Shown one piece after another: positions 1 to 64,000 of a stretch of 64,000 bases of DNA. The stretch is taken from positions 1 to 64,000 of the forward strand of contig NZ_JAAAGB010000013.1 of NCBI RefSeq assembly GCF_010586825.1. The letters run 5' to 3'. Source of the stretch: Draconibacterium mangrovi (lineage in GTDB: Bacteria > Bacteroidota > Bacteroidia > Bacteroidales > Prolixibacteraceae). How positions within the stretch are numbered: the first letter of the stretch is position 1; every line of letters starts with the position of its first letter. The notes under the pieces were generated by a model. It saw only the letters and a program-made list of their open reading frames with translations. It ran no database searches and was not told where the DNA came from. A program made the position numbers and the translations under genes.

Positions 1-125
1 CTTTATGCCCCTTGGGGATCTTTATGCGAAACATGGGGCACATCCTATGCCCCTTGGGGATTGTTCCGTGCCCCTTGGGAATGGCTTTGTAAAAACAGGG
101 GCGTGCTTTGTGCCCCTCAGGGATT
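1..125. repeat. Irregular CCCCTTGGGG repeat cluster
   Basis: No convincing gene is seen in the first 242 bases. Bases 1-125 hold several diverged copies of a short motif TGCCCCTTGGGGAT (around 7, 49 and 81, with a diverged copy near 109), each able to form a small CCCC/GGGG hairpin. Short open frames across it read only repeat-derived peptides, so I do not call a protein. The left boundary is unknown because the window starts inside it. Confidence 0.6.
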
Positions 126-232
126 GGATGCTAGATGCTGGTTACCGGATGCTAGATTCTAAATGCTGGTTTCTGCCAATTGCTCAATGGAGATTGCCTA
201 TTGCCTATTGGGGATTGGATACTGAATTCCGA
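122..232. repeat. GGATGCTGG/GGATACTGG interspersed repeat
   Basis: A diverged series of GGATGCTAGATGCTGG, GGATGCTAGATTCT and GGATTGGATACTG motifs lies just downstream of the tilS stop codon (243-245). The same motif family recurs near 3020-3126, 50641-50720 and, inside coding sequence, 51729-51786. Confidence 0.6.
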
Positions 233-242
233 TGCCGGGCTT

Positions 243-1562
243 CTACCCCATTACAATTTTTAGGACCTGTTTTGTTGATGGTGTTACTTTAAAACGGTTG
301 TCCAATCGATGGCCCATAATCCAAACGATATTTTTACCGCTGCACAACAGCCAGGTATTTTCCTTTTCGTGCAATGGCATTTTGCGGTCGATAAAAAAAT
401 CGCTTATCTTTTTAAATCCGGTCATGCCTAACGGCTGGAAATAATCGCCTTGTTGCCATTTTCGCATTAACAACGGAAATTGTACCTCATCCAGATCGAT
501 GCAGGCAATAGTTGGATCTTTAATAATCGAAAAGTCATTGGCATCCAAACGCTCGATAGAAATATTGAAAGGGGCAAATAACTCCATGTCGTCCTCTTCG
601 ATGTAATACACACGATCTTCATCATTTGTGAGTTCCTGGATAAACAAAGCATCGCGGTCTTTCACCAGCCGGTGTGTTTTCGAGAAGAACTGTTTTCCTG
701 AATGTGTTTCCAGGCTTTGAAAAACCGCATCAACAACACTGGCGTTAAAACCATAACCCGATAGTATCTCCAGCAAAACAATCTTTGGATGCGACGCGTT
801 TTGCAATGCCGGAATTGAAATCACCGACTGCTCTTTTTCTTTGGTCAACACTGCCTGGATTTCATCATCAACAGCATCTTTATATACATCGTATGCCACT
901 TTCAGATTGTCGACACTGGCCATGAAGTTCTTTTTAAAAGCCGGATTTAGCTCCGAAAACAAAGGAAGAATTTTATGCCGCAAAAAGTTTCGTTGGAAAA
1001 CTACTTCGTTATTCGATGAATCTTCACGATAGGAAATAGAATTTTCAGCAGCGTATCTTTCAATGTCTTCGCGACTGGCGAACAGCAACGGACGTATCAG
1101 TTTTCCCTTTTTCTCTTTTATACCTGTAAGCCCTTTTATGCCGGTTTTCCTTGACAGGTTTAAAAAGAAAGTCTCGATAAGGTCGTCCTGGTGATGAGCT
1201 GTTACAATACAGTCGTATTCAAACTCTTTGCGGATGCGCTCGAAAAACCCATAGCGTAACTCGCGCGCCGCCATTTCAATCGAAATACCTTTTAGCGATG
1301 CGTATTCGATGGTGTCGAACGTTTCAAAATGAGCAGCAGTTCCGTGTTGTTCAACCTGCTCGCGCACAAAAGCCTCGTCGCCATCCGATTCATCACCACG
1401 CAACCTGAAATTGCAATGGGCAATGCCATATTCAAATTCCGAGCGCTCGAATAAATGCAGCAGTACCATGCTGTCGATCCCACCGCTAATAGCCAGCAAT
1501 ATTTTTTGCCCGGGCTTTATCAGCTGCTTTCTCTTACTATTGATGATGAATTGATCGAACAT
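243..1562 (-). CDS. tilS: tRNA(Ile)-lysidine synthase
   Basis: TilS ligates lysine to the wobble cytidine (C34) of the CAU-anticodon tRNA-Ile, using ATP, so that it reads AUA; it acts in the cytoplasm and is normally essential. The PP-loop ATP-binding motif SGGIDS is at residues 26-31, followed by the N-type ATP pyrophosphatase fold with the HHQDD segment (about 121-125), the TilS central region, and a C-terminal TilS domain (about 360-435). At 439 aa it is full length for the bacterial long form. The start is an ATG at 1562. It is a single minus-strand gene, separated from the upstream pepT by a hairpin repeat (1618-1694); the repeats at 1-232 lie beyond its stop. Confidence 0.95.
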   Translation of the reverse strand: MFDQFIINSKRKQLIKPGQKILLAISGGIDSMVLLHLFERSEFEYGIAHCNFRLRGDESDGDEAFVREQVEQHGTAAHFETFDTIEYASLKGISIEMAARELRYGFFERIRKEFEYDCIVTAHHQDDLIETFFLNLSRKTGIKGLTGIKEKKGKLIRPLLFASREDIERYAAENSISYREDSSNNEVVFQRNFLRHKILPLFSELNPAFKKNFMASVDNLKVAYDVYKDAVDDEIQAVLTKEKEQSVISIPALQNASHPKIVLLEILSGYGFNASVVDAVFQSLETHSGKQFFSKTHRLVKDRDALFIQELTNDEDRVYYIEEDDMELFAPFNISIERLDANDFSIIKDPTIACIDLDEVQFPLLMRKWQQGDYFQPLGMTGFKKISDFFIDRKMPLHEKENTWLLCSGKNIVWIMGHRLDNRFKVTPSTKQVLKIVMG

Positions 1563-1617
1563 GGACTGCTTGTTTATTCTGGTTCTCTCCTGTTGAAATT
1601 TTTATCGACATAAAAGC

Positions 1618-1694
1618 TGTCATTTCGAAGGAGAAACGACTGAGAAATCTTTTCCAAAAAAACAGATTTCTCCTCATTCTTCGTCGAAATGACA
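1618..1694. repeat. Family-A hairpin element, copy 1
   Basis: Long near-perfect inverted repeat with ends TGTCATTTCGA (1618-) and TCGAAATGACA (-1694) and inner arms GAGAAATCT (1642-1650) / AGATTTCTC (1664-1672). It begins 5 bases beyond the pepT stop codon (1700-1702, minus strand). Related copies lie at 3899-3990, 24907-24984 and 56333-56416. It may act as a transcript 3' end for pepT. Confidence 0.85.
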
Positions 1695-1699
1695 AGGAT

Positions 1700-2926
1700 C
1701 TACTTTTTCACTTTTCCAACCGCCTGCGCAATGTTCAGAATCACCTCAACCGATTTTAACATCGACGGAATGGGCACAAACTCGAATGGCCCATGGAAAT
1801 TATGCCCACCGGCAAAAATATTCGGGCAAGGCAGTCCTTCGTATGAAAGTCGTGCGCCATCGGTACCACCGCGAATGGCTTTTATTTTAGGTTCCACACC
1901 GGCATCAATCATCGCCTTTTCGGCAATATCGATTATGTATTTTACCGGCTCCACCTTTTCGCGCATGTTGTAGTACTGATCTTTCATTTTCAGCTCCACA
2001 ATATCTTTGTCGTATTCCGAATTTATCAGCTTAACAACGTCGGTTAGCAGTCGTTTTTTGTCTTCGAATTTGGTTTTGTCGTGGTCGCGGATGATATATT
2101 GTAATTCAGCTTCTTCAACTCCACCATTCATCGATAACAGGTGGAAAAATCCCTCGTATTTCTCGGTATGCTCCGGGCGTTGTGTTGGAGGCAGTATAGC
2201 AACCAGTTTATGCGCCACCAACAGGGCGTTTATCATTTTATCTTTGGCCGATCCGGGGTGTACACTTAATCCTTTAATCTTAATAGTAGCTCCGGCGGCA
2301 TTAAAGTTTTCATACTCCAGCTCGCCAATTTCGCCGCCATCGAGCGTGTAGGCAAAATCGGCCCCGAATTTCTTCACATCAAAAAAGTCGGTTCCTTTAC
2401 CAATCTCCTCGTCGGGAGTAAAAGCAATTCGGATTTTTCCGTGCTTTAAATCCGGCGAATTTAACAACTGCTCGGCAGCGGTAACAATTTCCGCTACTCC
2501 TGCTTTATCGTCGGCACCCAACAGTGTTGTTCCATCGGCTGTAATAATATCCTGGCCTTTGTAATTAAGAATCTCGGGAAATTGCTTTGGATCGATACAA
2601 ACATTATTTTTTAAAAAAACGGTACAGCCATCGTAATTCTCCAGGATTTGTGGTTCAACACTTTCGCCAGAAAAATCAGGGCTGGTATCCACATGCGAAA
2701 TAAAGCCAACCACCGGGCAGTCGTTAATCCCCTTTGCCGGAATGGTTGCTGTTACGTAACCGTATTTGTCCATTTCTACTTCACTTAAACCAATTTCTTT
2801 CAACTCCTCAACCAGTTTTTTCATAAAAACCAGTTGACGATCGGTACTTGGGTAAGTTTTACTTTTTGGATCGGAAGTGGTGTATTGTTTTGCGTAATTG
2901 ATAAATCGTTCTACTATTTTTTCCAT
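1700..2926 (-). CDS. pepT: Peptidase T (tripeptide aminopeptidase, M20B)
   Basis: A cytoplasmic di-zinc aminopeptidase that releases the N-terminal residue of tripeptides. Zinc ligands and catalytic residues of the M20B family are visible: H78 and D80 in SHVDTSPD, bridging D in LLGADDKAG (139-140), general-base E173/E174 in PDEEIG, D196 in TLDGGE, and the C-terminal His in AGGHNFHG. Length 408 aa matches the family. The ATG at 2926 lies about 37 bases downstream of the expected start site for a perfect TAAATTTG -7 box (2970-2977). It is monocistronic: repeats separate it from both neighbours. Confidence 0.95.
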   Translation of the reverse strand: MEKIVERFINYAKQYTTSDPKSKTYPSTDRQLVFMKKLVEELKEIGLSEVEMDKYGYVTATIPAKGINDCPVVGFISHVDTSPDFSGESVEPQILENYDGCTVFLKNNVCIDPKQFPEILNYKGQDIITADGTTLLGADDKAGVAEIVTAAEQLLNSPDLKHGKIRIAFTPDEEIGKGTDFFDVKKFGADFAYTLDGGEIGELEYENFNAAGATIKIKGLSVHPGSAKDKMINALLVAHKLVAILPPTQRPEHTEKYEGFFHLLSMNGGVEEAELQYIIRDHDKTKFEDKKRLLTDVVKLINSEYDKDIVELKMKDQYYNMREKVEPVKYIIDIAEKAMIDAGVEPKIKAIRGGTDGARLSYEGLPCPNIFAGGHNFHGPFEFVPIPSMLKSVEVILNIAQAVGKVKK

Positions 2927-2969
2927 TCTGTTATCTGACTTTAAAATATTCTATTTTCAACGTGATGTG

Positions 2970-2977
2970 CAAATTTA
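2970..2977 (-). promoter_or_regulatory. Candidate pepT promoter -7 box
   Basis: The minus strand reads TAAATTTG, a perfect match to the Bacteroidota -7 consensus TAnnTTTG. The nearest TTTG (3004-3007) is 26 bases upstream, longer than the usual 19-21, so the -33 element is uncertain. Confidence 0.4.
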
Positions 2978-3019
2978 TATTTTTTACACCGGATAAAAAC
3001 TGACAAAGCTTTCAAATTA

Positions 3020-3126
3020 GCATCCGGAATCCGGTAATTCAGGGATGTCATATTTCTATACACTGCAAATAAAGATGACATCCTTTTTTCACATCCAGTA
3101 TCCAATATCCAGTATCCAGAATCCGG
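3020..3126. repeat. GGATACTGG-type repeat remnant
   Basis: On the minus strand this spacer reads a string of GGATTCTGGATACTGG-like units (clearest at 3092-3126), ending 3 bases before the stop codon of the 3129-3815 gene. It is the same family as 122-232, 50641-50720 and the sucB linker at 51729-51786. Confidence 0.6.
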
Positions 3127-3128
3127 CT

Positions 3129-3815
3129 CTAAACATCATCCGAATTAAAGGTAAATCCCAAACGTTTGCCTGTAACCATTTTAGAATGACTCATTTTTTG
3201 GCGCATCTGATCGACCGTGGCCACTTTAACCTGATCGTAAACCGGCATTAAGGCATCAAACTCAATACTGTACTGAATGGCAGTTTCAACAATTTGCCGA
3301 ATAAATCCGGGCGAAATGGTATCGATGGCAAAATCTTTCACCACCTCGTCCGACTGCCGCTTTCCTTCAACGAAAAAGTGCTTGTCTTTGTTGATAAAAA
3401 TGCGTGCTACCAGGTATCCAATGTCGTTCACGCGGTTGTATTTAAACGAATCGGCCAAGAAATTATATATGTTGATCACCCCGCAATACGAACGTAGCGA
3501 ATCCTCTTCGATGTATTTTGTTTTCCACACGGGGTGTTTATCGTCGAACTCGAAAACATTGGAGTGCATACTAAATATGAGCAAATCGCCGCCCACTTTA
3601 AACTCCACCTCAAACGGCCCCCTGTCGTTGTATTGCGGCAAAGCCACATCGGGCACCTTTCCCTTTACCGCCTTTAGGTAGTCTTTCTCAAGCTGATTCA
3701 ACACCTTCTTGAGGATGGTGAAAGTTAACCGGGTGTTTTGGTAAACCTGCTCTTTTACGGTTGATTTGATAACCAGTGCTTCAAGGAACGAAGCCCGAAC
3801 TTCTTTTTCAGTCAT
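3129..3815 (-). CDS. Conserved hypothetical protein
   Basis: A 228-aa soluble protein with no signal peptide or membrane segment, ATG start at 3815. I do not recognise a named family. It is rich in charged residues, begins with an acidic/basic helix (MTEKEVRASFLEALVIKS), and has a central mixed alpha/beta-looking region (about 65-150) with an RSYCGVINIYNFL segment. It seems a genuine gene: composition is even, and it lies between proS and pepT on the same strand, with a terminator upstream (3854-3888) that isolates it from proS. Function unknown. Confidence 0.75.
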   Translation of the reverse strand: MTEKEVRASFLEALVIKSTVKEQVYQNTRLTFTILKKVLNQLEKDYLKAVKGKVPDVALPQYNDRGPFEVEFKVGGDLLIFSMHSNVFEFDDKHPVWKTKYIEEDSLRSYCGVINIYNFLADSFKYNRVNDIGYLVARIFINKDKHFFVEGKRQSDEVVKDFAIDTISPGFIRQIVETAIQYSIEFDALMPVYDQVKVATVDQMRQKMSHSKMVTGKRLGFTFNSDDV

Positions 3816-3853
3816 AGCGTGTAAATATTAACTTTTAAATGTACACAATTACT

Positions 3854-3888
3854 GAAAAAAAAGAAAGCAGCCCGGTTGAGCTGCTTTT
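3854..3888 (-). terminator. Terminator downstream of proS
   Basis: Stem AAAGCAGC (3864-3871) / GCTGCTTT (3880-3887). On the minus strand it is followed by CTTTTTTTT, a classic intrinsic terminator for the proS transcript. Confidence 0.8.
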
Positions 3889-3898
3889 ATATTTTTCT

Positions 3899-3990
3899 TG
3901 TCATTTCGACGAGCTAGCGAGGAGAAATCTTTTTCAATGTAGCAGATTTAGCTCCGCTGATTTTCAATTCTCATTTCATTCGAAATGACA
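3899..3990. repeat. Family-A hairpin element, copy 2
   Basis: Begins TGTCATTTCGACGAG and ends TTCGAAATGACA at 3990, with an inner GAGAAATCT / AGATTTAGCTC pair. Its right end touches the proS stop codon (3991-3993) with no base between, and it lies between that stop and the proS terminator. Confidence 0.85.
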
Positions 3991-5466
3991 TTAATATGCT
4001 AAAGCGAACAATACCCTTCTTTTTGAAGGTTTGCCCGAGTAAATACACGTTCCTTCTTCCTCTTCGTATTCCAAAGGCATACAACGAATAGTTGCTTTGG
4101 TTTCGTTTTTAATGAGGTCCTCGGTTTCAGGTGTTCCATCCCAGTGCGCCGAAATAAAACCACCTTTTGTAGTTAATATTTCTTTAAACTCTTCCCAGGT
4201 ATCAGCTTTGCGTGTATTTTCAGCACGGAAATCGTAGGCTTTTTTGAAAATATTTTGCTGAATGTCTTCCAATAAATTTTCTACGTACTCGTCGATATTG
4301 TCAATCGAAGTAACTTCCTTTGTCAGGTTGTCACGACGGGCAACTTCCACTGTTCCGTTCTCCAAATCGCGTGGTCCCATTGCCAAACGTACCGGAACAC
4401 CTTTTAATTCGTATTCCGCAAATTTCCATCCCGGTTTACGCGTATCGCGATCATCGTATTTAACCGTAATACCTTTTGCTTTTAATTTGGCGATGATCTC
4501 ATCCACTTTTTCAGTGATTTCAGCCAGTTGTTCCTCTTTACGGTAAATTGGAACGATTACAACCTGGAATGGCGCCAGTTTTGGAGGCAATACCAAACCG
4601 TTGTCATCAGAGTGCGCCATAATTAACGCTCCCATCAAACGGGTTGAAACACCCCACGATGTCGCCCACACGTAATCCTCTTTTCCTTCTTTAGTGGCAA
4701 AAGTTACATCAAAAGCTTTGGCAAAGTTCTGCCCCAGGAAGTGTGAAGTTCCTGACTGCAATGCTTTTCCATCCTGCATCAGTGCCTCAATAGAATACGT
4801 TTCCAATGCACCGGCAAAACGCTCGTTGGCCGATTTTAAACCTTTTACAACCGGAACGGCCATAAAATTCTCAGCAAAATCAGCATATACGTTAATGATC
4901 TTTTCAGTCTCTTCAATAGCCTCAGCTTTAGTTGCGTGAGCGGTGTGACCTTCCTGCCACAAAAACTCGGCAGTACGCAAAAACAAACGCGTACGCATTT
5001 CCCAACGTACAACGTTGGCCCACTGGTTAACCAGAATTGGCAGGTCGCGGTACGATTGTATCCAGTTTTTATATGTATTCCAGATTATGGTTTCAGAAGT
5101 CGGTCGTACAATCAGTTCCTCTTCCAGTTTGGCATCCGGGTCAACAACCACTCCGCCATTCTCCTCATCGTTCTTTAATCGGTAGTGTGTAACTACTGCA
5201 CACTCTTTTGCAAAGCCCTCAACGTGATCGGCTTCTTTACTAAAAAAAGATTTTGGTATAAAAAGCGGGAAATAAGCATTAACGTGTCCGGTCTCTTTAA
5301 ACATACGGTCGAGCTCGGCCTGCATTTTCTCCCAAATGGCGTAGCCATAAGGCTTAATAACCATACAACCCCTAACTGCCGAATTCTCAGCGAGGTCTGC
5401 TTTAATCACCAAATCCTGGTACCATTGTGAATAATTCTCGCTACGCGAGGTCAATTCTTTCGCCAT
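3991..5466 (-). CDS. proS: Prolyl-tRNA synthetase (archaeal/eukaryotic type)
   Basis: A class II aminoacyl-tRNA synthetase charging tRNA-Pro. The short form (491 aa), lacking the INS editing domain between motifs 2 and 3 and ending in a C-terminal Tyr (RVLFALAY), is the archaeal/eukaryotic-like ProRS found in Bacteroidota. The motif 2 region VRPTSET and [23 protein letters not shown] is present, then the anticodon-binding domain (about 290-385) and the C-terminal zinc-binding-like domain. ATG start at 5466. It is transcribed divergently from the 5565 lipoprotein gene. Confidence 0.96.
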
Positions 5467-5475
5467 AATCTAATA

Positions 5476-5512
5476 TTTGGTATAGATTTTGTTTTTACTA
5501 CTATAAATTTTG
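5476..5512 (+). promoter_or_regulatory. Candidate promoter for the 5565 gene
   Basis: TTTG at 5476-5479, then 22 bases, then TATAAATTTTG (5502-5512), close to TTTG-N19-21-TAnnTTTG but with one extra base in the -7 box. A good ribosome site (GGAGG) precedes the ATG at 5565. Confidence 0.35.
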
Positions 5513-5564
5513 AGCTTACAAAGAAAGTAATTATTATTGACATTAAATAAACGGAGGATACCTT

Positions 5565-6938
5565 ATGAAATCAAGATTAACATTTTTAGGATTACTGGCT
5601 ATCGTTCTTGGAGCTTGTTCGATGGGAGGATATGTGTCTGGTACGTATTCCGACGACATCTACTTTAATCCGGGTGATGTTCCTCCACCAATAGCAGTTG
5701 AAGAAGTTGTGGAACAACCGGTTCAAAAATCGGCCAACACCATGATCATCAGCAATATTGAAAAAGGTGAAGATGGTACCAATACCATGAACAACTATAT
5801 TTTCGAAGGCTCGGAAGAAGATGCCGATGTGTTGCGCTATAACATGGACCAAATGGAACTGGAAGGCAGCGACACAACAGTATACTACAACGACGATGAA
5901 ATGAAATACGTAATAAACAACTATTACGATGGTGACGAACTGGATTATGCATACCGTATCCGTCGTTTCCACCGTCCGTCCTTCTACGATCCGTTCTATT
6001 GGGACAGTTGGAGTTATTACGATCCGTTTTACTACGATCCTTATTATTACTCGTCATGGTACTACCCTTCATGGTCGCTTAGCTGGTCGCTTGGCTGGGG
6101 TGGATTCTATTCCGGCTGGGGCTGGGGTTGGAATTACCCATATTATGGCTGGGGTTATGGCTATTACCCACCATATTACGGAGGAGGCTACTATGGTGGC
6201 TGGTACGGCGGCGGCTATTATGGCGGCGGCGGTTACTACAACGATTACGGAAGAGGTTATACTTATGGCCAACGCCGTTCAACAGGTACCAATGTTTACC
6301 GTGGCGATGTAAGCCGCAGATCATCATCTGCAGCAGCTGTTTCGGCAAGTAACAACCGACGCGGAACAAGCACTGTAAACAAATCGGGAACTATAGACAG
6401 AACCAGGGCTACTTCCGACCGGTCAGCAACCAATAACGCAAGAGTTCTTACCGAACAACGAAGAACAACGAGTGCAACAACTCGTCCGGCAACAACTACA
6501 TCAAAATCGGCTACGCAAAGCTACACTCGTCCTGGTTCGGCAACAACAACCCGAAGCTATACCCGACCCAGTAGTGATGCACGTACGAACTACACAAAAC
6601 CAAGAGTAGTTACTTCGAACAGTAACCGATCATCTTCAAGTTACACGACACCAAAGTCGACGTCAACTTATAACAGATCGTATCGTTCAACATCTACCTA
6701 CAACCGTAGTTCCAGTAGCGGAAGCTCTTCACGGTCATATCGTGCACCGTCTTCTACCAAATCAAGCAGCACATACAGCAGCTCTCCTACCCGAAGCAGT
6801 AGCAGCAGTAGCTACCGAAGCAGTGGCAGCAGCAGTAGTGTAAGAAGCAGCGGCAGCTCTTCAGGCGGCTCAAGAAGCAGCGGCGGTTCATCAGGAAGTT
6901 CTGGTGGTTCATCACGTGGAGGTGGTGGAAGAAGATAG
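5565..6938 (+). CDS. Low-complexity surface lipoprotein
   Basis: A 457-aa secreted protein with lipoprotein signal MKSRLTFLGLLAIVLGAC (lipobox LGAC, Cys18). Three zones follow: an acidic N-terminal domain (about 30-130) that may fold; a Tyr/Trp/Gly/Pro-rich stretch (about 135-235) made of YYDPF- and GWGW-like repeats; and a Ser/Arg/Thr-rich tail (about 250-457) with repeated SSSS, YTRP and TSTYNR motifs. Such composition suggests a flexible, envelope-exposed or adhesive protein; the function is unknown. The start is supported by GGAGG eight bases upstream. It is 34 bases upstream of the 6973 barrel gene and probably co-transcribed with it. Confidence 0.85.
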   Translation: MKSRLTFLGLLAIVLGACSMGGYVSGTYSDDIYFNPGDVPPPIAVEEVVEQPVQKSANTMIISNIEKGEDGTNTMNNYIFEGSEEDADVLRYNMDQMELEGSDTTVYYNDDEMKYVINNYYDGDELDYAYRIRRFHRPSFYDPFYWDSWSYYDPFYYDPYYYSSWYYPSWSLSWSLGWGGFYSGWGWGWNYPYYGWGYGYYPPYYGGGYYGGWYGGGYYGGGGYYNDYGRGYTYGQRRSTGTNVYRGDVSRRSSSAAAVSASNNRRGTSTVNKSGTIDRTRATSDRSATNNARVLTEQRRTTSATTRPATTTSKSATQSYTRPGSATTTRSYTRPSSDARTNYTKPRVVTSNSNRSSSSYTTPKSTSTYNRSYRSTSTYNRSSSSGSSSRSYRAPSSTKSSSTYSSSPTRSSSSSSYRSSGSSSSVRSSGSSSGGSRSSGGSSGSSGGSSRGGGGRR

Positions 6939-6972
6939 TAATAATGAACATTAACGACAAAAACTATTTGCC

Positions 6973-8523
6973 ATGAAAAAATATTTCAGCATACTATTAC
7001 TGGCTCTATTTATGCCCTTTTTTATGCAGGCACAAGACTTGCTCGATGCACTTCGTTATTCCAATATTCAGGTTTCCGGAACAGCACGTGCCGGAGCAAT
7101 GGGTAATGCATTTGGAGCACTGGGCGGCGACTTTACTTCTATCAGTATCAATCCTGCCGGTTTGGGAGTTTACCGATCGTCGGAATTAACCGTTACGCCA
7201 AAATTTACTTATGGCAATACGGAAGGTAACTATATGAATACCTTAATGGAAGATAACAAATACAACGTTGCCTTAAATAATTTAAGCTATGTAACAGTTA
7301 TTCCAACTGCATCGCGCAGCGATGTTGGTTTGATCAGCGTTAACCTTGGAATTGGTTATAATCGTCTGAAAGACTTCAACAGCAACTCTCTAATTGGGGC
7401 TTCGGGAGTTACAAGTTCATTTATGGACGACCTGATTGAAAATGCAAATGGAGAAGATCCGAATGCAGGATGGAGCGATTACTACGAAGAATTGGCCTAT
7501 TACCATTCGGATAACAACTCGGGTGCCGATTTAATGTATTACGATGAAGATGCTGAATTATGGAGAAGCGATATACAAATTAATCCGTTTGATCAAAATA
7601 TTCAGAACCATCCGGTAGCGCAACGCAAAAGCATTTCGCGTGAAGGAGCGATAGATGAATACAACTTTGCCGTTGGATTAAACTTCAACCATAAAGTTTA
7701 TTTGGGAGCTACATTGGGGGTAACCGATATTTATTACCGCGAATCGAGCACCTACGAGGAATGGGATGACCAGAACGTAATTCCAAACTTTGTTGACATG
7801 CAATTCGACAGCTACCTGAGAACAACAGGAACCGGTTACAACTTTAAATTCGGAATTATATACAAACCGGTTAACGAAGTTCGTCTGGGTGCATCTATTC
7901 ACTCGCCTACTTTCTACGACATCCACGATTTCTTCCATACATCGATGTATTCAAGAAATGATTTTGAAGACGCCGGCGTAGTTGATGATGCAGGATATTC
8001 ACCATTAAACAATTACGATTATCAATTGCATACACCACTTCGTGCTACATTTAGCGGAGCTTTTGTAATTGCAAAAAAAGGTTTGATCAGTGTTGATTAC
8101 GAATATGTTGATTATTCAACGGCAAAACTCAGAAGAGGTGGCGATGGCTACGGATTCTCTACCGAAAACCAGGAGATTAAGGATGCCTATAAATCGGTTG
8201 GCAACATCCGTGTAGGTGGCGAATTGCGTGCAACCGACAACTTAAGTTTGCGTGCCGGTTACGAATATTATCCAACAGCATACAGGTCAACATCCTTAGG
8301 AAACGATCAATTTAAATCGAACGACGAGTTGAGTGTTTATTCAGCCGGTTTAGGTTACCGTTTTGGCAGTTTCACTTTCGATCTTGCCTATCGTTTAACC
8401 GATATGATGGAATACGAACTTCCATACAGTGCACCTAGTTCAGGTTTCTATCCTGTACCTGAAGCGGCCAGTTTTGATGGTTTAACTCATGATGTAATGT
8501 TTACTTTAGGATTTAAATTCTAG
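6973..8523 (+). CDS. OmpP1/FadL-like outer membrane protein
   Basis: A 516-aa outer-membrane beta-barrel with a Sec signal peptide (MKKYFSILLLALFMPFFMQA, cleavage near residue 20). The N-terminus carries the family signature: GTARAGAMGNAFGALGGDFTSISINPAGLGVY, in particular the NPAG motif, and the chain ends in an aromatic residue (LGFKF) as barrels do. FadL relatives move hydrophobic compounds across the outer membrane; many Bacteroidota paralogues have no known substrate. It is probably co-transcribed with the 5565 lipoprotein and ends at a strong terminator (8543-8579). Confidence 0.85.
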   Translation: MKKYFSILLLALFMPFFMQAQDLLDALRYSNIQVSGTARAGAMGNAFGALGGDFTSISINPAGLGVYRSSELTVTPKFTYGNTEGNYMNTLMEDNKYNVALNNLSYVTVIPTASRSDVGLISVNLGIGYNRLKDFNSNSLIGASGVTSSFMDDLIENANGEDPNAGWSDYYEELAYYHSDNNSGADLMYYDEDAELWRSDIQINPFDQNIQNHPVAQRKSISREGAIDEYNFAVGLNFNHKVYLGATLGVTDIYYRESSTYEEWDDQNVIPNFVDMQFDSYLRTTGTGYNFKFGIIYKPVNEVRLGASIHSPTFYDIHDFFHTSMYSRNDFEDAGVVDDAGYSPLNNYDYQLHTPLRATFSGAFVIAKKGLISVDYEYVDYSTAKLRRGGDGYGFSTENQEIKDAYKSVGNIRVGGELRATDNLSLRAGYEYYPTAYRSTSLGNDQFKSNDELSVYSAGLGYRFGSFTFDLAYRLTDMMEYELPYSAPSSGFYPVPEAASFDGLTHDVMFTLGFKF

Positions 8524-8542
8524 GTAAAAAAACAATAATACG

Positions 8543-8579
8543 AAAAAAGACACATTCCTTCTGGTTTGTGTCTTTTTTT
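8543..8579 (+). terminator. Intrinsic terminator after the FadL-like gene
   Basis: Stem AAAAAAGACACA (8543-8554) / TGTGTCTTTTTT (8567-8578), with the U-tract in the second arm. The A-rich first arm also makes it workable on the minus strand. Confidence 0.85.
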
Positions 8580-8593
8580 ACATTTATGCGTAG

Positions 8594-8803
8594 CATCGAG
8601 GAGTTTCTGATATTCATCGAGAGGCTTCTGATGCGCATCGAGCAATCTCTGAGATCCATCAAGCAGTCTTTGAGATCTATCGAGCAGTCTTTGAGATTTA
8701 TTGAGAGGTTTCTGAGATCCATCGAGCAGTCCTCGAGATCCAATGAGAGGCTTCTGAGATCCAACGTGCAGTCCCTGCAATGCATTGAGCGATTATTGAG
8801 ACG
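8594..8803. repeat. Tandem array, 10 x 21 bp
   Basis: Ten contiguous 21-bp units with consensus CATCGAGCAGTCTCTGAGATC, starting at 8594 and ending at 8803, with no spacer between units. Unit types alternate between CATCGAGCAGTCT... and ...GAGAGGCTTCT.... Because 21 is divisible by 3, open frames run through it on both strands and give heptad-like peptides (LRSIEQS on plus), but the only start available on plus is a GTG inside the terminator, so I treat it as non-coding. It fills the gap between two convergent genes. Confidence 0.9.
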
Positions 8804-8846
8804 TAATTAAAGGTGATTGCAATACCGGGATTTCGGTTTTGATGAC

Positions 8847-9542
8847 CTAAGCATTAAGCAGCGCTACAAAAGCATCCTTAAAACTCAAACTAACCGGCAG
8901 TTTTACATCGGCGAGTTTTACGCTGTTCCCCTCTAAATAAACCACTTTAGCAAGCGAAACCACATACGATTTATGAATACGGGCGAATCGGTTTTCTGGC
9001 AATTGCGCAATAAAATCCTTAAACCGTCCGTGCACCATCAACGATTGAGTTTCGGTAACAAAACGTACATAATCGCCCTGTGCTTCCAGGTAAATTATTT
9101 CGCCGAAATTTAAGCGGTAATCTTTTTTATTGGCACGTACCATTAAATGTTGCCCGCCGATCTCTGCACGAGAGGAAAATCGTTCGAGTGCCCGGTTAAC
9201 CGCCGTTCGGAACCGTTCGAACGAAACCGGTTTTAGCAGGTAATCTACCGCATCCACCTCGAAACCTTCCAAAGCAAATTCGGGATAGGCAGTAACCAAA
9301 ATAAACAGCGGTGGTTCTTTTAAACTTTTCACAAAACCGATTCCGCTTAATTTGGGCATGTTTATATCCAAAAACAGCAAGTCAATGTGTTTCTCTTTTA
9401 ACAACTGACCGGCTTCCAGTGCATCGTTACAAACGCCCGCAAGTTCCAGCTCCGGACAAGCCTCAACAAAGTCGCAGATCACATCCTGCGATAAAGGCTC
9501 ATCGTCGACAATAATACAGTTTAAGGTTTTTGTTTTAGCCAT
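8847..9542 (-). CDS. LytTR-family response regulator
   Basis: A two-component response regulator of the LytR/AlgR type (231 aa). The receiver domain has the acidic pocket DDEP and phospho-acceptor Asp in FLDINMP (D59 with this start), and Lys in LLKPVSF. A LytTR DNA-binding domain follows (about 135-228; YLEAQGDYVRFVT, RIHKSYVVSL). The ATG at 9542 is preferred over a TTG two codons upstream. The kinase gene ends 7 bases before it, so the two form a pair; the lipoprotein at 10577 is the first gene of the operon. Confidence 0.93.
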   Translation of the reverse strand: MAKTKTLNCIIVDDEPLSQDVICDFVEACPELELAGVCNDALEAGQLLKEKHIDLLFLDINMPKLSGIGFVKSLKEPPLFILVTAYPEFALEGFEVDAVDYLLKPVSFERFRTAVNRALERFSSRAEIGGQHLMVRANKKDYRLNFGEIIYLEAQGDYVRFVTETQSLMVHGRFKDFIAQLPENRFARIHKSYVVSLAKVVYLEGNSVKLADVKLPVSLSFKDAFVALLNA

Positions 9543-9548
9543 GCCCAA

Positions 9549-10580
9549 TTAATTCAATTGCACCTGTAAAAGTACTTTAAATGTTTCTTCGTTGTCCGAA
9601 ATCATCAGCTTGTGTTGGTTGGGATAGATCATTTCCAGGCGTTTTTTCACATTGTCGATTCCAATACCATGGTATTTGTCCAGGAGCAGATCGTTTGCCT
9701 GTCCTTTACTGTTTTCAACCTCGAAGTGAAGAACCTTCCCCACTACTTCAATAGTAATGTTTACAAAAGCATTATCGGCCCCACCTTTCATTCCGTGTTT
9801 AAAGCTGTTCTCCACAAAAGGGAGAAACAACAGGGGTGCTATCTTCTTTCCTTTTATCTCGCCAATGGTATTGAATACAATTTTGTTTTCACTTGACCGA
9901 AGGTTCTGCATATCGATATAATTTTGCAGCATTTCCACTTCTTTTTCCAGGGCTATAAAATCTGCATCCGATTCGTAAATAATGTGACGCATTAAATCGC
10001 TGAGCTGAACGATCTTTTCAGGCACTTCTTTCGCTTCTTTTCGGGCCATGCTGTAAATACTGTTCAGCGAATTAAAAAGAAAATGCGGGTTGATCTGCGA
10101 TTTCAAAGCTTTTAACTCGGCCTGCGATTTTTCCTTTTCCAGTTCTTCTGCACGGAAATATCCACGAGCCAGGTGCAATAAACCGGAGATAAACAGGTAA
10201 ATGGCAAAGAACAGCGAAATGTCCCAAAAGCTGTAGTACGCAATAAAGTAATAGCCTTTGAAAATGTAATCGATCAGCTTGTCGAATAAAAGCAGGTAAA
10301 AACCCGCCCCCAAAGCAACTGCGGCAATTACAGCGGCAGCGTAGCTGAAATAATTACCTCGCTCCCAAAGTAGCGGAAAAAGCAGTTTTAAATTCAGGTA
10401 AACCACACAAACAATGGGCAGATGGAAAACAGCCGTGTAAATTAGGTCGATCTGTTTAACTTCGGCCGACACTTTTAACACATTCATCAGTATTAAAAAC
10501 GATAAACACCAAAACAGGATATGTTGTAACACCCTGTTTTTTATGAGCCGCCCAAGTGTGATTTTTAAGTAGCTGTTCAT
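9549..10580 (-). CDS. LytS/YehU-type sensor histidine kinase
   Basis: A 343-aa inner-membrane kinase: about four N-terminal transmembrane segments (roughly 20-36, 46-66, 79-99, 118-138), a short coiled helix (about 143-160) and the His_kinase domain with phospho-acceptor H166 in QINPHFLFNSLN, then a HATPase domain containing LLFLPFVENSFKHG (N box) and a degenerate GIGIDNVKKRLEMIY. No extracellular sensor domain is present, so it may sense the membrane or a partner. Its ATG overlaps the stop of the upstream lipoprotein gene (ATGA), implying translational coupling. Confidence 0.93.
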   Translation of the reverse strand: MNSYLKITLGRLIKNRVLQHILFWCLSFLILMNVLKVSAEVKQIDLIYTAVFHLPIVCVVYLNLKLLFPLLWERGNYFSYAAAVIAAVALGAGFYLLLFDKLIDYIFKGYYFIAYYSFWDISLFFAIYLFISGLLHLARGYFRAEELEKEKSQAELKALKSQINPHFLFNSLNSIYSMARKEAKEVPEKIVQLSDLMRHIIYESDADFIALEKEVEMLQNYIDMQNLRSSENKIVFNTIGEIKGKKIAPLLFLPFVENSFKHGMKGGADNAFVNITIEVVGKVLHFEVENSKGQANDLLLDKYHGIGIDNVKKRLEMIYPNQHKLMISDNEETFKVLLQVQLN

Positions 10581-11212
10581 TTTTTCCGAAACAACTCTAC
10601 TTCTAATCCATCTTCAAAAGCCTCTTCCGAATCCACATATTTGCTTACAAATTTTTGCAATTCCTTAGGTTTGGCGGTGAGTAAAATATAATCGCTGTTG
10701 TCTTCATGATGAATTCTAATCTTATTTTCCTTAATCAAATCTTCCAGCCACTCCGGATCAAACCAACGGATTTCGAGTTTATCGTCGGAAACGGATAGTT
10801 TGGTAAAAGTATGTACCGGCACCAGGTGCAGGTCGGCTAAGGTTATATTATCGTCGTCACCGTAATCTTCAATGTAAAAATCCAGGAAATATTCATCGGC
10901 CAGTTTAATCACGTGCACTGCAAATTTCGACTCTTTCACTATGCCATTTTCTGTGGAAGTAAGGCTAAGAACGTATCTTTTTTTGTCGCGTATACTGTCT
11001 TTTATATCTCCAACAAACGGATGGGTGAAATTCCACGAATCGTCAGAACCACTAAAAACAACATCATTATCATCGTCTTCAAACCACTCGCCCAACAGCA
11101 AATCGTTTTCAAACAGATCACTTTCGGTATACAAAGGGTAAAACGAGTAGACCACACACCCCGACAACAGAAGAGTAATTATTGCAATGAGCAGAACATT
11201 ACGTGTTTTCAT
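10577..11212 (-). CDS. Lipoprotein of the LytS/LytTR operon
   Basis: A predicted lipoprotein (211 aa) with signal MKTRNVLLIAIITLLLSGC and lipobox LSGC. The mature part is acidic, with LLGEWFEDDDNDVVF and DFYIEDYGDDDN segments; I do not recognise a named family. The ATG at 11212 is chosen over a TTG at 11239 because that TTG lies inside the -7 box at 11237-11244. The stop overlaps the kinase start by 4 bases, so it is the first gene of the operon and could be the periplasmic or outer-membrane input for the kinase. That role is inferred from position only. Confidence 0.75.
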   Translation of the reverse strand: MKTRNVLLIAIITLLLSGCVVYSFYPLYTESDLFENDLLLGEWFEDDDNDVVFSGSDDSWNFTHPFVGDIKDSIRDKKRYVLSLTSTENGIVKESKFAVHVIKLADEYFLDFYIEDYGDDDNITLADLHLVPVHTFTKLSVSDDKLEIRWFDPEWLEDLIKENKIRIHHEDNSDYILLTAKPKELQKFVSKYVDSEEAFEDGLEVELFRKK

Positions 11213-11236
11213 TTTGATTGTTTTTAAATTCCTACT

Positions 11237-11244
11237 CAAAATTA
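11237..11244 (-). promoter_or_regulatory. Candidate -7 box of the lipoprotein-kinase-regulator operon
   Basis: The minus strand reads TAATTTTG, a perfect TAnnTTTG, with a TTTG (11261-11264) 16 bases upstream, slightly short of the usual spacing. The expected start site is about 18 bases upstream of the ATG at 11212. Confidence 0.45.
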
Positions 11245-11348
11245 CAGGACTTTAACCGTGCAAAAGAATTTTTTCGTTGAGATGCGGCTTTTTGTCGTTG
11301 AGATAAAAGACCACCTTTCAGCAGCAAAATGAAAACCTGCAGAAACGA

Positions 11349-12683
11349 TTAAAATAAATAGTTCAAGCCGATGTAAATGCCCGAATCGCCATCTCGTTCA
11401 TCAGCAGCCATACCGTAATCGCAACGAATAATAAAGTTTTCGTTCATTGCCGCACGCAGACCTAAACCAAATGAATAGTGCATGGCTTCGGCACCGTTAT
11501 CGAAATAACTATCCAAAGGACTCGGATAAATGGCCGGAACAATAATGTTACTCTTATCAACATCAATTTTATTGGTAACACGGCCAAAATCAGCAAAAGC
11601 ATTTAGGCCCATATAAAAGTTATTGTTCATAAACTGAAAACGAGCAAATTTCCAGCGCGCCTCAACATTTCCTAAAAATACAGCATCGCCAACAACCCGG
11701 TTTCGTAATATTCCGCGTAATGAATTGGCGCCTCCCAATCCCTCGGAAGTGGAACTTTTCATTACCGAAGTGATCAATTGTGTTTGGTAGTAAAAAGGCA
11801 CATCTCCGGTAAGCGTTGTCTGGTAAGCCAGCCGGTAAGCAAAAGAAAGATCATCAGGAATGATCGTAAAATACTGGCGGTGAATAAGCGATAATTTAGT
11901 AAAACTATGCTCTCCTCCCAAAAACTCGGGTGAAGCCAGTAAAACGGCTTCGGTCCACATTCCTTTCATCGGGTTAGGTATATTATCGCGGGTATCATAA
12001 ACAATACCGGCTTTTACCGTTGGCACAAAACCACCGTCGGCATCTTCATCCGAAATAATTCCCCAATCCCGGTAAATCTCATACAATCCGGGTTGTGCGC
12101 TGTGAGTAGGCAACAAATCATCGTCTTTATTTTTATTCAGCTTTTCAATATCAACGTAGCCAAGTTTAAAATTCAGGAGGTTAAAACCTCCAACCCAGTC
12201 AAACTTTTCTCCGGCCAAATCTCCGCGCAAATCAACTTTAAAACGAAATAATTTACGGTCGTATTTGTAAAACATCCGGGTTCTGTAATCCGCTGCTTCA
12301 TCATCGTACCAGTCTTTGTTTACAACGGCATCGTAACCGTTAAAGCCATAAAAATCGTAGGCGCGGTCGCTCAGGTAACTAATATCAACCGATGTTTGCA
12401 GTCCGGGAATCAGTTTATCCGAATCGTAATTAAAACGGTTAATCCCGCTTCCTTTTGTAAATCGCGACACTTCTAGATAAATGCTGTGTTCGTACTTGGG
12501 GTAGCGACTTCCGTCGCCATAATGGTAAAGATTTACCAACCCTCCGTACTGAAATCCAAGGTCGGTATCGAAAGTAATGGCCGGCAATGCCCCAAAATTC
12601 CAACCCTGTTTGGTTACACTTTCCTGCGCCTCCGACACTAATAAAGCAGTTAAGAATGCGCATAAAAACAGAAAACGTTTCAT
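11349..12683 (-). CDS. BamA/TamA-like (Omp85) outer membrane protein
   Basis: A 444-aa beta-barrel protein with a Sec signal peptide (MKRFLFLCAFLTALLVSEA). The C-terminal half carries the Omp85 loop signature SLRGILRNRVVGD followed by a strand with EARW, and the chain ends in an aromatic residue (GLNYLF). No POTRA domain precedes the barrel, unlike BamA, so it belongs to the short surface-antigen group often annotated as DUF5982/BamA-like. Substrate and role are unknown. It lies alone between the two-component operon and the GH109 gene, transcribed divergently from the latter. Confidence 0.8.
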   Translation of the reverse strand: MKRFLFLCAFLTALLVSEAQESVTKQGWNFGALPAITFDTDLGFQYGGLVNLYHYGDGSRYPKYEHSIYLEVSRFTKGSGINRFNYDSDKLIPGLQTSVDISYLSDRAYDFYGFNGYDAVVNKDWYDDEAADYRTRMFYKYDRKLFRFKVDLRGDLAGEKFDWVGGFNLLNFKLGYVDIEKLNKNKDDDLLPTHSAQPGLYEIYRDWGIISDEDADGGFVPTVKAGIVYDTRDNIPNPMKGMWTEAVLLASPEFLGGEHSFTKLSLIHRQYFTIIPDDLSFAYRLAYQTTLTGDVPFYYQTQLITSVMKSSTSEGLGGANSLRGILRNRVVGDAVFLGNVEARWKFARFQFMNNNFYMGLNAFADFGRVTNKIDVDKSNIIVPAIYPSPLDSYFDNGAEAMHYSFGLGLRAAMNENFIIRCDYGMAADERDGDSGIYIGLNYLF

Positions 12684-12895
12684 GTTAATTGATTTTAGTT
12701 AGACTAAGCGAGTAATTCAAATAAAACATATTTTTGATCTGGTACAGAAATACGTTGTCGAATATAAGTAAAAAAGGAATGATTTTATAATCGCCTCACC
12801 TTTCTGATTGTTCTTCTTGTCTTTTATTATATTTTTATTTTCTTTTAAACATCTTTAGTAATTTTTTCAAAACTAATATACAAGTCGAAACTAAA

Positions 12896-14380
12896 ATGAA
12901 AACAAACCGCAGAGATTTCTTTAAAGTAACCGGTGCAGTTGGAGCAGGAATTGCAGCCGGTGGGCTAACATCATGCAGTCAGCCACAGGCAGAGCCATCG
13001 GCCATGCAGTTTATAAAAGATGCAGCCGTAAACAACAATCCGCAACAGTTTAATATGTGTGGTTATGCCGCACCAAAACTCGATAAAGTGCGTGTTGGAT
13101 TTGTGGGTATTGGCGATCGCGGCTCAGGTGCCGTAAAACGAATGACCTATATTGAGGGCGTTGAAATAACAGCTTTGTGCGATATTCGCCAGGCTGCTGT
13201 TGATGGCGCTCAGAAAATACTTAGCGACGCCGGCTTACCAAAAGCCAAAGAGTTTGTTGGCGACGAAAACGAATTTAAAAAACTTTGCGACAGTGGCCTT
13301 TGCGACCTCGTTTACACCGCCACTCCGTGGGAATGGCACGTACCTGTTGGCCTGGCAGCTATGGAAGGCGGTGCACATGCGGCGCTTGAAGTATCGGCTG
13401 CCAAAACCATGGACGAGTGCTGGCAAATGGTGGAAACTTCGGAGCGTACAAAAAAACACTGTGTGATTCTGGAAAACTGCTGTTACGACTTTTTTGAATT
13501 ACTTACACTAAACATGGTTCGCCAGGGTGTTTTTGGCGATTTGATTCATGGTGAAGGTGCTTATATCCATGATTTGGATTACTGGCATTTTAACAAGCCA
13601 CAAGATGAAAAGATGACTGACGGAGCCTACACCAAAATGTGGCGTTTATATGAAAACCAGCGTCAGGCAAATGTTTACCCAACTCATGGACTGGGACCAA
13701 TATGCCAGGCGATGAACATTAACCGTGGCGACAAAATGGATTACCTGACAGCGATGATCTCTGATGATTTTACGCTGAAAAACCGCATTGAAGAGAAAGC
13801 CAAGGAAGATCCGTTTTTCGAAAAATTTATAGGAATGGACATGCGCGGCAACATGGATATGCAAATGATTCGCACCAATAAAGGTCGCACTATTCTTATT
13901 CAGCACGATGTTTCTTCGCCACGCCCCTACTCGCGTATTCATATGTTGAGTGGAACAAAATGTTTTGCCCAAAAATGGCCACTTCAACACATTGCTTTAG
14001 GGCACGATGTGGTTGATGAAGCTGGCATGAAAGAACTTCGTGAAAAATACGAACCGGAAATTATAAAACGTGTTGGCGAAATGGCCAAACAAGTTGGCGG
14101 CCACGGCGGAATGGATTTTATTATGGACTGGCGCCTGATTGATTGTTTGCGCAACGGCCTTCCGGTAGATATGGATGTTTATGATGCGGCAGCGTGGAGT
14201 TCAATAACTCCGCTAAGCGAGTGGTCGATCGCCAACGGATCGGCACCTATTGAAGTGCCCGATTTTACACGCGGAGCCTGGAAAACCAATAAGCCGGTTG
14301 AGCTTACTTTGGCAGGCGGCGGAACTACCAAAGTAAGAAACCTGACGAATGCCAACGCCGAAGGGCAGCTTGATGTTTAA
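12896..14380 (+). CDS. Gfo/Idh/MocA oxidoreductase, GH109-like (putative alpha-N-acetylgalactosaminidase)
   Basis: A 494-aa protein exported by Tat: twin-arginine motif NRRDFFK at residues 3-9, hydrophobic Gly/Ala stretch, and a possible lipobox LTSC. A Rossmann NAD(H)-binding domain follows (VRVGFVGIGDRGSG). The usual EKP motif of the superfamily is replaced by EVSAAKTMDECW, resembling the EVPAA...CW segment of GH109, and HCVILENCCYD is also GH109-like. GH109 enzymes cleave alpha-GalNAc by an NAD-dependent elimination/addition mechanism; this substrate is inferred from similarity. The gene converges on the SusD/SusC operon, suggesting one glycan-use locus. A strong terminator follows at 14401-14432. 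Confidence 0.85.
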   Translation: MKTNRRDFFKVTGAVGAGIAAGGLTSCSQPQAEPSAMQFIKDAAVNNNPQQFNMCGYAAPKLDKVRVGFVGIGDRGSGAVKRMTYIEGVEITALCDIRQAAVDGAQKILSDAGLPKAKEFVGDENEFKKLCDSGLCDLVYTATPWEWHVPVGLAAMEGGAHAALEVSAAKTMDECWQMVETSERTKKHCVILENCCYDFFELLTLNMVRQGVFGDLIHGEGAYIHDLDYWHFNKPQDEKMTDGAYTKMWRLYENQRQANVYPTHGLGPICQAMNINRGDKMDYLTAMISDDFTLKNRIEEKAKEDPFFEKFIGMDMRGNMDMQMIRTNKGRTILIQHDVSSPRPYSRIHMLSGTKCFAQKWPLQHIALGHDVVDEAGMKELREKYEPEIIKRVGEMAKQVGGHGGMDFIMDWRLIDCLRNGLPVDMDVYDAAAWSSITPLSEWSIANGSAPIEVPDFTRGAWKTNKPVELTLAGGGTTKVRNLTNANAEGQLDV

Positions 14381-14400
14381 AACAGAACCTCAATACATTC

Positions 14401-14432
14401 GAAAGGGCAGTAATTACTGCCCTTTCTTTTTT
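14401..14432 (+). terminator. Intrinsic terminator after the GH109-like gene
   Basis: Perfect 13-bp inverted repeat GAAAGGGCAGTAA / TTACTGCCCTTTC (14401-14426) followed by TTTTTT. Confidence 0.9.
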
Positions 14433-14511
14433 ACTCACTCTATTACTCTTTGCAATAGGATTGAACTGTTTTCTGTTGTTCGATTGTTTCCTGCAAATTT
14501 CGTTCCAATTG

Positions 14512-14540
14512 AAAAACCGCCGATCCATTTACCGGCGGTT
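14512..14540 (-). terminator. Second minus-strand hairpin downstream of susD
   Basis: Perfect stem AACCGCCG (14515-14522) / CGGCGGTT (14533-14540). The minus strand has a short TTTTTC tail. It sits beyond the main susD terminator and shares the AACCGCCG arm with it, so it may be a backup or a duplicate. Confidence 0.6.
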
Positions 14541-14625
14541 CACTAATCAAACGCTTTATCTATGATAAAAACTAACCTTTGTTTTGTTCCAGACAACCAA
14601 CGACAGAAATACCCTTAATCGTTAA

Positions 14626-14663
14626 ACAAAAAAAAACCGCCGTTCAACTAAATGAACGACGGT
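14626..14663 (-). terminator. Main terminator of the ROK-susC-susD operon
   Basis: Stem AACCGCCGTTCA / TGAACGACGGTT (14635-14663, one G-T pair) with nine or more T on the minus strand directly after it. It lies 43 bases downstream of the susD stop codon. Confidence 0.88.
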
Positions 14664-14706
14664 TTAACCTAACCAAACTATTTAATTTAATCGGATTAAA
14701 ACAGTG

Positions 14707-16644
14707 TTACTGTTTTGCCCACCATAGCGGAGTAGTTACCAAATCCTCACCACCTAAGAATTGCAATGCCTGATTATAACTGTCAGGGTTAGTATTCTGT
14801 AGTGAAATTGGATAACGTAATCGTTGCGGAAAAAACTCTTGTTTGCTAACAAGCACACCAGTTGGAGTTGCTCCAGGTAAATTCGGGAGAATATTCTCTG
14901 CAGCCGGATTCACAAAGAAAGGTAATCCTAACCTTCTATGGTCATTCCAGGCTTCAAGCGGCTGCCATGGGCAATTGGCAATATACTTTTGTGTAATAAT
15001 TTTTGTTAAAACATCGTTATTAGTTGCCGATCCAAAATTCTCCGGATATTCGTAAGTTACGGTTCCTGCAATTTCATTATACGGATCATAATTATTAATC
15101 GTATAACTAGTTGCCTCATCGGTATGATCAAAATTTACAGATGTTCCGGCCCTACTAAAGGCTGTTGAAGCCAGATAATCATCAGCAAATTGTGATAACC
15201 CATGATAGTCAAAACTTATTCGCACACCATTTTCATAATGTTCCTTCGCTGTTCCAGCTGCACTCCATCCATACGAAGCAGCTTCAGCTAGAAGAAAATA
15301 CGTTTCCCATGGTCCGAACCAAACACGCTCAGTCGGTCCAACATGGTAAACATTTGAAATGTGCGGCTGATTATAAGACCAATACAAATAATCAGTTCTT
15401 GATCCTTTCTCTCCTACGTCACCATTTGTAAAAGCATTAAAACTGTAACGTGTGCTAAAACTTGCAGTATCGCCTTCGGCATTCCAGGTTTTTACATTAT
15501 ATGAATCTCCCGAAGCATCATATCTGAACATTACGGTACCATCGTCGTATCCGGGAATAGCAAACATTTTCAGAATACGAGGATCAATTTTATCAGGAAT
15601 TCCATCGAAGAAATGCCCTTTTGCCGGATTATTAACTGCGGTGGCAATATTATCTGGCATATAAAGTCCTAAATAGTCGTGCACCGACTTTTCGCGTTCA
15701 TCAAATATTTCAGGGCTTAGATTGTATACCGATGTTCCTGAAACAGTTGCAAGATCACGAGAAGGAACACCTCCTAAACCGAACGTAATATTCGACATAG
15801 TAGCGGTTAAGAACTGTCGGTTCCATGGGCGAGACATCACACGAGTTAAGTCTTTCCATCCTCCATCTTCAGGCACAGTTGGCATACTTTCTAATGTGCT
15901 TACAAAGCCACTTATACCTCCGGCATCACTTACTGCTTTTTCAAAGGCAGTTTTAGCATACGATGGTTCTGCTTCTGATAAACGCATGGCAAATCTTAAA
16001 CGTAAAGAGTTGGTGTACTGCTTCCAGTTTACCACATCAAAATTCATCATATAATCGTACTTTGCAACGCTCGACATATCAACACCTACATCTAATTTAC
16101 TTTGAGCATCTTCAAGTTCTTCAATTATAAAATGGTAAATTTCCTGCAAACTATACGAGTCAGGATTTTCACCTTGAAATGCATTAATAGATGGGTTTGG
16201 ACCAAAGTTATCACTCACCTCGCTAATCAAATAAGCTCTCCAAATACGTGCAATTTGAACCAGGTTACTGGTATACGAATAAGCAGTTCCATTTTCCATT
16301 GATTCGGTACCCAGAGTAATTGCCTGTTGAGCCAGGTTAATCCAGCTGCCCACATAATCTTTCCAATAATCTTCCGACCAACCGTTAATATCACTACCAG
16401 TTATTGCATAACCACCTGTTTCGTAGTGTGCCGCAGCTTTCCAGTTCAGAATAAACATACGCTCTGCAATGTGCGGATTTTGCTGCGCTTTGATTATTGA
16501 ATTATTGATTAAGTATTCTATTTGAACTTTATCTGGTCCTACAGCCGTTGGGCTGGTATTTATTTCTTCAAAATCGTTACAATTAGTGAAGAACACTATT
16601 GTCACAAGTGTGACTATTATCTGTATAATTTTAATATTTTTCAT
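14707..16644 (-). CDS. SusD/RagB-family nutrient-binding outer membrane lipoprotein
   Basis: A cell-surface glycan- or oligomer-binding lipoprotein that closes over its SusC partner. Signal MKNIKIIQIIVTLVTIVFFTNC ends in Cys22; the mature N-terminus NDFEEINTSPTAV is typical of the SusD-like type 2 group, and the TPR-like helices (LQEIYHFIIEELEDAQSKL; WKQYTNSLRLRFAMRLSE) and C-terminal ALQFLGGEDLVTTPLWWAK fit. Length 645 aa is in the family range. The gene starts 15 bases after the susC stop, so it is the last gene of the ROK-susC-susD operon. Substrate cannot be read from sequence; the adjacent GH109-like gene suggests amino-sugar glycans. Confidence 0.93.
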   Translation of the reverse strand: MKNIKIIQIIVTLVTIVFFTNCNDFEEINTSPTAVGPDKVQIEYLINNSIIKAQQNPHIAERMFILNWKAAAHYETGGYAITGSDINGWSEDYWKDYVGSWINLAQQAITLGTESMENGTAYSYTSNLVQIARIWRAYLISEVSDNFGPNPSINAFQGENPDSYSLQEIYHFIIEELEDAQSKLDVGVDMSSVAKYDYMMNFDVVNWKQYTNSLRLRFAMRLSEAEPSYAKTAFEKAVSDAGGISGFVSTLESMPTVPEDGGWKDLTRVMSRPWNRQFLTATMSNITFGLGGVPSRDLATVSGTSVYNLSPEIFDEREKSVHDYLGLYMPDNIATAVNNPAKGHFFDGIPDKIDPRILKMFAIPGYDDGTVMFRYDASGDSYNVKTWNAEGDTASFSTRYSFNAFTNGDVGEKGSRTDYLYWSYNQPHISNVYHVGPTERVWFGPWETYFLLAEAASYGWSAAGTAKEHYENGVRISFDYHGLSQFADDYLASTAFSRAGTSVNFDHTDEATSYTINNYDPYNEIAGTVTYEYPENFGSATNNDVLTKIITQKYIANCPWQPLEAWNDHRRLGLPFFVNPAAENILPNLPGATPTGVLVSKQEFFPQRLRYPISLQNTNPDSYNQALQFLGGEDLVTTPLWWAKQ

Positions 16645-16659
16645 TTTTCGCCCTCCCTA

Positions 16660-19600
16660 TTAAAATTTAAGTGATACGTTAAATGTATAAGACTTCATAG
16701 TTGGAGGAGATCCCATCTCCATACCAATTGCATTAGTACCAACACCGATAACTGATTCCGGATCAATACCAGGAGTATCACTATGAATCAACCAAATATT
16801 ATTTCCAATAACAGAAATATCAGCACCATTAATAGGAATATTACTAAACCAACGTGAAGGAAGAGTGTAACCCAGTTTTATATTTCGAATTCGAATGCTT
16901 GATGCATCATATGTAAACTCATCTGTAATCCCAAGGTTTCCGGTTGCCGATACACGCCCCCAATAATCTTGCGGCGAAACAGCCACATCGTTAACAGCAT
17001 AAGAACCATCTTCGTTTTGAACAACTCCTTCTACAACAAAATCTTCACGTTCTCCATTCACAACTGTCGCAGCTGCTGTACCTCTACTATGTGTAAAAGC
17101 GGTGGTACCAGAGAATATTTTTCCTCCAAACTTCATATCGAGAAGAACACTTAGGTTTACATTCCGGTACGAGAACATATTGGTTATACCCAACATCCAG
17201 TCTGGTTGCTGATTACCCAAATATTCCCAATCAGATCCTTTTAAAGGCAAACCACTTTCATCAACCACTACCATTCCGTAGTACTGACTGGCTTCATCAT
17301 CAACACGTACCATTTTCTTGCCATACATTTCACCATAATTTCCTCCAACCATAGCTACAATTTTCAGGTCATCAACGGTTCCCAGGCTGTATTCTTCAAC
17401 ACCATCTGCCAATTCAAGAATTTTGTTCTCATTTTTCGACATATTCGCATTAACAGTCCAGTTAAAACCACCTTTCTGTCTGAAAATGTCAGCTGTCAAC
17501 ATGATTTCAATACCTTTATTCTGAATGTTACCTGCATTAATCTTCCTGGATTGGTATCCACTGAATGAATCCATAGGAAGGTTAATCAATTGGTTGGTGG
17601 CATTTGTTTTATACCATGTGAAGTCTAAGCCCAGGCGATTGTCAACAAATCGCAAGTCAATACCTGCTTCGTAAGATTTTATCAGCTCATTAACCACTGA
17701 CGGATCGTATAAAATACTTCCCGGAGCAGCAGTAGTTTGATCATGTGGAGAATTTGACTTACCAATGCTGTAAGTGTTATACAACTGGTAAGGAGGCAAA
17801 TCGTTACCCACTTCTGCATAAGAACCTCTGATTTTTGCAAAAGTTAGCCATTCCGGAACCGATCCTCCATTTTGAGTAATCATGTCGGTAATAATACCCG
17901 ATACGCTTACAGATGGATAAAGAAATGATCGATTATCTTTATGCATGGTTGATGACCAATCGTTACGCAATGTTGCATCAACAAACACGTAGCCATCCCA
18001 ACTTAATTGTACGGCACCGTATAACGAATTTATCTTTTTCTCTGAATACCTTTGCGATACAGAAGGTTTATCTACACCATTATTAAGACTAAACAGGTTG
18101 GGAACAACCAGGTCGCCTGAATTTCCTCCCATTCCGTTACTTTTTTGATGCATCATGTTTCCGCCAAGCGTAAGAAATCCACCCAAACGGTCAACAAGTT
18201 GGTCTTTCTGGGCTTTAATAAGGAAGCTGAAATTATTTTCAAATGCTTCGTCGATATTCTTTGAGTAAACACCAGATGGGCGAACAATACCTCCGGTATG
18301 GATCTTTTCTTCCTTTTTGGTGGTATAATAGTCTGTACCTCCTTTTATTTCAGCATTTAACCAATCTGTAAAATCATATGCCAACGACATAAAACCAATC
18401 AAACGATCTCTTGTATCGTTGTTTTTACCGTATTGCAAATTCCACCATGGGTTTCCTTGCGGAGTACTGGCATCATCCCACCAAATCTGGTTGCCGTCCT
18501 CATCAATCGATGGATTAAAGTCTCTAATATCAATCGATACCGGCAAGGTGTACATGGTATAAAAAGAGTTGTTTTGAGCAGCGATACCTGCTAATGGTCT
18601 GTTTTCAGCATTCGATTTTATAAATGTTGCTTTGCTGTCAAATTTCCATCTTTCGTTTTCGCCAAACAAACTTGTTGCACGCATTGTAAAGGTACTTCTG
18701 TCAATGTGTGTTTCCGGAATCACGCTTCGGTTATCATAACGGGTTAAAGAAGCAAAAATATTTGTTTTGTTGATCATTTGCGAGTAGGAAACGTTCTGAT
18801 TGGATACGATACCTGTTCTTAAGAAGTTATCCAGATTATCGTAAGTTTGCAAAGGCGACTGGTTTCCTTGCCAATCTTCCACCATTTGTCCTTCTGCTTT
18901 TGGTCCCCACGACTGTCGAGACAACCTGTCGTATGTTCCGTACGAACCTTGTCCAAAAACATCCTGAATGTCGGGTTGAGTTAAAAGTGATTCAAATCCT
19001 ACCCTCGAGTTAATTGTAATACCGGCACCTTTTGTTTTACGTCCTTTTTTGGTAACAATCAGAATTACACCATTACCTGCGCGCGAACCATAAAGTGCTG
19101 CTGCCGATGCTCCTTTAAGAACTGACATTGATTCAATATCATCTGGGTTAAGATCTCCGATACCACTACCAAAGTCTCTACCGGCACCAGATCCCCACAT
19201 GTCAACCTGTGCACCATCAGTAAAGTTATCGATAGGCATTCCATCAACAACTACCAGAGGCTGGTTACTTCCGGTTAACGAGTTATTACCACGGAGAATA
19301 ATTTTTGAAGATCCGGCTGGTCCACCTGCTCCTCTTACAACCTGCAATCCTGAAACTTTTCCCGACAGGGTATTTGCCAGGTTCGGCTCCCGGGCGTCAA
19401 CAAGTTCTGTTCCGCCAATTTCCTGCATTGCATATCCAAGCGACTTTTTATCGCGCTGAATACCTAGTGCAGTTACTACTACCTCATCGAGGCCTACAGC
19501 ATCTGTAACCAAAGTAATATCAATGGAAGATCTGTTGTTTACTGCTTCTTCTATTGTTTTCATTCCAACAAAAGAAAATATTAAAACAGCATCTCCCGGA

Positions 19601-19785
19601 ACACTAATGGTATAATGACCATCAATATCGGTACTGGTTCCATTACCTGTTCCCTGCTGAACTACTGAGACTCCGGGAATCCCGAGGCCATCGTCACCGG
19701 TAACTGTTCCTGTCACCGTTTGCTGCGCGTATGCACTACCTAGTAATGCAAAGCACATTCCTAAAATCAAAAAAATCTTTCGCAT
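16660..19785 (-). CDS. SusC/RagA-family TonB-linked outer membrane receptor
   Basis: A TonB-dependent importer (1041 aa) with signal peptide MRKIFLILGMCFALLGSAYA, an N-terminal carboxypeptidase-regulatory-like domain (about 22-97, VTGTVTGDDGLGIPGVSVVQQG), then the plug domain beginning with the LDEVVVTALGIQRDKKSLGY segment (about 98-118) and containing NSLTGSNQPLVVVDGMP and the SVLKGASAAALYGSRAGNGVILI motif, and a 22-stranded barrel ending in NVSLKF. It imports what the SusD lipoprotein captures, powered by TonB. It follows the ROK regulator by 43 bases on the same strand. Confidence 0.96.
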   Translation of the reverse strand: MRKIFLILGMCFALLGSAYAQQTVTGTVTGDDGLGIPGVSVVQQGTGNGTSTDIDGHYTISVPGDAVLIFSFVGMKTIEEAVNNRSSIDITLVTDAVGLDEVVVTALGIQRDKKSLGYAMQEIGGTELVDAREPNLANTLSGKVSGLQVVRGAGGPAGSSKIILRGNNSLTGSNQPLVVVDGMPIDNFTDGAQVDMWGSGAGRDFGSGIGDLNPDDIESMSVLKGASAAALYGSRAGNGVILIVTKKGRKTKGAGITINSRVGFESLLTQPDIQDVFGQGSYGTYDRLSRQSWGPKAEGQMVEDWQGNQSPLQTYDNLDNFLRTGIVSNQNVSYSQMINKTNIFASLTRYDNRSVIPETHIDRSTFTMRATSLFGENERWKFDSKATFIKSNAENRPLAGIAAQNNSFYTMYTLPVSIDIRDFNPSIDEDGNQIWWDDASTPQGNPWWNLQYGKNNDTRDRLIGFMSLAYDFTDWLNAEIKGGTDYYTTKKEEKIHTGGIVRPSGVYSKNIDEAFENNFSFLIKAQKDQLVDRLGGFLTLGGNMMHQKSNGMGGNSGDLVVPNLFSLNNGVDKPSVSQRYSEKKINSLYGAVQLSWDGYVFVDATLRNDWSSTMHKDNRSFLYPSVSVSGIITDMITQNGGSVPEWLTFAKIRGSYAEVGNDLPPYQLYNTYSIGKSNSPHDQTTAAPGSILYDPSVVNELIKSYEAGIDLRFVDNRLGLDFTWYKTNATNQLINLPMDSFSGYQSRKINAGNIQNKGIEIMLTADIFRQKGGFNWTVNANMSKNENKILELADGVEEYSLGTVDDLKIVAMVGGNYGEMYGKKMVRVDDEASQYYGMVVVDESGLPLKGSDWEYLGNQQPDWMLGITNMFSYRNVNLSVLLDMKFGGKIFSGTTAFTHSRGTAAATVVNGEREDFVVEGVVQNEDGSYAVNDVAVSPQDYWGRVSATGNLGITDEFTYDASSIRIRNIKLGYTLPSRWFSNIPINGADISVIGNNIWLIHSDTPGIDPESVIGVGTNAIGMEMGSPPTMKSYTFNVSLKF

Positions 19786-19828
19786 AGATTTTGAATTTAA
19801 ATGAACTAGAAATAGATTAATACTTGAA

Positions 19829-21055
19829 TTATTTATACATATCGCTGAATAGTTTTTGAAATAGTTTTGCTGTCATTCCCAATAAACCGGATTGTTCCCA
19901 GTTTTCGGAAATCACAATTTCAATGTTGCCTGATATTTGTTCCAAACAGTGCTGATTAATTGCTTGCTGAATAGGAGTAAGAATGTATTGGTTGGCGCGC
20001 GATACAATTCCTCCTATAACAATTATATCAGGATTTAATAACTGAATGGTATTTGATAGTGCTTTACCCAAAGCCTGCCCAAGTTCACTTAAAAGTGTTA
20101 TAGCCAGTTCGTCGCCGAGTTTTGCAGCATCGATAACATCTTTGGGTTGTAGTTCTTCTATTTTATACTGAAAACGGTTGGTGAGCTGCGAAATTTTTCC
20201 TGCTGAAATGGCATCTTTAGCACGCTGAATCAGCACACTTGCCGAAACCACAGTCTCTAAACAACCTCGTTTACCACATATACATAAATCGCCGTCTTCT
20301 TCAAACTTGGTATGCGACAATTCGCCGGCAAAACCGGTGGCACCATTGTACAATTTTCCACCAAGAATAAGCCCGATTCCCAATCCCCAGTTCCAGTTTA
20401 TAATAACGGCATCGTTATGGTCTTTTGCGGCACCAAAAATAAACTCGCCATACGCTTCCATTCGGGCATCGTTATTGATGTAAACCATTTTGCCGAATTT
20501 CATACTTAAGCGATCGGCAACATTTCGGTATGCCTCTTTCTTTATCGTGTAGTTTATTCCATTAATCGAATCAACCAGCCCCGGCATAGCTGTACCAACT
20601 GCAAATACACGGCTGTAATCAATGTTATTCACTTCCAATATGTGGCGGGCTTCGGCATACAGTTTATCTACCAGGTCGTCATCGTCAATTGATGTTTCAA
20701 CAACAGTAATTGGTGCAACCAGTTCGTTGTGTGAATTATAAACACCAATTTTTCCGTTAAAACGCCCCAGCTCGCACGAAATAACAAAAATGCTGTCGCG
20801 CTTCAAGCCAAATAAAGTAGGGCGTCGTCCGCCTTTCGACTCGCCGCTTCCTCTTACTTCAACCAGCTTACTTTCTCCAAGATCTTTTAATAATGAAATG
20901 GCCGTGGGTAAACTTACACCAATTTGTTTGGAAAGAAATGTTGCTGAAAGTGTGTCGTTTTGATATAAAAGACTAAGAATCTTCTTCTTCCGGCGATAAT
21001 TTTTTAAGGCATTGCCAGTGAGTTTCTTATCTTTTATATTTTCAAGAAGGATCAT
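19829..21055 (-). CDS. ROK-family transcriptional regulator
   Basis: A 408-aa protein with an N-terminal winged helix-turn-helix (about 24-75, LSATFLSKQIGVSLPTAISLLKDLG) and a C-terminal ROK sugar-kinase-like domain. The ROK zinc site is intact (H248, then C258, C260 and C265 in CICGKRGC), and GFAGELSH and ND (195-196) are present; the phosphate-loop region reads NWNWGLGIGLILGG rather than the usual DxGxGIG-type run, so kinase activity is doubtful. NagC/Mlc-like ROK regulators release DNA on binding a sugar or amino sugar. As the first gene of the operon it probably regulates itself and susC-susD. Confidence 0.92.
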   Translation of the reverse strand: MILLENIKDKKLTGNALKNYRRKKKILSLLYQNDTLSATFLSKQIGVSLPTAISLLKDLGESKLVEVRGSGESKGGRRPTLFGLKRDSIFVISCELGRFNGKIGVYNSHNELVAPITVVETSIDDDDLVDKLYAEARHILEVNNIDYSRVFAVGTAMPGLVDSINGINYTIKKEAYRNVADRLSMKFGKMVYINNDARMEAYGEFIFGAAKDHNDAVIINWNWGLGIGLILGGKLYNGATGFAGELSHTKFEEDGDLCICGKRGCLETVVSASVLIQRAKDAISAGKISQLTNRFQYKIEELQPKDVIDAAKLGDELAITLLSELGQALGKALSNTIQLLNPDIIVIGGIVSRANQYILTPIQQAINQHCLEQISGNIEIVISENWEQSGLLGMTAKLFQKLFSDMYK

Positions 21056-21344
21056 TTTGGAATAGTATAGTTAATTAATGTGATTGCAATTTAAAGAAAT
21101 TTTTAAATCAAAAGCAAATGTTTGTTAATTTTTTTAGTAAGTCGAAAGTGATTATATAAATCTTTTCTACTCAAGCGTCAATAAATAAAGCATTCAAGTA
21201 TTTTTTACAATAAGATGTCGGGATTATCAGTTTTCACGAACTGTGTTTAACGTAAATTAACAGTATGATTTAAAAACTTTAAATAATAAAATTCTTACTT
21301 TCAAAAAAACTTATTCATTTGCTGAAATAAAAAAAGGGGGAACT
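21056..21344. other. AT-rich divergent intergenic region
   Basis: 289 bases between the ROK regulator (minus) and the 21345 barrel gene (plus). No gene, RNA or clear repeat seen. It is AT-rich and must hold the promoter of the ROK-susC-susD operon, but no perfect TAnnTTTG box stands out; the nearest is TAAATTGC on the minus strand near 21090. Confidence 0.5.
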
Positions 21345-23192
21345 GTGAAGTTGAATGCGTTGATACTAATTGGTTTTATATTGTTGGCACTGTTGGCCGG
21401 CAAACCAGTTAACGCGCAAATTCCACAGCTTGATACCACAGTAGTGATCAAAACTCCTCACCTTCAACAAGAACACTTTTACGACAGTTTGGAAAACCGG
21501 GCCAACCGCCGCAGACTTACCGGCTGGCTTTACGATGCTATAATCACCCCTCCCCGCCCGTACGTTGATAAAAAGGCACTTGCCCTCGACTATTTTAAAG
21601 AATATGAGGGCAAAATTATTGCCGAGATAAAAATTAACGCGCTTGATGTTTTTGGGCCAACCTGCACCGATACCACAAAAAAAGCAGACCACTGGGCCGA
21701 GCGTGCTGCAAATACAATTCATACAAAATCAAACCTGAAAACCATTCGTAAATTATTGCTCTTTAAAATTGGCGACGTGCTTAAACCTGAGCTGATGTAC
21801 GAAAACGAAAGGATTATCAGGGATTTGCCATATATAAAAGATGTACGGTTTTATGTAGAGCAGGATCCCGTATATCCGGGACTGGTGAATGTTTTGGTTT
21901 TAACCAAAGACCGGTTTTCATTTGGGGTTTCGGGAGGTGTAAACGGAACCAGCTCAGGTGATTTGGAGATATACAACCGTAACATTTTTGGGGTCGGTCA
22001 CGAGGTTTCGGTAAAGTTTGTCGGACATGTTGAAAAGGAACCATACCTGGGAGTTGAGACCTTTTACAATATAAAAAACATTGGCGGGCGATTTCTCGAC
22101 GTTCGCCTGGGGTATTTAAATACTTATCGGCGTGAGGGCTTTGTAACGGAGGTAACCAAACCTTTCATAACACAAAATATTAAGTGGGGATATGGTGGTT
22201 ATTCGGCACGCATGCTCCGCACCGACCGAATTACAAATAACGACCCGGTAAAGGTGGAGGAGCCCATGGATCTTTCGGTAAATTACCTTTGGGGCGGCCG
22301 AAGTTTTAATATCAGTCCACGACACGAAAATATTACCGAATTGGTTTTATCGGCAGGTATGAATAACTGGAACTATTTCGACGAACCGGTGGTTGAACCC
22401 GAAAACAGTCACTTCTTTTCCAACCACACACTGTACATGGCAAGTCTTACCATTTCGCAACGCCGCTATATTCAGGACCAGTTAATTTACAGCTACGGAA
22501 TTACCGAGGATATTCCTGAAGGTTTTAAAAACGAATTTATTTATGGCTACGATGCCAATGAATTTGGCGACCGCCACTACCTGCATTTTTTAACATCGAA
22601 CGGCAATTTACTGCTGAGCCGAAGTGGTTACCTGTTTACAAGTGCAGGAATTAGCGGATATTTAAAAGATGGTCATTTTGAGGAAGGGATGATCCAGGGT
22701 GATGTAAACTTTATTTCGAAGCTGCATAAAGCAGGTAAAAAACGGGTTCGAACATTTGCCGACCTGAATTACACCCTTGGTATTCGACGCTTTGAGATTG
22801 AACATTTAACACTGGGAGACCGTGACCATATTCGTGGTTTCGACAGCGACATTGCCATTGGCAAACAGCGCTTAAACCTAAAGCTGGAACATGTTGTATT
22901 TTTGCCTGCGCAGTTTTACAAATTTAATATGGCCATTTTTGGGTTTGCCGACTTTGGTGTTATTGGCTCAAACCGCGAGCTTATTTTTAAACAGGATTAT
23001 TACAGCGGCATTGGTATTGGCATTCGTTTACACAACGAAAACCTTGTGTTTGAAACTTTCCGGCTGCGTTTGGCTTTCTATCCTTTCCATCCGGATGATA
23101 TGAGTTTCGTTGGTTTCTCTCTCGACGAGCAATCGAAAAAACGGTTTATATCCTTCGCTCCTACAGGGCCGGAACCGATGCGATTTGAATAA
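21345..23192 (+). CDS. POTRA-containing BamA/TamA-like outer membrane protein
   Basis: A 615-aa protein starting with GTG at 21345, supported by AAAGGGGG about six bases upstream and by the signal peptide that follows at once (LNALILIGFILLALLAGKPVNA). A POTRA-like segment is visible at about 120-190 (TIRKLLLFKIGDVLKPELMYENERIIRDLPYI as separate pieces, then KDVRFYVEQDP), followed by a long C-terminal barrel containing the Omp85-type GDRDHIRGFDSDI (RG-F loop). Such proteins insert or translocate outer-membrane or secreted proteins. It converges on the MBOAT operon with only nine bases between stops. Confidence 0.82.
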   Translation: MKLNALILIGFILLALLAGKPVNAQIPQLDTTVVIKTPHLQQEHFYDSLENRANRRRLTGWLYDAIITPPRPYVDKKALALDYFKEYEGKIIAEIKINALDVFGPTCTDTTKKADHWAERAANTIHTKSNLKTIRKLLLFKIGDVLKPELMYENERIIRDLPYIKDVRFYVEQDPVYPGLVNVLVLTKDRFSFGVSGGVNGTSSGDLEIYNRNIFGVGHEVSVKFVGHVEKEPYLGVETFYNIKNIGGRFLDVRLGYLNTYRREGFVTEVTKPFITQNIKWGYGGYSARMLRTDRITNNDPVKVEEPMDLSVNYLWGGRSFNISPRHENITELVLSAGMNNWNYFDEPVVEPENSHFFSNHTLYMASLTISQRRYIQDQLIYSYGITEDIPEGFKNEFIYGYDANEFGDRHYLHFLTSNGNLLLSRSGYLFTSAGISGYLKDGHFEEGMIQGDVNFISKLHKAGKKRVRTFADLNYTLGIRRFEIEHLTLGDRDHIRGFDSDIAIGKQRLNLKLEHVVFLPAQFYKFNMAIFGFADFGVIGSNRELIFKQDYYSGIGIGIRLHNENLVFETFRLRLAFYPFHPDDMSFVGFSLDEQSKKRFISFAPTGPEPMRFE

Positions 23193-23201
23193 AAGTAATC
23201 T

Positions 23202-24890
23202 CTAAAACTGGAAATAAATAAACGGTTGCATATCGGCCGAAACGGATTGGTAAACGATTATAACCACAACAGCAGAAATAGCAGCTTTTACCCACATTGG
23301 TGATGCGATGAACCAGTTTTTTGCCCGGTCTTTCAAATCATAACTCAGCCAGTGGGTAACAAAACCAAACAACATCATCAGAAAAACCCATTTGTAGGCC
23401 ACAAGTACCTCCGGAATCATTGCAATATTAAGGTCGGTGCCAATTTGGTGCAGCATTCCGCTTACTACGTCCATCGATTCGGAGCGGAAAAATACACGTG
23501 TAAAGGTTATAAAGGTAAATGTTATGGCAATCTTCCAGATATTCACCAAACGGTTACTGCGTTTTTCCCACGGGCTGATTTTTCGCCAGAATTTGTAAAT
23601 TACCAAACCAACACCGTTCAGTCCTCCCCAGATAATAAACTGCCACGATGCACCATGCCAGAGTCCTCCAAGTAACATGGTAAGCATCAGGTTGATGTTG
23701 GTATTGATATGCCGTTTTACATTCGGGACGAAATGGGCCAGCAACGCAAACAGCAGCACAAGGATAGCAAATATCGGTACTAAAATGAGCTTCCCGGCCA
23801 AAAGGACAACAATTGCCAGAATAATACCAAGGCTGATATAACTAAATACCGAACCTTCGCGGTTTCCGCCAATGGGGATATACAAATAATCTTTCAACCA
23901 CGACGAAAGCGACATGTGCCAGCGTTTCCAGAACTCGGCAACACTTTTAGCCTTATAGGGCGAATTAAAGTTTTGCGGCAAACGGTAGCCCATTAACAGC
24001 GCTACCCCGATGGCGATGTCGGTGTATCCCGAAAAATCGACATATACCTGCAGCGAGTATCCAAATAAGGCCATCAGGTTTTCGAATCCCGAATGGGTAA
24101 CAGGGTCGGAAAAAACACGGTCGACAAAGTTTACAGCAATGTAATCGCCAATAAATATTTTCTTAATCAATCCTTTCAGAATGATAAAGATTGCCCAGCC
24201 AAATTCTTCTTTCGAAAGGCGGTAATCTTCGTAAATCTGCTTTACAAATCCCGATGCGCGAACAATCGGCCCAGCAACCAACTGCGGGAAAAACGATACA
24301 TAAAAACCAAAATCGATTAAATTATTTACAGGTTTGGTTTCGCCGCGGTACACATCAACCGAGTAACTAATGGTTTGAAAGGTGAAGAACGAAATACCCA
24401 CAGGCAGCAAAATCTGGTTCACTTCGAAATGTGTCCCGGTTGCTTCGTTGGCCCACAGTGCCAGATGATTGATCACATGCAAATCGGTGCCAAGCATTAG
24501 GTTAATGCTGTCAATAAAAAAGTAAGCATATTTAAAGTAAGCCAGCAGGGTGAGGTTAATAACAACACTTGCTACAATCAGTAGTTTCCGAGTCAAATCA
24601 CTCTTCGATTTGTATATTCCTTTGCCAATAAAAAAGTCGGTTAACGTACTGAACAACAAAATAAAGAAAAAGAATCCGCTGGATTTGTAGTAAAAAAACA
24701 AACTTACCAGGAACAAATACCCTGCGCGAACACTTCGGTTTTTGTTTTTGTAAACCAATGAATAACCGGCCAACACAAAAGCAAAAAACGCCCAAAAGAA
24801 AAAGCGTGTAAAAATTAGCGGTGCCGTTTTGTCGTACAGAAAAATATTCCGTAGCAGTTCTCTTAATTCTATTTGTTGTAGTAAATCCAA
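23202..24890 (-). CDS. MBOAT-family O-acyltransferase (AlgI/PatA-like)
   Basis: A polytopic inner-membrane protein (562 aa) that moves acyl groups, usually acetyl, across the membrane to a periplasmic acceptor. Conserved MBOAT motifs are present: QVYVDFSGYTDIAIG, WKRWHMSLSSWLKDYLYIPIGGNR (H325) and the catalytic His412 in GGLWHGASWQF. About 47 extra hydrophobic residues (about 349-396) separate GGNREGS from NLMLTMLLGG. No ATG is available: a TAA lies just upstream in frame and the only N-terminal start is a TTG at 24890, directly behind a family-A hairpin (24907-24984). Last gene of the four-gene O-acylation operon. Confidence 0.9.
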   Translation of the reverse strand: MDLLQQIELRELLRNIFLYDKTAPLIFTRFFFWAFFAFVLAGYSLVYKNKNRSVRAGYLFLVSLFFYYKSSGFFFFILLFSTLTDFFIGKGIYKSKSDLTRKLLIVASVVINLTLLAYFKYAYFFIDSINLMLGTDLHVINHLALWANEATGTHFEVNQILLPVGISFFTFQTISYSVDVYRGETKPVNNLIDFGFYVSFFPQLVAGPIVRASGFVKQIYEDYRLSKEEFGWAIFIILKGLIKKIFIGDYIAVNFVDRVFSDPVTHSGFENLMALFGYSLQVYVDFSGYTDIAIGVALLMGYRLPQNFNSPYKAKSVAEFWKRWHMSLSSWLKDYLYIPIGGNREGSVFSYISLGIILAIVVLLAGKLILVPIFAILVLLFALLAHFVPNVKRHINTNINLMLTMLLGGLWHGASWQFIIWGGLNGVGLVIYKFWRKISPWEKRSNRLVNIWKIAITFTFITFTRVFFRSESMDVVSGMLHQIGTDLNIAMIPEVLVAYKWVFLMMLFGFVTHWLSYDLKDRAKNWFIASPMWVKAAISAVVVIIVYQSVSADMQPFIYFQF

Positions 24891-24906
24891 GCAGTCTTAG
24901 TTATCC

Positions 24907-24984
24907 TGTCATTTCGAAGGAGTTAACGACTGAGAAATCTGCCCGTTAAAGCTTCCTTCTCTTCCTCCGTCCTCGAAATAACTG
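24907..24984. repeat. Family-A hairpin element, copy 3, overlapping coding sequence
   Basis: TGTCATTTCGAAGGAG at 24907-24922 with ACGACTGAGAAATCT, and a diverged far end TCGAAATAACTG at 24973-24984. On the minus strand this encodes about the last 24 residues of the SGNH gene (…FEDGGREGSFNGQISQSLTPSK) and supplies its TGA stop from within GAAATGACA. Confidence 0.75.
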
Positions 24985-26447
24985 TTTATTGTAAGTTCTT
25001 TTTTATCAATCAAATAATTCTCAAAATCCTTCATCATCGCACCAAAAAACAGGTCGGCTATCATTAAATAACCTTCGCGGGAAAAGTGGATTTTATCGCT
25101 TTGCGCCAGTCCATTGTTTTGCCACAGCACAATGGAATTCAAACCTCCCATAACCGAAAACATGTCCCACACACCGGCATTGTATTTTTTGGCCATTTTA
25201 AACATGCTGTCCTGCACCTTTTCGCCATTTTTGTTCACATACCGGCGGTACAGGTAACTGTCGTTGTTAGTAGTAAACACAATCAGCGCATTTGGAGCAG
25301 CGGCTTTTATTTTGTCGATAAGCTGTCCGTAATGATCTTCGAAACGGGCTTGCGAAAACTTTCGGCCATAGGCGTCGTTAATTCCCAGTCCGAGAATCAC
25401 AAGATCAGGACTAAGATCAGCCAGCTGTTCGGTAAAAAGCTGGCAACGCAAAAATGCCGGAACATGCGCTCCGTTCACGCCAATACTGTGATACATTATG
25501 CCGTTTGGATCCGTTTCGGTGCTCATTCCCAGCAAGGTAAAATTACCCTGCGAATTGTAATCTTTCTCTAGTGTTATCTGCAAACTATCTACCCACTCAT
25601 TCAGTTCAAAATCGGTGTATCCTTCGGCTTCCACCTTATTTTTCACCAAATCCTGATCAATATTTATGGAGTAATTCTTTGCTGTGTTCTCGTAATAAAT
25701 TCTCAGTTTATTAAAACTGTAATCCAGTTCGTTTTCGTCTTCCAGTAAAATAGTGAGCTCGGCTTTTGGCGATGATGTTGTTGCAGAAATGCCTCCCACT
25801 CCCAGCGTTCCGCTTTTCCGGCCTTCAACATTACGGAAAGTTTTCCAGTAGCCGTTGTAACGAATATAATAACCAAAAGGCGAGTTGGTGCGTGCAATGC
25901 GGTACGGAAACATAAATCCCCAACCGGCATTCATTTCGCCGTTAAGTTGCTGAAAACGGTTGCGCATTTGCCCCGAAAACGAACCCGCCTGAATGTGTGA
26001 GCCACCAATTTGAACAATATTTACACGTCCTTCACCGGTGCTTACCAGTTGCTCCAGCTTTGAATAAAATCGTTCTGCATTTGTCCGGCTTCCGGGGTAA
26101 TGCATTTCATTGCGGTCGTAACGAACAAAGTTGTACTGGTTAACGTGGTAGAAGTAGCTGTTTTGCTGGGCGGAAACGGATGTGCCTATGAGCAGGATAA
26201 TTGCAATGACAATGAATGACAAGCTTCTAGCTTCCAGCCGCGAGCTGCGAGCTTTTAAAGATTGCACGAAGATTGATGGAGATTGAATTAGATTGAATAG
26301 AGATTGATCTACAAAACTTAGTACGCTATTGAAACTAGCAACTTGTAGCTTGAAGCTTCGTTGAAACAGCTCTCTCACTACGTTCGAGATGACAGTGAAC
26401 TCGTTACTCATAGCTCGCAGCTCGATACTTTTTACTTTCTTCCCCAT
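24909..26447 (-). CDS. SGNH/GDSL hydrolase, ends remodelled by repeats
   Basis: A periplasmic SGNH-fold esterase or acyltransferase (512 aa). Block I is IGGSHIQAG with nucleophile Ser150 (Gly in place of the usual Asp before Ser), block III is GLGINDAYG, and block V is DKIHFSREG (Asp/His). The ATG at 26447 overlaps the upstream stop (TAATG) behind a strong GGAGGAGG site. The expected signal peptide (LSFIVIAIILLIGTSVSA) only begins at residue 76: residues about 10-74 are encoded by interspersed-repeat DNA (26222-26437), and the C-terminus by a family-A hairpin. An internal TTG at residue 76 could restore a normal signal peptide. Likely partner of the MBOAT protein. Confidence 0.85.
   Translation of the reverse strand: MGKKVKSIELRAMSNEFTVISNVVRELFQRSFKLQVASFNSVLSFVDQSLFNLIQSPSIFVQSLKARSSRLEARSLSFIVIAIILLIGTSVSAQQNSYFYHVNQYNFVRYDRNEMHYPGSRTNAERFYSKLEQLVSTGEGRVNIVQIGGSHIQAGSFSGQMRNRFQQLNGEMNAGWGFMFPYRIARTNSPFGYYIRYNGYWKTFRNVEGRKSGTLGVGGISATTSSPKAELTILLEDENELDYSFNKLRIYYENTAKNYSINIDQDLVKNKVEAEGYTDFELNEWVDSLQITLEKDYNSQGNFTLLGMSTETDPNGIMYHSIGVNGAHVPAFLRCQLFTEQLADLSPDLVILGLGINDAYGRKFSQARFEDHYGQLIDKIKAAAPNALIVFTTNNDSYLYRRYVNKNGEKVQDSMFKMAKKYNAGVWDMFSVMGGLNSIVLWQNNGLAQSDKIHFSREGYLMIADLFFGAMMKDFENYLIDKKELTINSYFEDGGREGSFNGQISQSLTPSK
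26222..26437. repeat. Composite interspersed repeat inside the SGNH gene
   Basis: Contains AGCTTCTAGCTTCCAGC and GCGAGCTGCGAGCTT (26222-26257), a GATTGAATTAGATTGAAT stretch (26273-26310), AACTTGTAGCTTGAAGCTTCG (26340-26360, 21 bp described here in part), a partial family-A end CTACGTTCGAGATGACAG (26379-26395), and AGCTCGCAGCTCG (26407-26424). Similar AGCTTGAAGCTTG pieces occur at 46731-46770. Confidence 0.7.
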
Positions 26448-27913
26448 TACATCTCCTCCTCCAAATAATTATTGTACTCCAGAATCAATGCATTGTAGAA
26501 CATATTGGCCACCAAACGTGCTCCGCGAGCAGAGAAATGCACATAATCAGGGCGCGCCAGTTCGGGTTGGGCATTCACCCACGACGGCATACTGTTGTGT
26601 CCGCCCATAGCTTCGTACATATCCCAATATGCACAGTTATTTTCCAATGCTACCTGTTTAAGTGTTTCAACAACATCGGGTAAATGTTTATAGGTAATGT
26701 ACTTATCCTTCACCTTTGTCGACATATCGCTTGGCCCGATAACCAGAATGGCTGCATCGGGACACAAAGAATTAATTCGTTGTATCTGGCTGCCAAACCA
26801 ACGGCCATAACGTTCAATCGCCTTTTTATCTTTAATGTATGGAATTACATTACCGCCAAACTGCAGGATAAAGAATTTTGGATTCAGATCGTTGTACATT
26901 TTTAAACTGTGCTGATAGTCGGCCTTGGTGAAAATAGTACCGGAACTGCCCCGCAAGGCAATATTATCCATTATCACTCCTTTTTTCGAAGCCAGTTCAA
27001 TTCCGTACACATCCGGGCCATCGTAGCCCGAGAATTTCAATGTAACACTGCTTGTTGAATCAGGCAATTCGCATTCGAATACCGCATAAGTTGTATCCGC
27101 CAAAAGCGTATCGCTTAAAACCGTATCACCGCGCGCAATTAACTGCACGGCAACCGGACGTTTTGTATTCCCGTAAAACAACCGCATGTTTTCGTATTCG
27201 CGGGTGCGTTTGTAGGAGATATCAGATTTCGAGACATTCATTTCCGCCTCGTAAATTATCGAATCTTTAAACGGAATCGTGTCGCTGGCTAAAGGTGCAT
27301 AACGCGAAAAAGCGCCCATTATTCCGTACCGACTGTGTTCTACCGTTGAGTCCACCTTGCCGTAAATCGGGTAACGTGTCCAGTTATCGGAATTCTTTTG
27401 ATAGGCACTAAAAACATAATCGTAAGGTTGCAAAGCCGGACGTAACCCAACGCCTGTTCCTCCAAATTTTACCTGCAATTTGTTTCGAAGAAAAGAAGTG
27501 ATGCGGTCGCCTTCAATCTGGCTGTCGCCGTAATGCATTATCCGAACCAGCGAATCGCTTTTTAAATGACGAAAAAAGCGAAACATATTCTCCCGGCCCA
27601 GGTCCGTCATTTCAATTCGGCGAACCGATTGCACCAGCTTATCATAATCTGCCCCATGAATGACTTCAATCACTGTATCGCCGGAAATGGTATCCAGTTC
27701 GATATCGACCAGCGAATCGATCTCAAACTGCTGCGCCAGTATTTCCGATACATCGGTATATTCTACATCATCGGCACCCAACATTTCAGGAAAGGTCGGC
27801 ATATGAAAAGTCATTTCACCTACCTCGAAACCATCGTCGGGCGTTAACCACATAGCGCCGGCCAGCAAAGCAATTACGCCCAAAGTAAATGTTAATGTTT
27901 GTAGTGGCTTCAT
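26447..27913 (-). CDS. SGNH hydrolase-like periplasmic protein
   Basis: A 488-aa protein with one N-terminal membrane segment (about 5-22). The SGNH blocks are clear: MHYGDSQIEGDR (Ser131), LQFGGNVIPY (Gly/Asn block III) and DYVHFSARG (D456, H459), with a carbohydrate-binding-like insertion between them (about 150-320). AlgX/AlgJ and PatB are SGNH proteins that use acetyl groups supplied by an MBOAT protein; this and the next gene could play those parts, one transferring and one removing acyl groups. Its ATG overlaps the LysM gene stop by 4 bases and its stop overlaps the next start (TAATG), so translation is coupled. Confidence 0.88.
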   Translation of the reverse strand: MKPLQTLTFTLGVIALLAGAMWLTPDDGFEVGEMTFHMPTFPEMLGADDVEYTDVSEILAQQFEIDSLVDIELDTISGDTVIEVIHGADYDKLVQSVRRIEMTDLGRENMFRFFRHLKSDSLVRIMHYGDSQIEGDRITSFLRNKLQVKFGGTGVGLRPALQPYDYVFSAYQKNSDNWTRYPIYGKVDSTVEHSRYGIMGAFSRYAPLASDTIPFKDSIIYEAEMNVSKSDISYKRTREYENMRLFYGNTKRPVAVQLIARGDTVLSDTLLADTTYAVFECELPDSTSSVTLKFSGYDGPDVYGIELASKKGVIMDNIALRGSSGTIFTKADYQHSLKMYNDLNPKFFILQFGGNVIPYIKDKKAIERYGRWFGSQIQRINSLCPDAAILVIGPSDMSTKVKDKYITYKHLPDVVETLKQVALENNCAYWDMYEAMGGHNSMPSWVNAQPELARPDYVHFSARGARLVANMFYNALILEYNNYLEEEM

Positions 27914-29517
27914 TGAACGTATATGATTAATTTTTGACCTATTTGGATTTTACGCGCATCGCTGATGCTGTTCCATTCCAGAATTTTCTCGGGCGTTACA
28001 CCATCGTACTTTTGTGCAATTACATACGGAGATTCGCCACTTTTCACAATGTGCTCCACTTTTCTTGACGACTCAGGAATTACAATTCCCGGTAATGTAG
28101 CAGAAGCAAAATTCGGAACTACCGTTTTGGGCTCCTCCTTTTTAGCTGTTTCTTGCTGCAGCCCGCGATAATATTCTGCATTTTCATCGTCGACAAAAAT
28201 ATCAAGCGTTTTACCGGCCTGAATTTTGCGTTCGTCGTAAATGTTATTCCAGTATTTTAAATCGGCTACACGCACATCATAATCCTCCGCAATAAACCCC
28301 AACACGTCGCCCGATTTTATGGTGTACTTGATTTTTGTTTTCCCCTCAATTTCCAGATCCTTTACCTTCTCGCCCACATACTGACGATTGGGTGCCGGCG
28401 GGTATTCAATCTTTTGAGCCAACACCCCAAACAGTGTTGAGTCCACACCGTTGTAAATGGAGTCCTGCAGAAACAAAAAGTCTTGTTTCAGATCCTCAGG
28501 TAAAGTAATTGATGCCTGCCCCGGTACTATGAGATATGGAAACTGTGGATTAAAAAAGTGTAGTTCTTCGGATGATATTGGCAGCACAGCACCGATCTGA
28601 TTAAAATGAGTTTGCAGGCGCACCATTGCTTCTGCCGTTATTTGTGGTTCCTGTTCCGTTATAAATTTGTTCTGGCTCAAAAATGCTGTCGTTGCCTGGA
28701 AGGCCGCCATAAAATCAGTCACTTCTTTCGGTGCTATTTTCAGCAATTCGTTTACAGAACAAGCATCACCACCGGCACGACGACAAAGATTCTTAATCTC
28801 AGTCTTTCCAAACACAAATGCCAACATGGCTTTTTTCGGATGATCGAATAAAGCCTCATTTTTCTTCAATTCCTTAACAGCAGCTTGCGTTGCTTTTGAA
28901 ACATTCAAACGTTCATCAACCAGCTTGTTGATTTGCAAACCGTTCAGCACACCCTGAAAATGTGTTAATTGCCACGCTCCTGCCCGTTTAAAAGGACTTT
29001 TAGCGTCAGTGTTAAATGACGAAAGTGTCGCCGGCAAATACTGTAAATCTTCACTTAATCCGGCTTCAATCAACTCGCTTTTTATTTCCGGCTGATAGAA
29101 CCAGAAGCTTTTAACAAAAATTGCCTTATCGGGAGCAGGTAAATGATCTAAAACGGAAAAATAAGTCTCAAACGCCTCCGGATTATGTGCATATTCTTTC
29201 GCGTCTTTCAGTTCCCGTTTCATCGTCTGACGGTTTGCCAACTCCAGTTTCCCGGGGAAAAATGCGGCATCATTCCATGGATATTCAAAAACCTGCTGAT
29301 GAATATTTTGCAGCAAACGGGATTGAAAATCTTCGCCGTTAATACTGTCTTGCCCCCAATTTAGCAGGGGAACCAACAACAGCAAAACCACAAAAATTCC
29401 AATTAAAGAACCCGGCTTATTTTGTTCGAATCGTTTCAAATACAACTTTTGCAAAAATGATACGCAAAAATATGATTTCCGATTAAACAGCCCACAATAA
29501 TTCTGAAGGAAATACAT
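27910..29517 (-). CDS. LysM protein with inactive MltD-like transglycosylase domain
   Basis: A 535-aa membrane-anchored protein: transmembrane segment about 37-53, a lytic-transglycosylase-like domain (about 130-290), and two LysM peptidoglycan-binding modules (about 392-438 and 488-534). The SLT domain shows GLSEDLQYLPATLSSFN, KRAGAWQLT and VDERLNVSKATQAAVKEL as in MltD, but the catalytic Glu of the LPxxES motif is Leu165. The domain should therefore bind glycan without cutting it. First gene of the operon with two SGNH proteins and an MBOAT protein, it may hold the acylation machinery at peptidoglycan. ATG at 29517. Confidence 0.85.
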   Translation of the reverse strand: MYFLQNYCGLFNRKSYFCVSFLQKLYLKRFEQNKPGSLIGIFVVLLLLVPLLNWGQDSINGEDFQSRLLQNIHQQVFEYPWNDAAFFPGKLELANRQTMKRELKDAKEYAHNPEAFETYFSVLDHLPAPDKAIFVKSFWFYQPEIKSELIEAGLSEDLQYLPATLSSFNTDAKSPFKRAGAWQLTHFQGVLNGLQINKLVDERLNVSKATQAAVKELKKNEALFDHPKKAMLAFVFGKTEIKNLCRRAGGDACSVNELLKIAPKEVTDFMAAFQATTAFLSQNKFITEQEPQITAEAMVRLQTHFNQIGAVLPISSEELHFFNPQFPYLIVPGQASITLPEDLKQDFLFLQDSIYNGVDSTLFGVLAQKIEYPPAPNRQYVGEKVKDLEIEGKTKIKYTIKSGDVLGFIAEDYDVRVADLKYWNNIYDERKIQAGKTLDIFVDDENAEYYRGLQQETAKKEEPKTVVPNFASATLPGIVIPESSRKVEHIVKSGESPYVIAQKYDGVTPEKILEWNSISDARKIQIGQKLIIYVQ

Positions 29518-29661
29518 AAATTAATCCAACCCGTACCGGGTTGTAAAACGAATTCCATTGCCCCTGCTACTATAAGCGAACCCGTACCAGTTTCTTTCGC
29601 AGTAATAATTCTAAATAAATAAGTAATTCAACATTCCTGCACGAATTGGATAATCAGCAAT

Positions 29662-31323
29662 TTATTCTACCTCATTATCGCGTTCACGAATTTCCACGCG
29701 GCGAATTTTTCCGCTGATGGTTTTTGGCAACTCATCAACAAACTCGATTTGTCGTGGATATTTATACGGAGCAGTTACCTCTTTTACGTGATTTTGTAAC
29801 TCTTTTACCAACTCATCGCCGGCGCGCTGTTTATAGTCCGGTGCCAAAACAACAGTCGCTTTTACAATTTGTCCACGAATTTCGTCAGGAATTCCTGTGA
29901 TGGCACATTCCACAACGGCAGGGTGAGTCATCAATGCACTTTCCACTTCGAAAGGCCCGATACGGTAACCGGAACTTTTAATTACATCATCGGCGCGGCC
30001 TACAAACCACAAATAACCATCCTCATCTTTCCAGGCCAAATCGCCGGTGTAATAAATTCCGTCCGACATGGCTTCGTCGGTCAATTTTTGGTTGCGGTAA
30101 TAACCATCAAACAAACCGGCAGGATAATTTTTGTCGATTCGAATTACAATTTGTCCCTGTTCACCAGCTTCGGCTGATCGTCCTTCCGGAGTAAGCAAAT
30201 CAATATCGTAATGCGGACTTGGCAAACCCATCGAACCCGGTTTTGGTTCTACCCAAGGCGAAGTAAACACCGACAAGGTAGTTTCACTTTGTCCGTAACC
30301 TTCGCGCAGTTTAATTCCGGTTAAATCGTAAAAACGATTGTAAACTTCGGGATTCAATGCTTCGCCTGCAATCGTACACCATTCAAGTGCCGACAAATCA
30401 TATTTGCTCATATCCTCCCTGATCAGAAAACGGAAAATAGTTGGCGGTGCACAAAGCGAGGTTACCTGGTATTTTGAAAGCACTTCCAGAATATCGGAAG
30501 GCGTAAATTTTTCATGATCGTAAACAAAAACTGATGCGCCAACCAGCCACTGGCCGTACAGTTTTCCCCAAACAGCTTTCAACCAGCCGGTGTCGGCAAT
30601 GGTTAAATGCAAACTGTCGTGGTGAAGGTTTTGCCAGTATTTTGCCGTAACAATGTGTGCCAGCGGATAAGTACTGTTGAGCACCACCATTTTCGGATCG
30701 CCGGTAGTTCCCGATGTAAAACTTACGATAATCGGATCGTCATTTTTTGTCGGCTCCACTGGACGTTGAAAGGGCTCAGCATTTTCAATTCCTTTGTGAA
30801 AATCTTCCCAGCCTTCAGGAATTATCGGTCCGATCGACACCAGTTTTTCAATGGATGGCGACTCGGGCAATGCCTCATTTACATGCGAAGTGATCAGCTC
30901 ATCACCATCGCAAATAATGGCTTTTATTGTAGCGGCGTTGTCACGGTAAACAATGTCCTTTTTAGTCAACAAGTGTGTAGCCGGAATAATAACGGCGCCG
31001 ATTTTATGCAAGGCAATAATGGTGTACCAAAATTCGGCACGTCGCTTCAAAATTGCCATCACCATATCACCTTTTCCAATTCCCAGCGACGATAAATAAC
31101 CGGCAGTGCGGTCGGTAATTTCCTTTAGTTCGCCAAAAGTGAATGAACGGCTTTCGCCTTTATCGTTTGTCCAGAGCAAGGCCCTTTTGTTGGGTTCTTT
31201 CGCGGCCCAACCGTCTACAACGTCGTAGGCAAAGTTGAAATCCTCCGGAACGTTTAACTCGTAATTGGCTTTAAAATCCTCAAAATCGGTAAAAGCAGTC
31301 TGTTTTAAGTATTTTTCAATCAT
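29662..31323 (-). CDS. AMP-forming acyl-CoA synthetase
   Basis: A 553-aa ANL-superfamily ligase that activates a carboxylic acid with ATP and CoA. The phosphate-binding motif VSFTSGTTGDPKM is at about 205-217, the A5 motif REGYGQSET and A7 YTGDLAWKD are present, and the C-terminal catalytic lysine is K539 in TISGKIRR. It resembles the medium-chain/acetyl-like group in Bacteroidota that pairs with XRE-cupin regulators. The exact acyl substrate is not evident. The start is 17 bases after the stop of the XRE-cupin gene, so the two form an operon. Confidence 0.92.
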   Translation of the reverse strand: MIEKYLKQTAFTDFEDFKANYELNVPEDFNFAYDVVDGWAAKEPNKRALLWTNDKGESRSFTFGELKEITDRTAGYLSSLGIGKGDMVMAILKRRAEFWYTIIALHKIGAVIIPATHLLTKKDIVYRDNAATIKAIICDGDELITSHVNEALPESPSIEKLVSIGPIIPEGWEDFHKGIENAEPFQRPVEPTKNDDPIIVSFTSGTTGDPKMVVLNSTYPLAHIVTAKYWQNLHHDSLHLTIADTGWLKAVWGKLYGQWLVGASVFVYDHEKFTPSDILEVLSKYQVTSLCAPPTIFRFLIREDMSKYDLSALEWCTIAGEALNPEVYNRFYDLTGIKLREGYGQSETTLSVFTSPWVEPKPGSMGLPSPHYDIDLLTPEGRSAEAGEQGQIVIRIDKNYPAGLFDGYYRNQKLTDEAMSDGIYYTGDLAWKDEDGYLWFVGRADDVIKSSGYRIGPFEVESALMTHPAVVECAITGIPDEIRGQIVKATVVLAPDYKQRAGDELVKELQNHVKEVTAPYKYPRQIEFVDELPKTISGKIRRVEIRERDNEVE

Positions 31324-31340
31324 GTAGCGTCAAGTTTTTA

Positions 31341-31895
31341 TTATAGAATTACGGCCAGAAACTTTACTGTTTTCCCCTCCAATGCTTTCATTCCGTGCGG
31401 AAGTGTGGCATCAAAGTAAAGGCTGTCTCCCTGGTTGAGTATCATTTCATGTCCATCAACACTCAACAATAATTTGCCTTCCAAAACATAGTTCAATTCC
31501 TGTCCGCTATGACTATTCAGATGAATTGGTTTTTCTTCAGCATCCGGCTCAATGGTTACAATAAACGGATCCGCTTTCCGTCCGGTAAACCCTGATGCCA
31601 GCGCCCGGTATTTATACGCCCGGGTACGTTCCATGGCAGTTCCCTGCCCTGCCCGGGTGAGATAAAACGATTTCATATGGGGCTCGTCACCAAATAGCAA
31701 TGCCGTTAACCCAATATTATATTTTTTTGATATGTTTTCGAGAACACCAATTGGAATATCCGTTTTTCCGCTTTCGTATCCTTCGTATTCTTCAGCGGAC
31801 ACCCGGCAACTTGTTGCTATTTCGTCAACAGAAAGATTGAGCATATCGCGTAAACCTCTTAGCCTCATGGCTATCTCTTTAATTTGTCCGTTCAT
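31341..31895 (-). CDS. XRE-family regulator with cupin domain
   Basis: A 184-aa regulator: helix-turn-helix of the Cro/XRE type (about 9-63, LNLSVDEIATSCRVSAEEYEGYESG) and a C-terminal cupin sensor domain (about 108-182, HLNSHSGQELNYVLEGKLLL; GDSLYFDATLPHGM). Cupin-type regulators bind small ligands, so the product or substrate of the neighbouring acyl-CoA synthetase is a reasonable guess. ATG at 31895. Two 14-bp direct repeats (31901-31928) sit directly upstream and could be its own operator. Confidence 0.93.
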   Translation of the reverse strand: MNGQIKEIAMRLRGLRDMLNLSVDEIATSCRVSAEEYEGYESGKTDIPIGVLENISKKYNIGLTALLFGDEPHMKSFYLTRAGQGTAMERTRAYKYRALASGFTGRKADPFIVTIEPDAEEKPIHLNSHSGQELNYVLEGKLLLSVDGHEMILNQGDSLYFDATLPHGMKALEGKTVKFLAVIL

Positions 31896-31900
31896 AATGT

Positions 31901-31928
31901 TTAGTTTCTATTGATTAGTTTCTATCGT
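31901..31928 (-). promoter_or_regulatory. Direct repeat, candidate operator of the XRE-cupin gene
   Basis: Two adjacent 14-bp copies TTAGTTTCTATTGA and TTAGTTTCTATCGT, then a further TTAG, lie between the regulator ATG and its candidate -7 box. Tandem sites in a 5' leader suit autoregulation. Confidence 0.4.
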
Positions 31929-31939
31929 TTAGCGAAAGA

Positions 31940-31947
31940 CAAAGTTA
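31940..31947 (-). promoter_or_regulatory. Candidate -7 box of the XRE-acyl-CoA ligase operon
   Basis: The minus strand reads TAACTTTG, a perfect TAnnTTTG; no TTTG is seen at the -33 distance. The expected start site falls just upstream of the direct repeats. Confidence 0.4.
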
Positions 31948-32040
31948 TTGCTTTTTGCGTCAGATTGTTCACTTTTTCGAACTACCGACACAATTAGTCG
32001 TAAATTTAAATCTAAAGAAACGGATGACCCCCTAAACGAA

Positions 32041-34164
32041 CTAAAGGTTCTCGAAGAAATACTGACTTACCTTTTCCATCAGGTGAACACGGTCTTTTCC
32101 ACGCACGTTATGCGGATGAATCGGATATGCAAAAAAGTCAACCTGCTTGTTCTGCTTCACACATTCGCGCAGGAATTTCATACTGTGTTGCATTACCACG
32201 GTTTCGTCCTGCACGCCATGAATTAACATCAGTTTGCCATCGAGGTTCTCCACATAATTGGTCATGTTCGAATTTTTGTAGCCTTCCGGGTTTTCCTGCG
32301 GCATATCCATATAGCGCTCGCCGTACATAATTTCGTACATGCGCCAGTCAACGACAGGACCACCGGCAACTGCCACTTTAAAAATCTCAGGATGTTTCAG
32401 TTTTAAATTCAGCGTCATAAAACCACCGTAGCTCCATCCGTGAACGCCAATCCGGTCGGCATCAACATAAGGCAACGAAAGCAGGTATTCAACTCCCTGT
32501 ATTTGGTCTTCGGTTTCAAGAACACCTAAATTCCGGTGAATAGCGGTTTCAAAAGCACGACCACGATTTGAGGTTCCGCGGTTATCGAGTGTAAAAGCAA
32601 TGTAGCCTTGCGACGCCATATAATATTGCCACCAACGTGCCTGGTTGTGCCAGTTTTTGGTTACCAGTTGCGAGTGCGGGCCGCCATAAACGTATACTAC
32701 AACCGGGTATTTTTTAGCAGGATCGAAATCAACCGGCAAAATCAATCGTCCATGCAAATCATATTTTCCGTCTTTGGTTTTTAAGCTTATCAGCTTGTTC
32801 TCGCCCAACTGATAATCTTTTAGCGGATCTTCCGACTCGAAAATGGTTCGTTTGTCTTTTCCGCTTGCAGAGATCAAATCAACTTTTCCCGGGACTTCGT
32901 TAGCCGACCAACCATCTAAAAGATAAGTCGCATCAGGACTTAAAGTTCCACCATGAACACCTGTTTCAGTTGAAAGTCGTACAGTCTTTCCCGATTTTAC
33001 ATCCACTTTATAAATATTGTTTTGCAGCGGATCGTCAATGGTAGCTTCAATAAACAACGATTTTTCGCTGGCATCGAATCCAAGCATTTTTGTTACTTCC
33101 CACTCCCCTTTTGTAATCTGCTGAACCAGCTCGCCATCGGTATTGTATCTGTACACATGAAACCATCCATCCCGGCGGCTCAGGTAATAAAATTCATTTG
33201 CATTTACTTTCGAGAACTGAATAGGATAAAGCGGCTCCACGTAAGTTTGAGAAGTTTCTTCAAAAAGCGTTTTTACTTTATCTCCGGTTGCCACATCGTA
33301 ACAATTCAGCTGCATATGATTTTGTTCGCGGTTCAGCTCTGCCATGTAAATGGTTTTCTCACCGGGCGACCAGGCCACATTGGTAAGAAAATGATCCAAT
33401 GGCTCCCCGGTTTTCAGGAAAGTAGTTTTCCCTGTTTCGATATTGTAAACGCCCAGAGTTACGTGATGACTTGCCATTCCTGCCATCGGGTATTTTACCG
33501 GCGTGTATTCGGCTTCGCGGGCCATAAAATCCACCAGCGGATAATCTTTTACCATACTTTCATCTTTACGGTAGAAAGCCACAAAATTTCCTTCGGGCGA
33601 ATTTAAAATACCACCTGAAATTCCAAATTCATTCCGGTGAACGGTTTGTCCGTTTACAATTCCGTTACCACCATCATTGGTCATTTGTTTTGTTGTTCCA
33701 TCAGCAAATGCAACAAATAAATCATCTTCCTGTGTGAACGCCACAAACCGGCCTACTTCCGAGAAATTCGCATTCTCTGCTCCATCCGGAAGTTCAATCT
33801 GAAATATGACTTGCTTTTTATGAATGTCGACCAACCAATATTTTTTCGCATCCGAAACCAAAAGTTTTCCTTCGTTAGTCCAGCTATGTGATGGAAGCCC
33901 CTTGAATGTTTCGCCGGTTATAGTATTTAACTCACCAAGTGTAACAACGGTAGTTTTTTCTTCTGTTTTTGCCGACTCTGCAACGATAGATTTATTCTCA
34001 ACAAAAGAAAAATGTACATCATCCATCCATTGTAATCCCGTCATCGATTCGGGATACAAATAAGTATACCGCCCGTAAACGGCATCTTCCAGACTCATTT
34101 GTTTGGTTTGGGCAAAAGCAAAAGCTTGAACAAAAAGGAAAAGAATAACTATACTTCGACGCAT
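32041..34164 (-). CDS. S9 family dipeptidyl-peptidase IV
   Basis: A 707-aa secreted serine peptidase, signal peptide MRRSIVILFLFVQAFAFA, that removes Xaa-Pro (or Xaa-Ala) dipeptides from peptide N-termini. An N-terminal eight-bladed propeller (about 50-430) precedes the alpha/beta-hydrolase domain, with nucleophile Ser in HGWSYGGFMT, the Asp in LMLIHGVQDETV and the His in HPHNVRGKDR. Length and layout match Bacteroidota DPP-IV. It stands alone; no terminator is evident on its 3' side. Confidence 0.94.
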   Translation of the reverse strand: MRRSIVILFLFVQAFAFAQTKQMSLEDAVYGRYTYLYPESMTGLQWMDDVHFSFVENKSIVAESAKTEEKTTVVTLGELNTITGETFKGLPSHSWTNEGKLLVSDAKKYWLVDIHKKQVIFQIELPDGAENANFSEVGRFVAFTQEDDLFVAFADGTTKQMTNDGGNGIVNGQTVHRNEFGISGGILNSPEGNFVAFYRKDESMVKDYPLVDFMAREAEYTPVKYPMAGMASHHVTLGVYNIETGKTTFLKTGEPLDHFLTNVAWSPGEKTIYMAELNREQNHMQLNCYDVATGDKVKTLFEETSQTYVEPLYPIQFSKVNANEFYYLSRRDGWFHVYRYNTDGELVQQITKGEWEVTKMLGFDASEKSLFIEATIDDPLQNNIYKVDVKSGKTVRLSTETGVHGGTLSPDATYLLDGWSANEVPGKVDLISASGKDKRTIFESEDPLKDYQLGENKLISLKTKDGKYDLHGRLILPVDFDPAKKYPVVVYVYGGPHSQLVTKNWHNQARWWQYYMASQGYIAFTLDNRGTSNRGRAFETAIHRNLGVLETEDQIQGVEYLLSLPYVDADRIGVHGWSYGGFMTLNLKLKHPEIFKVAVAGGPVVDWRMYEIMYGERYMDMPQENPEGYKNSNMTNYVENLDGKLMLIHGVQDETVVMQHSMKFLRECVKQNKQVDFFAYPIHPHNVRGKDRVHLMEKVSQYFFENL

Positions 34165-34254
34165 TTTTTCGGTTTTAAAAATTGAAGCCCGAAAATAGCA
34201 AAAGTTCTGCTTAACTTGTAATGAGAAAATTCAGGGATTTGGGTTCTTGAACTA

Positions 34255-34292
34255 TTTAAAAACCTTCAAGGTATAAACGACCTTGAAGGTTT
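34255..34292 (-). terminator. Terminator downstream of the 34321 gene
   Basis: Perfect 12-bp inverted repeat AACCTTCAAGGT / ACCTTGAAGGTT (34261-34291), with a TTTTTAAAT tail on the minus strand. Confidence 0.75.
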
Positions 34293-34320
34293 AGAATGAC
34301 AACTCAAAATTTTATTTATA

Positions 34321-35025
34321 TCATTCGAATACAAAAGCCCCATCAAATTCTTCGAGGTATGTTTCAAAGTTTAACACACTCTCATCGGTCATCAGAAAAT
34401 AAAGGCAAATACAAAGTCCGTCTTTGCCTATTGCTAAACCTTTTCCTCTCGTAAATTTATCTTTAAAAACATTGCCTCTAAAGTTCAGGGGATAGCTGGC
34501 CATTGCCTCTGCGTTAAACATCTCACTTGCCTTTTCGGGAGGATACATTTCTACCATTGAATACAATTCAAGCACATCCAACTCTGAAGCACCACTAAAA
34601 GGTTTTCCATACCTAAAATCGTGTTTTATCCGTCCGAAAAAGAGATGCTTAAAAGCCATCTCCTGCAAACTATCTTTTGCAAGACCTTCAAAACCACCAC
34701 CGGCATTACCTGGAGGAATACTTGCCAAAACAATGCATTCATTGTCACTGTGTTCAAGTACCGCTGTAACCAGTCCAAAATACGCATTGAAAAAAGTGCT
34801 TCCAAGAGCCGGCTTTATACCATATTGTTGTGCAATATCAGGATTGGGTGATTCCTCGTTTACCGCTGCCGGGTATATTAATTCTGAATTTTCGGAAGAT
34901 TGGAAAGAAGTTGGAACATTTAGTAAAATCCCTACCCTTTTTACAGCGTCTTCCAAAGCAGTTTGCGCCGATATTATTTGAAGTCCAGAAAACAAGAAAA
35001 TGAGTATTAGAACGATATGTTTCAT
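34321..35025 (-). CDS. Secreted hypothetical protein
   Basis: A 234-aa exported protein with signal peptide MKHIVLILIFLFSGLQIISA from the ATG at 35025; an upstream TTG-type extension is rejected because it would overlap the preceding gene and bury the signal. I recognise no family. The mature part has an NSELIYPAAVNEES segment and a Gly-rich PPGNAGGGFEGLAKD. It starts 20 bases after the stop of the VWA-protein gene, so it is probably its operon partner, and it ends in a terminator at 34255-34292. Confidence 0.7.
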   Translation of the reverse strand: MKHIVLILIFLFSGLQIISAQTALEDAVKRVGILLNVPTSFQSSENSELIYPAAVNEESPNPDIAQQYGIKPALGSTFFNAYFGLVTAVLEHSDNECIVLASIPPGNAGGGFEGLAKDSLQEMAFKHLFFGRIKHDFRYGKPFSGASELDVLELYSMVEMYPPEKASEMFNAEAMASYPLNFRGNVFKDKFTRGKGLAIGKDGLCICLYFLMTDESVLNFETYLEEFDGAFVFE

Positions 35026-35044
35026 AAATAATTTGCTTTTATCA

Positions 35045-36889
35045 TTATTTCTCTTCTGCCACAAACTCCAGATTATCTAAAGTTTTTGCCAAACGAACGA
35101 ACTCGCTGCGATAACCTTCGGAATCAGCTCCTTTTGCACTTTCTGCAAGGTTGATTACTGAATTTATGGTAGTATTTCCCATAAACTCAGATTTTCGCAA
35201 TAACATACCGAACGAGGCAACGGCTGCCGAAAAACGAAAATCATCTGAAGTTTCGGTATTCAAACGATTCTGCACCGGTAATTCCAGCAATATGCTTTTG
35301 TGTTCGTCCGGTTTTTTGTAACGCAATTTTATCGTTAGCAATTCATCACTGTTTTCCCCCGTAACATTTTTGCTCGTTTGATATTTAAGCGGATCAACAG
35401 AAGGTACATCACCACCTGCTCCGGCCGGAATAATTTCGTACAGCGCAGTAACGGTATGCCCTGCGCCGATTTCGCCGGCATCTTTTTTATCATCGTTAAA
35501 ATCTTCATCGTTAAGCAAACGATTTTCGTAGCCCACCAAACGATAAGCCTTCACTTGTTTGGGATTAAACTCGAGTTGAAATTTCACGTCTTTGGCAATG
35601 GTAAATAAGGTACCACCAAATTCGCTGACAAAAACTTTTCGTGCCTCCTGAATATTGTCGATATAGGAGTAGTTTCCGTTTCCTTTATCGGCAATGGTTT
35701 CCATTTTATCGTCTTTAATATTGCCTGTACCAAAACCCAAAACAGAGATAAACACCCCATTATTGCGCTTCTGTTCCACCAAGCGCTCCATCTCGGAAGT
35801 GCTTGATACGCCCACGTTAAAATCGCCGTCGGTAGCCAGAATAATACGATTGTTTCCACCTTCAATAAAATTCTCCTCTGCAATTTTATAGGCCAGTTTT
35901 ATACCAGCCCCACCGGCTGTTGAACCACCTGCATTCAATTTTTCGAGGGCATCCAAAATTTTTGTCTTTTTATTGCCGGGCGTAGACCCCAGCACTTTTC
36001 CGGCAGCACCGGCGTACACCACAATCGCCACCCGGTCGTTGGGGCGAAGTTCGTTCACCAACATTTTAAAAGCACGTTTTAATAAGGGTAACTTATCCGG
36101 CGAATTCATTGAACCTGAAACATCAAGCAAAAATACCAGGTTGGATGCCGGCAATTCAGTTTTGTCGAAACTTTTTCCTTTTAAACCAATATGCATCAGG
36201 TAATTTTCGTTGTTCCACGGGCAAGCTGCAATTTCAGTTGTTACACTAAACGGATGTTCGTTTAGTGGTTCCGGATACTCGTACGAAAAATAATTGATCA
36301 TCTCTTCAATACGAACAGCATCAGTTGGTGGCAGCTCTCCTGCATTTAAATAGCGGCGAACATTGGAATACGAAGCATTATCAACATCAATTGAAAAAGT
36401 CGACAGCGGATTGACACTCACGTTTTTGAATCCGTTTTCATGAATGGCGGAATAATTTTCAGTATTCCAGTCAAAATTATCATTTACCACCATGTAAGAA
36501 GTACGGGCAGCCTTTGCCTTCGAAATTGAACCGGAAAGAAATCTCTTTTTTTGCGTACCGTAACCAATTACCACTACTTCTTCACAAGCAATCTGGTTGT
36601 TAGTCATCTTTACATTTACTGTATCCTGTTTGCCGATTTGTACTTTCTCGGTTTCCATTCCAATAAAGGAAAACACCAGTCTTTTATCCTGAGGATTAAC
36701 TCCGATGCTGTAATAGCCACTCAGATCGGTAATTGTTCCACGCGATGTGTTTTCTACCATTACGGTAACTCCCGGAAGCGGTGATCCGGTTTCGTCGCTA
36801 ACTGTTCCGGAAATAATTCGTTGTTCTGTTGCCAATCCTATACCTGAAAATAATAGTAGAAAGGCCAGTGAGATAATAAATTGTTTCAT
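35045..36889 (-). CDS. VWA-domain protein with CarboxypepD_reg and plug-like segment
   Basis: A 614-aa exported protein with signal peptide MKQFIISLAFLLLFSGIGLA (ATG at 36889; a longer version starts at a less likely site). Order: carboxypeptidase-regulatory-like domain (about 24-98), the segment EEVVVIGYGTQKKR that normally opens the SusC plug (about 103-116), a YfbK-type VWA N-terminal region (SYSNVRRYLNAGELPP, about 173-188), and a von Willebrand A domain with intact metal site DVSGSMN (about 256-262) plus DUF3520-like C-terminus. Divergent from an ECF sigma/anti-sigma pair that carries the same plug signature. Function unknown; likely an envelope protein-protein platform. Confidence 0.9.
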   Translation of the reverse strand: MKQFIISLAFLLLFSGIGLATEQRIISGTVSDETGSPLPGVTVMVENTSRGTITDLSGYYSIGVNPQDKRLVFSFIGMETEKVQIGKQDTVNVKMTNNQIACEEVVVIGYGTQKKRFLSGSISKAKAARTSYMVVNDNFDWNTENYSAIHENGFKNVSVNPLSTFSIDVDNASYSNVRRYLNAGELPPTDAVRIEEMINYFSYEYPEPLNEHPFSVTTEIAACPWNNENYLMHIGLKGKSFDKTELPASNLVFLLDVSGSMNSPDKLPLLKRAFKMLVNELRPNDRVAIVVYAGAAGKVLGSTPGNKKTKILDALEKLNAGGSTAGGAGIKLAYKIAEENFIEGGNNRIILATDGDFNVGVSSTSEMERLVEQKRNNGVFISVLGFGTGNIKDDKMETIADKGNGNYSYIDNIQEARKVFVSEFGGTLFTIAKDVKFQLEFNPKQVKAYRLVGYENRLLNDEDFNDDKKDAGEIGAGHTVTALYEIIPAGAGGDVPSVDPLKYQTSKNVTGENSDELLTIKLRYKKPDEHKSILLELPVQNRLNTETSDDFRFSAAVASFGMLLRKSEFMGNTTINSVINLAESAKGADSEGYRSEFVRLAKTLDNLEFVAEEK

Positions 36890-36992
36890 AATCTGAAGTT
36901 TTAAAATTTTGATTTCACTAACAGGATGCAACAGCGTTTCTTATTCCATAAATAATTTTTAATAAAATTGAATTATCTTACTTTTAGGGGCT

Positions 36993-37093
36993 AATAAAGA
37001 AAATTCCCGAAGTTGACTATCCCGTGGCAGAGCTAATGGGTATTTCGCCAACTTCATTTCAGCTAAATAGCAGAGAATCGAATTTTCTTTATT
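36993..37093. repeat. Nested inverted repeat of about 100 bp
   Basis: Outer arms AATAAAGAAAATTC (36993-37006) and GAATTTTCTTTATT (37080-37093) match perfectly over 14 bases; inner arms GAAGTTG / CAACTTC sit inside. It lies in the divergent gap between the VWA gene and the ECF sigma gene, so it is in the 5' region of one or both. It may be a mobile hairpin element or a regulatory structure. Confidence 0.7.
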
Positions 37094-37094
37094 T

Positions 37095-37182
37095 CACCCC
37101 TCTGTCATCCGTCAGTTGACGGATAACATCTCCCCTCAACGGGGGAGAAAAAGCGGAACCCCTTGGCAAAGCCAGGGGGAAT
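37095..37182. repeat. CTCCCCTCAACG-type interspersed repeat
   Basis: Carries CACCCCTCTGTCATCCGTCA, GTTGACGGAT, CTCCCCTCAACGGGGGAG and CCCCTTGGCAAAGCCAGGGGG, all self-complementary pieces. Related sequence is found at 46670-46722 and 50488-50608. A TTG at 37163 inside it opens an artefactual extension of the sigma-factor frame. Confidence 0.65.
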
Positions 37183-37228
37183 TATTAGATTGAAAACCAG
37201 AATGCGGCTTACCCTATTTCAAAAAAAT

Positions 37229-37798
37229 ATGAAGAAACTGAGCGACGAAGAGTTGCTCGAACTGTTTCAGGAAAAACTTGAAACGGAATATCTGGGTGAG
37301 CTGTACACTCGTTATATGCATTTGGTTTACGGAGTGTGTTTGAAGTACTATAAAGATGTGGAACGGGCAAAAGATGCCGTAATCGAAATTTATGAAAAGC
37401 TGCAAACCGATCTTCCCAATCAGCAGGTAAAAAACTTTAAAAGTTGGCTATACGTAGTTACCAAAAACCATTGTTTAATGGAATTACGTAAAAACAAGTC
37501 GCGAAAAATTGTTTTAACCTCAAACGACGAGGAGTTGTCGGTTTTTATGGAAAATGAAGCGGAATTGCATCCTTTTGACAGAGAAGATAACAGCGAGGAA
37601 ACAGCAAAAGCGTTGGAAGATTGTATAGAGCGGTTGAAGGCAGAACAGAGGCAAAGTATCCGGTTGTTTTATTTTGAAAACAAAAGTTACCGTGAAATTG
37701 CCGACGAGTTAAAAGTCGAGATAAAAAAAATTAAGAGTTTGATTCAGAATGGTAAACGTAACCTGAAAATTTGTCTGGAAACAAAAAATGAGCAGTAA
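37229..37798 (+). CDS. RNA polymerase ECF-type sigma factor
   Basis: A 189-aa sigma-70-family factor. Region 2 is at about 18-60 (ELYTRYMHLVYGVCLKYYKD, then DAVIEIYEKL), and region 4 near the C-terminus (QRQSIRLFYFENKSYREIADELK) with the helix-turn-helix. I choose the ATG at 37229 because the open frame upstream runs into repeat DNA at 37163. The next gene overlaps its 3' end by 11 bases and looks like its anti-sigma factor. Divergent from the VWA gene, which may be among its targets. Confidence 0.88.
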   Translation: MKKLSDEELLELFQEKLETEYLGELYTRYMHLVYGVCLKYYKDVERAKDAVIEIYEKLQTDLPNQQVKNFKSWLYVVTKNHCLMELRKNKSRKIVLTSNDEELSVFMENEAELHPFDREDNSEETAKALEDCIERLKAEQRQSIRLFYFENKSYREIADELKVEIKKIKSLIQNGKRNLKICLETKNEQ

Positions 37799-39104
37799 TA
37801 AAAATCATATTGATAAGGAACTATTCAGGCGGTATCTGGCCAATGAAATGACAGATATCGAACGGAATGCTTTTGAAAAAGAGCTGCAAAAATATCCGTT
37901 TGAAGCAGAAGCTATGGATGGTTATGAAAGCGTTTCTTCTTCGAAATTCGAGTACGATTTGAATGATCTGTCCAAAAAAATCGCCAATAAAAAACGAAAT
38001 AGAAGTATACCCTATTTTGCCGCTGCTGCAACTATTCTGTTACTCATAACTTCGGGTATTATTTGGATGCAACTCAATCATGACCATCCAATTGATAAAG
38101 TAAGTGAGGTAAAAACGGAGAAGATGGAAGAAGAGCATTCTGAACCAGAGGAAAAAATAGTGCCTCAAGACGAGCCAGAAGTTAATACTAAAGTTGAAGT
38201 TACGAAAGAAACAGAGGCAACAGCAGATTCAAGAATACAACAACCAGCAGAAGAGCAAAATATTGAAATAGAAGAGCCCCAAACAATAATTACCGAAGAT
38301 GAAATTATAGTTGATGATCTTGCCGAAAATGAAGCCATTGCTGAAACTACACCGATACAAACAGCAGAAGAGGATTTGAAGCAAAACACAGAATTAAAAC
38401 TTATTGAGAAACAAAAAGAAATTGAATTAGCACAAACTCAGCCCGCGCCTGTACTACTTTCAAAAAGTGCCACAACAAAAGACAATATCATCCGTGGACA
38501 GATTCTATCCGACAGCGACGGACTGCCACTTCCGGGGGTATCCGTTGTTGAAAAGGGAACAAGCAATGGCACTATAACAGATATTGAAGGTAATTTCCAA
38601 ATGCAACTTGAAAACGACAGCAATCCTGTTGTTGCCAGTTTTATTGGAATGGAATCAGCAGAGTTTCATCCACAAAAAGATTCCGACAATATCATAAAGC
38701 TAACCGATGACGTGGTGGGGTTAAGCGAAGTTGTTGTGATTGGATATGGAACCCAGAAAAAAGAAAGTGTAACCGGCTCTACCACTATAATTAATGATGA
38801 GCCTTTAAACTCGGCTGCCACTCCGGTAGACGGAATAACTGAATACAAGGTTTATCTAAAAGAAAAGGCTGTTCTGCCGGCGGATTATGAAACGGATAAA
38901 GTGGTTGTAAAACTCCGCCTCTCCCTGGACAGTTCTGGAGAAATTCAGGATATTGTAAACCTGAATGATGCCGATGAAAAATTCTTTGAGTTGGCAAAAG
39001 AGATTGTACTTAACGGACCGAAATGGACCCCGGCAATCAGGGATAACCGCAAGGTGGACTCAAAAGTAACATTACGAGTGGTTTTCAAAAAGTCCGACAA
39101 TTAA
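37788..39104 (+). CDS. Anti-sigma-like membrane protein fused to CarboxypepD_reg and TonB-like domains
   Basis: A 438-aa single-pass protein. Residues 1-70 resemble the cytoplasmic part of ECF anti-sigma factors (ELFRRYLANEMTDIERNAFE), a membrane helix spans about 75-96, a Glu/Thr-rich periplasmic stalk runs about 100-225, a carboxypeptidase-regulatory-like domain about 234-308, the SusC plug signature SEVVVIGYGTQKKESVTG about 313-330, and a TonB C-terminal-like fold about 352-435 (VVVKLRLSLDSSGEIQDIV; GPKWTPAI). It overlaps the sigma gene, implying coupled expression. It may signal from outer-membrane or TonB contacts to the sigma factor; this is inference. Confidence 0.85.
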   Translation: MSSNKNHIDKELFRRYLANEMTDIERNAFEKELQKYPFEAEAMDGYESVSSSKFEYDLNDLSKKIANKKRNRSIPYFAAAATILLLITSGIIWMQLNHDHPIDKVSEVKTEKMEEEHSEPEEKIVPQDEPEVNTKVEVTKETEATADSRIQQPAEEQNIEIEEPQTIITEDEIIVDDLAENEAIAETTPIQTAEEDLKQNTELKLIEKQKEIELAQTQPAPVLLSKSATTKDNIIRGQILSDSDGLPLPGVSVVEKGTSNGTITDIEGNFQMQLENDSNPVVASFIGMESAEFHPQKDSDNIIKLTDDVVGLSEVVVIGYGTQKKESVTGSTTIINDEPLNSAATPVDGITEYKVYLKEKAVLPADYETDKVVVKLRLSLDSSGEIQDIVNLNDADEKFFELAKEIVLNGPKWTPAIRDNRKVDSKVTLRVVFKKSDN

Positions 39105-39550
39105 CTTTCACCGCTCGAATGATCGCTGATAATCACCCACTCCCCATCAATCATTTGAATAACCAGTGTAAAATGGCCTGCCAAATCGCCAATTTCGCGG
39201 GTTAACTCAAAACGCCCGATTAGAAAAACCGTTTTGGTATCAATTTTACTGATATCTAGAATTTTGAATTCAAGGTGTCCCATTGCAGTTTTATCAGGGT
39301 ATCCTTTTTTGTAGCTATCCAGCGTGGCCTGCCAACCGTATGTTGGTCCGCGCGAGCCCATAAAAACCAGCTTATCCGATTTCCAGTAGGTTTCCATAAA
39401 CTTTTCAAGATTGCCCTCGTTCCACGCTTCTGCCTGTTTATCAAGCAACGACAGAATATGCTGCTTTTCGCTTTTTGTGATTTTTTCCTGAGCAAATTCC
39501 GTAATAAAAAACAACGAAAGGATTACGCTGATAAAAAAAGTCCGTGTCAT
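39101..39550 (-). CDS. Secreted NTF2-like (DUF4440/SnoaL-type) protein
   Basis: A 149-aa protein with signal peptide MTRTFFISVILSLFFITEFA and an NTF2-like cone fold typical of DUF4440: LLDKQAEAWNEGNLEKFMETYW, then SDKLVFMGSRGPTYGW and the C-terminal strand GHFTLVIQMIDGEWVIISDHSS. These small domains bind ligands or act as enzymes; no specific role can be assigned. Its 3' end overlaps that of the anti-sigma-like gene by 4 bases (convergent). Confidence 0.85.
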   Translation of the reverse strand: MTRTFFISVILSLFFITEFAQEKITKSEKQHILSLLDKQAEAWNEGNLEKFMETYWKSDKLVFMGSRGPTYGWQATLDSYKKGYPDKTAMGHLEFKILDISKIDTKTVFLIGRFELTREIGDLAGHFTLVIQMIDGEWVIISDHSSGES

Positions 39551-39621
39551 AAAAATGATTTATAGAATTGAGTGTTGAAAATAGTGTATTTTTAAAGCTC
39601 ACATTCATCAAACAAATAAAA

Positions 39622-40734
39622 ATGTTACGAATCTTTTTGTTTTTCCTGCTGTTTCTGACTGTTTGTTCCGCGTTTTCGCAACGACTGCGCGATTACGATA
39701 TCATACCCGGAGTTATGATTCCCGGTGCGTTAAATGCCATTACCGATGTGGAAGGCGTAAAAGTTGGCCATACAACAATTGTTGAAGGAGAAAATATTCG
39801 TACCGGTGTCACTGCCATTATCCCGCATCCCGGAGACATTTTTCAGGAGAAAGTACCTGCTGCCATTTATATCGGAAATGGTTTTGGCAAACTGGCCGGA
39901 TACAGCCAGGTAGAAGAGTTGGGAAATATTGAAACTCCTATCGTATTAACCAACACATTGAGCGTTCCTACGGCCTGCAATGCTTTGATTACTTACACGT
40001 TGAATCGGAATAAAGATGTTCGTTCGGTAAATGCAGTGGTTGGCGAAACCAACGACGGCTGGTTAAACGATATCAGGGGCCGCCATGTAAAGGAGGACCA
40101 CGTTTTGAGTGCTATTGAATCAGCCACAAACGGGCCGGTTGCAGAAGGAAATGTGGGTGCCGGAACGGGTACAATATGTTTTGGATTTAAGGGCGGAATC
40201 GGAACTTCATCGAGAGTTTTACCTGATAACCTGGGCGCTTATACCGTTGGTGTTTTGGTACAGACTAATTTTGGAGGTGTTTTAAAGATCGATGATTTTA
40301 ATGCCGGCGAGGCTTTGGGAAAATTCCCTTTTAGCGAATCGATACGCAACCAGGAAGATGGCTCTTGTATGATCGTGGTGGCGACTGACGCACCAATCGG
40401 TCCGCGCAACCTGAAACGCCTGGCAAAAAGAGCGATGTTGGGATTGGCAAAAACCGGTGGAATTGCATCGAACGGAAGCGGCGATTATGTTATTGCCTTT
40501 TCTACAGCCAAGGAAAACCGGATTCCGTATAATTTCGAAAATCCTGTACTGGCGATACAAGAACTTCATAACGATAAAATGTCTCCTCTGTTTCTGGCTA
40601 CCATTGAAGCTACCGAAGAAGCGATTTTAAACTCACTGGTGGCTGCAAAAACGACAACGGGAAGAGATGGGCATAAAATTGAAGCCTTACCGATTGAAAA
40701 AATCGTTGAGCTTCGTAAAAATACAGCGCGATAA
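39622..40734 (+). CDS. P1 family peptidase (DmpA/L-aminopeptidase D-esterase type)
   Basis: A 370-aa secreted N-terminal-nucleophile hydrolase, signal peptide MLRIFLFFLLFLTVCSAFS from the ATG at 39622 (a GTG at 39568 would bury the signal). Conserved DmpA-family parts are present: YDIIPGVMIPGALNAITDVEGVKVGHTT in pieces, VGAGTGTICFGFKGGIGT, and the autoprocessing region IASNGSGDY where the new N-terminal Ser nucleophile forms. Members remove N-terminal residues from D- or L-peptides and amides. Transcribed divergently from the NTF2-like gene. Confidence 0.93.
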   Translation: MLRIFLFFLLFLTVCSAFSQRLRDYDIIPGVMIPGALNAITDVEGVKVGHTTIVEGENIRTGVTAIIPHPGDIFQEKVPAAIYIGNGFGKLAGYSQVEELGNIETPIVLTNTLSVPTACNALITYTLNRNKDVRSVNAVVGETNDGWLNDIRGRHVKEDHVLSAIESATNGPVAEGNVGAGTGTICFGFKGGIGTSSRVLPDNLGAYTVGVLVQTNFGGVLKIDDFNAGEALGKFPFSESIRNQEDGSCMIVVATDAPIGPRNLKRLAKRAMLGLAKTGGIASNGSGDYVIAFSTAKENRIPYNFENPVLAIQELHNDKMSPLFLATIEATEEAILNSLVAAKTTTGRDGHKIEALPIEKIVELRKNTAR

Positions 40735-40740
40735 TGCGAT

Positions 40741-40774
40741 TTTGAAATTAAACTTTCTTCTGGCATATACTTTG
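40741..40774 (+). promoter_or_regulatory. Candidate promoter of the SIMPL gene
   Basis: TTTG (40741-40744), 21 bases, then TATACTTTG (40766-40774), one base longer than TAnnTTTG. A start site near 40781 would give a leader of about 50 bases. Confidence 0.4.
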
Positions 40775-40830
40775 TAACTTTACGGATTCAAAGTAACAGA
40801 CAAACAGTTAAAATCATTAAAAATTAAGTC

Positions 40831-41556
40831 ATGAAGAAAATTATTTTATCACTGGCCATTATCGTTTTTGCATTCGGTTCATTTGCACAAAATAATCAAG
40901 GTGGAATTATTACTGTTGAAGGAAAATCATCAGTTAAGTTAGCTCCTGAAGATATATCGTTCACTGTAAATTTTAGTGTGAAAAGCGAAAACTACAAGGA
41001 ATGTGCAGAAATGTCTGTTGAAAAAATGGACGAAATCAAGAAACTTTTTATAGAAAACGGAATTGACGAGGAGCTGATAAAAACAAACAGTTTTTCAATC
41101 CGCGAAGTACAAAAATACGATCCTGAACTGCGGCAGTCGGTATTTGAAGGCTATGAGGCAAACATTCCGGTGACCATTCGTACCAAAAAAGATTATGAAA
41201 AGAATGATAAAATCTTTGAATTGATTAAAGATAATCTGCAGTCGAATTTCAATCTGAATTTTGCGCTTTCGGAAGAACAAATGGAAACGGTAAAAGAAAA
41301 ACTCATTCAGCTGGCCGTAGAAGATGCCAAACAGAAAGCAACCGTGATTGCTAAAAGCGCCGAAGTTAAATTAGGCAAAATCAAATCGATTCAATACGGA
41401 GAGCCCAGAATGGTTGGGCCATACAATACAAACATGGAACTTATGCGCGCAGAATCGATGCCTGTCATGAGTGCAGCAAAAGCTGATATTACTTCAGTGC
41501 TTTCGCCCGACGAAATTGAAATGCGCACAAACATTGTTATTGCCTGGGAGATATAA
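40831..41556 (+). CDS. SIMPL domain-containing (DUF541) periplasmic protein
   Basis: A 241-aa secreted protein, signal peptide MKKIILSLAIIVFAFGSFA, with the SIMPL/DUF541 fold: ITVEGKSSVKLAPEDISFTVNFSV, then repeated strands and the NLNFALSEEQMETVKEKLIQLAVEDAKQKA helix region read in two parts. Bacterial relatives (YggE, BP26) are periplasmic or surface proteins linked to oxidative stress, and here the neighbour beyond a shared terminator is katG. Whether the two are related functionally cannot be told from sequence. Confidence 0.9.
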   Translation: MKKIILSLAIIVFAFGSFAQNNQGGIITVEGKSSVKLAPEDISFTVNFSVKSENYKECAEMSVEKMDEIKKLFIENGIDEELIKTNSFSIREVQKYDPELRQSVFEGYEANIPVTIRTKKDYEKNDKIFELIKDNLQSNFNLNFALSEEQMETVKEKLIQLAVEDAKQKATVIAKSAEVKLGKIKSIQYGEPRMVGPYNTNMELMRAESMPVMSAAKADITSVLSPDEIEMRTNIVIAWEI

Positions 41557-41582
41557 GATTACAATTAGCAAAAAGACATAAA

Positions 41583-41616
41583 AAAGGCTGTCCAAAATAA
41601 GTATTGGACAGCCTTT
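41583..41616. terminator. Bidirectional terminator between SIMPL gene and katG
   Basis: Stem AAAGGCTGTCCA / TGGACAGCCTTT with A-rich and T-rich flanks, between two convergent genes. Confidence 0.8.
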
Positions 41617-41636
41617 ATATTTATAAGAGCTATTGC

Positions 41637-44071
<2,435 letters not shown>

Positions 44072-44686
44072 ATGGCAATTACAGTTCATCCCGAGGCGAA
44101 AGCCTTGATTTTTGATTTAGACGGAACCTTGTCGAACTCGCTTCCGGTGCATTTGGAAACCTGGAAAATAGTGGCGAAAAAATATAATTTTGATTTTGAC
44201 CCGAATATTATTCATGAAATGACAGGTCGCCCGACCATTGAATTTGCCAAACGAATTGTTGAGCAATACAAAGTGGATGAACAGCCCGAAATACTTGTTC
44301 GCCTGAAACAACAAGCATTTTGGGACTCGGCGCATTTGCTTGAACCAATTGAAGAGGTGATTTCGATTGTAAAAAATTACCACGGGAAACTGCCCATGTC
44401 GGTAGGAACCGGTGCAAGCGGAAAAAGTGCCGAAGTGCAGTTAAAAGAACTGGGTATTCGCGAATATTTCGATTTTGTGGTTTCAGCCGACGATGTGCAG
44501 AAACACAAACCTCACCCTGAGACCTTTGTAAAATGTGCGGAATTGATGGGTGTTGAACCACAACTTTGCCAGGTTTTCGAAGACGGAGATTTGGGAATTT
44601 CTGCTGCCAAAGAAGTTGGAATGTTTGTTACCGACGTGCGTGAACATATTGTTTATGGCGACTGGGCAATGACTGAAAACAAGTAA
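44072..44686 (+). CDS. HAD-superfamily phosphatase (beta-phosphoglucomutase-like)
   Basis: A 204-aa cytoplasmic HAD hydrolase: motif I FDLDGTLSNS (D15, D17), a helical cap, motif II VGTGAS, motif III Lys in VQKHKPHPE and motif IV FEDGDLGISAA. It most resembles small sugar-phosphate phosphatases/phosphomutases. Substrate unknown. The AEC permease starts 10 bases after its stop, so they form an operon. Confidence 0.88.
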   Translation: MAITVHPEAKALIFDLDGTLSNSLPVHLETWKIVAKKYNFDFDPNIIHEMTGRPTIEFAKRIVEQYKVDEQPEILVRLKQQAFWDSAHLLEPIEEVISIVKNYHGKLPMSVGTGASGKSAEVQLKELGIREYFDFVVSADDVQKHKPHPETFVKCAELMGVEPQLCQVFEDGDLGISAAKEVGMFVTDVREHIVYGDWAMTENK

Positions 44687-44696
44687 AACGGGATTT

Positions 44697-45626
44697 ATGG
44701 CACATTTTCTACTGGCCCTGAAGACTGTTGCGCCCCTGTTTCTCGTTATCTTTACCGGAACGCTTTTTTCGCGTACAAAAGCGGCTCACGGGCCGTGGGT
44801 TGATGTGCTGAACAAATACGCGCTGTGGATCGGATTCCCGGCACTGGTTGTTGCATCGCTGATGCACCTCGACCCGCAAGGCGAATCCTATACACAACTC
44901 ATTCTTATTAATTCGGCTTATATTGCGACGTGCATGTTACTGGCCTTCCCCATCGCGCGGATTTTTAAATTTTCAAAGCGTTTACGCAGTTCACTGTTCC
45001 TTATCCTATCATTTGGGAACGTGGCTTACCTCGGCATCCCGGTTCTTCGCAGCAGCTTTGGCGACGATATTTTGCCGGTAGCTGCCGTTTTATCTGCGGT
45101 ATATGTTTTCTGGCTGCTTACGCTTGGTGTAATTCTTATCGAATCTACTGGAGAAGAATCAATTCGGCCGAAGAAATTAATGTTGAGTCTGGTCAAAAAC
45201 CCATTGCTGATCTCCGTTTTTGTAGGTGTAGCTATCGTACTGTTTCAAATAAAAGTCCCGACGTTTATCGATAAAACCGTCAGCCTTTTTGCCGAATCGG
45301 TAACAGCTATCGTACTATTCTCTCTGGGGATATTCCTGGGGCAAAATAAAATTGGCGCTCCCCGCGAATGGATCCGGGTTTTCGGTTTTGTTATTGTTAC
45401 CATGATCATTCTTCCTTTGCTGCTCCAATTTAGCATCCGAACTGCCGGTTTAAACGATCTTCAGTTTAAAGCCACTATTCTCGATTCGGCAATGCCACTA
45501 GGACTAACGCCGTATGCGCTGGCCGTTCAGTATAAACTGGAAACAAAACTAGTAGCACGAATTGTGGTGCTGGGCACACTGCTTTCGGTAATTATTATTC
45601 CGCTTTGGATAGCTTTCCTTGGATAA
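44697..45626 (+). CDS. AEC-family transporter
   Basis: A 309-aa inner-membrane permease of the auxin efflux carrier family with about ten transmembrane segments arranged as two five-helix halves; the FGNVAYLGIPVL and DSAMPLGLTPYALA segments are the conserved crossover regions. Bacterial members often carry organic acids such as malate. Preceded by GGGA at 44690. Downstream lies the family-D hairpin (45639-45711). Confidence 0.9.
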   Translation: MAHFLLALKTVAPLFLVIFTGTLFSRTKAAHGPWVDVLNKYALWIGFPALVVASLMHLDPQGESYTQLILINSAYIATCMLLAFPIARIFKFSKRLRSSLFLILSFGNVAYLGIPVLRSSFGDDILPVAAVLSAVYVFWLLTLGVILIESTGEESIRPKKLMLSLVKNPLLISVFVGVAIVLFQIKVPTFIDKTVSLFAESVTAIVLFSLGIFLGQNKIGAPREWIRVFGFVIVTMIILPLLLQFSIRTAGLNDLQFKATILDSAMPLGLTPYALAVQYKLETKLVARIVVLGTLLSVIIIPLWIAFLG

Positions 45627-45638
45627 GAAATAATTTCT

Positions 45639-45711
45639 CGCAGATTTCGCTGATGCCACAGATTTCTTCCGGATTAAAATTTCTTATCTGCGTAAATCCG
45701 CGAAATCTGCG
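45639..45711. repeat. CGCAGATTTCGC hairpin element (family D)
   Basis: Perfect 12-bp arms CGCAGATTTCGC (45639-45650) and GCGAAATCTGCG (45700-45711) around CCACAGATTTC and ATCTGCGTAAATCC. It fills the gap between two convergent genes: 12 bases after the AEC stop and 5 bases from the GTPase stop. It may serve both as a terminator. Confidence 0.8.
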
Positions 45712-45716
45712 TGCAA

Positions 45717-46643
45717 TTATATTTCAGGATTAAAGTCTAAAGCCAGCCCATCCAATTTCCCAATAAAAACAATATGACTTTCCGGTGCTTCCATAATTAA
45801 ATCGCCTTCTTCTAATTCAAAGCGGCCGCCCACTCCCTGCAAAATATATTCAAAAGGTTCGTTCTGGAAACACACCACACCTTTGCAGCGATAAATCCGG
45901 CTTTTATAAATGTCAAGCGTGTATTCCAGCCAGTAAAGGAAATCGGCCCGTTTTAACGGAGCAGAAAATGAAAGTGTTTTGGTTTGCACCAGCGCATGAT
46001 TGCTTTTGTACGAAAAAAAAGAATACGCATTAAACGAATGTTGTCTAAGGTCTTTCAGTTTCAGTTCTTTTGCTACTCCGAAACTTGCTGATTGAATTTT
46101 GGCCAAAGGAGCCAGTTTATTCATTCTTTCAGTAAGTTCCTCTTGCTGCTTTTCATCCAGGCTTTCGGTTTTGTTTAGCAAAATAAGGTCTGCAATAGTT
46201 AACTGTTTGTATGCCATCTCCTCTTCCGGTAGATCATCAAAGTTCAAGGCATCAACCAAACAAATCGCGCCGTTGTATTCGTAGAGTTCTTTTAGATCTT
46301 CATCAGCAAAAAAAGGTTGAATTACAGGTGCCGGATCGGCAATTCCGGTGGTTTCAATCAACAGATGATCCACATTCGGGAAACGCTCAGCCAGTTCCTT
46401 TAGTACCAGCTCGTACTCGTCGGAAATGGAGCAGCAAATACAGCCCTGTTTCAATTCGAACATCTGGCTGGCATCAACACCTTTTATCAGTTTCGTGTCG
46501 ATGGGAACAGCACCAAATTCGTTTTCTACCAAAGCAAACTGAGTGTCGGAATTTGATTTCAGCAGGAAGTTGATAAAAGTAGTCTTCCCGGCCCCAAGGA
46601 AGCCGGTGATTATGGTTACTGGTATTTTATTTTTGTGCTCCAA
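45717..46643 (-). CDS. G3E-family GTPase (CobW/YjiA-like metallochaperone)
   Basis: A cytoplasmic GTPase of the CobW/YjiA group (308 aa with this start). Walker A is GFLGAGKTTF (about 14-23), the metal-binding CxCC motif is CICC (68-71), Walker B-like IETTGIADP and the guanine motif NKTE follow, and a CobW C-terminal domain ends the chain. Such proteins insert Zn, Co or Fe into enzymes. No ATG is available in frame before Walker A; I use the TTG at 46643. The open frame continues upstream only through repeat DNA (46670-46770), which is probably not translated. Confidence 0.85.
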   Translation of the reverse strand: MEHKNKIPVTIITGFLGAGKTTFINFLLKSNSDTQFALVENEFGAVPIDTKLIKGVDASQMFELKQGCICCSISDEYELVLKELAERFPNVDHLLIETTGIADPAPVIQPFFADEDLKELYEYNGAICLVDALNFDDLPEEEMAYKQLTIADLILLNKTESLDEKQQEELTERMNKLAPLAKIQSASFGVAKELKLKDLRQHSFNAYSFFSYKSNHALVQTKTLSFSAPLKRADFLYWLEYTLDIYKSRIYRCKGVVCFQNEPFEYILQGVGGRFELEEGDLIMEAPESHIVFIGKLDGLALDFNPEI

Positions 46644-46669
46644 TCTATTTTTTCTAATTCGAAGATATT

Positions 46670-46770
46670 CACCCCTCGCCCTTCGGGCACTCCCCTCAAC
46701 GAGGGGAGATTGTTCTTTTTTCAAAACAGGATTTCGCTTGCGACTTGAAGCTTGTACCTTGCAACTACAA
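46670..46770. repeat. Composite interspersed repeats upstream of the GTPase
   Basis: 46670-46722 holds CACCCCTCGCCCTTCGGGCA and CTCCCCTCAACGAGGGGAG (as at 37095 and 50488); 46731-46770 holds CGACTTGAAGCTTGTACC and CTTGCAACTACA (as in the SGNH gene). The right end overlaps the last two codons of the TauE gene (stop 46765-46767), another case of repeat DNA at a stop codon. Confidence 0.65.
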
Positions 46771-47517
46771 TACCCCAAACAAATTCAAAATCACAATCAG
46801 CATGGCCAGAATCAATACGTAACGCACATATTTTGCGCCTCCTTTTACCGTAAAGTTGGCGCCCAGCCATGCGCCGAACATATTGCCGGCAGCCAGTATT
46901 AAACCCGCAACAATGTCAACTTGTTTATTATAAATAAATATCCCGAGGGAAAACACGGTGTAAATTAAAACAATAAAAACCTTTATTGCATTGGCGCGCA
47001 CCAGGTTATGTCCACAGCCCAAAACCAACCCGGCGAGCAGAAAAAATCCCACGCCCATCTGAATAAATCCACCGAATAAACCGATTGCAAAAAAAATGAT
47101 GTATTGCAGCGGCGACGGTTTGGGATTAACCTTCCCAATCTGATCGGTAATCCATACTTCGGGTTTTAAAACCACCAGCAGCAACAAAACCACCATTAGC
47201 ACGGCGATAATATTTTTTAAAAGCTTGGGATCAATTTCAACGGCAAACAACGCACCAATTATCGACCCGACAATGGCAGGTATTGCCAGCCGGTAATCCT
47301 TTGTAAAATCAAGTACTTTTTTCTGTTTGAACGTTTTTACGGCAATAACATTTTGCAGTAAAATGGCGATTCGGTTGGTGCCATTGGCAATATTGGCCGG
47401 TAAGCCGATAAACATCAGCAAAGGGATGGTTAGCATAGAGCCGCCCCCTGCAGTGGTGTTAATAAATCCGGCGGCAATTCCGGTTCCAACGAGTGCCAGT
47501 ATCATGTACCATTCCAT
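46765..47517 (-). CDS. TauE/SafE-family sulfite exporter-like permease
   Basis: A 250-aa inner-membrane protein with about seven to eight transmembrane segments and the TauE/SafE features GTGIAAGFINTTAGGGSMLTIPLL (read in two parts) and a second-half GGFIQMGVGFFLL. Members export sulfite, organosulfonates or related anions; the substrate is unknown here. ATG at 47517. Same strand as the GTPase but 121 bases of repeat DNA separate them. Confidence 0.9.
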   Translation of the reverse strand: MEWYMILALVGTGIAAGFINTTAGGGSMLTIPLLMFIGLPANIANGTNRIAILLQNVIAVKTFKQKKVLDFTKDYRLAIPAIVGSIIGALFAVEIDPKLLKNIIAVLMVVLLLLVVLKPEVWITDQIGKVNPKPSPLQYIIFFAIGLFGGFIQMGVGFFLLAGLVLGCGHNLVRANAIKVFIVLIYTVFSLGIFIYNKQVDIVAGLILAAGNMFGAWLGANFTVKGGAKYVRYVLILAMLIVILNLFGVL

Positions 47518-47520
47518 ATT

Positions 47521-47690
47521 CAGATCTTTAAGTTTCGAGCCGAGAGTTCCGAGTTTCGAGTATCAAGGATACAACTTAACAACTAATCAGTTTAACAATT
47601 GGTTTTAAATTCACGCTCCTTCCACCTATTGGTGTTCAGCATATTTTTTTACCACAGAGTTACACCGAGAAGTCACAGAGTTTCACTGAG
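47521..47690. repeat. Repeat remnants in the TauE-glyA gap
   Basis: 47530-47565 carries GTTTCGAGCCGAGAGTTCCG and GAGTTTCGAGTATC (AGCTT-like family remnant); 47648-47690 carries ACCACAGAGTTACACCGAG and AAGTCACAGAGTTTCACTGAG pieces of a CACAGAG-type interspersed repeat. No gene is seen in 47518-47870. Confidence 0.55.
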
Positions 47691-47814
47691 CACGAAATTC
47701 GATTTTAATTTTACAGTTCAGCAATTTAACAATTTCATTTTCGTAAAGCTACAATGCACTTTTGTTTTTCTTACCGCATTACTCACAACTTAACCAATTC
47801 ACCCCTTTAAAATG

Positions 47815-47848
47815 GAAAAAGCCCGAAAATAATTCCGGGCTTTTATAT
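47815..47848. terminator. Terminator downstream of glyA
   Basis: Stem AAAAGCCCGAA / TTCCGGGCTTTT with A-run before and T-run after; positioned 23 bases beyond the glyA stop on the minus strand. Confidence 0.82.
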
Positions 47849-47870
47849 GCTTTAACTTGTTAGATCAATA

Positions 47871-49151
47871 CTAGTAAGCAAACAACGGGAAGTCCTTCAT
47901 TAACTGGTGAACTTTTTCGCCAACTGCTTTAATGTATGCCTCGTCGTGAATGTTTGCAATCGAGTCGTCGATCAGTTGAACGATCTCAGGCATCAGATCT
48001 TCTTTTACACCACGGGTTGTAATCGCCGGTGTACCTACACGCAAACCTGAAGTCTGGAAAGGAGAACGGCTATCGAAAGGAACCATATTTTTGTTAATGG
48101 TAATTTCCGCATTTACAATGGTATTCTCAACCATTTTACCGGTGATCTCAGGGTATTTTGTACGCAGGTCGATCAACATCGAGTGGTTATCAGTACCGCC
48201 CGAAATTACTTTGTAACCCAGATCAACAAAAGCCTGTGCCATAACAGCAGCATTCTTTTGCACCTGTGCCTGGTATTCTTTGTACTCCGGCTCCAGTGCC
48301 TCGCCAAATGCAACAGCTTTTGCAGCAATTACGTGCTCAAGCGGTCCACCTTGCTGACCAGGGAAAACAGCCGAATCAAGCAACGATGACATGGTACGAA
48401 CCACACCTTTTGGCGTTGTAATACCCCAAGGGTTTTCAAAATCTTCACCTATCAGGATGATACCACCACGAGGTCCGCGTAATGTTTTATGTGTTGTTGA
48501 TGTTACAACGTGAGCATATTTTACAGGATTATCAAGCAAACCCGCTGCAATTAAACCTGCAGGGTGAGCCATATCAACCATAAACAATGCACCTACTTTA
48601 TCAGCAATTTCGCGCATGCGTTTGTAGTCCCACTCGCGGCTGTATGCCGATGCACCACCGATGATCAACTTTGGTTTGTGCTCGATGGCCAGCGCCTCCA
48701 TCTCATCGTAATCCACACGTCCGGTATCTTCTTTTACCTTGTAGGCAACCGGATTGTAAAGAATACCCGATGAGTTTACATGCGAACCATGCGAAAGGTG
48801 ACCACCATGCGAAAGGTCGAGTCCGAGGAAGGTATCGCCCGGCTTAAGAATAACACTCAACACAGCTGCATTTGCCTGTGCGCCCGAGTGCGGCTGAACG
48901 TTGGCCCATTCGGCACCGTACAATTCTTTAATACGGTCGATGGCCAATTGCTCGGTCATGTCAACAAACTGACAACCACCATAATATCTTTTTCCCGGAT
49001 AACCTTCAGCGTACTTGTTGGTCATTACCGAACCCATTGCCTCCATAACCTGCTCACTTACAAAGTTCTCTGAAGCAATCAGCTCAATTCCGCCCAACTG
49101 ACGTTCGTGTTCCTTCCTGATAATATCAAAAACCAAAGTATCTCTCTTCAT
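47871..49151 (-). CDS. glyA: Serine hydroxymethyltransferase
   Basis: A cytoplasmic PLP enzyme (426 aa) interconverting serine and glycine with tetrahydrofolate, the main source of one-carbon units. The family signatures [22 protein letters not shown] and [12 protein letters not shown] are present, and the PLP lysine lies in [15 protein letters not shown]. Full length. The ATG at 49151 lies about 23 bases below the start site predicted from a perfect -7 box (49181-49188). Monocistronic. Confidence 0.97.
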
Positions 49152-49180
49152 CTTGTAACTGAATTAATTTAATGAAAGCG

Positions 49181-49188
49181 CAAAGTTA
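49181..49188 (-). promoter_or_regulatory. Candidate glyA -7 box
   Basis: The minus strand reads TAACTTTG, a perfect TAnnTTTG. No clear TTTG at -33. Confidence 0.42.
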
Positions 49189-49335
49189 ATACATTTTAAT
49201 TCAGCCTTTTGATGATATCGGATAGAAATTGGGAGATTTTTTGAACAATTAAGATAAGCCATGTTAAGAGCTGCGAATCTGTCTGAAGAAAATAGATTGC
49301 CTGCTGGTTCCGTTGTGCAATCAGAACCTTTTTAG

Positions 49336-49378
49336 CCTAGTTGGCAGAGGCACGGATTACAAATCACGCCAGCGGGGG
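49336..49378. repeat. GGATTACAAATC palindrome remnant
   Basis: Contains GGCACGGATTACAAATCACGCC, a short inverted structure (22 bases, described here by ends: GGC...CGGATT and AATC...GCC at 49350-49371) beside a G-run. It looks like a decayed REP-type element; no transposase is nearby. Confidence 0.35.
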
Positions 49379-49470
49379 GTAGTTTTTATTTTGTGCAGCG
49401 TAAAGTTCAATGTATTCGGCAACTTTGGTTTTAATTCTTTAAAAATAACAGATTTTTTGTAAAGAATTTG

Positions 49471-49848
49471 CTTTGGGAGTACTCCCAAAGGCTCCCTAAC
49501 GCAGTTTTCTTGCTTTGGGAGTACTCCCAAAGGTTCCCTACCGCGTGTTTCTTGCTTTGGGAGTACTCCCAAAGGTTCCCTACCGCGGGTTTCTTGCTTT
49601 GGGAGTACTCCCGAAGGCTCCCTAACGCGTGTTTCTTGCTTTGGGAATACTCCCAAAGGTCCCCTACCGCGTTTTTTTTGCTTTGGGAGTACTCCCGAAG
49701 GCTCCTTAACGCGTGTTTCTTGCTTTGGGAATACTCCCAAAGGTTCCTCAACGCGGGTTTCTTGCTTTGGGAGTACTCCCAAAGCTTCCTCAACGCGGGT
49801 TCCTTGCTTTGGGAGTACTCCCAAAGCTTCCTCAACGCGGGTTTCTTG
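49471..49848. repeat. Palindromic tandem array, 9 x 42 bp
   Basis: Units start at 49471, 49513, 49555, 49597, 49639, 49681, 49723, 49765 and 49807; a tenth from 49849 is degenerate. Each unit opens with the perfect 20-bp palindrome CTTTGGGAGTACTCCCAAAG followed by a 22-bp linker of the type G(G/C)TTCCC(T)A(A/C)CGCG...TTTCTTG. Changes in the palindrome are mild (GAATAC; CCCGAAG), mostly keeping a hairpin. The unit length is a multiple of 3, so several frames are open on both strands; I consider all of them artefacts. The array ends 128 bases before the Spy-like gene. Confidence 0.93.
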
Positions 49849-49976
49849 TTTCGGGAAGGTACCTGTGGCGCAACTAACAATGCTTGTTTCGCAACAAAAA
49901 CGGCTATGCCATTAAACTTTTGCTTTTGGTTTTCATCTAAAGCAGCTGAACTTTATCAACAAAAAACAAAATTGAA

Positions 49977-50414
49977 ATGAAACGAACAGTATTTTTAGTG
50001 ATGGTGCTGGTAAGTGCACTGGTTATTTCGTGCAACAACGGGGGAAATAATTCGCAACAAATGCCATTTGGCCGTGGCGGTGGCGGAATGGGACCCGGTA
50101 ATTTTGATCCGCAGGCGATGGTTGATCGACAGATTGAAGAAATGGACGAAAACCTGGATTTAAGCGACGATCAGGAAGAGAAAATCCGCGAAATTATGGA
50201 AGAGAATTTTGAGAATATGGCTGCCATGCGCGAAGAAATGCAAAACAGCGGTGCCGGTTTTGAAGGTATGCGCGAGAAAATGCAGGAAGCACGCAAAGAG
50301 CAGGATAAGAAAATGAAAGAAGTTCTTTCGGAACAGCAGTGGGAACAATACCAGGTAATGCAGGAAGAAAGACGCCAAAGACGCGGCCAGGGTGGATTCC
50401 CTCCTCAGAATTAG
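49977..50414 (+). CDS. Spy/CpxP-like periplasmic lipoprotein
   Basis: A 145-aa predicted lipoprotein: signal MKRTVFLVMVLVSALVISC with Cys19, then a Gly-rich spacer (FGRGGGGMGPG) and a charged helical region with LTxxQ-like repeats (LDLSDDQEEKIREIMEE; MKEVLSEQQWEQYQVMQEE). Spy/CpxP proteins are helical envelope chaperones or stress sensors. The Gly-rich N-terminal spacer is unusual. The 42-bp palindromic array lies upstream and may affect its expression. Confidence 0.82.
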   Translation: MKRTVFLVMVLVSALVISCNNGGNNSQQMPFGRGGGGMGPGNFDPQAMVDRQIEEMDENLDLSDDQEEKIREIMEENFENMAAMREEMQNSGAGFEGMREKMQEARKEQDKKMKEVLSEQQWEQYQVMQEERRQRRGQGGFPPQN

Positions 50415-50487
50415 TTGGCAGTTAGCAGTCGCAGTTAGCAGTTAAGGATGGAGAGCAATTGTATCGCATTCTGGCTCGGTTGAACAC

Positions 50488-50745
50488 CTTACCCTTTTGT
50501 CTGTCGACATTTTCCCTTAGCAAGGGAAAAAAGCTTCGTTGAAACGAAGAAGGTAGCCTGACGCTTGCTCCCCTCGTGAGGGGAGCTCCCAAAGGGTGAG
50601 GGGTAGAAAGAGAATAAAAAACTGTTAGCATAAAGGAAAGGGATGCTGGTTACTGGATATTTGATTTTGGATGCTGGTTATTGAATATTCAATATTGATC
50701 ATTGGATATTTTGGATGCTGGTCACTTGCAACCTGTAACTTGTAA
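50488..50745. repeat. Composite interspersed repeats downstream of the Spy-like gene
   Basis: 50488-50608 holds TTTTCCCTTAGCAAGGGAAAA, GCTTCGTTGAAACGAAG and GCTCCCCTCGTGAGGGGAGC, a series of perfect small hairpins of the CTCCCCTC type; 50641-50720 holds GGATGCTGGTTACTGGATAT and GGATGCTGGTTATTGAATAT; 50721-50745 holds CACTTGCAACCTGTAACTTG. No gene is seen in 50415-50824. Confidence 0.7.
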
Positions 50746-50750
50746 CAAGA

Positions 50751-50798
50751 AAAGGATGCCATCCCAAAGTTTTTCAACTTATACGGATGGCATCCTTT
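50751..50798. terminator. Terminator downstream of sucB
   Basis: Stem AAAGGATGCCATCC (50751-50764) / GGATGGCATCCTTT (50785-50798), 14 perfect pairs; it lies 26 bases beyond the sucB stop on the minus strand. Confidence 0.78.
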
Positions 50799-50824
50799 CT
50801 GTCAACTGAGACTGCAAACTGAGA

Positions 50825-52105
50825 TTAGATCCCCAGCATCAGTTCACCGGCATCTTTTCCTCCGGTAAATAAGCGTTCCGGGTTTTCGAGCAATTCTTTC
50901 AGTTTCACCAGGAAACCTACCGAATCTTTACCATCGATAATACGGTGATCGTACGACAGCGCCACATACATCATCGGGCGAATTACCACCTGGCCGTTTA
51001 CAGCCACCGGACGCTCAACAATATTGTGCATGCCCAGAATACCCGATTGCGGCGGGTTAATAATCGGCGTTGATAGCAACGACCCGAAAACACCACCATT
51101 GGTAATGGTAAATGTTCCGCCGGTTAATTCTTCAACCGTAATCTTTTTATTTCGTGCCTTTTCGGCCAGTTCCTTTATTTCGAGTTCAATTGCCGGAATC
51201 GATTTACTTTCGGCATTGCGCACAATGGGCACCATCAATCCTTTTGGTGTTGATACCGCAATACCCACATCAACAAACTTAGGCATTACAATTTCTTCGC
51301 CATCGATCTGTGCATTCACCATCGGGTGGAAATCCATAGCCGTAGCAACCGCCTTGGTGAAAAACGACATAAAGCCCAGTTTTAATCCGTGGGTATCCAC
51401 AAATTTCTGCTGGTACTTTTTGCGCATATCCATTACGTAGCTCATGTCGATCTCGTTAAAAGTGGTGAGCATTGCCGTTTCGTTTTTCACCGAAACAAGG
51501 CGTGCGCTTAACTTCCTGCGCAGGCTCGACATACGCTCACGTTCTTCGTCGCGTGTTGCCTCTTTTTGCGGAATGGCGGCAGCAGCGGCCTGCGGCGCAT
51601 TTACCACAGCTTCCACTTCTTTTTTGCCCAGGCGTTTCAAGCCATTTATCACATCGTCAACCGACAGGCCATGCTCTTTCATCATTTCCTTTGCTACCGA
51701 TGTTACTTTTACCTTATCGTGTTCGGTGCTGGATTCTGGATACTGGATTCTGGATACTGGATTCTGGATACTGGATTCTTGATCCTTCACGTTTGATGCA
51801 GGTTCCTTATCTGTCGACTGAGACTGAGACTGAGACTGAGACTGGCCACTTTCAGCTGCCGGTGCTTCCACGCTCGTATCAATAGTACAAACCACTGCAC
51901 CAACTTCAACAGCTTCTCCTTCTTCGGCTTTAATGGCAATTTTTCCGCCTTCGCTGGCTACAATGGTTAGTGTGGCTTTGTCTGATTCAACTTCGGCTAT
52001 TTCCTGATTTTTGGCAACAACGGCTCCGTCTTCAACAAGCCAACTGCCAATTTCAACTTCGGTTATAGATTCTCCCGGACTGGGAACTTTGATTTCAATA
52101 ATCAT
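50825..52105 (-). CDS. sucB: Dihydrolipoyl succinyltransferase, E2 of 2-oxoglutarate dehydrogenase
   Basis: E2 core of the 2-oxoglutarate dehydrogenase complex (426 aa), transferring succinyl from lipoamide to CoA in the TCA cycle. A lipoyl domain (1-77) has the lipoylated Lys43 in ESDKATL; an E3-binding domain is at about 131-168; the catalytic domain ends with [10 protein letters not shown] (H387, D391). The linker between the first two domains is unusual: residues 88-97 are (QS)n from a 6-bp repeat, and about 108-128 come from a 14-bp genomic repeat. It starts 11 bases after the sucA stop, in one operon. Confidence 0.95.
51729..51786. repeat. 14-bp repeat units inside the sucB linker
   Basis: About four copies of GGATTCTGGATACT (plus strand) lie in frame within sucB. 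The same motif forms non-coding repeats at 122-232, 3020-3126 and 50641-50720. Beside it (51814-51845) is a separate GACTGA hexamer repeat encoding alternating Gln-Ser. Confidence 0.85.
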
Positions 52106-52116
52106 ATTTTGGTTTT

Positions 52117-54852
52117 TTATGAAGCTACAACTTCTTTTTGTTTAAACACTGTCTCCAAAATCTGGTCGAGGCCTTTTTTGTGTTTTTCCATCAGTCCAAC
52201 CGCAGGGCTGGCGCTTTCAGGGCGGGCAACAACTTTAAATCCAAGGCAATCTAATTTGCGGTTGATAAACGGCCACGCTCCCATGTTTTCGGGTTCGTCC
52301 TGTGCCCATATCAACTCGGATGATTTTGAATATTTACTCAGTATTTCATTGATCTGCTTATTTGGAATCGGGTGAATTTGCTCCAGACGCACAACTGCCG
52401 TATTCGAAATGCCGTGCTCCGATTTGTATTTTGCCAGATCGTAATACAAACGACCCGTAACAAATACTACTTTTTCTACCAAATCAGGTTCTGCAACCGG
52501 ATCATCGATAATTTCGTTAAAATGTCCTTTTGCCAGTTCTTCAATCGTTGAATGCACCATCGGGTGACGCAACAAACTCTTTGGCGTAAACACTACCAAC
52601 GGCAGGCGCATTTTCATTTTCACCTGGCGGCGCAACAAGTGAAACATATTGGCCGGCGTGGTAGGCATTACCACCTGAATATTATTATTTGCCGAAAGCT
52701 CAAGGAAACGTTCGAGGCGTGCCGACGAGTGTTCCGGTCCCTGCCCCTCAAAACCATGAGGTAACAACAGCGTCAGGTTATTCATCAGTCCCCATTTTTC
52801 GAAGGCCGAGGTAATGTACTGATCGATTATCACCTGCGCCACGTTATGAAAATCACCAAACTGGGCTTCCCAAATAGTCAGTCCGTTTGGCTCGGACAAA
52901 GCATAACCGTATTCAAATCCCATTACCGCGTATTCCGACAACGGCGAATTGTACACTTTAAAACGTGCCTGGTCTTCCGACACATGCTTCAGCGGGAAAT
53001 ATTTATCTTCCGAGCCTTCAATAACGAAAGCAGCATGACGGTGAGCAAAGGTTCCGCGCTCGCTGTCCTGTCCGCTTAAACGCACCGGATGACCTTCGGC
53101 AACCAGTGTACCGTAAGCCAGCAACTCTCCCATTGCCCAATCCAAACGGTTATCATGAACCATCATTTTCCGGTCGGAAATAATCCGATTTACCTTTTTG
53201 AAGAATGGCAAATCAGTAGGTAGCGTATAAATCTTTTCAGCTACATTTCGAATGGTTTCCTCTCCAACGCCTGTTTCAACCCGCTCGTTAAAGTTGGCTT
53301 TCGAAGGCATTTCGTATTGTTCGTACTCCTTTACCAGGAATTTTCGAATCTGTAACTTTTCAATCTTCTCCGATTCCGTGTATTTACCTTCCAGTAACTG
53401 GTCGAACTCACGAATCTTTTCCCGCGATTCTTCGTGGGTCATAATTCCCAGTTCGTTGAGTTTATCGGCATAAATATCGCGTGGATTTTTATGTTTTGAG
53501 ATGGCTTTATACAACATCGGCTGGGTAAAACGCGGCTCATCGCCTTCGTTGTGTCCGTATTTTCGGTAACACAGAATATCGATAAACACATCAGAATGAA
53601 ACTTCTGACGGAATTCCATGGCCAGTTTAATTGTCCAGACCAGCGATTCAACATCGTCGCCATTTACATGGAAAACGGGTGAACGGGTTACTTTTGCAAC
53701 GTCGGTACAATACGTGCTCGAACGTGCCTCGATATATGGAGTGGTAAATCCAACCTGGTTGTTAATTACCAAATGGATTGTTCCACCTGTTTTATATCCC
53801 GGCAATTGCGACATTTGGATGGTTTCGTAAACTACGCCCTGTGTTGCAATTGCCGCGTCGCCATGAATAATAATGGCAGCCGCTTTACTGTAATCGCGCT
53901 GGTATTCGTATTCTATCTGAGAACGAACCATTCCTTCAACAATCGGCGCAACCGTCTCTAAATGCGACGGATTGGGAACCAGTTTCAGTTTTACTTTCTT
54001 ACCAAAATCGGTTTCCACATCATTTTCATAACCCAGGTGATATTTTACATCGCCCTGTGCAATATCGTCTTCGTATTCGGTTCCGTAAAATTCCTTAAAA
54101 ATATTCTGGTAAGGTTTTTCCAGAATATTGGCCAACACATTTAATCGCCCGCGGTGCGCCATTCCCAGAATAAATTCTTCCATACCCAGCTCGGCACCAC
54201 GTTCAATAACTGCATCGAGGGCAGGAATTAAGGCCTCTGCTCCCTCCAGTGAAAAACGTTTTTGGCCAACAAACTTTTTATGAATAAAATTCTCGAAACC
54301 AACAGCCAGCTTCAAATGGTAGAAAAAGTGCTTTCGCTTTTCATCGGTAAATGCTTCCGAGTTCTTTGTGCTTTCCATTCGTTCGCGCAACCATTGCACC
54401 ACTTCCGGATGCCGCATATAAACATATTCAACACCTACCGACCGGCAATAAGTGGCCTCAAGATGCGCAATAATGTCTTTTAGCTTTGCCGCACCGATTC
54501 CAATTTCGTTACCGGCCTGAAATGTTTTTTCCAGATCAGCCTTTTCCAAACCGAAATTCTCGATATCGAGCGTTGGAGAGTAGGTACGACGCGCACGAAC
54601 GGGGTTGGTTTTGGTGAACAGGTGTCCACGCTGACGATAGCCATGTATAAGATTTAAAATGGCAAATTCTTTATCGATATTGTCGGGTTTTATTCCCGAC
54701 GGTTTCTCAGGGTATTGCATTCGGGCCAGTTCAAAACCCGAAAAAAACTGTTGCCAGCTCTTATCTACCGAATTCGGATCTTCAAGATAAGACTGGTATA
54801 GGTTCTCAATCGCCTCGATTTCCTGGTTTCCCACAGACGAAAATTTATCCAT
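52117..54852 (-). CDS. sucA: 2-oxoglutarate dehydrogenase E1
   Basis: The thiamine-diphosphate-dependent E1 (911 aa) that decarboxylates 2-oxoglutarate and succinylates E2. The N-terminal [21 protein letters not shown]-type segment is present (read as [13 protein letters not shown] and SWQQFF), then [13 protein letters not shown], the ThDP motif [15 protein letters not shown] with ...[10 protein letters not shown], and the C-terminal pyrimidine-binding half ([31 protein letters not shown] in part). Full length. It is the first gene of sucA-sucB; no E3 gene is adjacent. A perfect -7 box lies upstream at 54939-54946. Confidence 0.97.
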
Positions 54853-54938
54853 AGTTGATTTTTAATTAACTTTAATATGATATTGAAGAAACAATGCAGT
54901 TTTTTTATTGTTTACCTGTAATCATAGTTTTTTCCTAT

Positions 54939-54946
54939 CAAAATTA
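54939..54946 (-). promoter_or_regulatory. Candidate sucA-sucB -7 box
   Basis: The minus strand reads TAATTTTG (perfect TAnnTTTG), giving a leader of about 80 bases. No -33 TTTG at the usual spacing. Confidence 0.33.
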
Positions 54947-54987
54947 AGCTTTCCCGATGATTTTTAACCACACACAGCCGATTTGGT

Positions 54988-55017
54988 TTTGAGAAATATT
55001 TTGATTGGCTATTTTTG
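54988..55017 (+). promoter_or_regulatory. Candidate promoter of the DUF4293 gene
   Basis: TTTG (54988-54991), 18 bases, TATTTTTG (55010-55017), a perfect -7 box. The leader to the ATG at 55034 would be only about 10 bases. Confidence 0.5.
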
Positions 55018-55033
55018 CTAAAAATTTACGACA

Positions 55034-55477
55034 ATGATTCAAAGAATTCAGACCTTGTTTATGCTGGCGGCCGGTATGTTAATCGGTTCGTTATACCTTC
55101 AGAAATTTGCAGACATCATCGTTAACGATCAGCTGCATATTTTTAATGCTTTTGGAATTTTTAAAGATGAGGAATTACTTTTTAGCGGTTTGCCGTTAAT
55201 GATTCTGATTGGCATTATTGCCGTGCTTCATCTGGTGGCATTGTTTTTATACAAAAAACGTATACTTCAAATCCGTATTCTTGCATTTACAATAATCCTG
55301 ATGCTGGGGCTTTTCGGACTGTTCTTTTATTTTACTTATGCCAGTTTCGAGGAAGTAAAAGTGGCCTTTAAGGTTGCTGTTGCCCTGCCGCTTGTTTGTG
55401 TTATTCTTGACTGGTTGGCTATTCGCGCCATCGGTAAAGACGAAGCATTGGTAAGGAGTCTGGATCGGATAAGATAA
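55034..55477 (+). CDS. DUF4293 family membrane protein
   Basis: A 147-aa inner-membrane protein with four transmembrane helices (about 5-23, 48-72, 79-101, 111-131) and the DUF4293 N-terminus MIQRIQTLFMLAAG. This family is widespread in Bacteroidota and has no known function. The chain ends with a short basic tail (RSLDRIR). Single gene, divergent from sucA. Confidence 0.9.
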   Translation: MIQRIQTLFMLAAGMLIGSLYLQKFADIIVNDQLHIFNAFGIFKDEELLFSGLPLMILIGIIAVLHLVALFLYKKRILQIRILAFTIILMLGLFGLFFYFTYASFEEVKVAFKVAVALPLVCVILDWLAIRAIGKDEALVRSLDRIR

Positions 55478-55611
55478 AAACTGAGTTTCGAATGTCGATT
55501 AACGATTTGTGATTGATGATGTGTTAAAATTGCGATCAACACATCGGTTAATACTCCTGCAATCTTAATTAGTTAATCATCATTCGATATTCAAATCCTA
55601 AAAATTGAACT

Positions 55612-56331
55612 ATGCAAGCAATGTTATTCGCCGCCGGTTTGGGCACCCGTTTAAAAGACGAAACGGCCGATAAACCAAAAGCACTGGTTGAAGTTGGCGG
55701 TAAACCCTTGCTGCAGCATGCCATTGAGAAACTGAGTGCTGAAGGAGCCACAAGAATAGTGGTAAACGTTCATCATTTTGCGCCTCAGGTAATTGATTTT
55801 ATTAATAGCAAGAGCTGGAGTGTTCCGATACTTATCTCCGACGAAAGCGACAAACTGCTTGAAACAGGTGGCGGTCTAAAATTTGCATCGCACCTTTTCG
55901 CACCCGGCGAGCCGATACTTATTTACAATGTTGATATTCTGAGCAACATTAATTTGCACGATGTATTGGCGCAGCATACCCAATCAAATGCCATTGCCAC
56001 CTTGGTTGTTCGGCAGCGCGAAACACAACGTTACTTTAAGTTCGATGCGGAGCACAACCTCGTGGGTTGGATCAATAAAAAAACGGGCGAAACAAAAATT
56101 TCCAGGCCTGAAAATTTTCAGGAAGCTACAGAAATGGCTTTTAGCGGCATTCATATTGTAGAGCCGCAAATTTTTGATTTTATGCCCGACGAAGATCGTT
56201 TTTCAATCGTTCAGGTATACCTCGAACTGGCAAAAACCAAAAATATAAGAGGTTACTTTGATACTTCTGAATTGTGGATGGATGTTGGCAAACCTGCACA
56301 ACTGGTGGAAGCACGCATGCTATTTAGCTAA
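55612..56331 (+). CDS. Sugar-phosphate nucleotidyltransferase
   Basis: A 239-aa NTP-transferase with the signature AAGLGTRLKDETADKPKAL and VGGKPLLQHAIEKL at the N-terminus, and ILIYNVDILSNI (metal-binding Asp). It is short, without a hexapeptide domain, like MurU (MurNAc-1-P uridylyltransferase) and small mannose-1-P guanylyltransferases; the sugar is not certain. No MurK-like kinase gene is adjacent. A family-A hairpin begins one base after its stop codon. Confidence 0.88.
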   Translation: MQAMLFAAGLGTRLKDETADKPKALVEVGGKPLLQHAIEKLSAEGATRIVVNVHHFAPQVIDFINSKSWSVPILISDESDKLLETGGGLKFASHLFAPGEPILIYNVDILSNINLHDVLAQHTQSNAIATLVVRQRETQRYFKFDAEHNLVGWINKKTGETKISRPENFQEATEMAFSGIHIVEPQIFDFMPDEDRFSIVQVYLELAKTKNIRGYFDTSELWMDVGKPAQLVEARMLFS

Positions 56332-56332
56332 C

Positions 56333-56416
56333 TGTCATTTCGAAGGAGGCACGACTGAGAAATCTCTGACCAACTTTCAGAATAGCTACCGATTTCACTC
56401 TACGTTCGAAATGACA
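56333..56416. repeat. Family-A hairpin element, copy 4
   Basis: TGTCATTTCGAAGGAG (identical to copies 1 and 3) with ACGACTGAGAAATC, inner partner GATTTCACTC, and far end ACGTTCGAAATGACA at 56402-56416. It starts one base beyond the stop codon of the 55612-56331 gene. Confidence 0.88.
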
Positions 56417-56497
56417 GAATTATTTCAGCAACTTATAATTCCGGTATTCAAACAAAAATTCACAGGAGTAGTCTTTTCTGATTGAATAAGAACAATT

Positions 56498-57331
56498 TTA
56501 AGTCAATAACGATTGTACAGAGTAAGCAAAGGCATCGTTTTCATTGCTTGGGATGATCGGATATTTGTCTTTTATTTCGTGTGGCGAGTTCTCGGTTAAA
56601 AACGAGTGCATGGTAAATTCCAGCAAATCAAAATCGTTGTAATCGTTTCCCAGCCCCATGGTTTCGTCTTTCGAAATTCCCAGTCGTTTACAGATTTCGT
56701 TCACACCGTTTCCTTTTGATACCGAATGATGAAACACCTCAATCCAGATAAATCCCGGCGTAATTGGCGACGATGCCCGGATCACCCTGATCTCGGGACA
56801 CAAAGCTTCAATCTCTTTTTTCAGGCTATTAAATCGCTCTTCGTTCTGTTTTATAATGATTAGGAACTGGCACAATTCACCATTTGGCAGCTCACCGGTG
56901 TTCAACGGTTCAGCATGCGCCACATTAAATTTAAAGTAACGTTCAAACTCCTCGCAATCGTCCTTTCCGCGGTAGTAGTAATGCTTGTGATTATCGGGAA
57001 CCGGGTAAAAAGCATGAAAATTTACATCCTGATTAATAAAGTGTGTGAGCAGTTTTTTTGCCGACGACACTTTTATATTTTGGTTGGCAATAAGCTCTTT
57101 TTTTTGCCAGTTGTAAACTCCTGCTCCCGACGAAAACACCACATAATCGAATGGCAGATCGGGCTGCAACACATCTTTTACTTTTTGTAAATTCCGGCCA
57201 GTTGCTGCAACCCGAACGATCTGTTTCTCACCGAGTTTTTGCAAAGCATCAATATTTGCCTGGCTAACGGTACGGTCATTTTTCAGAAAAGTACCATCCA
57301 AATCAGTTGCAACAAGTTTTATGTTTTTCAT
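56498..57331 (-). CDS. Cof-type HAD phosphatase
   Basis: A 277-aa HAD hydrolase of the Cof/IIB group: motif I ATDLDGTFL near the N-terminus, motif II SSGAGV, a C2B cap domain (about 85-185) and C-terminal motif KGNGVNEICKRLGISKDETMGLGNDYNDFDLLEF (read as KGNGVNEIC and GLGNDYNDFD). Such enzymes dephosphorylate sugar phosphates or flavin intermediates. I choose the ATG at 57331; a TTG three codons upstream is possible. Confidence 0.9.
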   Translation of the reverse strand: MKNIKLVATDLDGTFLKNDRTVSQANIDALQKLGEKQIVRVAATGRNLQKVKDVLQPDLPFDYVVFSSGAGVYNWQKKELIANQNIKVSSAKKLLTHFINQDVNFHAFYPVPDNHKHYYYRGKDDCEEFERYFKFNVAHAEPLNTGELPNGELCQFLIIIKQNEERFNSLKKEIEALCPEIRVIRASSPITPGFIWIEVFHHSVSKGNGVNEICKRLGISKDETMGLGNDYNDFDLLEFTMHSFLTENSPHEIKDKYPIIPSNENDAFAYSVQSLLT

Positions 57332-57485
57332 CTCCTTCAATTATCCCGATAAAATTAGCTAAAAATCAATTAGCTGAATATTTGCGGCTTTAAATTTCCG
57401 TTAATCCTGTTCACCCCTTTCCCGCTTGTGTTCATCGAAATAATTTTAAGTGCAAAACTACTATGGCTACATTTGAGTATTGTTT

Positions 57486-57493
57486 TATATTTG
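57486..57493 (+). promoter_or_regulatory. Candidate dapB -7 box
   Basis: TATATTTG, a perfect TAnnTTTG, 34 bases upstream of the dapB ATG. The only nearby TTTG (57472-57475) is too close to be the -33 element. Confidence 0.4.
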
Positions 57494-57527
57494 TGGCTTA
57501 TTCTAAAAACAGATAATCAGCAAAATA

Positions 57528-58244
57528 ATGAGAATTGCACTAATTGGCTACGGGAGAATGGGAAAGGAAATTGAGAAAATCGCGGTGTCACGCGGTCACG
57601 AAATTGGCCTCACCATCGATCTCGATAATCAAAACGACCTTACGGTAGAGAATCTCAAAAAATGCGATGTTGCCATTGAATTTACTATTCCTGCATCAGC
57701 AGTAAATAACTATAAATTGTGTTTCGAGGCGGGTATTCCCGTAGTTAGCGGAACAACCGGCTGGCTTGATAAAAAAGAAGAAGTGTATAGTAAATGTGCC
57801 GAAACAGATGGTACATTTTTTTATGGAAGTAACTTTTCGGTAGGTGTAAACCTGTTTTTCGAGCTGAATAAAAAACTAGCAGAGTTGATGGCTCCGCGTG
57901 CTGAGTATAGTGTTGAAATGACCGAAGTTCATCACACCAAAAAGCTGGATGCACCAAGTGGAACAGCAATCAGCCTGGCCGAAGATATTATTGAAAACCT
58001 TCCGGCTAAAGATGCCTGGGTGAACGACAAAACGCCTGCCGACAATGAAATGAACATTAAATCGGAGCGCGTTGGACAAGTGCCCGGTATTCACACCGTA
58101 AAATACGAATCGGAGATCGACTTTATTGAAATCACACACAGTGCAAAAAGTCGCACCGGATTTGCATCGGGCGCCGTGCTGGCAGCCGAATATTGCCTTG
58201 ATAACAAAGGCATTTTAACTATGAAAGACTTACTAAAATTATAA
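57528..58244 (+). CDS. dapB: 4-hydroxy-tetrahydrodipicolinate reductase
   Basis: Cytoplasmic NAD(P)H enzyme of lysine/diaminopimelate biosynthesis (238 aa). Nucleotide-binding GYGRMGKEIE (7-16) and the catalytic signature EVHHTKKLDAPSGTA (H135, H136, K138/K139) are present. It is followed closely by lepB (11 bases), then by the LapA-like and WbqC genes; the dapB-lepB-wbqC order is common in Bacteroidota. Confidence 0.96.
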   Translation: MRIALIGYGRMGKEIEKIAVSRGHEIGLTIDLDNQNDLTVENLKKCDVAIEFTIPASAVNNYKLCFEAGIPVVSGTTGWLDKKEEVYSKCAETDGTFFYGSNFSVGVNLFFELNKKLAELMAPRAEYSVEMTEVHHTKKLDAPSGTAISLAEDIIENLPAKDAWVNDKTPADNEMNIKSERVGQVPGIHTVKYESEIDFIEITHSAKSRTGFASGAVLAAEYCLDNKGILTMKDLLKL

Positions 58245-58255
58245 AATTAGAATTA

Positions 58256-59596
58256 ATGATACGTTCGATCCTAACAAATAAGTGGTTTAAATTCATCACT
58301 GTAGGAATACTTTACTCGCTTTGGGTAATCTGGCTGGGAAGTTACTTGTGGTTTCTGGGACTGGCCATAATTTTCGACATTTACATTACCGAAAAAGTAC
58401 ACTGGGCATTTTGGAAAAAGAAAAACCCGCCCAACGGCAAACAAACTAAGGTTGTTGAATGGGTCGACGCGATAATTTTTGCGGTAATTGCGGCTACTTT
58501 TATTCGTATGTTTTTTATTGAAGCATACACGATTCCAACCTCATCGATGGAAAAATCGATGTTGGTGGGCGATTACCTTTTTGTAAGCAAAACGGCTTAC
58601 GGGCCAAAAACGCCTAACACGCCGCTATCGTTTCCTTTTGTGCACAACACCATGCCGGTTGTTGGCGGAAAATCATATTCTGAAGCCATTCAGCGACCTT
58701 ACAAACGTCTGGCAGGTTTTACTGATGTAAAGAATAATGACGTTGTTGTTTTCCATTTCCCGGAAGGCGACACAGTAGCTTTGGGAGCACCTACCCAGAG
58801 TTATTACCAGTTGATAAGATCGTACGGACGAAGCAGAGTTTGGAGCGACAAAAGAAATTTTGGCGATATTATTTCACGGCCTGTTGACAAACGCGAAAAC
58901 TATATTAAACGTTGCGTAGGAATTCCGGGCGATAAAATCGAGATTAAAATGGGTCAGCTGTACGTTAACGACGAAGAGCAGAAAAAATTCGATGGCGTTC
59001 AGTACAACTACCTGGTTGAAACCAACGGAACAGCAATTAATCCGAAAGCACTCGACCGACTGCGGATTTCGGAAGCTGACCGTAACACTTTTTCAAGCAA
59101 ACAATATTTATTGCCCTTAACCGAAGAGGCAGCCGGAAAAATTAAAGATTTTGCCAACGTTACTTCGGTTGAAAAAATGTTGGAAGAGCCCGGAGACTGG
59201 GAACGTGCTATTTTCCCAACCGACGAGCGTTACCCCTGGAATGTTGACAATTTTGGACCGCTAACCGTTCCGTCAAAAGGCGAGACGATCGATCTTACTG
59301 TTGATAATCTGCCTCTTTACGAACGCATAATCGATATTTACGAAGCGAACGATATGGAAGTTAACGGCGATCAGATAAAAATTAACGGAGAAGTAGCCAC
59401 AACCTATACGTTTAAAATGGACTACTACTGGATGATGGGTGACAACCGCCACAACTCGGCCGACTCGCGTTACTGGGGTTTTGTGCCCGAAGATCACGTG
59501 GTTGGAAAAGCTAAATTCATCTGGCTTTCGCTGGATAAAGACAAAGGTTTCCCGGCTAACATTCGTTTTAACCGCCTGTTTACCAAAGTGCATTAA
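58256..59596 (+). CDS. lepB: Signal peptidase I
   Basis: Inner-membrane serine peptidase (446 aa) that cuts Sec and Tat signal peptides. Two N-terminal hydrophobic stretches (about 12-40) and one about 70-90 precede the catalytic Ser97 (IPTSSMEKSM), with the general-base Lys218 (NYIKRCVGIPGD) and the box E GDNRHNSADSRYWGFVP. The gap between Ser and Lys and the region about 230-385 are longer than in E. coli, as usual for Bacteroidota. Same operon as dapB; terminator at 59622-59655. Confidence 0.95.
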   Translation: MIRSILTNKWFKFITVGILYSLWVIWLGSYLWFLGLAIIFDIYITEKVHWAFWKKKNPPNGKQTKVVEWVDAIIFAVIAATFIRMFFIEAYTIPTSSMEKSMLVGDYLFVSKTAYGPKTPNTPLSFPFVHNTMPVVGGKSYSEAIQRPYKRLAGFTDVKNNDVVVFHFPEGDTVALGAPTQSYYQLIRSYGRSRVWSDKRNFGDIISRPVDKRENYIKRCVGIPGDKIEIKMGQLYVNDEEQKKFDGVQYNYLVETNGTAINPKALDRLRISEADRNTFSSKQYLLPLTEEAAGKIKDFANVTSVEKMLEEPGDWERAIFPTDERYPWNVDNFGPLTVPSKGETIDLTVDNLPLYERIIDIYEANDMEVNGDQIKINGEVATTYTFKMDYYWMMGDNRHNSADSRYWGFVPEDHVVGKAKFIWLSLDKDKGFPANIRFNRLFTKVH

Positions 59597-59621
59597 CAAT
59601 TAAAACAAATTATATTCGTTT

Positions 59622-59655
59622 AAAGGATAGCAGGCAACTGTTATCCTTTTTTTAT
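59622..59655 (+). terminator. Terminator after lepB
   Basis: Stem AAAGGATA / TATCCTTT closing at 59650, followed by TTTTT. Confidence 0.7.
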
Positions 59656-59688
59656 AATTTCGGGATTGATACTTGAAAACCATCAATT

Positions 59689-60039
59689 ATGCAGCTAATC
59701 GTTGTAATTCTACTGATTCTGGCCGTTTTGCTGGTAATTTTCACCCTGCAAAATGCCATGGACATTACCCTTAATGTATTTTTTTGGGAAATAAAAGATG
59801 CTCCGTTGGTGCTCATTTTATTAAGCTGCATTTTTCTGGGATATTTAATCTCGGCATTTTATTTTTATCCGCGACTTTGGAAGGTAAAACGCGAATACAA
59901 ACAAATGCTGAAATTTAACTCAGAACTACAAGAATTGCATCAGATGCACAATCCGCAAAAGTCGGAAGAAGAAAGCGATCCGGAAGGAATTGAGCTGGAC
60001 GATGATGACGATGATGACGACACGTTTTTTAAAGACTAA
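59689..60039 (+). CDS. LapA-domain (DUF1049) membrane protein
   Basis: A 116-aa protein with two transmembrane helices (about 2-22 and 41-60) separated by the LapA/DUF1049 motif FTLQNAMDITLNVFFWEI, then a coiled helix and a strikingly acidic tail (seven or more consecutive Asp near residues 104-111). In E. coli the relative LapA works with LapB in LPS assembly control; a role here is not shown. Only two bases separate it from the WbqC gene. Confidence 0.85.
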   Translation: MQLIVVILLILAVLLVIFTLQNAMDITLNVFFWEIKDAPLVLILLSCIFLGYLISAFYFYPRLWKVKREYKQMLKFNSELQELHQMHNPQKSEEESDPEGIELDDDDDDDDTFFKD

Positions 60040-60041
60040 AT

Positions 60042-60686
60042 ATGGATAACAGAGCACTCTTATTAAGTACTGCCTATTTTGCTCCGGTACATTTTTATAC
60101 ACGCTATTTATACCACTCCGAAGTTTACCTCGAGCAATTCGAGAACTTTCCTAAACAAACCTACCGCAACCGTTGCCTGATATTGGGAGGAAACGGGCCA
60201 ATTTCGCTGGTTATTCCGGTGGTAAAAGGGCGAGGACCAAAAATCCTTATAAAAGATCTGCAAATATCGTACGACGAAAACTGGCAGCGCAACCACTGGC
60301 AAACCATCGTCTCAGCCTACAACTCGTCGCCGTATTTCGAGTATTACCAGGATGAACTGTACCCGTTTTTTGAAAGTAAAAGCAAATACCTCCTTGACTT
60401 TAACCTGAAAATTCACGAGCAACTTTGCGATTTTTTCGAGATTGATAATAAAATCCGCTTAACTGAAGATTTTGAAAAAGTACCTGAAAACACCTTCAAC
60501 TTACGCGATGGAATCTCGCCAAAATTAAAGCACAATCCCGATACAGCATTTCAAGCGCAACCATATACCCAGGTGTTTTCTGATAAATATGGTTTTATGC
60601 CTGATTTAAGTATTCTCGATCTGCTTTTTAACGAAGGGCCAAATGCTTACACCATTCTTTTACAAAGTATTAATCCGAATATGTAA
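60042..60686 (+). CDS. WbqC family protein
   Basis: A 214-aa cytoplasmic protein of the WbqC-like family, first named from O-antigen clusters, with the conserved LLSTAYFAPVHFYTRY start, the QTYRNRCLILG strand and the NWQRNHWQTIVSAYNSSPYFEYY motif (read as HWQTIVSAYNSSPYF). The biochemical function is unsettled; it is found next to dapB/lepB in many Bacteroidota. Confidence 0.92.
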   Translation: MDNRALLLSTAYFAPVHFYTRYLYHSEVYLEQFENFPKQTYRNRCLILGGNGPISLVIPVVKGRGPKILIKDLQISYDENWQRNHWQTIVSAYNSSPYFEYYQDELYPFFESKSKYLLDFNLKIHEQLCDFFEIDNKIRLTEDFEKVPENTFNLRDGISPKLKHNPDTAFQAQPYTQVFSDKYGFMPDLSILDLLFNEGPNAYTILLQSINPNM

Positions 60687-60758
60687 AACACTTAAATAAT
60701 AGTTTTAAAATCGAAACAATTTTTACAATCTTACACGCCTAATAAGAAACCTAAAATT

Positions 60759-61520
60759 ATGAAGACCTATACCCTACTTTTTGTACTAAGCCTTTTTTTC
60801 ATGAACATAGTCTACGCTCAGCAGGATGAACAAAAACAGGAAGCACTTCACGTGCTTGTTTTTAGTAAAACTGAAGGATTCAGACACGAATCAATTTCGT
60901 CAGGCTTAAAAATGATTTACGATCAAAGCTCCAAACAAAACTGGATTGTTACAGCAACCGAAGATGCTTCGCTATTGCGCGATGATTTACTTTCTAAAAT
61001 TGACGTGGCCGTATTTTTAAATCCAACGGGCGATGCCATCTGTAATGCCGGTCAGGAGGCATTTACTAAATTTATAAAGAGCGGAAAAGGTTTTGTAGGT
61101 ATTCATGCGGCATCAGATTGCGAATATGAGTGGCCGTTATACGGGAATCTTGTTGGAGGCTACTTTCTAACCCATCCGCCGGCACAGGAAGCAACAGTAA
61201 TTTTCGAAAACTTCGATCATCCGGCCATGCAACCTTTCGAGGGCATGGAAACCTATACAACCGTTGACGAATGGTACTCGTTCAAAGAAAATCCGAGAAA
61301 AAATGTAAATGTTCTGGCCCGTTTAGATGAAAATACCATTTCGGGTACCCGAAACGACAACTGGAAAATGGGCGATCATCCGCTTATCTGGTGGAATGAG
61401 AAAGACGGTGTCCGGTCGTTTTATACTGTTTTTGGGCATACGCACGAAGCTTTTCAGGACCAACTTATTATTCAACACATAAGCAAGGCAATAAACTGGG
61501 CTGGTAAACGAATTGATTAA
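60759..61520 (+). CDS. Secreted ThuA domain protein
   Basis: A 253-aa protein with signal peptide MKTYTLLFVLSLFFMNIVYA and one ThuA (glutamine-amidotransferase-like) domain: VLVFSKTEGFRHESI, FIKSGKGFVGIHAASD, GNLVGGYFLTHP and the C-terminal GDHPLIWWNEKDGVRSFYTVFGHT region (read in part). ThuA proteins are linked to sugar (trehalose) use; the catalytic mechanism is not established. Likely periplasmic. Confidence 0.92.
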   Translation: MKTYTLLFVLSLFFMNIVYAQQDEQKQEALHVLVFSKTEGFRHESISSGLKMIYDQSSKQNWIVTATEDASLLRDDLLSKIDVAVFLNPTGDAICNAGQEAFTKFIKSGKGFVGIHAASDCEYEWPLYGNLVGGYFLTHPPAQEATVIFENFDHPAMQPFEGMETYTTVDEWYSFKENPRKNVNVLARLDENTISGTRNDNWKMGDHPLIWWNEKDGVRSFYTVFGHTHEAFQDQLIIQHISKAINWAGKRID

Positions 61521-61555
61521 AGGAACAATACACTAAAACGATTGTTCTGATTTTT

Positions 61556-61813
61556 ATGAGTAGAAAAAACAGTCAGATTAAAATCGGGATATTTTTAATG
61601 ATCTTTTCCGGAGTATTTTTTGCCGCCACTCTTATCATCCCGTTTTTTGACCTGCCCACTAAAACCAAAGTAGCTGCATCAACCACCAGTTTTATATTGA
61701 TGGAAGTTGTGTTTTGGGCCGGAGGACTGCTGGTTGGAAAAGAACTATTCACCAAATACAAGAAACAGTTAAACCCGGTAAATTGGTTTAAAAAGGACGA
61801 ATCAAACAGCTAA
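61556..61813 (+). CDS. Small transporter-suffix domain membrane protein
   Basis: An 85-aa protein with two transmembrane helices (about 8-28 and 40-62) and a basic C-terminus (KYKKQLNPVNWFKKD). It matches the small transporter-suffix-domain proteins, stand-alone versions of a segment found at the ends of some permeases; function unknown. It starts 35 bases after the ThuA gene and may be co-transcribed. Confidence 0.8.
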   Translation: MSRKNSQIKIGIFLMIFSGVFFAATLIIPFFDLPTKTKVAASTTSFILMEVVFWAGGLLVGKELFTKYKKQLNPVNWFKKDESNS

Positions 61814-61931
61814 TCTCAAAAGGTTTTTATAAGAATTATATTATCCCGATTTGCATCCCTAAAGATTTTTTTCATCTTGCTTTTCATGCTGATTTTTTGT
61901 AACTTATGTGTTACACCAAAAATCCTTAGCC

Positions 61932-62366
61932 ATGAATATAAATGATTACATTTCGTTTGCCTCAGCAAACCCGGTTTGCTATTTGGCAACCTGCGACGGC
62001 GATCAGCCACGGGTAAGAACTGTGCTCTTGTTTTTTGCCGATAAAACGGGTTTTTATTTCGGTACACTCTCTCCAAAAGACTTGTCGAAACAACTTCACC
62101 ACAATCCGAAAGTTGAAGTTTGTTTTTACAACAATCCGAATGATCTGGCCCAAGCCAAACAAATGCGTTTAACCGGAACTGTTGAATTTGTCAACAATCC
62201 GAAAATGCTACACCGCTTGCATGAGGAACGCCTGTTCCTCGACGACATTGCCGGAAAAGATCTGGAATCCATAAGTGAAATTTTTAAAGTTACGGCCGGC
62301 GATGTACACTTTTGGACAATGAGCGATGTTATGAATGAACAAAATGTAGAACATCTGGTTTTCTGA
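61932..62366 (+). CDS. Pyridoxamine 5'-phosphate oxidase-like flavin-binding protein
   Basis: A 144-aa protein with the split-barrel FMN-binding fold: YISFASANPVCYLATCDGDQPRVRTVLLFF (strands 1-3, read in two parts), FYFGTLSPKDLSKQL and VEVCFYNNP. It belongs to the PNPOx-like group of small flavin reductases rather than true PdxH. The ATG at 61932 fits the domain start; a TTG-type start eight codons earlier is less likely. Another flavin-reductase-like gene lies at 63773. Confidence 0.88.
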   Translation: MNINDYISFASANPVCYLATCDGDQPRVRTVLLFFADKTGFYFGTLSPKDLSKQLHHNPKVEVCFYNNPNDLAQAKQMRLTGTVEFVNNPKMLHRLHEERLFLDDIAGKDLESISEIFKVTAGDVHFWTMSDVMNEQNVEHLVF

Positions 62367-62440
62367 TTCTTCTGAACTTCCCTTACACGGTCAGTTTTTG
62401 TGATAAAATCAGCTTGAAGTTAAACTCAAAATTGATTGTC

Positions 62441-63670
62441 ATGAAAACTTATTTATCATTTCTAATTATGTTTCTGATAATTGCAATGGCAGCCTGCGTT
62501 CAGGATGAAATTACAGAAGAGTTACTTAATGAAGATGACTTACTAAAAAGTCATGAAATAGAAGAAGGAAAATATAGTGGAATTCTGGCAAGAGCAGCAG
62601 AATGGTATATCTCGTTACCGGAAGGCTGGGAAGATACGGACACCCGCTATATGATTTTTTATGCCCATGGATTACAAGATCCGGGAGAAGGCCCCAACTT
62701 ACCAAGCGACACAATAAGTAACAGGTCAATAGAAGATATTATTACCGGAATGGGATTTGGGTATGCTACCACGAGTTACCGTGATGATGGATTTATTGCT
62801 GACGAAGCTGTGGAAGATATACAGGCACTTCATAAAAAAGTATGCAAGGTGCTAAAAAAAATGCCACCGGATGTTTTCATCCTTGGAGGTCCGTCGGAAG
62901 GCGGATTGGTTACTGCCCTTACACTTGAAAGATACCCCAAAAGCTTTGACGGAGCTCTATCGATTTGCGGCCCAATTGGCGACTTCTTCGGACAATTACA
63001 GTACAACGGAAACTTTCATGTTCTTTTCAATTATTTCTTTGGAGAAGATCTTGCTACGTTAGGCTATAGTACCGGCAGTCCATTGGGAGTTGGAGAAAAT
63101 ATTATGGACCAGTGGCGATCGGGAGAACTCCCTGCTGCAGTACAACAGGTTCTGTATGCTGATGCACTGCAAGGAAGTATAAAATTATTACAACTTTTAA
63201 ATTGTGCACAAGTACCGGCTGACATGACCAATCCAATGGCAATGGGAACTGCTGCGTTGCAATGTCTACGTTATAACATAATGATTACCGACGATTTAAT
63301 TGATCGTTTGGATGGTACTGTACCGTTTAATAACCTGGAAACGGATTACAGTGGATCGCTGAATGATGAAGCACTGAATGCCCAAATTCAACGTGTTGAC
63401 GCAAACAGTTATATGACTGCAATGATGAGTGTAAAAAAATATGAAACTACCGGCGATATCCAAATTCCTTTTGTAACCATACACACTACAGGAGATCACG
63501 TTACTCCTTTCTGGCACGATGAGATTTACCGTGCGAAGATATTGTCAAATGATAACGGCTTATTACACACCAGTCTTCCGGTAGAAAATTACGGGCACTG
63601 TACCATTGAAGAATCAGATATTGTTACTGGTCTGGGCATAGTGATTACTAAAATTCAAATGATGCCATAA
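62441..63670 (+). CDS. Lipoprotein alpha/beta hydrolase
   Basis: A 409-aa predicted lipoprotein: MKTYLSFLIMFLIIAMAAC (lipobox, ATG at 62441), then an alpha/beta-hydrolase fold with nucleophile elbow GGPSEGG (GxSxG), a long insertion, and a late THTTGDHVTPFW (Asp) and NYGHCTIEE (His) suiting the triad. Probably an esterase or peptidase exposed to the periplasm or surface. The C-terminus (…VITKIQMMP) may be affected by a frameshift, since a further open stretch follows in another frame (63652-63762). Confidence 0.82.
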   Translation: MKTYLSFLIMFLIIAMAACVQDEITEELLNEDDLLKSHEIEEGKYSGILARAAEWYISLPEGWEDTDTRYMIFYAHGLQDPGEGPNLPSDTISNRSIEDIITGMGFGYATTSYRDDGFIADEAVEDIQALHKKVCKVLKKMPPDVFILGGPSEGGLVTALTLERYPKSFDGALSICGPIGDFFGQLQYNGNFHVLFNYFFGEDLATLGYSTGSPLGVGENIMDQWRSGELPAAVQQVLYADALQGSIKLLQLLNCAQVPADMTNPMAMGTAALQCLRYNIMITDDLIDRLDGTVPFNNLETDYSGSLNDEALNAQIQRVDANSYMTAMMSVKKYETTGDIQIPFVTIHTTGDHVTPFWHDEIYRAKILSNDNGLLHTSLPVENYGHCTIEESDIVTGLGIVITKIQMMP

Positions 63671-63762
63671 TTCGGCCCATCAATCCTTATTTGCCAACGC
63701 TGTACGCATCTAAAATTGAGCAGATGGAAGAGGACGGTTTAATCAGTTTTAAAAATCAATAA
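63652..63762 (+). pseudogene. Orphan C-terminal coding fragment
   Basis: A 37-codon open stretch that begins just after a stop in its own frame (63649) and ends with TAA at 63760-63762. It reads IIRPINPYLPTLYASKIEQM... and ends ...DGLISFKNQ, which looks like a real protein tail, yet has no start codon near its beginning. It may be the true, frameshifted end of the hydrolase gene or the remnant of a deleted gene. I do not recognise the family. Confidence 0.3.
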
Positions 63763-63772
63763 AACCAAAATC

Positions 63773-64000
63773 ATGGAAAAAATAGAATTTGACCTGAACG
63801 GGCCTGATGTAATGAAACTATCATGGTTACTCAGTAACGGACAGGTTTTTATGCTCAGTTGCACTAATGCCGAGAAAACTGTAAACGGAATAATCACCGT
63901 TTGCTGGATAACGCCAACTTCTCACAATCCACTTTTATTATCAGTATCAATTGGAAATGGTGAGGAGGGCACTGAGGCTTATCGTTTTTGCCATTCTCTG
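63773..64000 (+). CDS. Flavin reductase-like protein (cut by window end)
   Basis: The open frame from the ATG at 63773 stays open for 76 codons to the end of the window. The sequence MEKIEFDLNGPDVMKL, then VFMLSCTNAEKTVNGIITV, CWITPTSHNPLLLSVSIG fits the start of the flavin reductase-like domain (FMN-binding split barrel; conserved W-(T/I)-(T/S)-P...P.l..vsIg segment). These proteins use FMN to reduce acceptors or supply reduced flavin. The 3' end is missing. Confidence 0.75.
   Translation, partial: MEKIEFDLNGPDVMKLSWLLSNGQVFMLSCTNAEKTVNGIITVCWITPTSHNPLLLSVSIGNGEEGTEAYRFCHSL

Follow-up and report, generated by a model that had tools for sequence, protein, structure and literature searches.

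Four related hairpins are located in the 64,000-nt stretch of Draconibacterium mangrovi DNA analysed here (the window), each at the 3' end of a gene (Table 1). The initial annotation had placed them at distances of 5, 0, overlapping and 1 nt from the stop codons of these genes, and both positions and gaps have been confirmed; its gene names agree with Pfam at the family level (M20 peptidase, prolyl-tRNA synthetase, GDSL lipase and NTP_transferase). Its description of the elements as REP-like also holds, the hairpins being head-to-head REP doublets. The two halves of copy 1 read TGTCATTTCGA..GAGAAATCT (left) and AGATTTCTC..TCGAAATGACA (right), with a predicted fold of -29.8 kcal/mol. The right arm of copy 3 is degenerate (TCGAAATAACT). 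The frame of the GDSL/SGNH gene runs through this copy as far as a TGA in the left arm, and the copy encodes about 24 C-terminal residues together with the stop codon. The terminator-like hairpin near proS is separate from copy 2 and lies beyond it in the proS direction; it is also found in genome G002, where the copy 2 element is absent.

Table 1. Hairpin copies, adjoining genes and the nuclease-bearing element; positions are those of the window unless a locus (L) is named
Feature	Position	Strand	Size and remarks
REP doublet copy 1	1618..1694	.	77 bp; 5 nt past the stop of the M20 peptidase (pepT-like) gene
M20-family peptidase gene (pepT-like)	1700..2926	-	stop codon 1700-1702; ORF list and Pfam
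Terminator-like hairpin AAAGCAGC..GCTGCTTT with T-runs	3853..3897	.	read from the sequence
REP doublet copy 2	3899..3990	.	92 bp; abuts the proS stop codon
proS (prolyl-tRNA synthetase)	3991..5466	-	stop codon 3991-3993; ORF list and Pfam
REP doublet copy 3	24907..24983/4	.	77-78 bp; holds the stop codon of the GDSL/SGNH gene
GDSL/SGNH hydrolase ORF	24909..26447	-	last ~24 codons and stop in copy 3; Pfam
NTP_transferase gene	55612..56331	+	stop codon 56329-56331; ORF list and Pfam
REP doublet copy 4	56333..56416	.	84 bp; 1 nt past the stop of the NTP_transferase gene
Hairpin at L288 (20th copy)	L288 4001-4073		73 bp; 18 nt past an ORF stop
Full-length copy	L022 4001-4375		375 bp; window-type arms; same genome, outside the window
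GIY-YIG nuclease ORF	L022 4041-4343		100 aa, in the loop; Pfam PF01541, E=3e-15

Other repeats are also visible in the window. A palindrome, CGCAGATTTCGCTGAT / ATCCGCGAAATCTGCG, fills the gap between two convergent ORFs at 45627-45720; it follows directly on the stop of the first (45626) and extends to that of the second (45717). Nine tandem 42-bp units at 49471-49827, in which the palindrome CTTTGGGAGTACTCCCAAAG recurs exactly or nearly so, overlap ORFs on both strands.

The hairpins of the window belong to a larger family. The sequence TGTCATTTCGA, which together with TCGAAATGACA forms the ends of the hairpins, has 21+21 exact matches in the 5.9-Mb genome; the reversed control has 1+2. The search by exact half-sites, which copies without one exact half-site would escape, gave 20 two-armed copies, composed of 19 hairpins and one nuclease-bearing copy. 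Eighteen of the hairpins measure 77-94 bp and the one at L288 73 bp, while the nuclease-bearing copy reaches 375 bp. The count leaves out five sites that are one-armed or consist of a half only, their nearest stops being 25-215 nt away, an unpaired half-site (L013, 4540) and two exact, chance half-sites within long open frames (L010, L287).

Each half has the form GTC-ATTTC...GAAAT-C, a REP-like mini-palindrome, and a copy is a head-to-head doublet of two such halves that may form one hairpin. In the window-type left half the ATTTC/GAAAT stem of 5 bp encloses a variable inner part of about 11-18 nt, and the tail ends in GAAATCT(G). The predicted folding energies range from -17.2 to -39.5 kcal/mol (18 copies). 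In alignment A1, formed from 17 copies (degenerate copy 3 and L288 not included), TGTC is present at both outer ends in 15 copies, and L020 and L023 have TGAC at one end. Within the consensus fold of 20 pairs, with the arms paired, no pair has changed on both sides, and covariation as proof of an RNA role was rejected on this count (0/20). The alignment shows a conserved DNA sequence, and the RNA fold has no covariation support.

The distance from each copy to the nearest stop codon was determined for 19 two-armed copies, with L288 outside the test; the genes of the window and of 20 fetched stretches were called by a home-made dicodon method. Twelve of the 19 lie within 10 nt of a stop and 17 within 20 nt, the two exceptions being at 41 and 198 nt; with L288 added, the numbers are 12 and 18 of 20. 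Random intergenic placement predicts 1.3 copies within 10 nt (largest of 20,000 trials, 9), and 1.8 are expected when divergent spaces are excluded (largest of 20,000 trials, 10). Between divergent genes no copy is found among the 19, versus 5.4 expected (P=0.0017). The claim that random intergenic insertion would not give such precision is supported for this genome, and the comparison with random placement proposed along with it reveals a strong bias to stops and no even spread. In the relative G029, 3 of 14 pairs taken from the listed places are within 10 nt of a stop (P=0.05) and 7 of 14 within 20 nt (P=0.0004), with one pair between divergent genes versus 1.8 expected; five of the distant pairs come from a single larger amplified unit. 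The stop-codon bias is real in this genome, yet it is already known for REPs: excerpts of a 2013 survey place most convergent and unidirectional REPs of one GTAG and one CGTC family near ORF 3' ends (PMC3733652).

In G007 (L247-L249) and G029 (L267, L268, L271, L273, L277) the hairpin has been taken up into larger repeat units, which recur between genes and look like cassette or attC-like arrays.

The alternative put forward at the outset, that the elements have been recruited as transcript 3' ends, probably does not hold for most copies. An intrinsic terminator consists of a hairpin followed directly by a T-run, and TTTTT occurs within 25 nt beyond only 4 of the 19 copies; the terminator reading of the hairpins was rejected on these few T-runs. 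At site 2 (proS) it is the separate terminator-like hairpin beyond the element that carries the T-runs.

The four sites of the window were compared with those of related genomes. At site 1, behind the pepT-like stop, 15 of 30 loci were viewed, and 13 same-genus genomes retain both anchors. The hairpin is present in seven of them; another REP family occupies the site at 6 nt in G005 and G013, other REP-like sequence lies further off in G009 and G020, and G006 and G002 are empty. Site 2 contains the hairpin family in 6 of 15 loci, another REP family in G012, G013 and G029, decayed or mixed forms in G030 and G006, an unrelated hairpin in G024, G009 and G020, and none in G002. Site 3 carries the same element in G024, G030, G006, G034 and G029 and other sequence in G002, G012, G005 and G008. 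Site 4 is filled in G000, G005, G029 and G007 and lacks the element in G002, G024, G030, G012, G013, G034 and G028, the other loci not being assessable. No target-site duplication was found at the one clean empty site, the comparison of G000 with G002 at site 4. Sites that are filled, empty or occupied by another REP family from one relative to the next indicate that the hairpins are mobile or replaceable inserts. The empty allele of site 1 has 19 nt between the anchors, and neither there nor in that of site 4 is an obvious hairpin visible by eye. The suggestion that insertion targets a 3'-end structure is unsupported by these alleles.

What was decisive for the interpretation lies outside the window: a full-length copy in the same genome, with window-type arms and a GIY-YIG nuclease gene in its loop (Table 1). 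It begins 1 nt past the stop of an ORF that is esterase-like, as named by reading its translation. Of the earlier proposals, the REP-like character and the non-random placement stand; targeting of a 3'-end structure is so far unsupported, as is, for most copies, recruitment as transcript ends. Pfam revealed no NUMOD or other DNA-binding module in the nuclease, the one further hit (T5orf172) overlapping the GIY-YIG domain. Columns Y, Y, R, H, E and N, which we take to be catalytic, are invariant in nuclease alignments of 10 and 40 sequences. The nearest solved relatives are the UPF0213 proteins 1zg2 and 1ywl, a type that the 2006 GIY-YIG survey, in the passages concerned, places in the Slx1 family (PMC1564403). 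The predicted structure of the protein at L146 (pLDDT 94) matches 1zg2 best, followed by the I-TevI, Slx1 and UvrC domains, none at E<=0.001. In having a single GIY-YIG domain and UPF0213 proteins as closest solved relatives, the nuclease agrees with the Slx1/UPF0213 group.

Matches to the nuclease at E<=0.001 are present in 43 of 61 genomes, the present one included, a number that also counts weak matches to other GIY-YIG subfamilies. The same arms bracket 15 of 16 fetched homologues of >=71% identity, the sixteenth (L048) being at a contig end and not assessable. Several more distant homologues have other arms on the same plan: GTCATTCCCGC..GCGGGAATC, GTCATTGCGAG..GCAATC and GTCATGCCGAA..TTCGGCATC. 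A nuclease of the same-genus genome G021 shows no difference, in the part compared, from that of a named Draconibacterium record, and on this evidence a Draconibacterium-like genus (Prolixibacteraceae) is probable. Matches to the pattern GTCATTCCCGC within the genus amount to 0-4 per genome and are uninformative. By a strict test for tagged REPs (GTC, an A-initial 5-bp stem, a loop of 3-30 nt and C, within 200 nt), REPs stand on both sides at 17 of 29 loci of relatives. In genome G007 a two-armed copy of 196 bp retains only the start and the end of the nuclease, fused where an internal deletion has removed the middle; this genome has 123 half-sites and no GIY-YIG match to P0001, and many of the copies examined there sit in larger amplified units. 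Phage records searched with the nuclease protein gave no match.

Other GIY-YIG genes of the same genome, a tRNA-adjacent subfamily and one of UvrC length (607 aa), have no such arms around them. The former, a second GIY-YIG subfamily (L033-L036; C11:425771, C7:23998, C11:1271154 and 1271494), adjoins tRNA-Val and tRNA-Ala genes, with partial tRNA-like copies upstream (by eye), one tandem pair and no REP arms; it looks like a separate tRNA-linked mobile gene. Among the nuclease loci themselves, no stop closes the nuclease frame at L058 and L060, where it continues across the right arm into a gene which, from reading the translation, we presume to be 6-phosphogluconate dehydrogenase-like; the two thus appear as one fused ORF of about 600 aa. 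At the nuclease site in G030, G024 and G012 (L219-L221) one REP half passes at a shared ATCTG into the tail of another palindrome, possibly a strand-switch junction as judged by eye. A similar-looking AACGCAGATAACGC palindrome, resembling the one at window position 45627, occurs at the nuclease site in G002, G008, G034 and G029.

A scan of named genomes extended the comparison to other phyla. The best 80 of at least 584 nuclease relatives were kept, 78 with usable flanks; the seeds came mostly from armed loci, and the counts speak for this nuclease subfamily only. A strict REP is present on both sides at 50 of the 78 loci (control placements, 1/881), facing inward at 40 (0/881), and on at least one side at 64 (36/881). 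The inverted-repeat score exceeds the 99th percentile of 872 controls at 60 of the 78 loci; 65 loci pass one or the other arm test and 13 neither. When upstream and downstream flanks of different loci are combined, 15.8% of the pairings also pass the shuffle threshold, since several loci have an arm type in common. The 50 doubly flanked loci, drawn from the best 80 of at least 584, include three without a phylum label; the others span 20 named labels, of which several denote candidate phyla.

Arm type follows the nuclease phylogeny. On a protein tree of 105 rows and 89 columns, in which many forks lack resolution, 28 changes of arm type are required over 74 labelled rows, versus 51.2 after shuffling (minimum 45 of 500), and 25 over the 53 named rows, versus 36.5 (minimum 31). 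One clade with support 90, mostly with GTCATTGCGGG arms, unites Campylobacterota, Betaproteobacteria and Bacteroidota. Arm specificity was assessed in 25 genomes picked by arm type, with counts that include the nuclease's own arms. Arm X (GTCATCCTGAACTTGTTTCAGGATC, up to one mismatch) occurs in all 8 genomes with an X-armed nuclease and in 0/17 others (Fisher 9e-7), and arm Y (GTCATTGCGGGCTTGACCCGCAATC) in all 7 with a Y-armed nuclease and in 0/18 others (2e-6). In the listed places, copies outside the nuclease locus are found in 13 of the 15 matched genomes and at the nuclease locus only in the other 2; one genome has 295 matches. Within the genus the link is weaker than across named genomes: TTTCGA half-sites have a median of 45.5 in 16 genomes with a close homologue versus 15 in 21 without (P=0.007; per Mb, P=0.02). 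Many half-sites and no detected close homologue occur in G007 (123), G001 (73), G015 (65), G011 (42) and G034 (40), of which G001 (86%) and G011 (73%) are incomplete assemblies.

In the plasmid collection 25 records have a nuclease match, and seven were examined (tag GTC[AC], 250 nt). Strict REPs of one kind flank both sides in Azospirillum lipoferum 4B, N. gonorrhoeae, where the match is unannotated as a gene, Rhizobium sp. CIAT894 and Planktothrix. In S. meliloti and Spirosoma the strict test detects such a REP to the left alone, although a related palindrome can be seen to the right, and no REP was found within 250 nt of the Rhizobium tumorigenes locus. On the A. lipoferum 4B plasmid AZO_p3 (L280) the nuclease element is located between sufB and sufC of the suf operon. 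Taken across these genomes, GTC-tagged REP doublets and a small GIY-YIG nuclease are linked in a conserved and arm-specific way, and the solo doublets turn over from site to site.

With the nuclease-bearing elements at hand, the stop-codon bias could be compared elsewhere. Thirty-four of the 80 named loci qualified by having 400 nt of flank and, within 150 nt, a strict REP pair that faces inward; with a crude ORF caller, which put 2 of the 34 inside a called ORF, 4, 6 and 6 lie within 10, 20 and 40 nt of a stop, the corresponding control values being 10, 16 and 24% of 1020. Enzyme-driven targeting of stop codons as a general rule was rejected on the lack of excess at these loci, and the proposal that insertion targets a 3'-end structure fares no better there (4/34 within 10 nt versus 10%).

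The CGTC REPs are among the known systems closest to the window family. These were described in the 2013 survey by Di Nocera, De Gregorio and Rocco, excerpts of which name Rickettsia RPE-4/RPE-6 and Neisseria dRS3 (CGTC-1) as members and A. lipoferum and S. meliloti among the hosts (PMC3733652). Both groups share the GTC/TGTC tag, which the CGTC superfamily has at one end as CGTC, TGTC or CCTC, the AT start of the stem and head-to-head doublets that, whether convergent or unidirectional, lie near the 3' ends of ORFs, and an association with RAYT (the IS200/IS605-like tyrosine transposase of REPINs) is absent from both. They differ in the stem (8-9 bp with a 4-5 nt loop in CGTC REPs, a 5-bp outer stem with a longer variable inner part here) and in the tail (mostly CCA versus T/TG). 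Because stem, loop and tail differ, the window family is not filed in CGTC-1 to -4, and is regarded as a relative of CGTC REPs that works alike. The same excerpts report no dedicated transposase for CGTC REPs, leaving open RAYTs, other transposases or a lost enzyme, and no RAYT gene flanked by them (PMC3733652), whereas the window family is linked to a nuclease gene. CGTC-type REPs do bracket a GIY-YIG gene in both A. lipoferum and S. meliloti, as well as the unannotated match in Neisseria; these three loci show the long-stem form, the former two with CCA tails.

Similarities extend to other systems. REPINs with their RAYT (the REPtron) likewise consist of two inverted REPs able to form one hairpin, as solo copies near gene ends and with an enzyme gene between the same REPs, but use a tyrosine transposase and a GTAG tag instead of a GIY-YIG nuclease and a GTC tag. 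The standalone Slx1/UPF0213 nucleases (YhbQ; 1zg2, 1ywl) resemble the present protein in length (about 95-100 aa), single GIY-YIG domain, profile and fold, as far as passages of the GIY-YIG survey describe them (PMC1564403), whereas no REP arms were found at E. coli yhbQ and the nucleases here are bracketed by REPs. Free-standing homing endonucleases of the I-TevI type, a group that cuts the uninterrupted cognate allele and has DNA-binding modules at the C terminus, share the catalytic domain and the mobile gene; in contrast to them, the nuclease here has no NUMOD or other DNA-binding domain in Pfam and is flanked by palindromic arms that are also found alone in many copies. MITEs are alike in being short, with inverted ends, and in arising as internal-deletion derivatives of a coding element, but have a target-site duplication and a transposase parent, while the hairpins have a nuclease parent and no duplication at the one clean empty site. 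In the open-access literature no paper combines GIY-YIG with 'repetitive extragenic palindromic', and among the matches listed none joined GIY-YIG nucleases with REPs in its title or the opening of its abstract; subscription papers or preprints may contain such a report.

The reading that we consider probable is that the hairpins are non-autonomous miniature copies of a GIY-YIG-nuclease element with two inverted GTC-tagged REPs, moved by the nuclease. The autonomous form would have the same two arms and, in the loop, a single-domain nuclease of about 100 aa from the Slx1/UPF0213 branch. When DNA becomes single-stranded during replication or transcription, each REP could fold into a mini-hairpin and the doublet into a long hairpin or cruciform. 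A nuclease that is structure-specific like Slx1 would recognise the tagged REP of its own kind and nick it at the tag or close by. Repair or strand switching may then copy or transfer the doublet, whether or not it contains the gene, to a new position, a move that would leave no target-site duplication. Movement of doublets by nicking of REP hairpins is what we infer from the comparison of sequences. Solo doublets would be moved in trans or be internal-deletion products of nuclease-bearing copies. Against the nuclease reading are the only moderate link within the genus, the five genomes rich in half-sites but with no detected close homologue, the two arm-matched genomes whose copies are confined to the nuclease locus, the 13 of 78 loci that pass neither arm test and, of the 7 plasmid-collection loci, Rhizobium tumorigenes with no REP and 2 with no strict REP of the same type on the right. 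Copies just past stop codons would survive, this zone tolerating inserts in a compact genome; RAYT-type REPs may show the same placement because the zone behind stops tolerates inserts.

The nuclease could instead be a passenger or homing gene that inserts into existing REP doublets, the REPs being spread by another enzyme, gene conversion or replication errors. GIY-YIG genes are classic homing genes, several genomes with many REPs have no close nuclease detected, and the same post-stop sites hold different REP families by species, which gene conversion could bring about. Set against this are the agreement of arm type with nuclease clade across phyla, the absence of arms X and Y from every searched genome without matching nuclease arms, the lack of a Pfam DNA-binding module beyond the nuclease domain (the T5orf172 hit overlapping it) and the deleted nuclease retained in G007; a passenger gene is, on this evidence, unlikely. 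Still less can be said for classical REPINs moved by a RAYT, which we hold to be extremely improbable. The doublet-hairpin anatomy is that of REPINs (PMC3116915), and the genome has four Y1_Tnp genes, but none of the four has paired arms in its 1.5-kb flanks, with one single-mismatch half-site inside the L029 gene, and RAYT as the mover was rejected on this result. The tag, moreover, is GTC/TGTC and not GTAG, and the 2013 survey, in excerpt, gives no RAYT flanked by CGTC REPs (PMC3733652).

The placement allows further explanations. Host 3'-UTR or terminator elements under selection at gene ends would account for the strong stop-codon bias, and in E. coli, according to passages citing that work, REPs no further than 15 nt from a stop reportedly cause ribosomes to stall and reduce translation (PMC12306157, PMC5082802). 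Such an origin is nevertheless very unlikely in view of the site-by-site turnover among species, with empty sites and other REP families, the T-runs beyond only 4/19 copies, the separate terminator-like hairpin at site 2 and the nuclease gene in the loop of one copy. It is rather doubtful, too, that the mobilising enzyme actively chooses targets behind stops, as opposed to the survival of harmless inserts. The 12 of 19 copies within 10 nt versus 1.8 expected in non-divergent space, a number above the largest of 20,000 trials (10), would fit such a choice, but 34 nuclease-bearing elements elsewhere have no excess, and GTAG REPs, tied to an unrelated enzyme, are placed alike in excerpts of the survey (PMC3733652). 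Because of these two observations, survival in a tolerant zone is favoured over targeting, and survival of copies is the presumed cause of the bias. The like post-stop placement of two unrelated REP systems points to host context, not the enzyme, as the cause.

On a wider scale, and with somewhat more caution, it appears on balance likely that the CGTC REPs, dRS3 included, have their missing dedicated enzyme in the Slx1/UPF0213 branch of GIY-YIG nucleases, and that enzyme and REPs form a nuclease-built mobile class parallel to RAYT-REPIN in about 20 phylum-level groups, each clade propagating its own hairpin in trans. The nuclease between matching arms in many phyla makes the open question of what moves the widespread CGTC REPs testable with a single small protein and a single oligonucleotide. 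If true, genes annotated only as 'GIY-YIG nuclease family protein' would acquire a role, and a nuclease without a transposase domain would be able to spread DNA.
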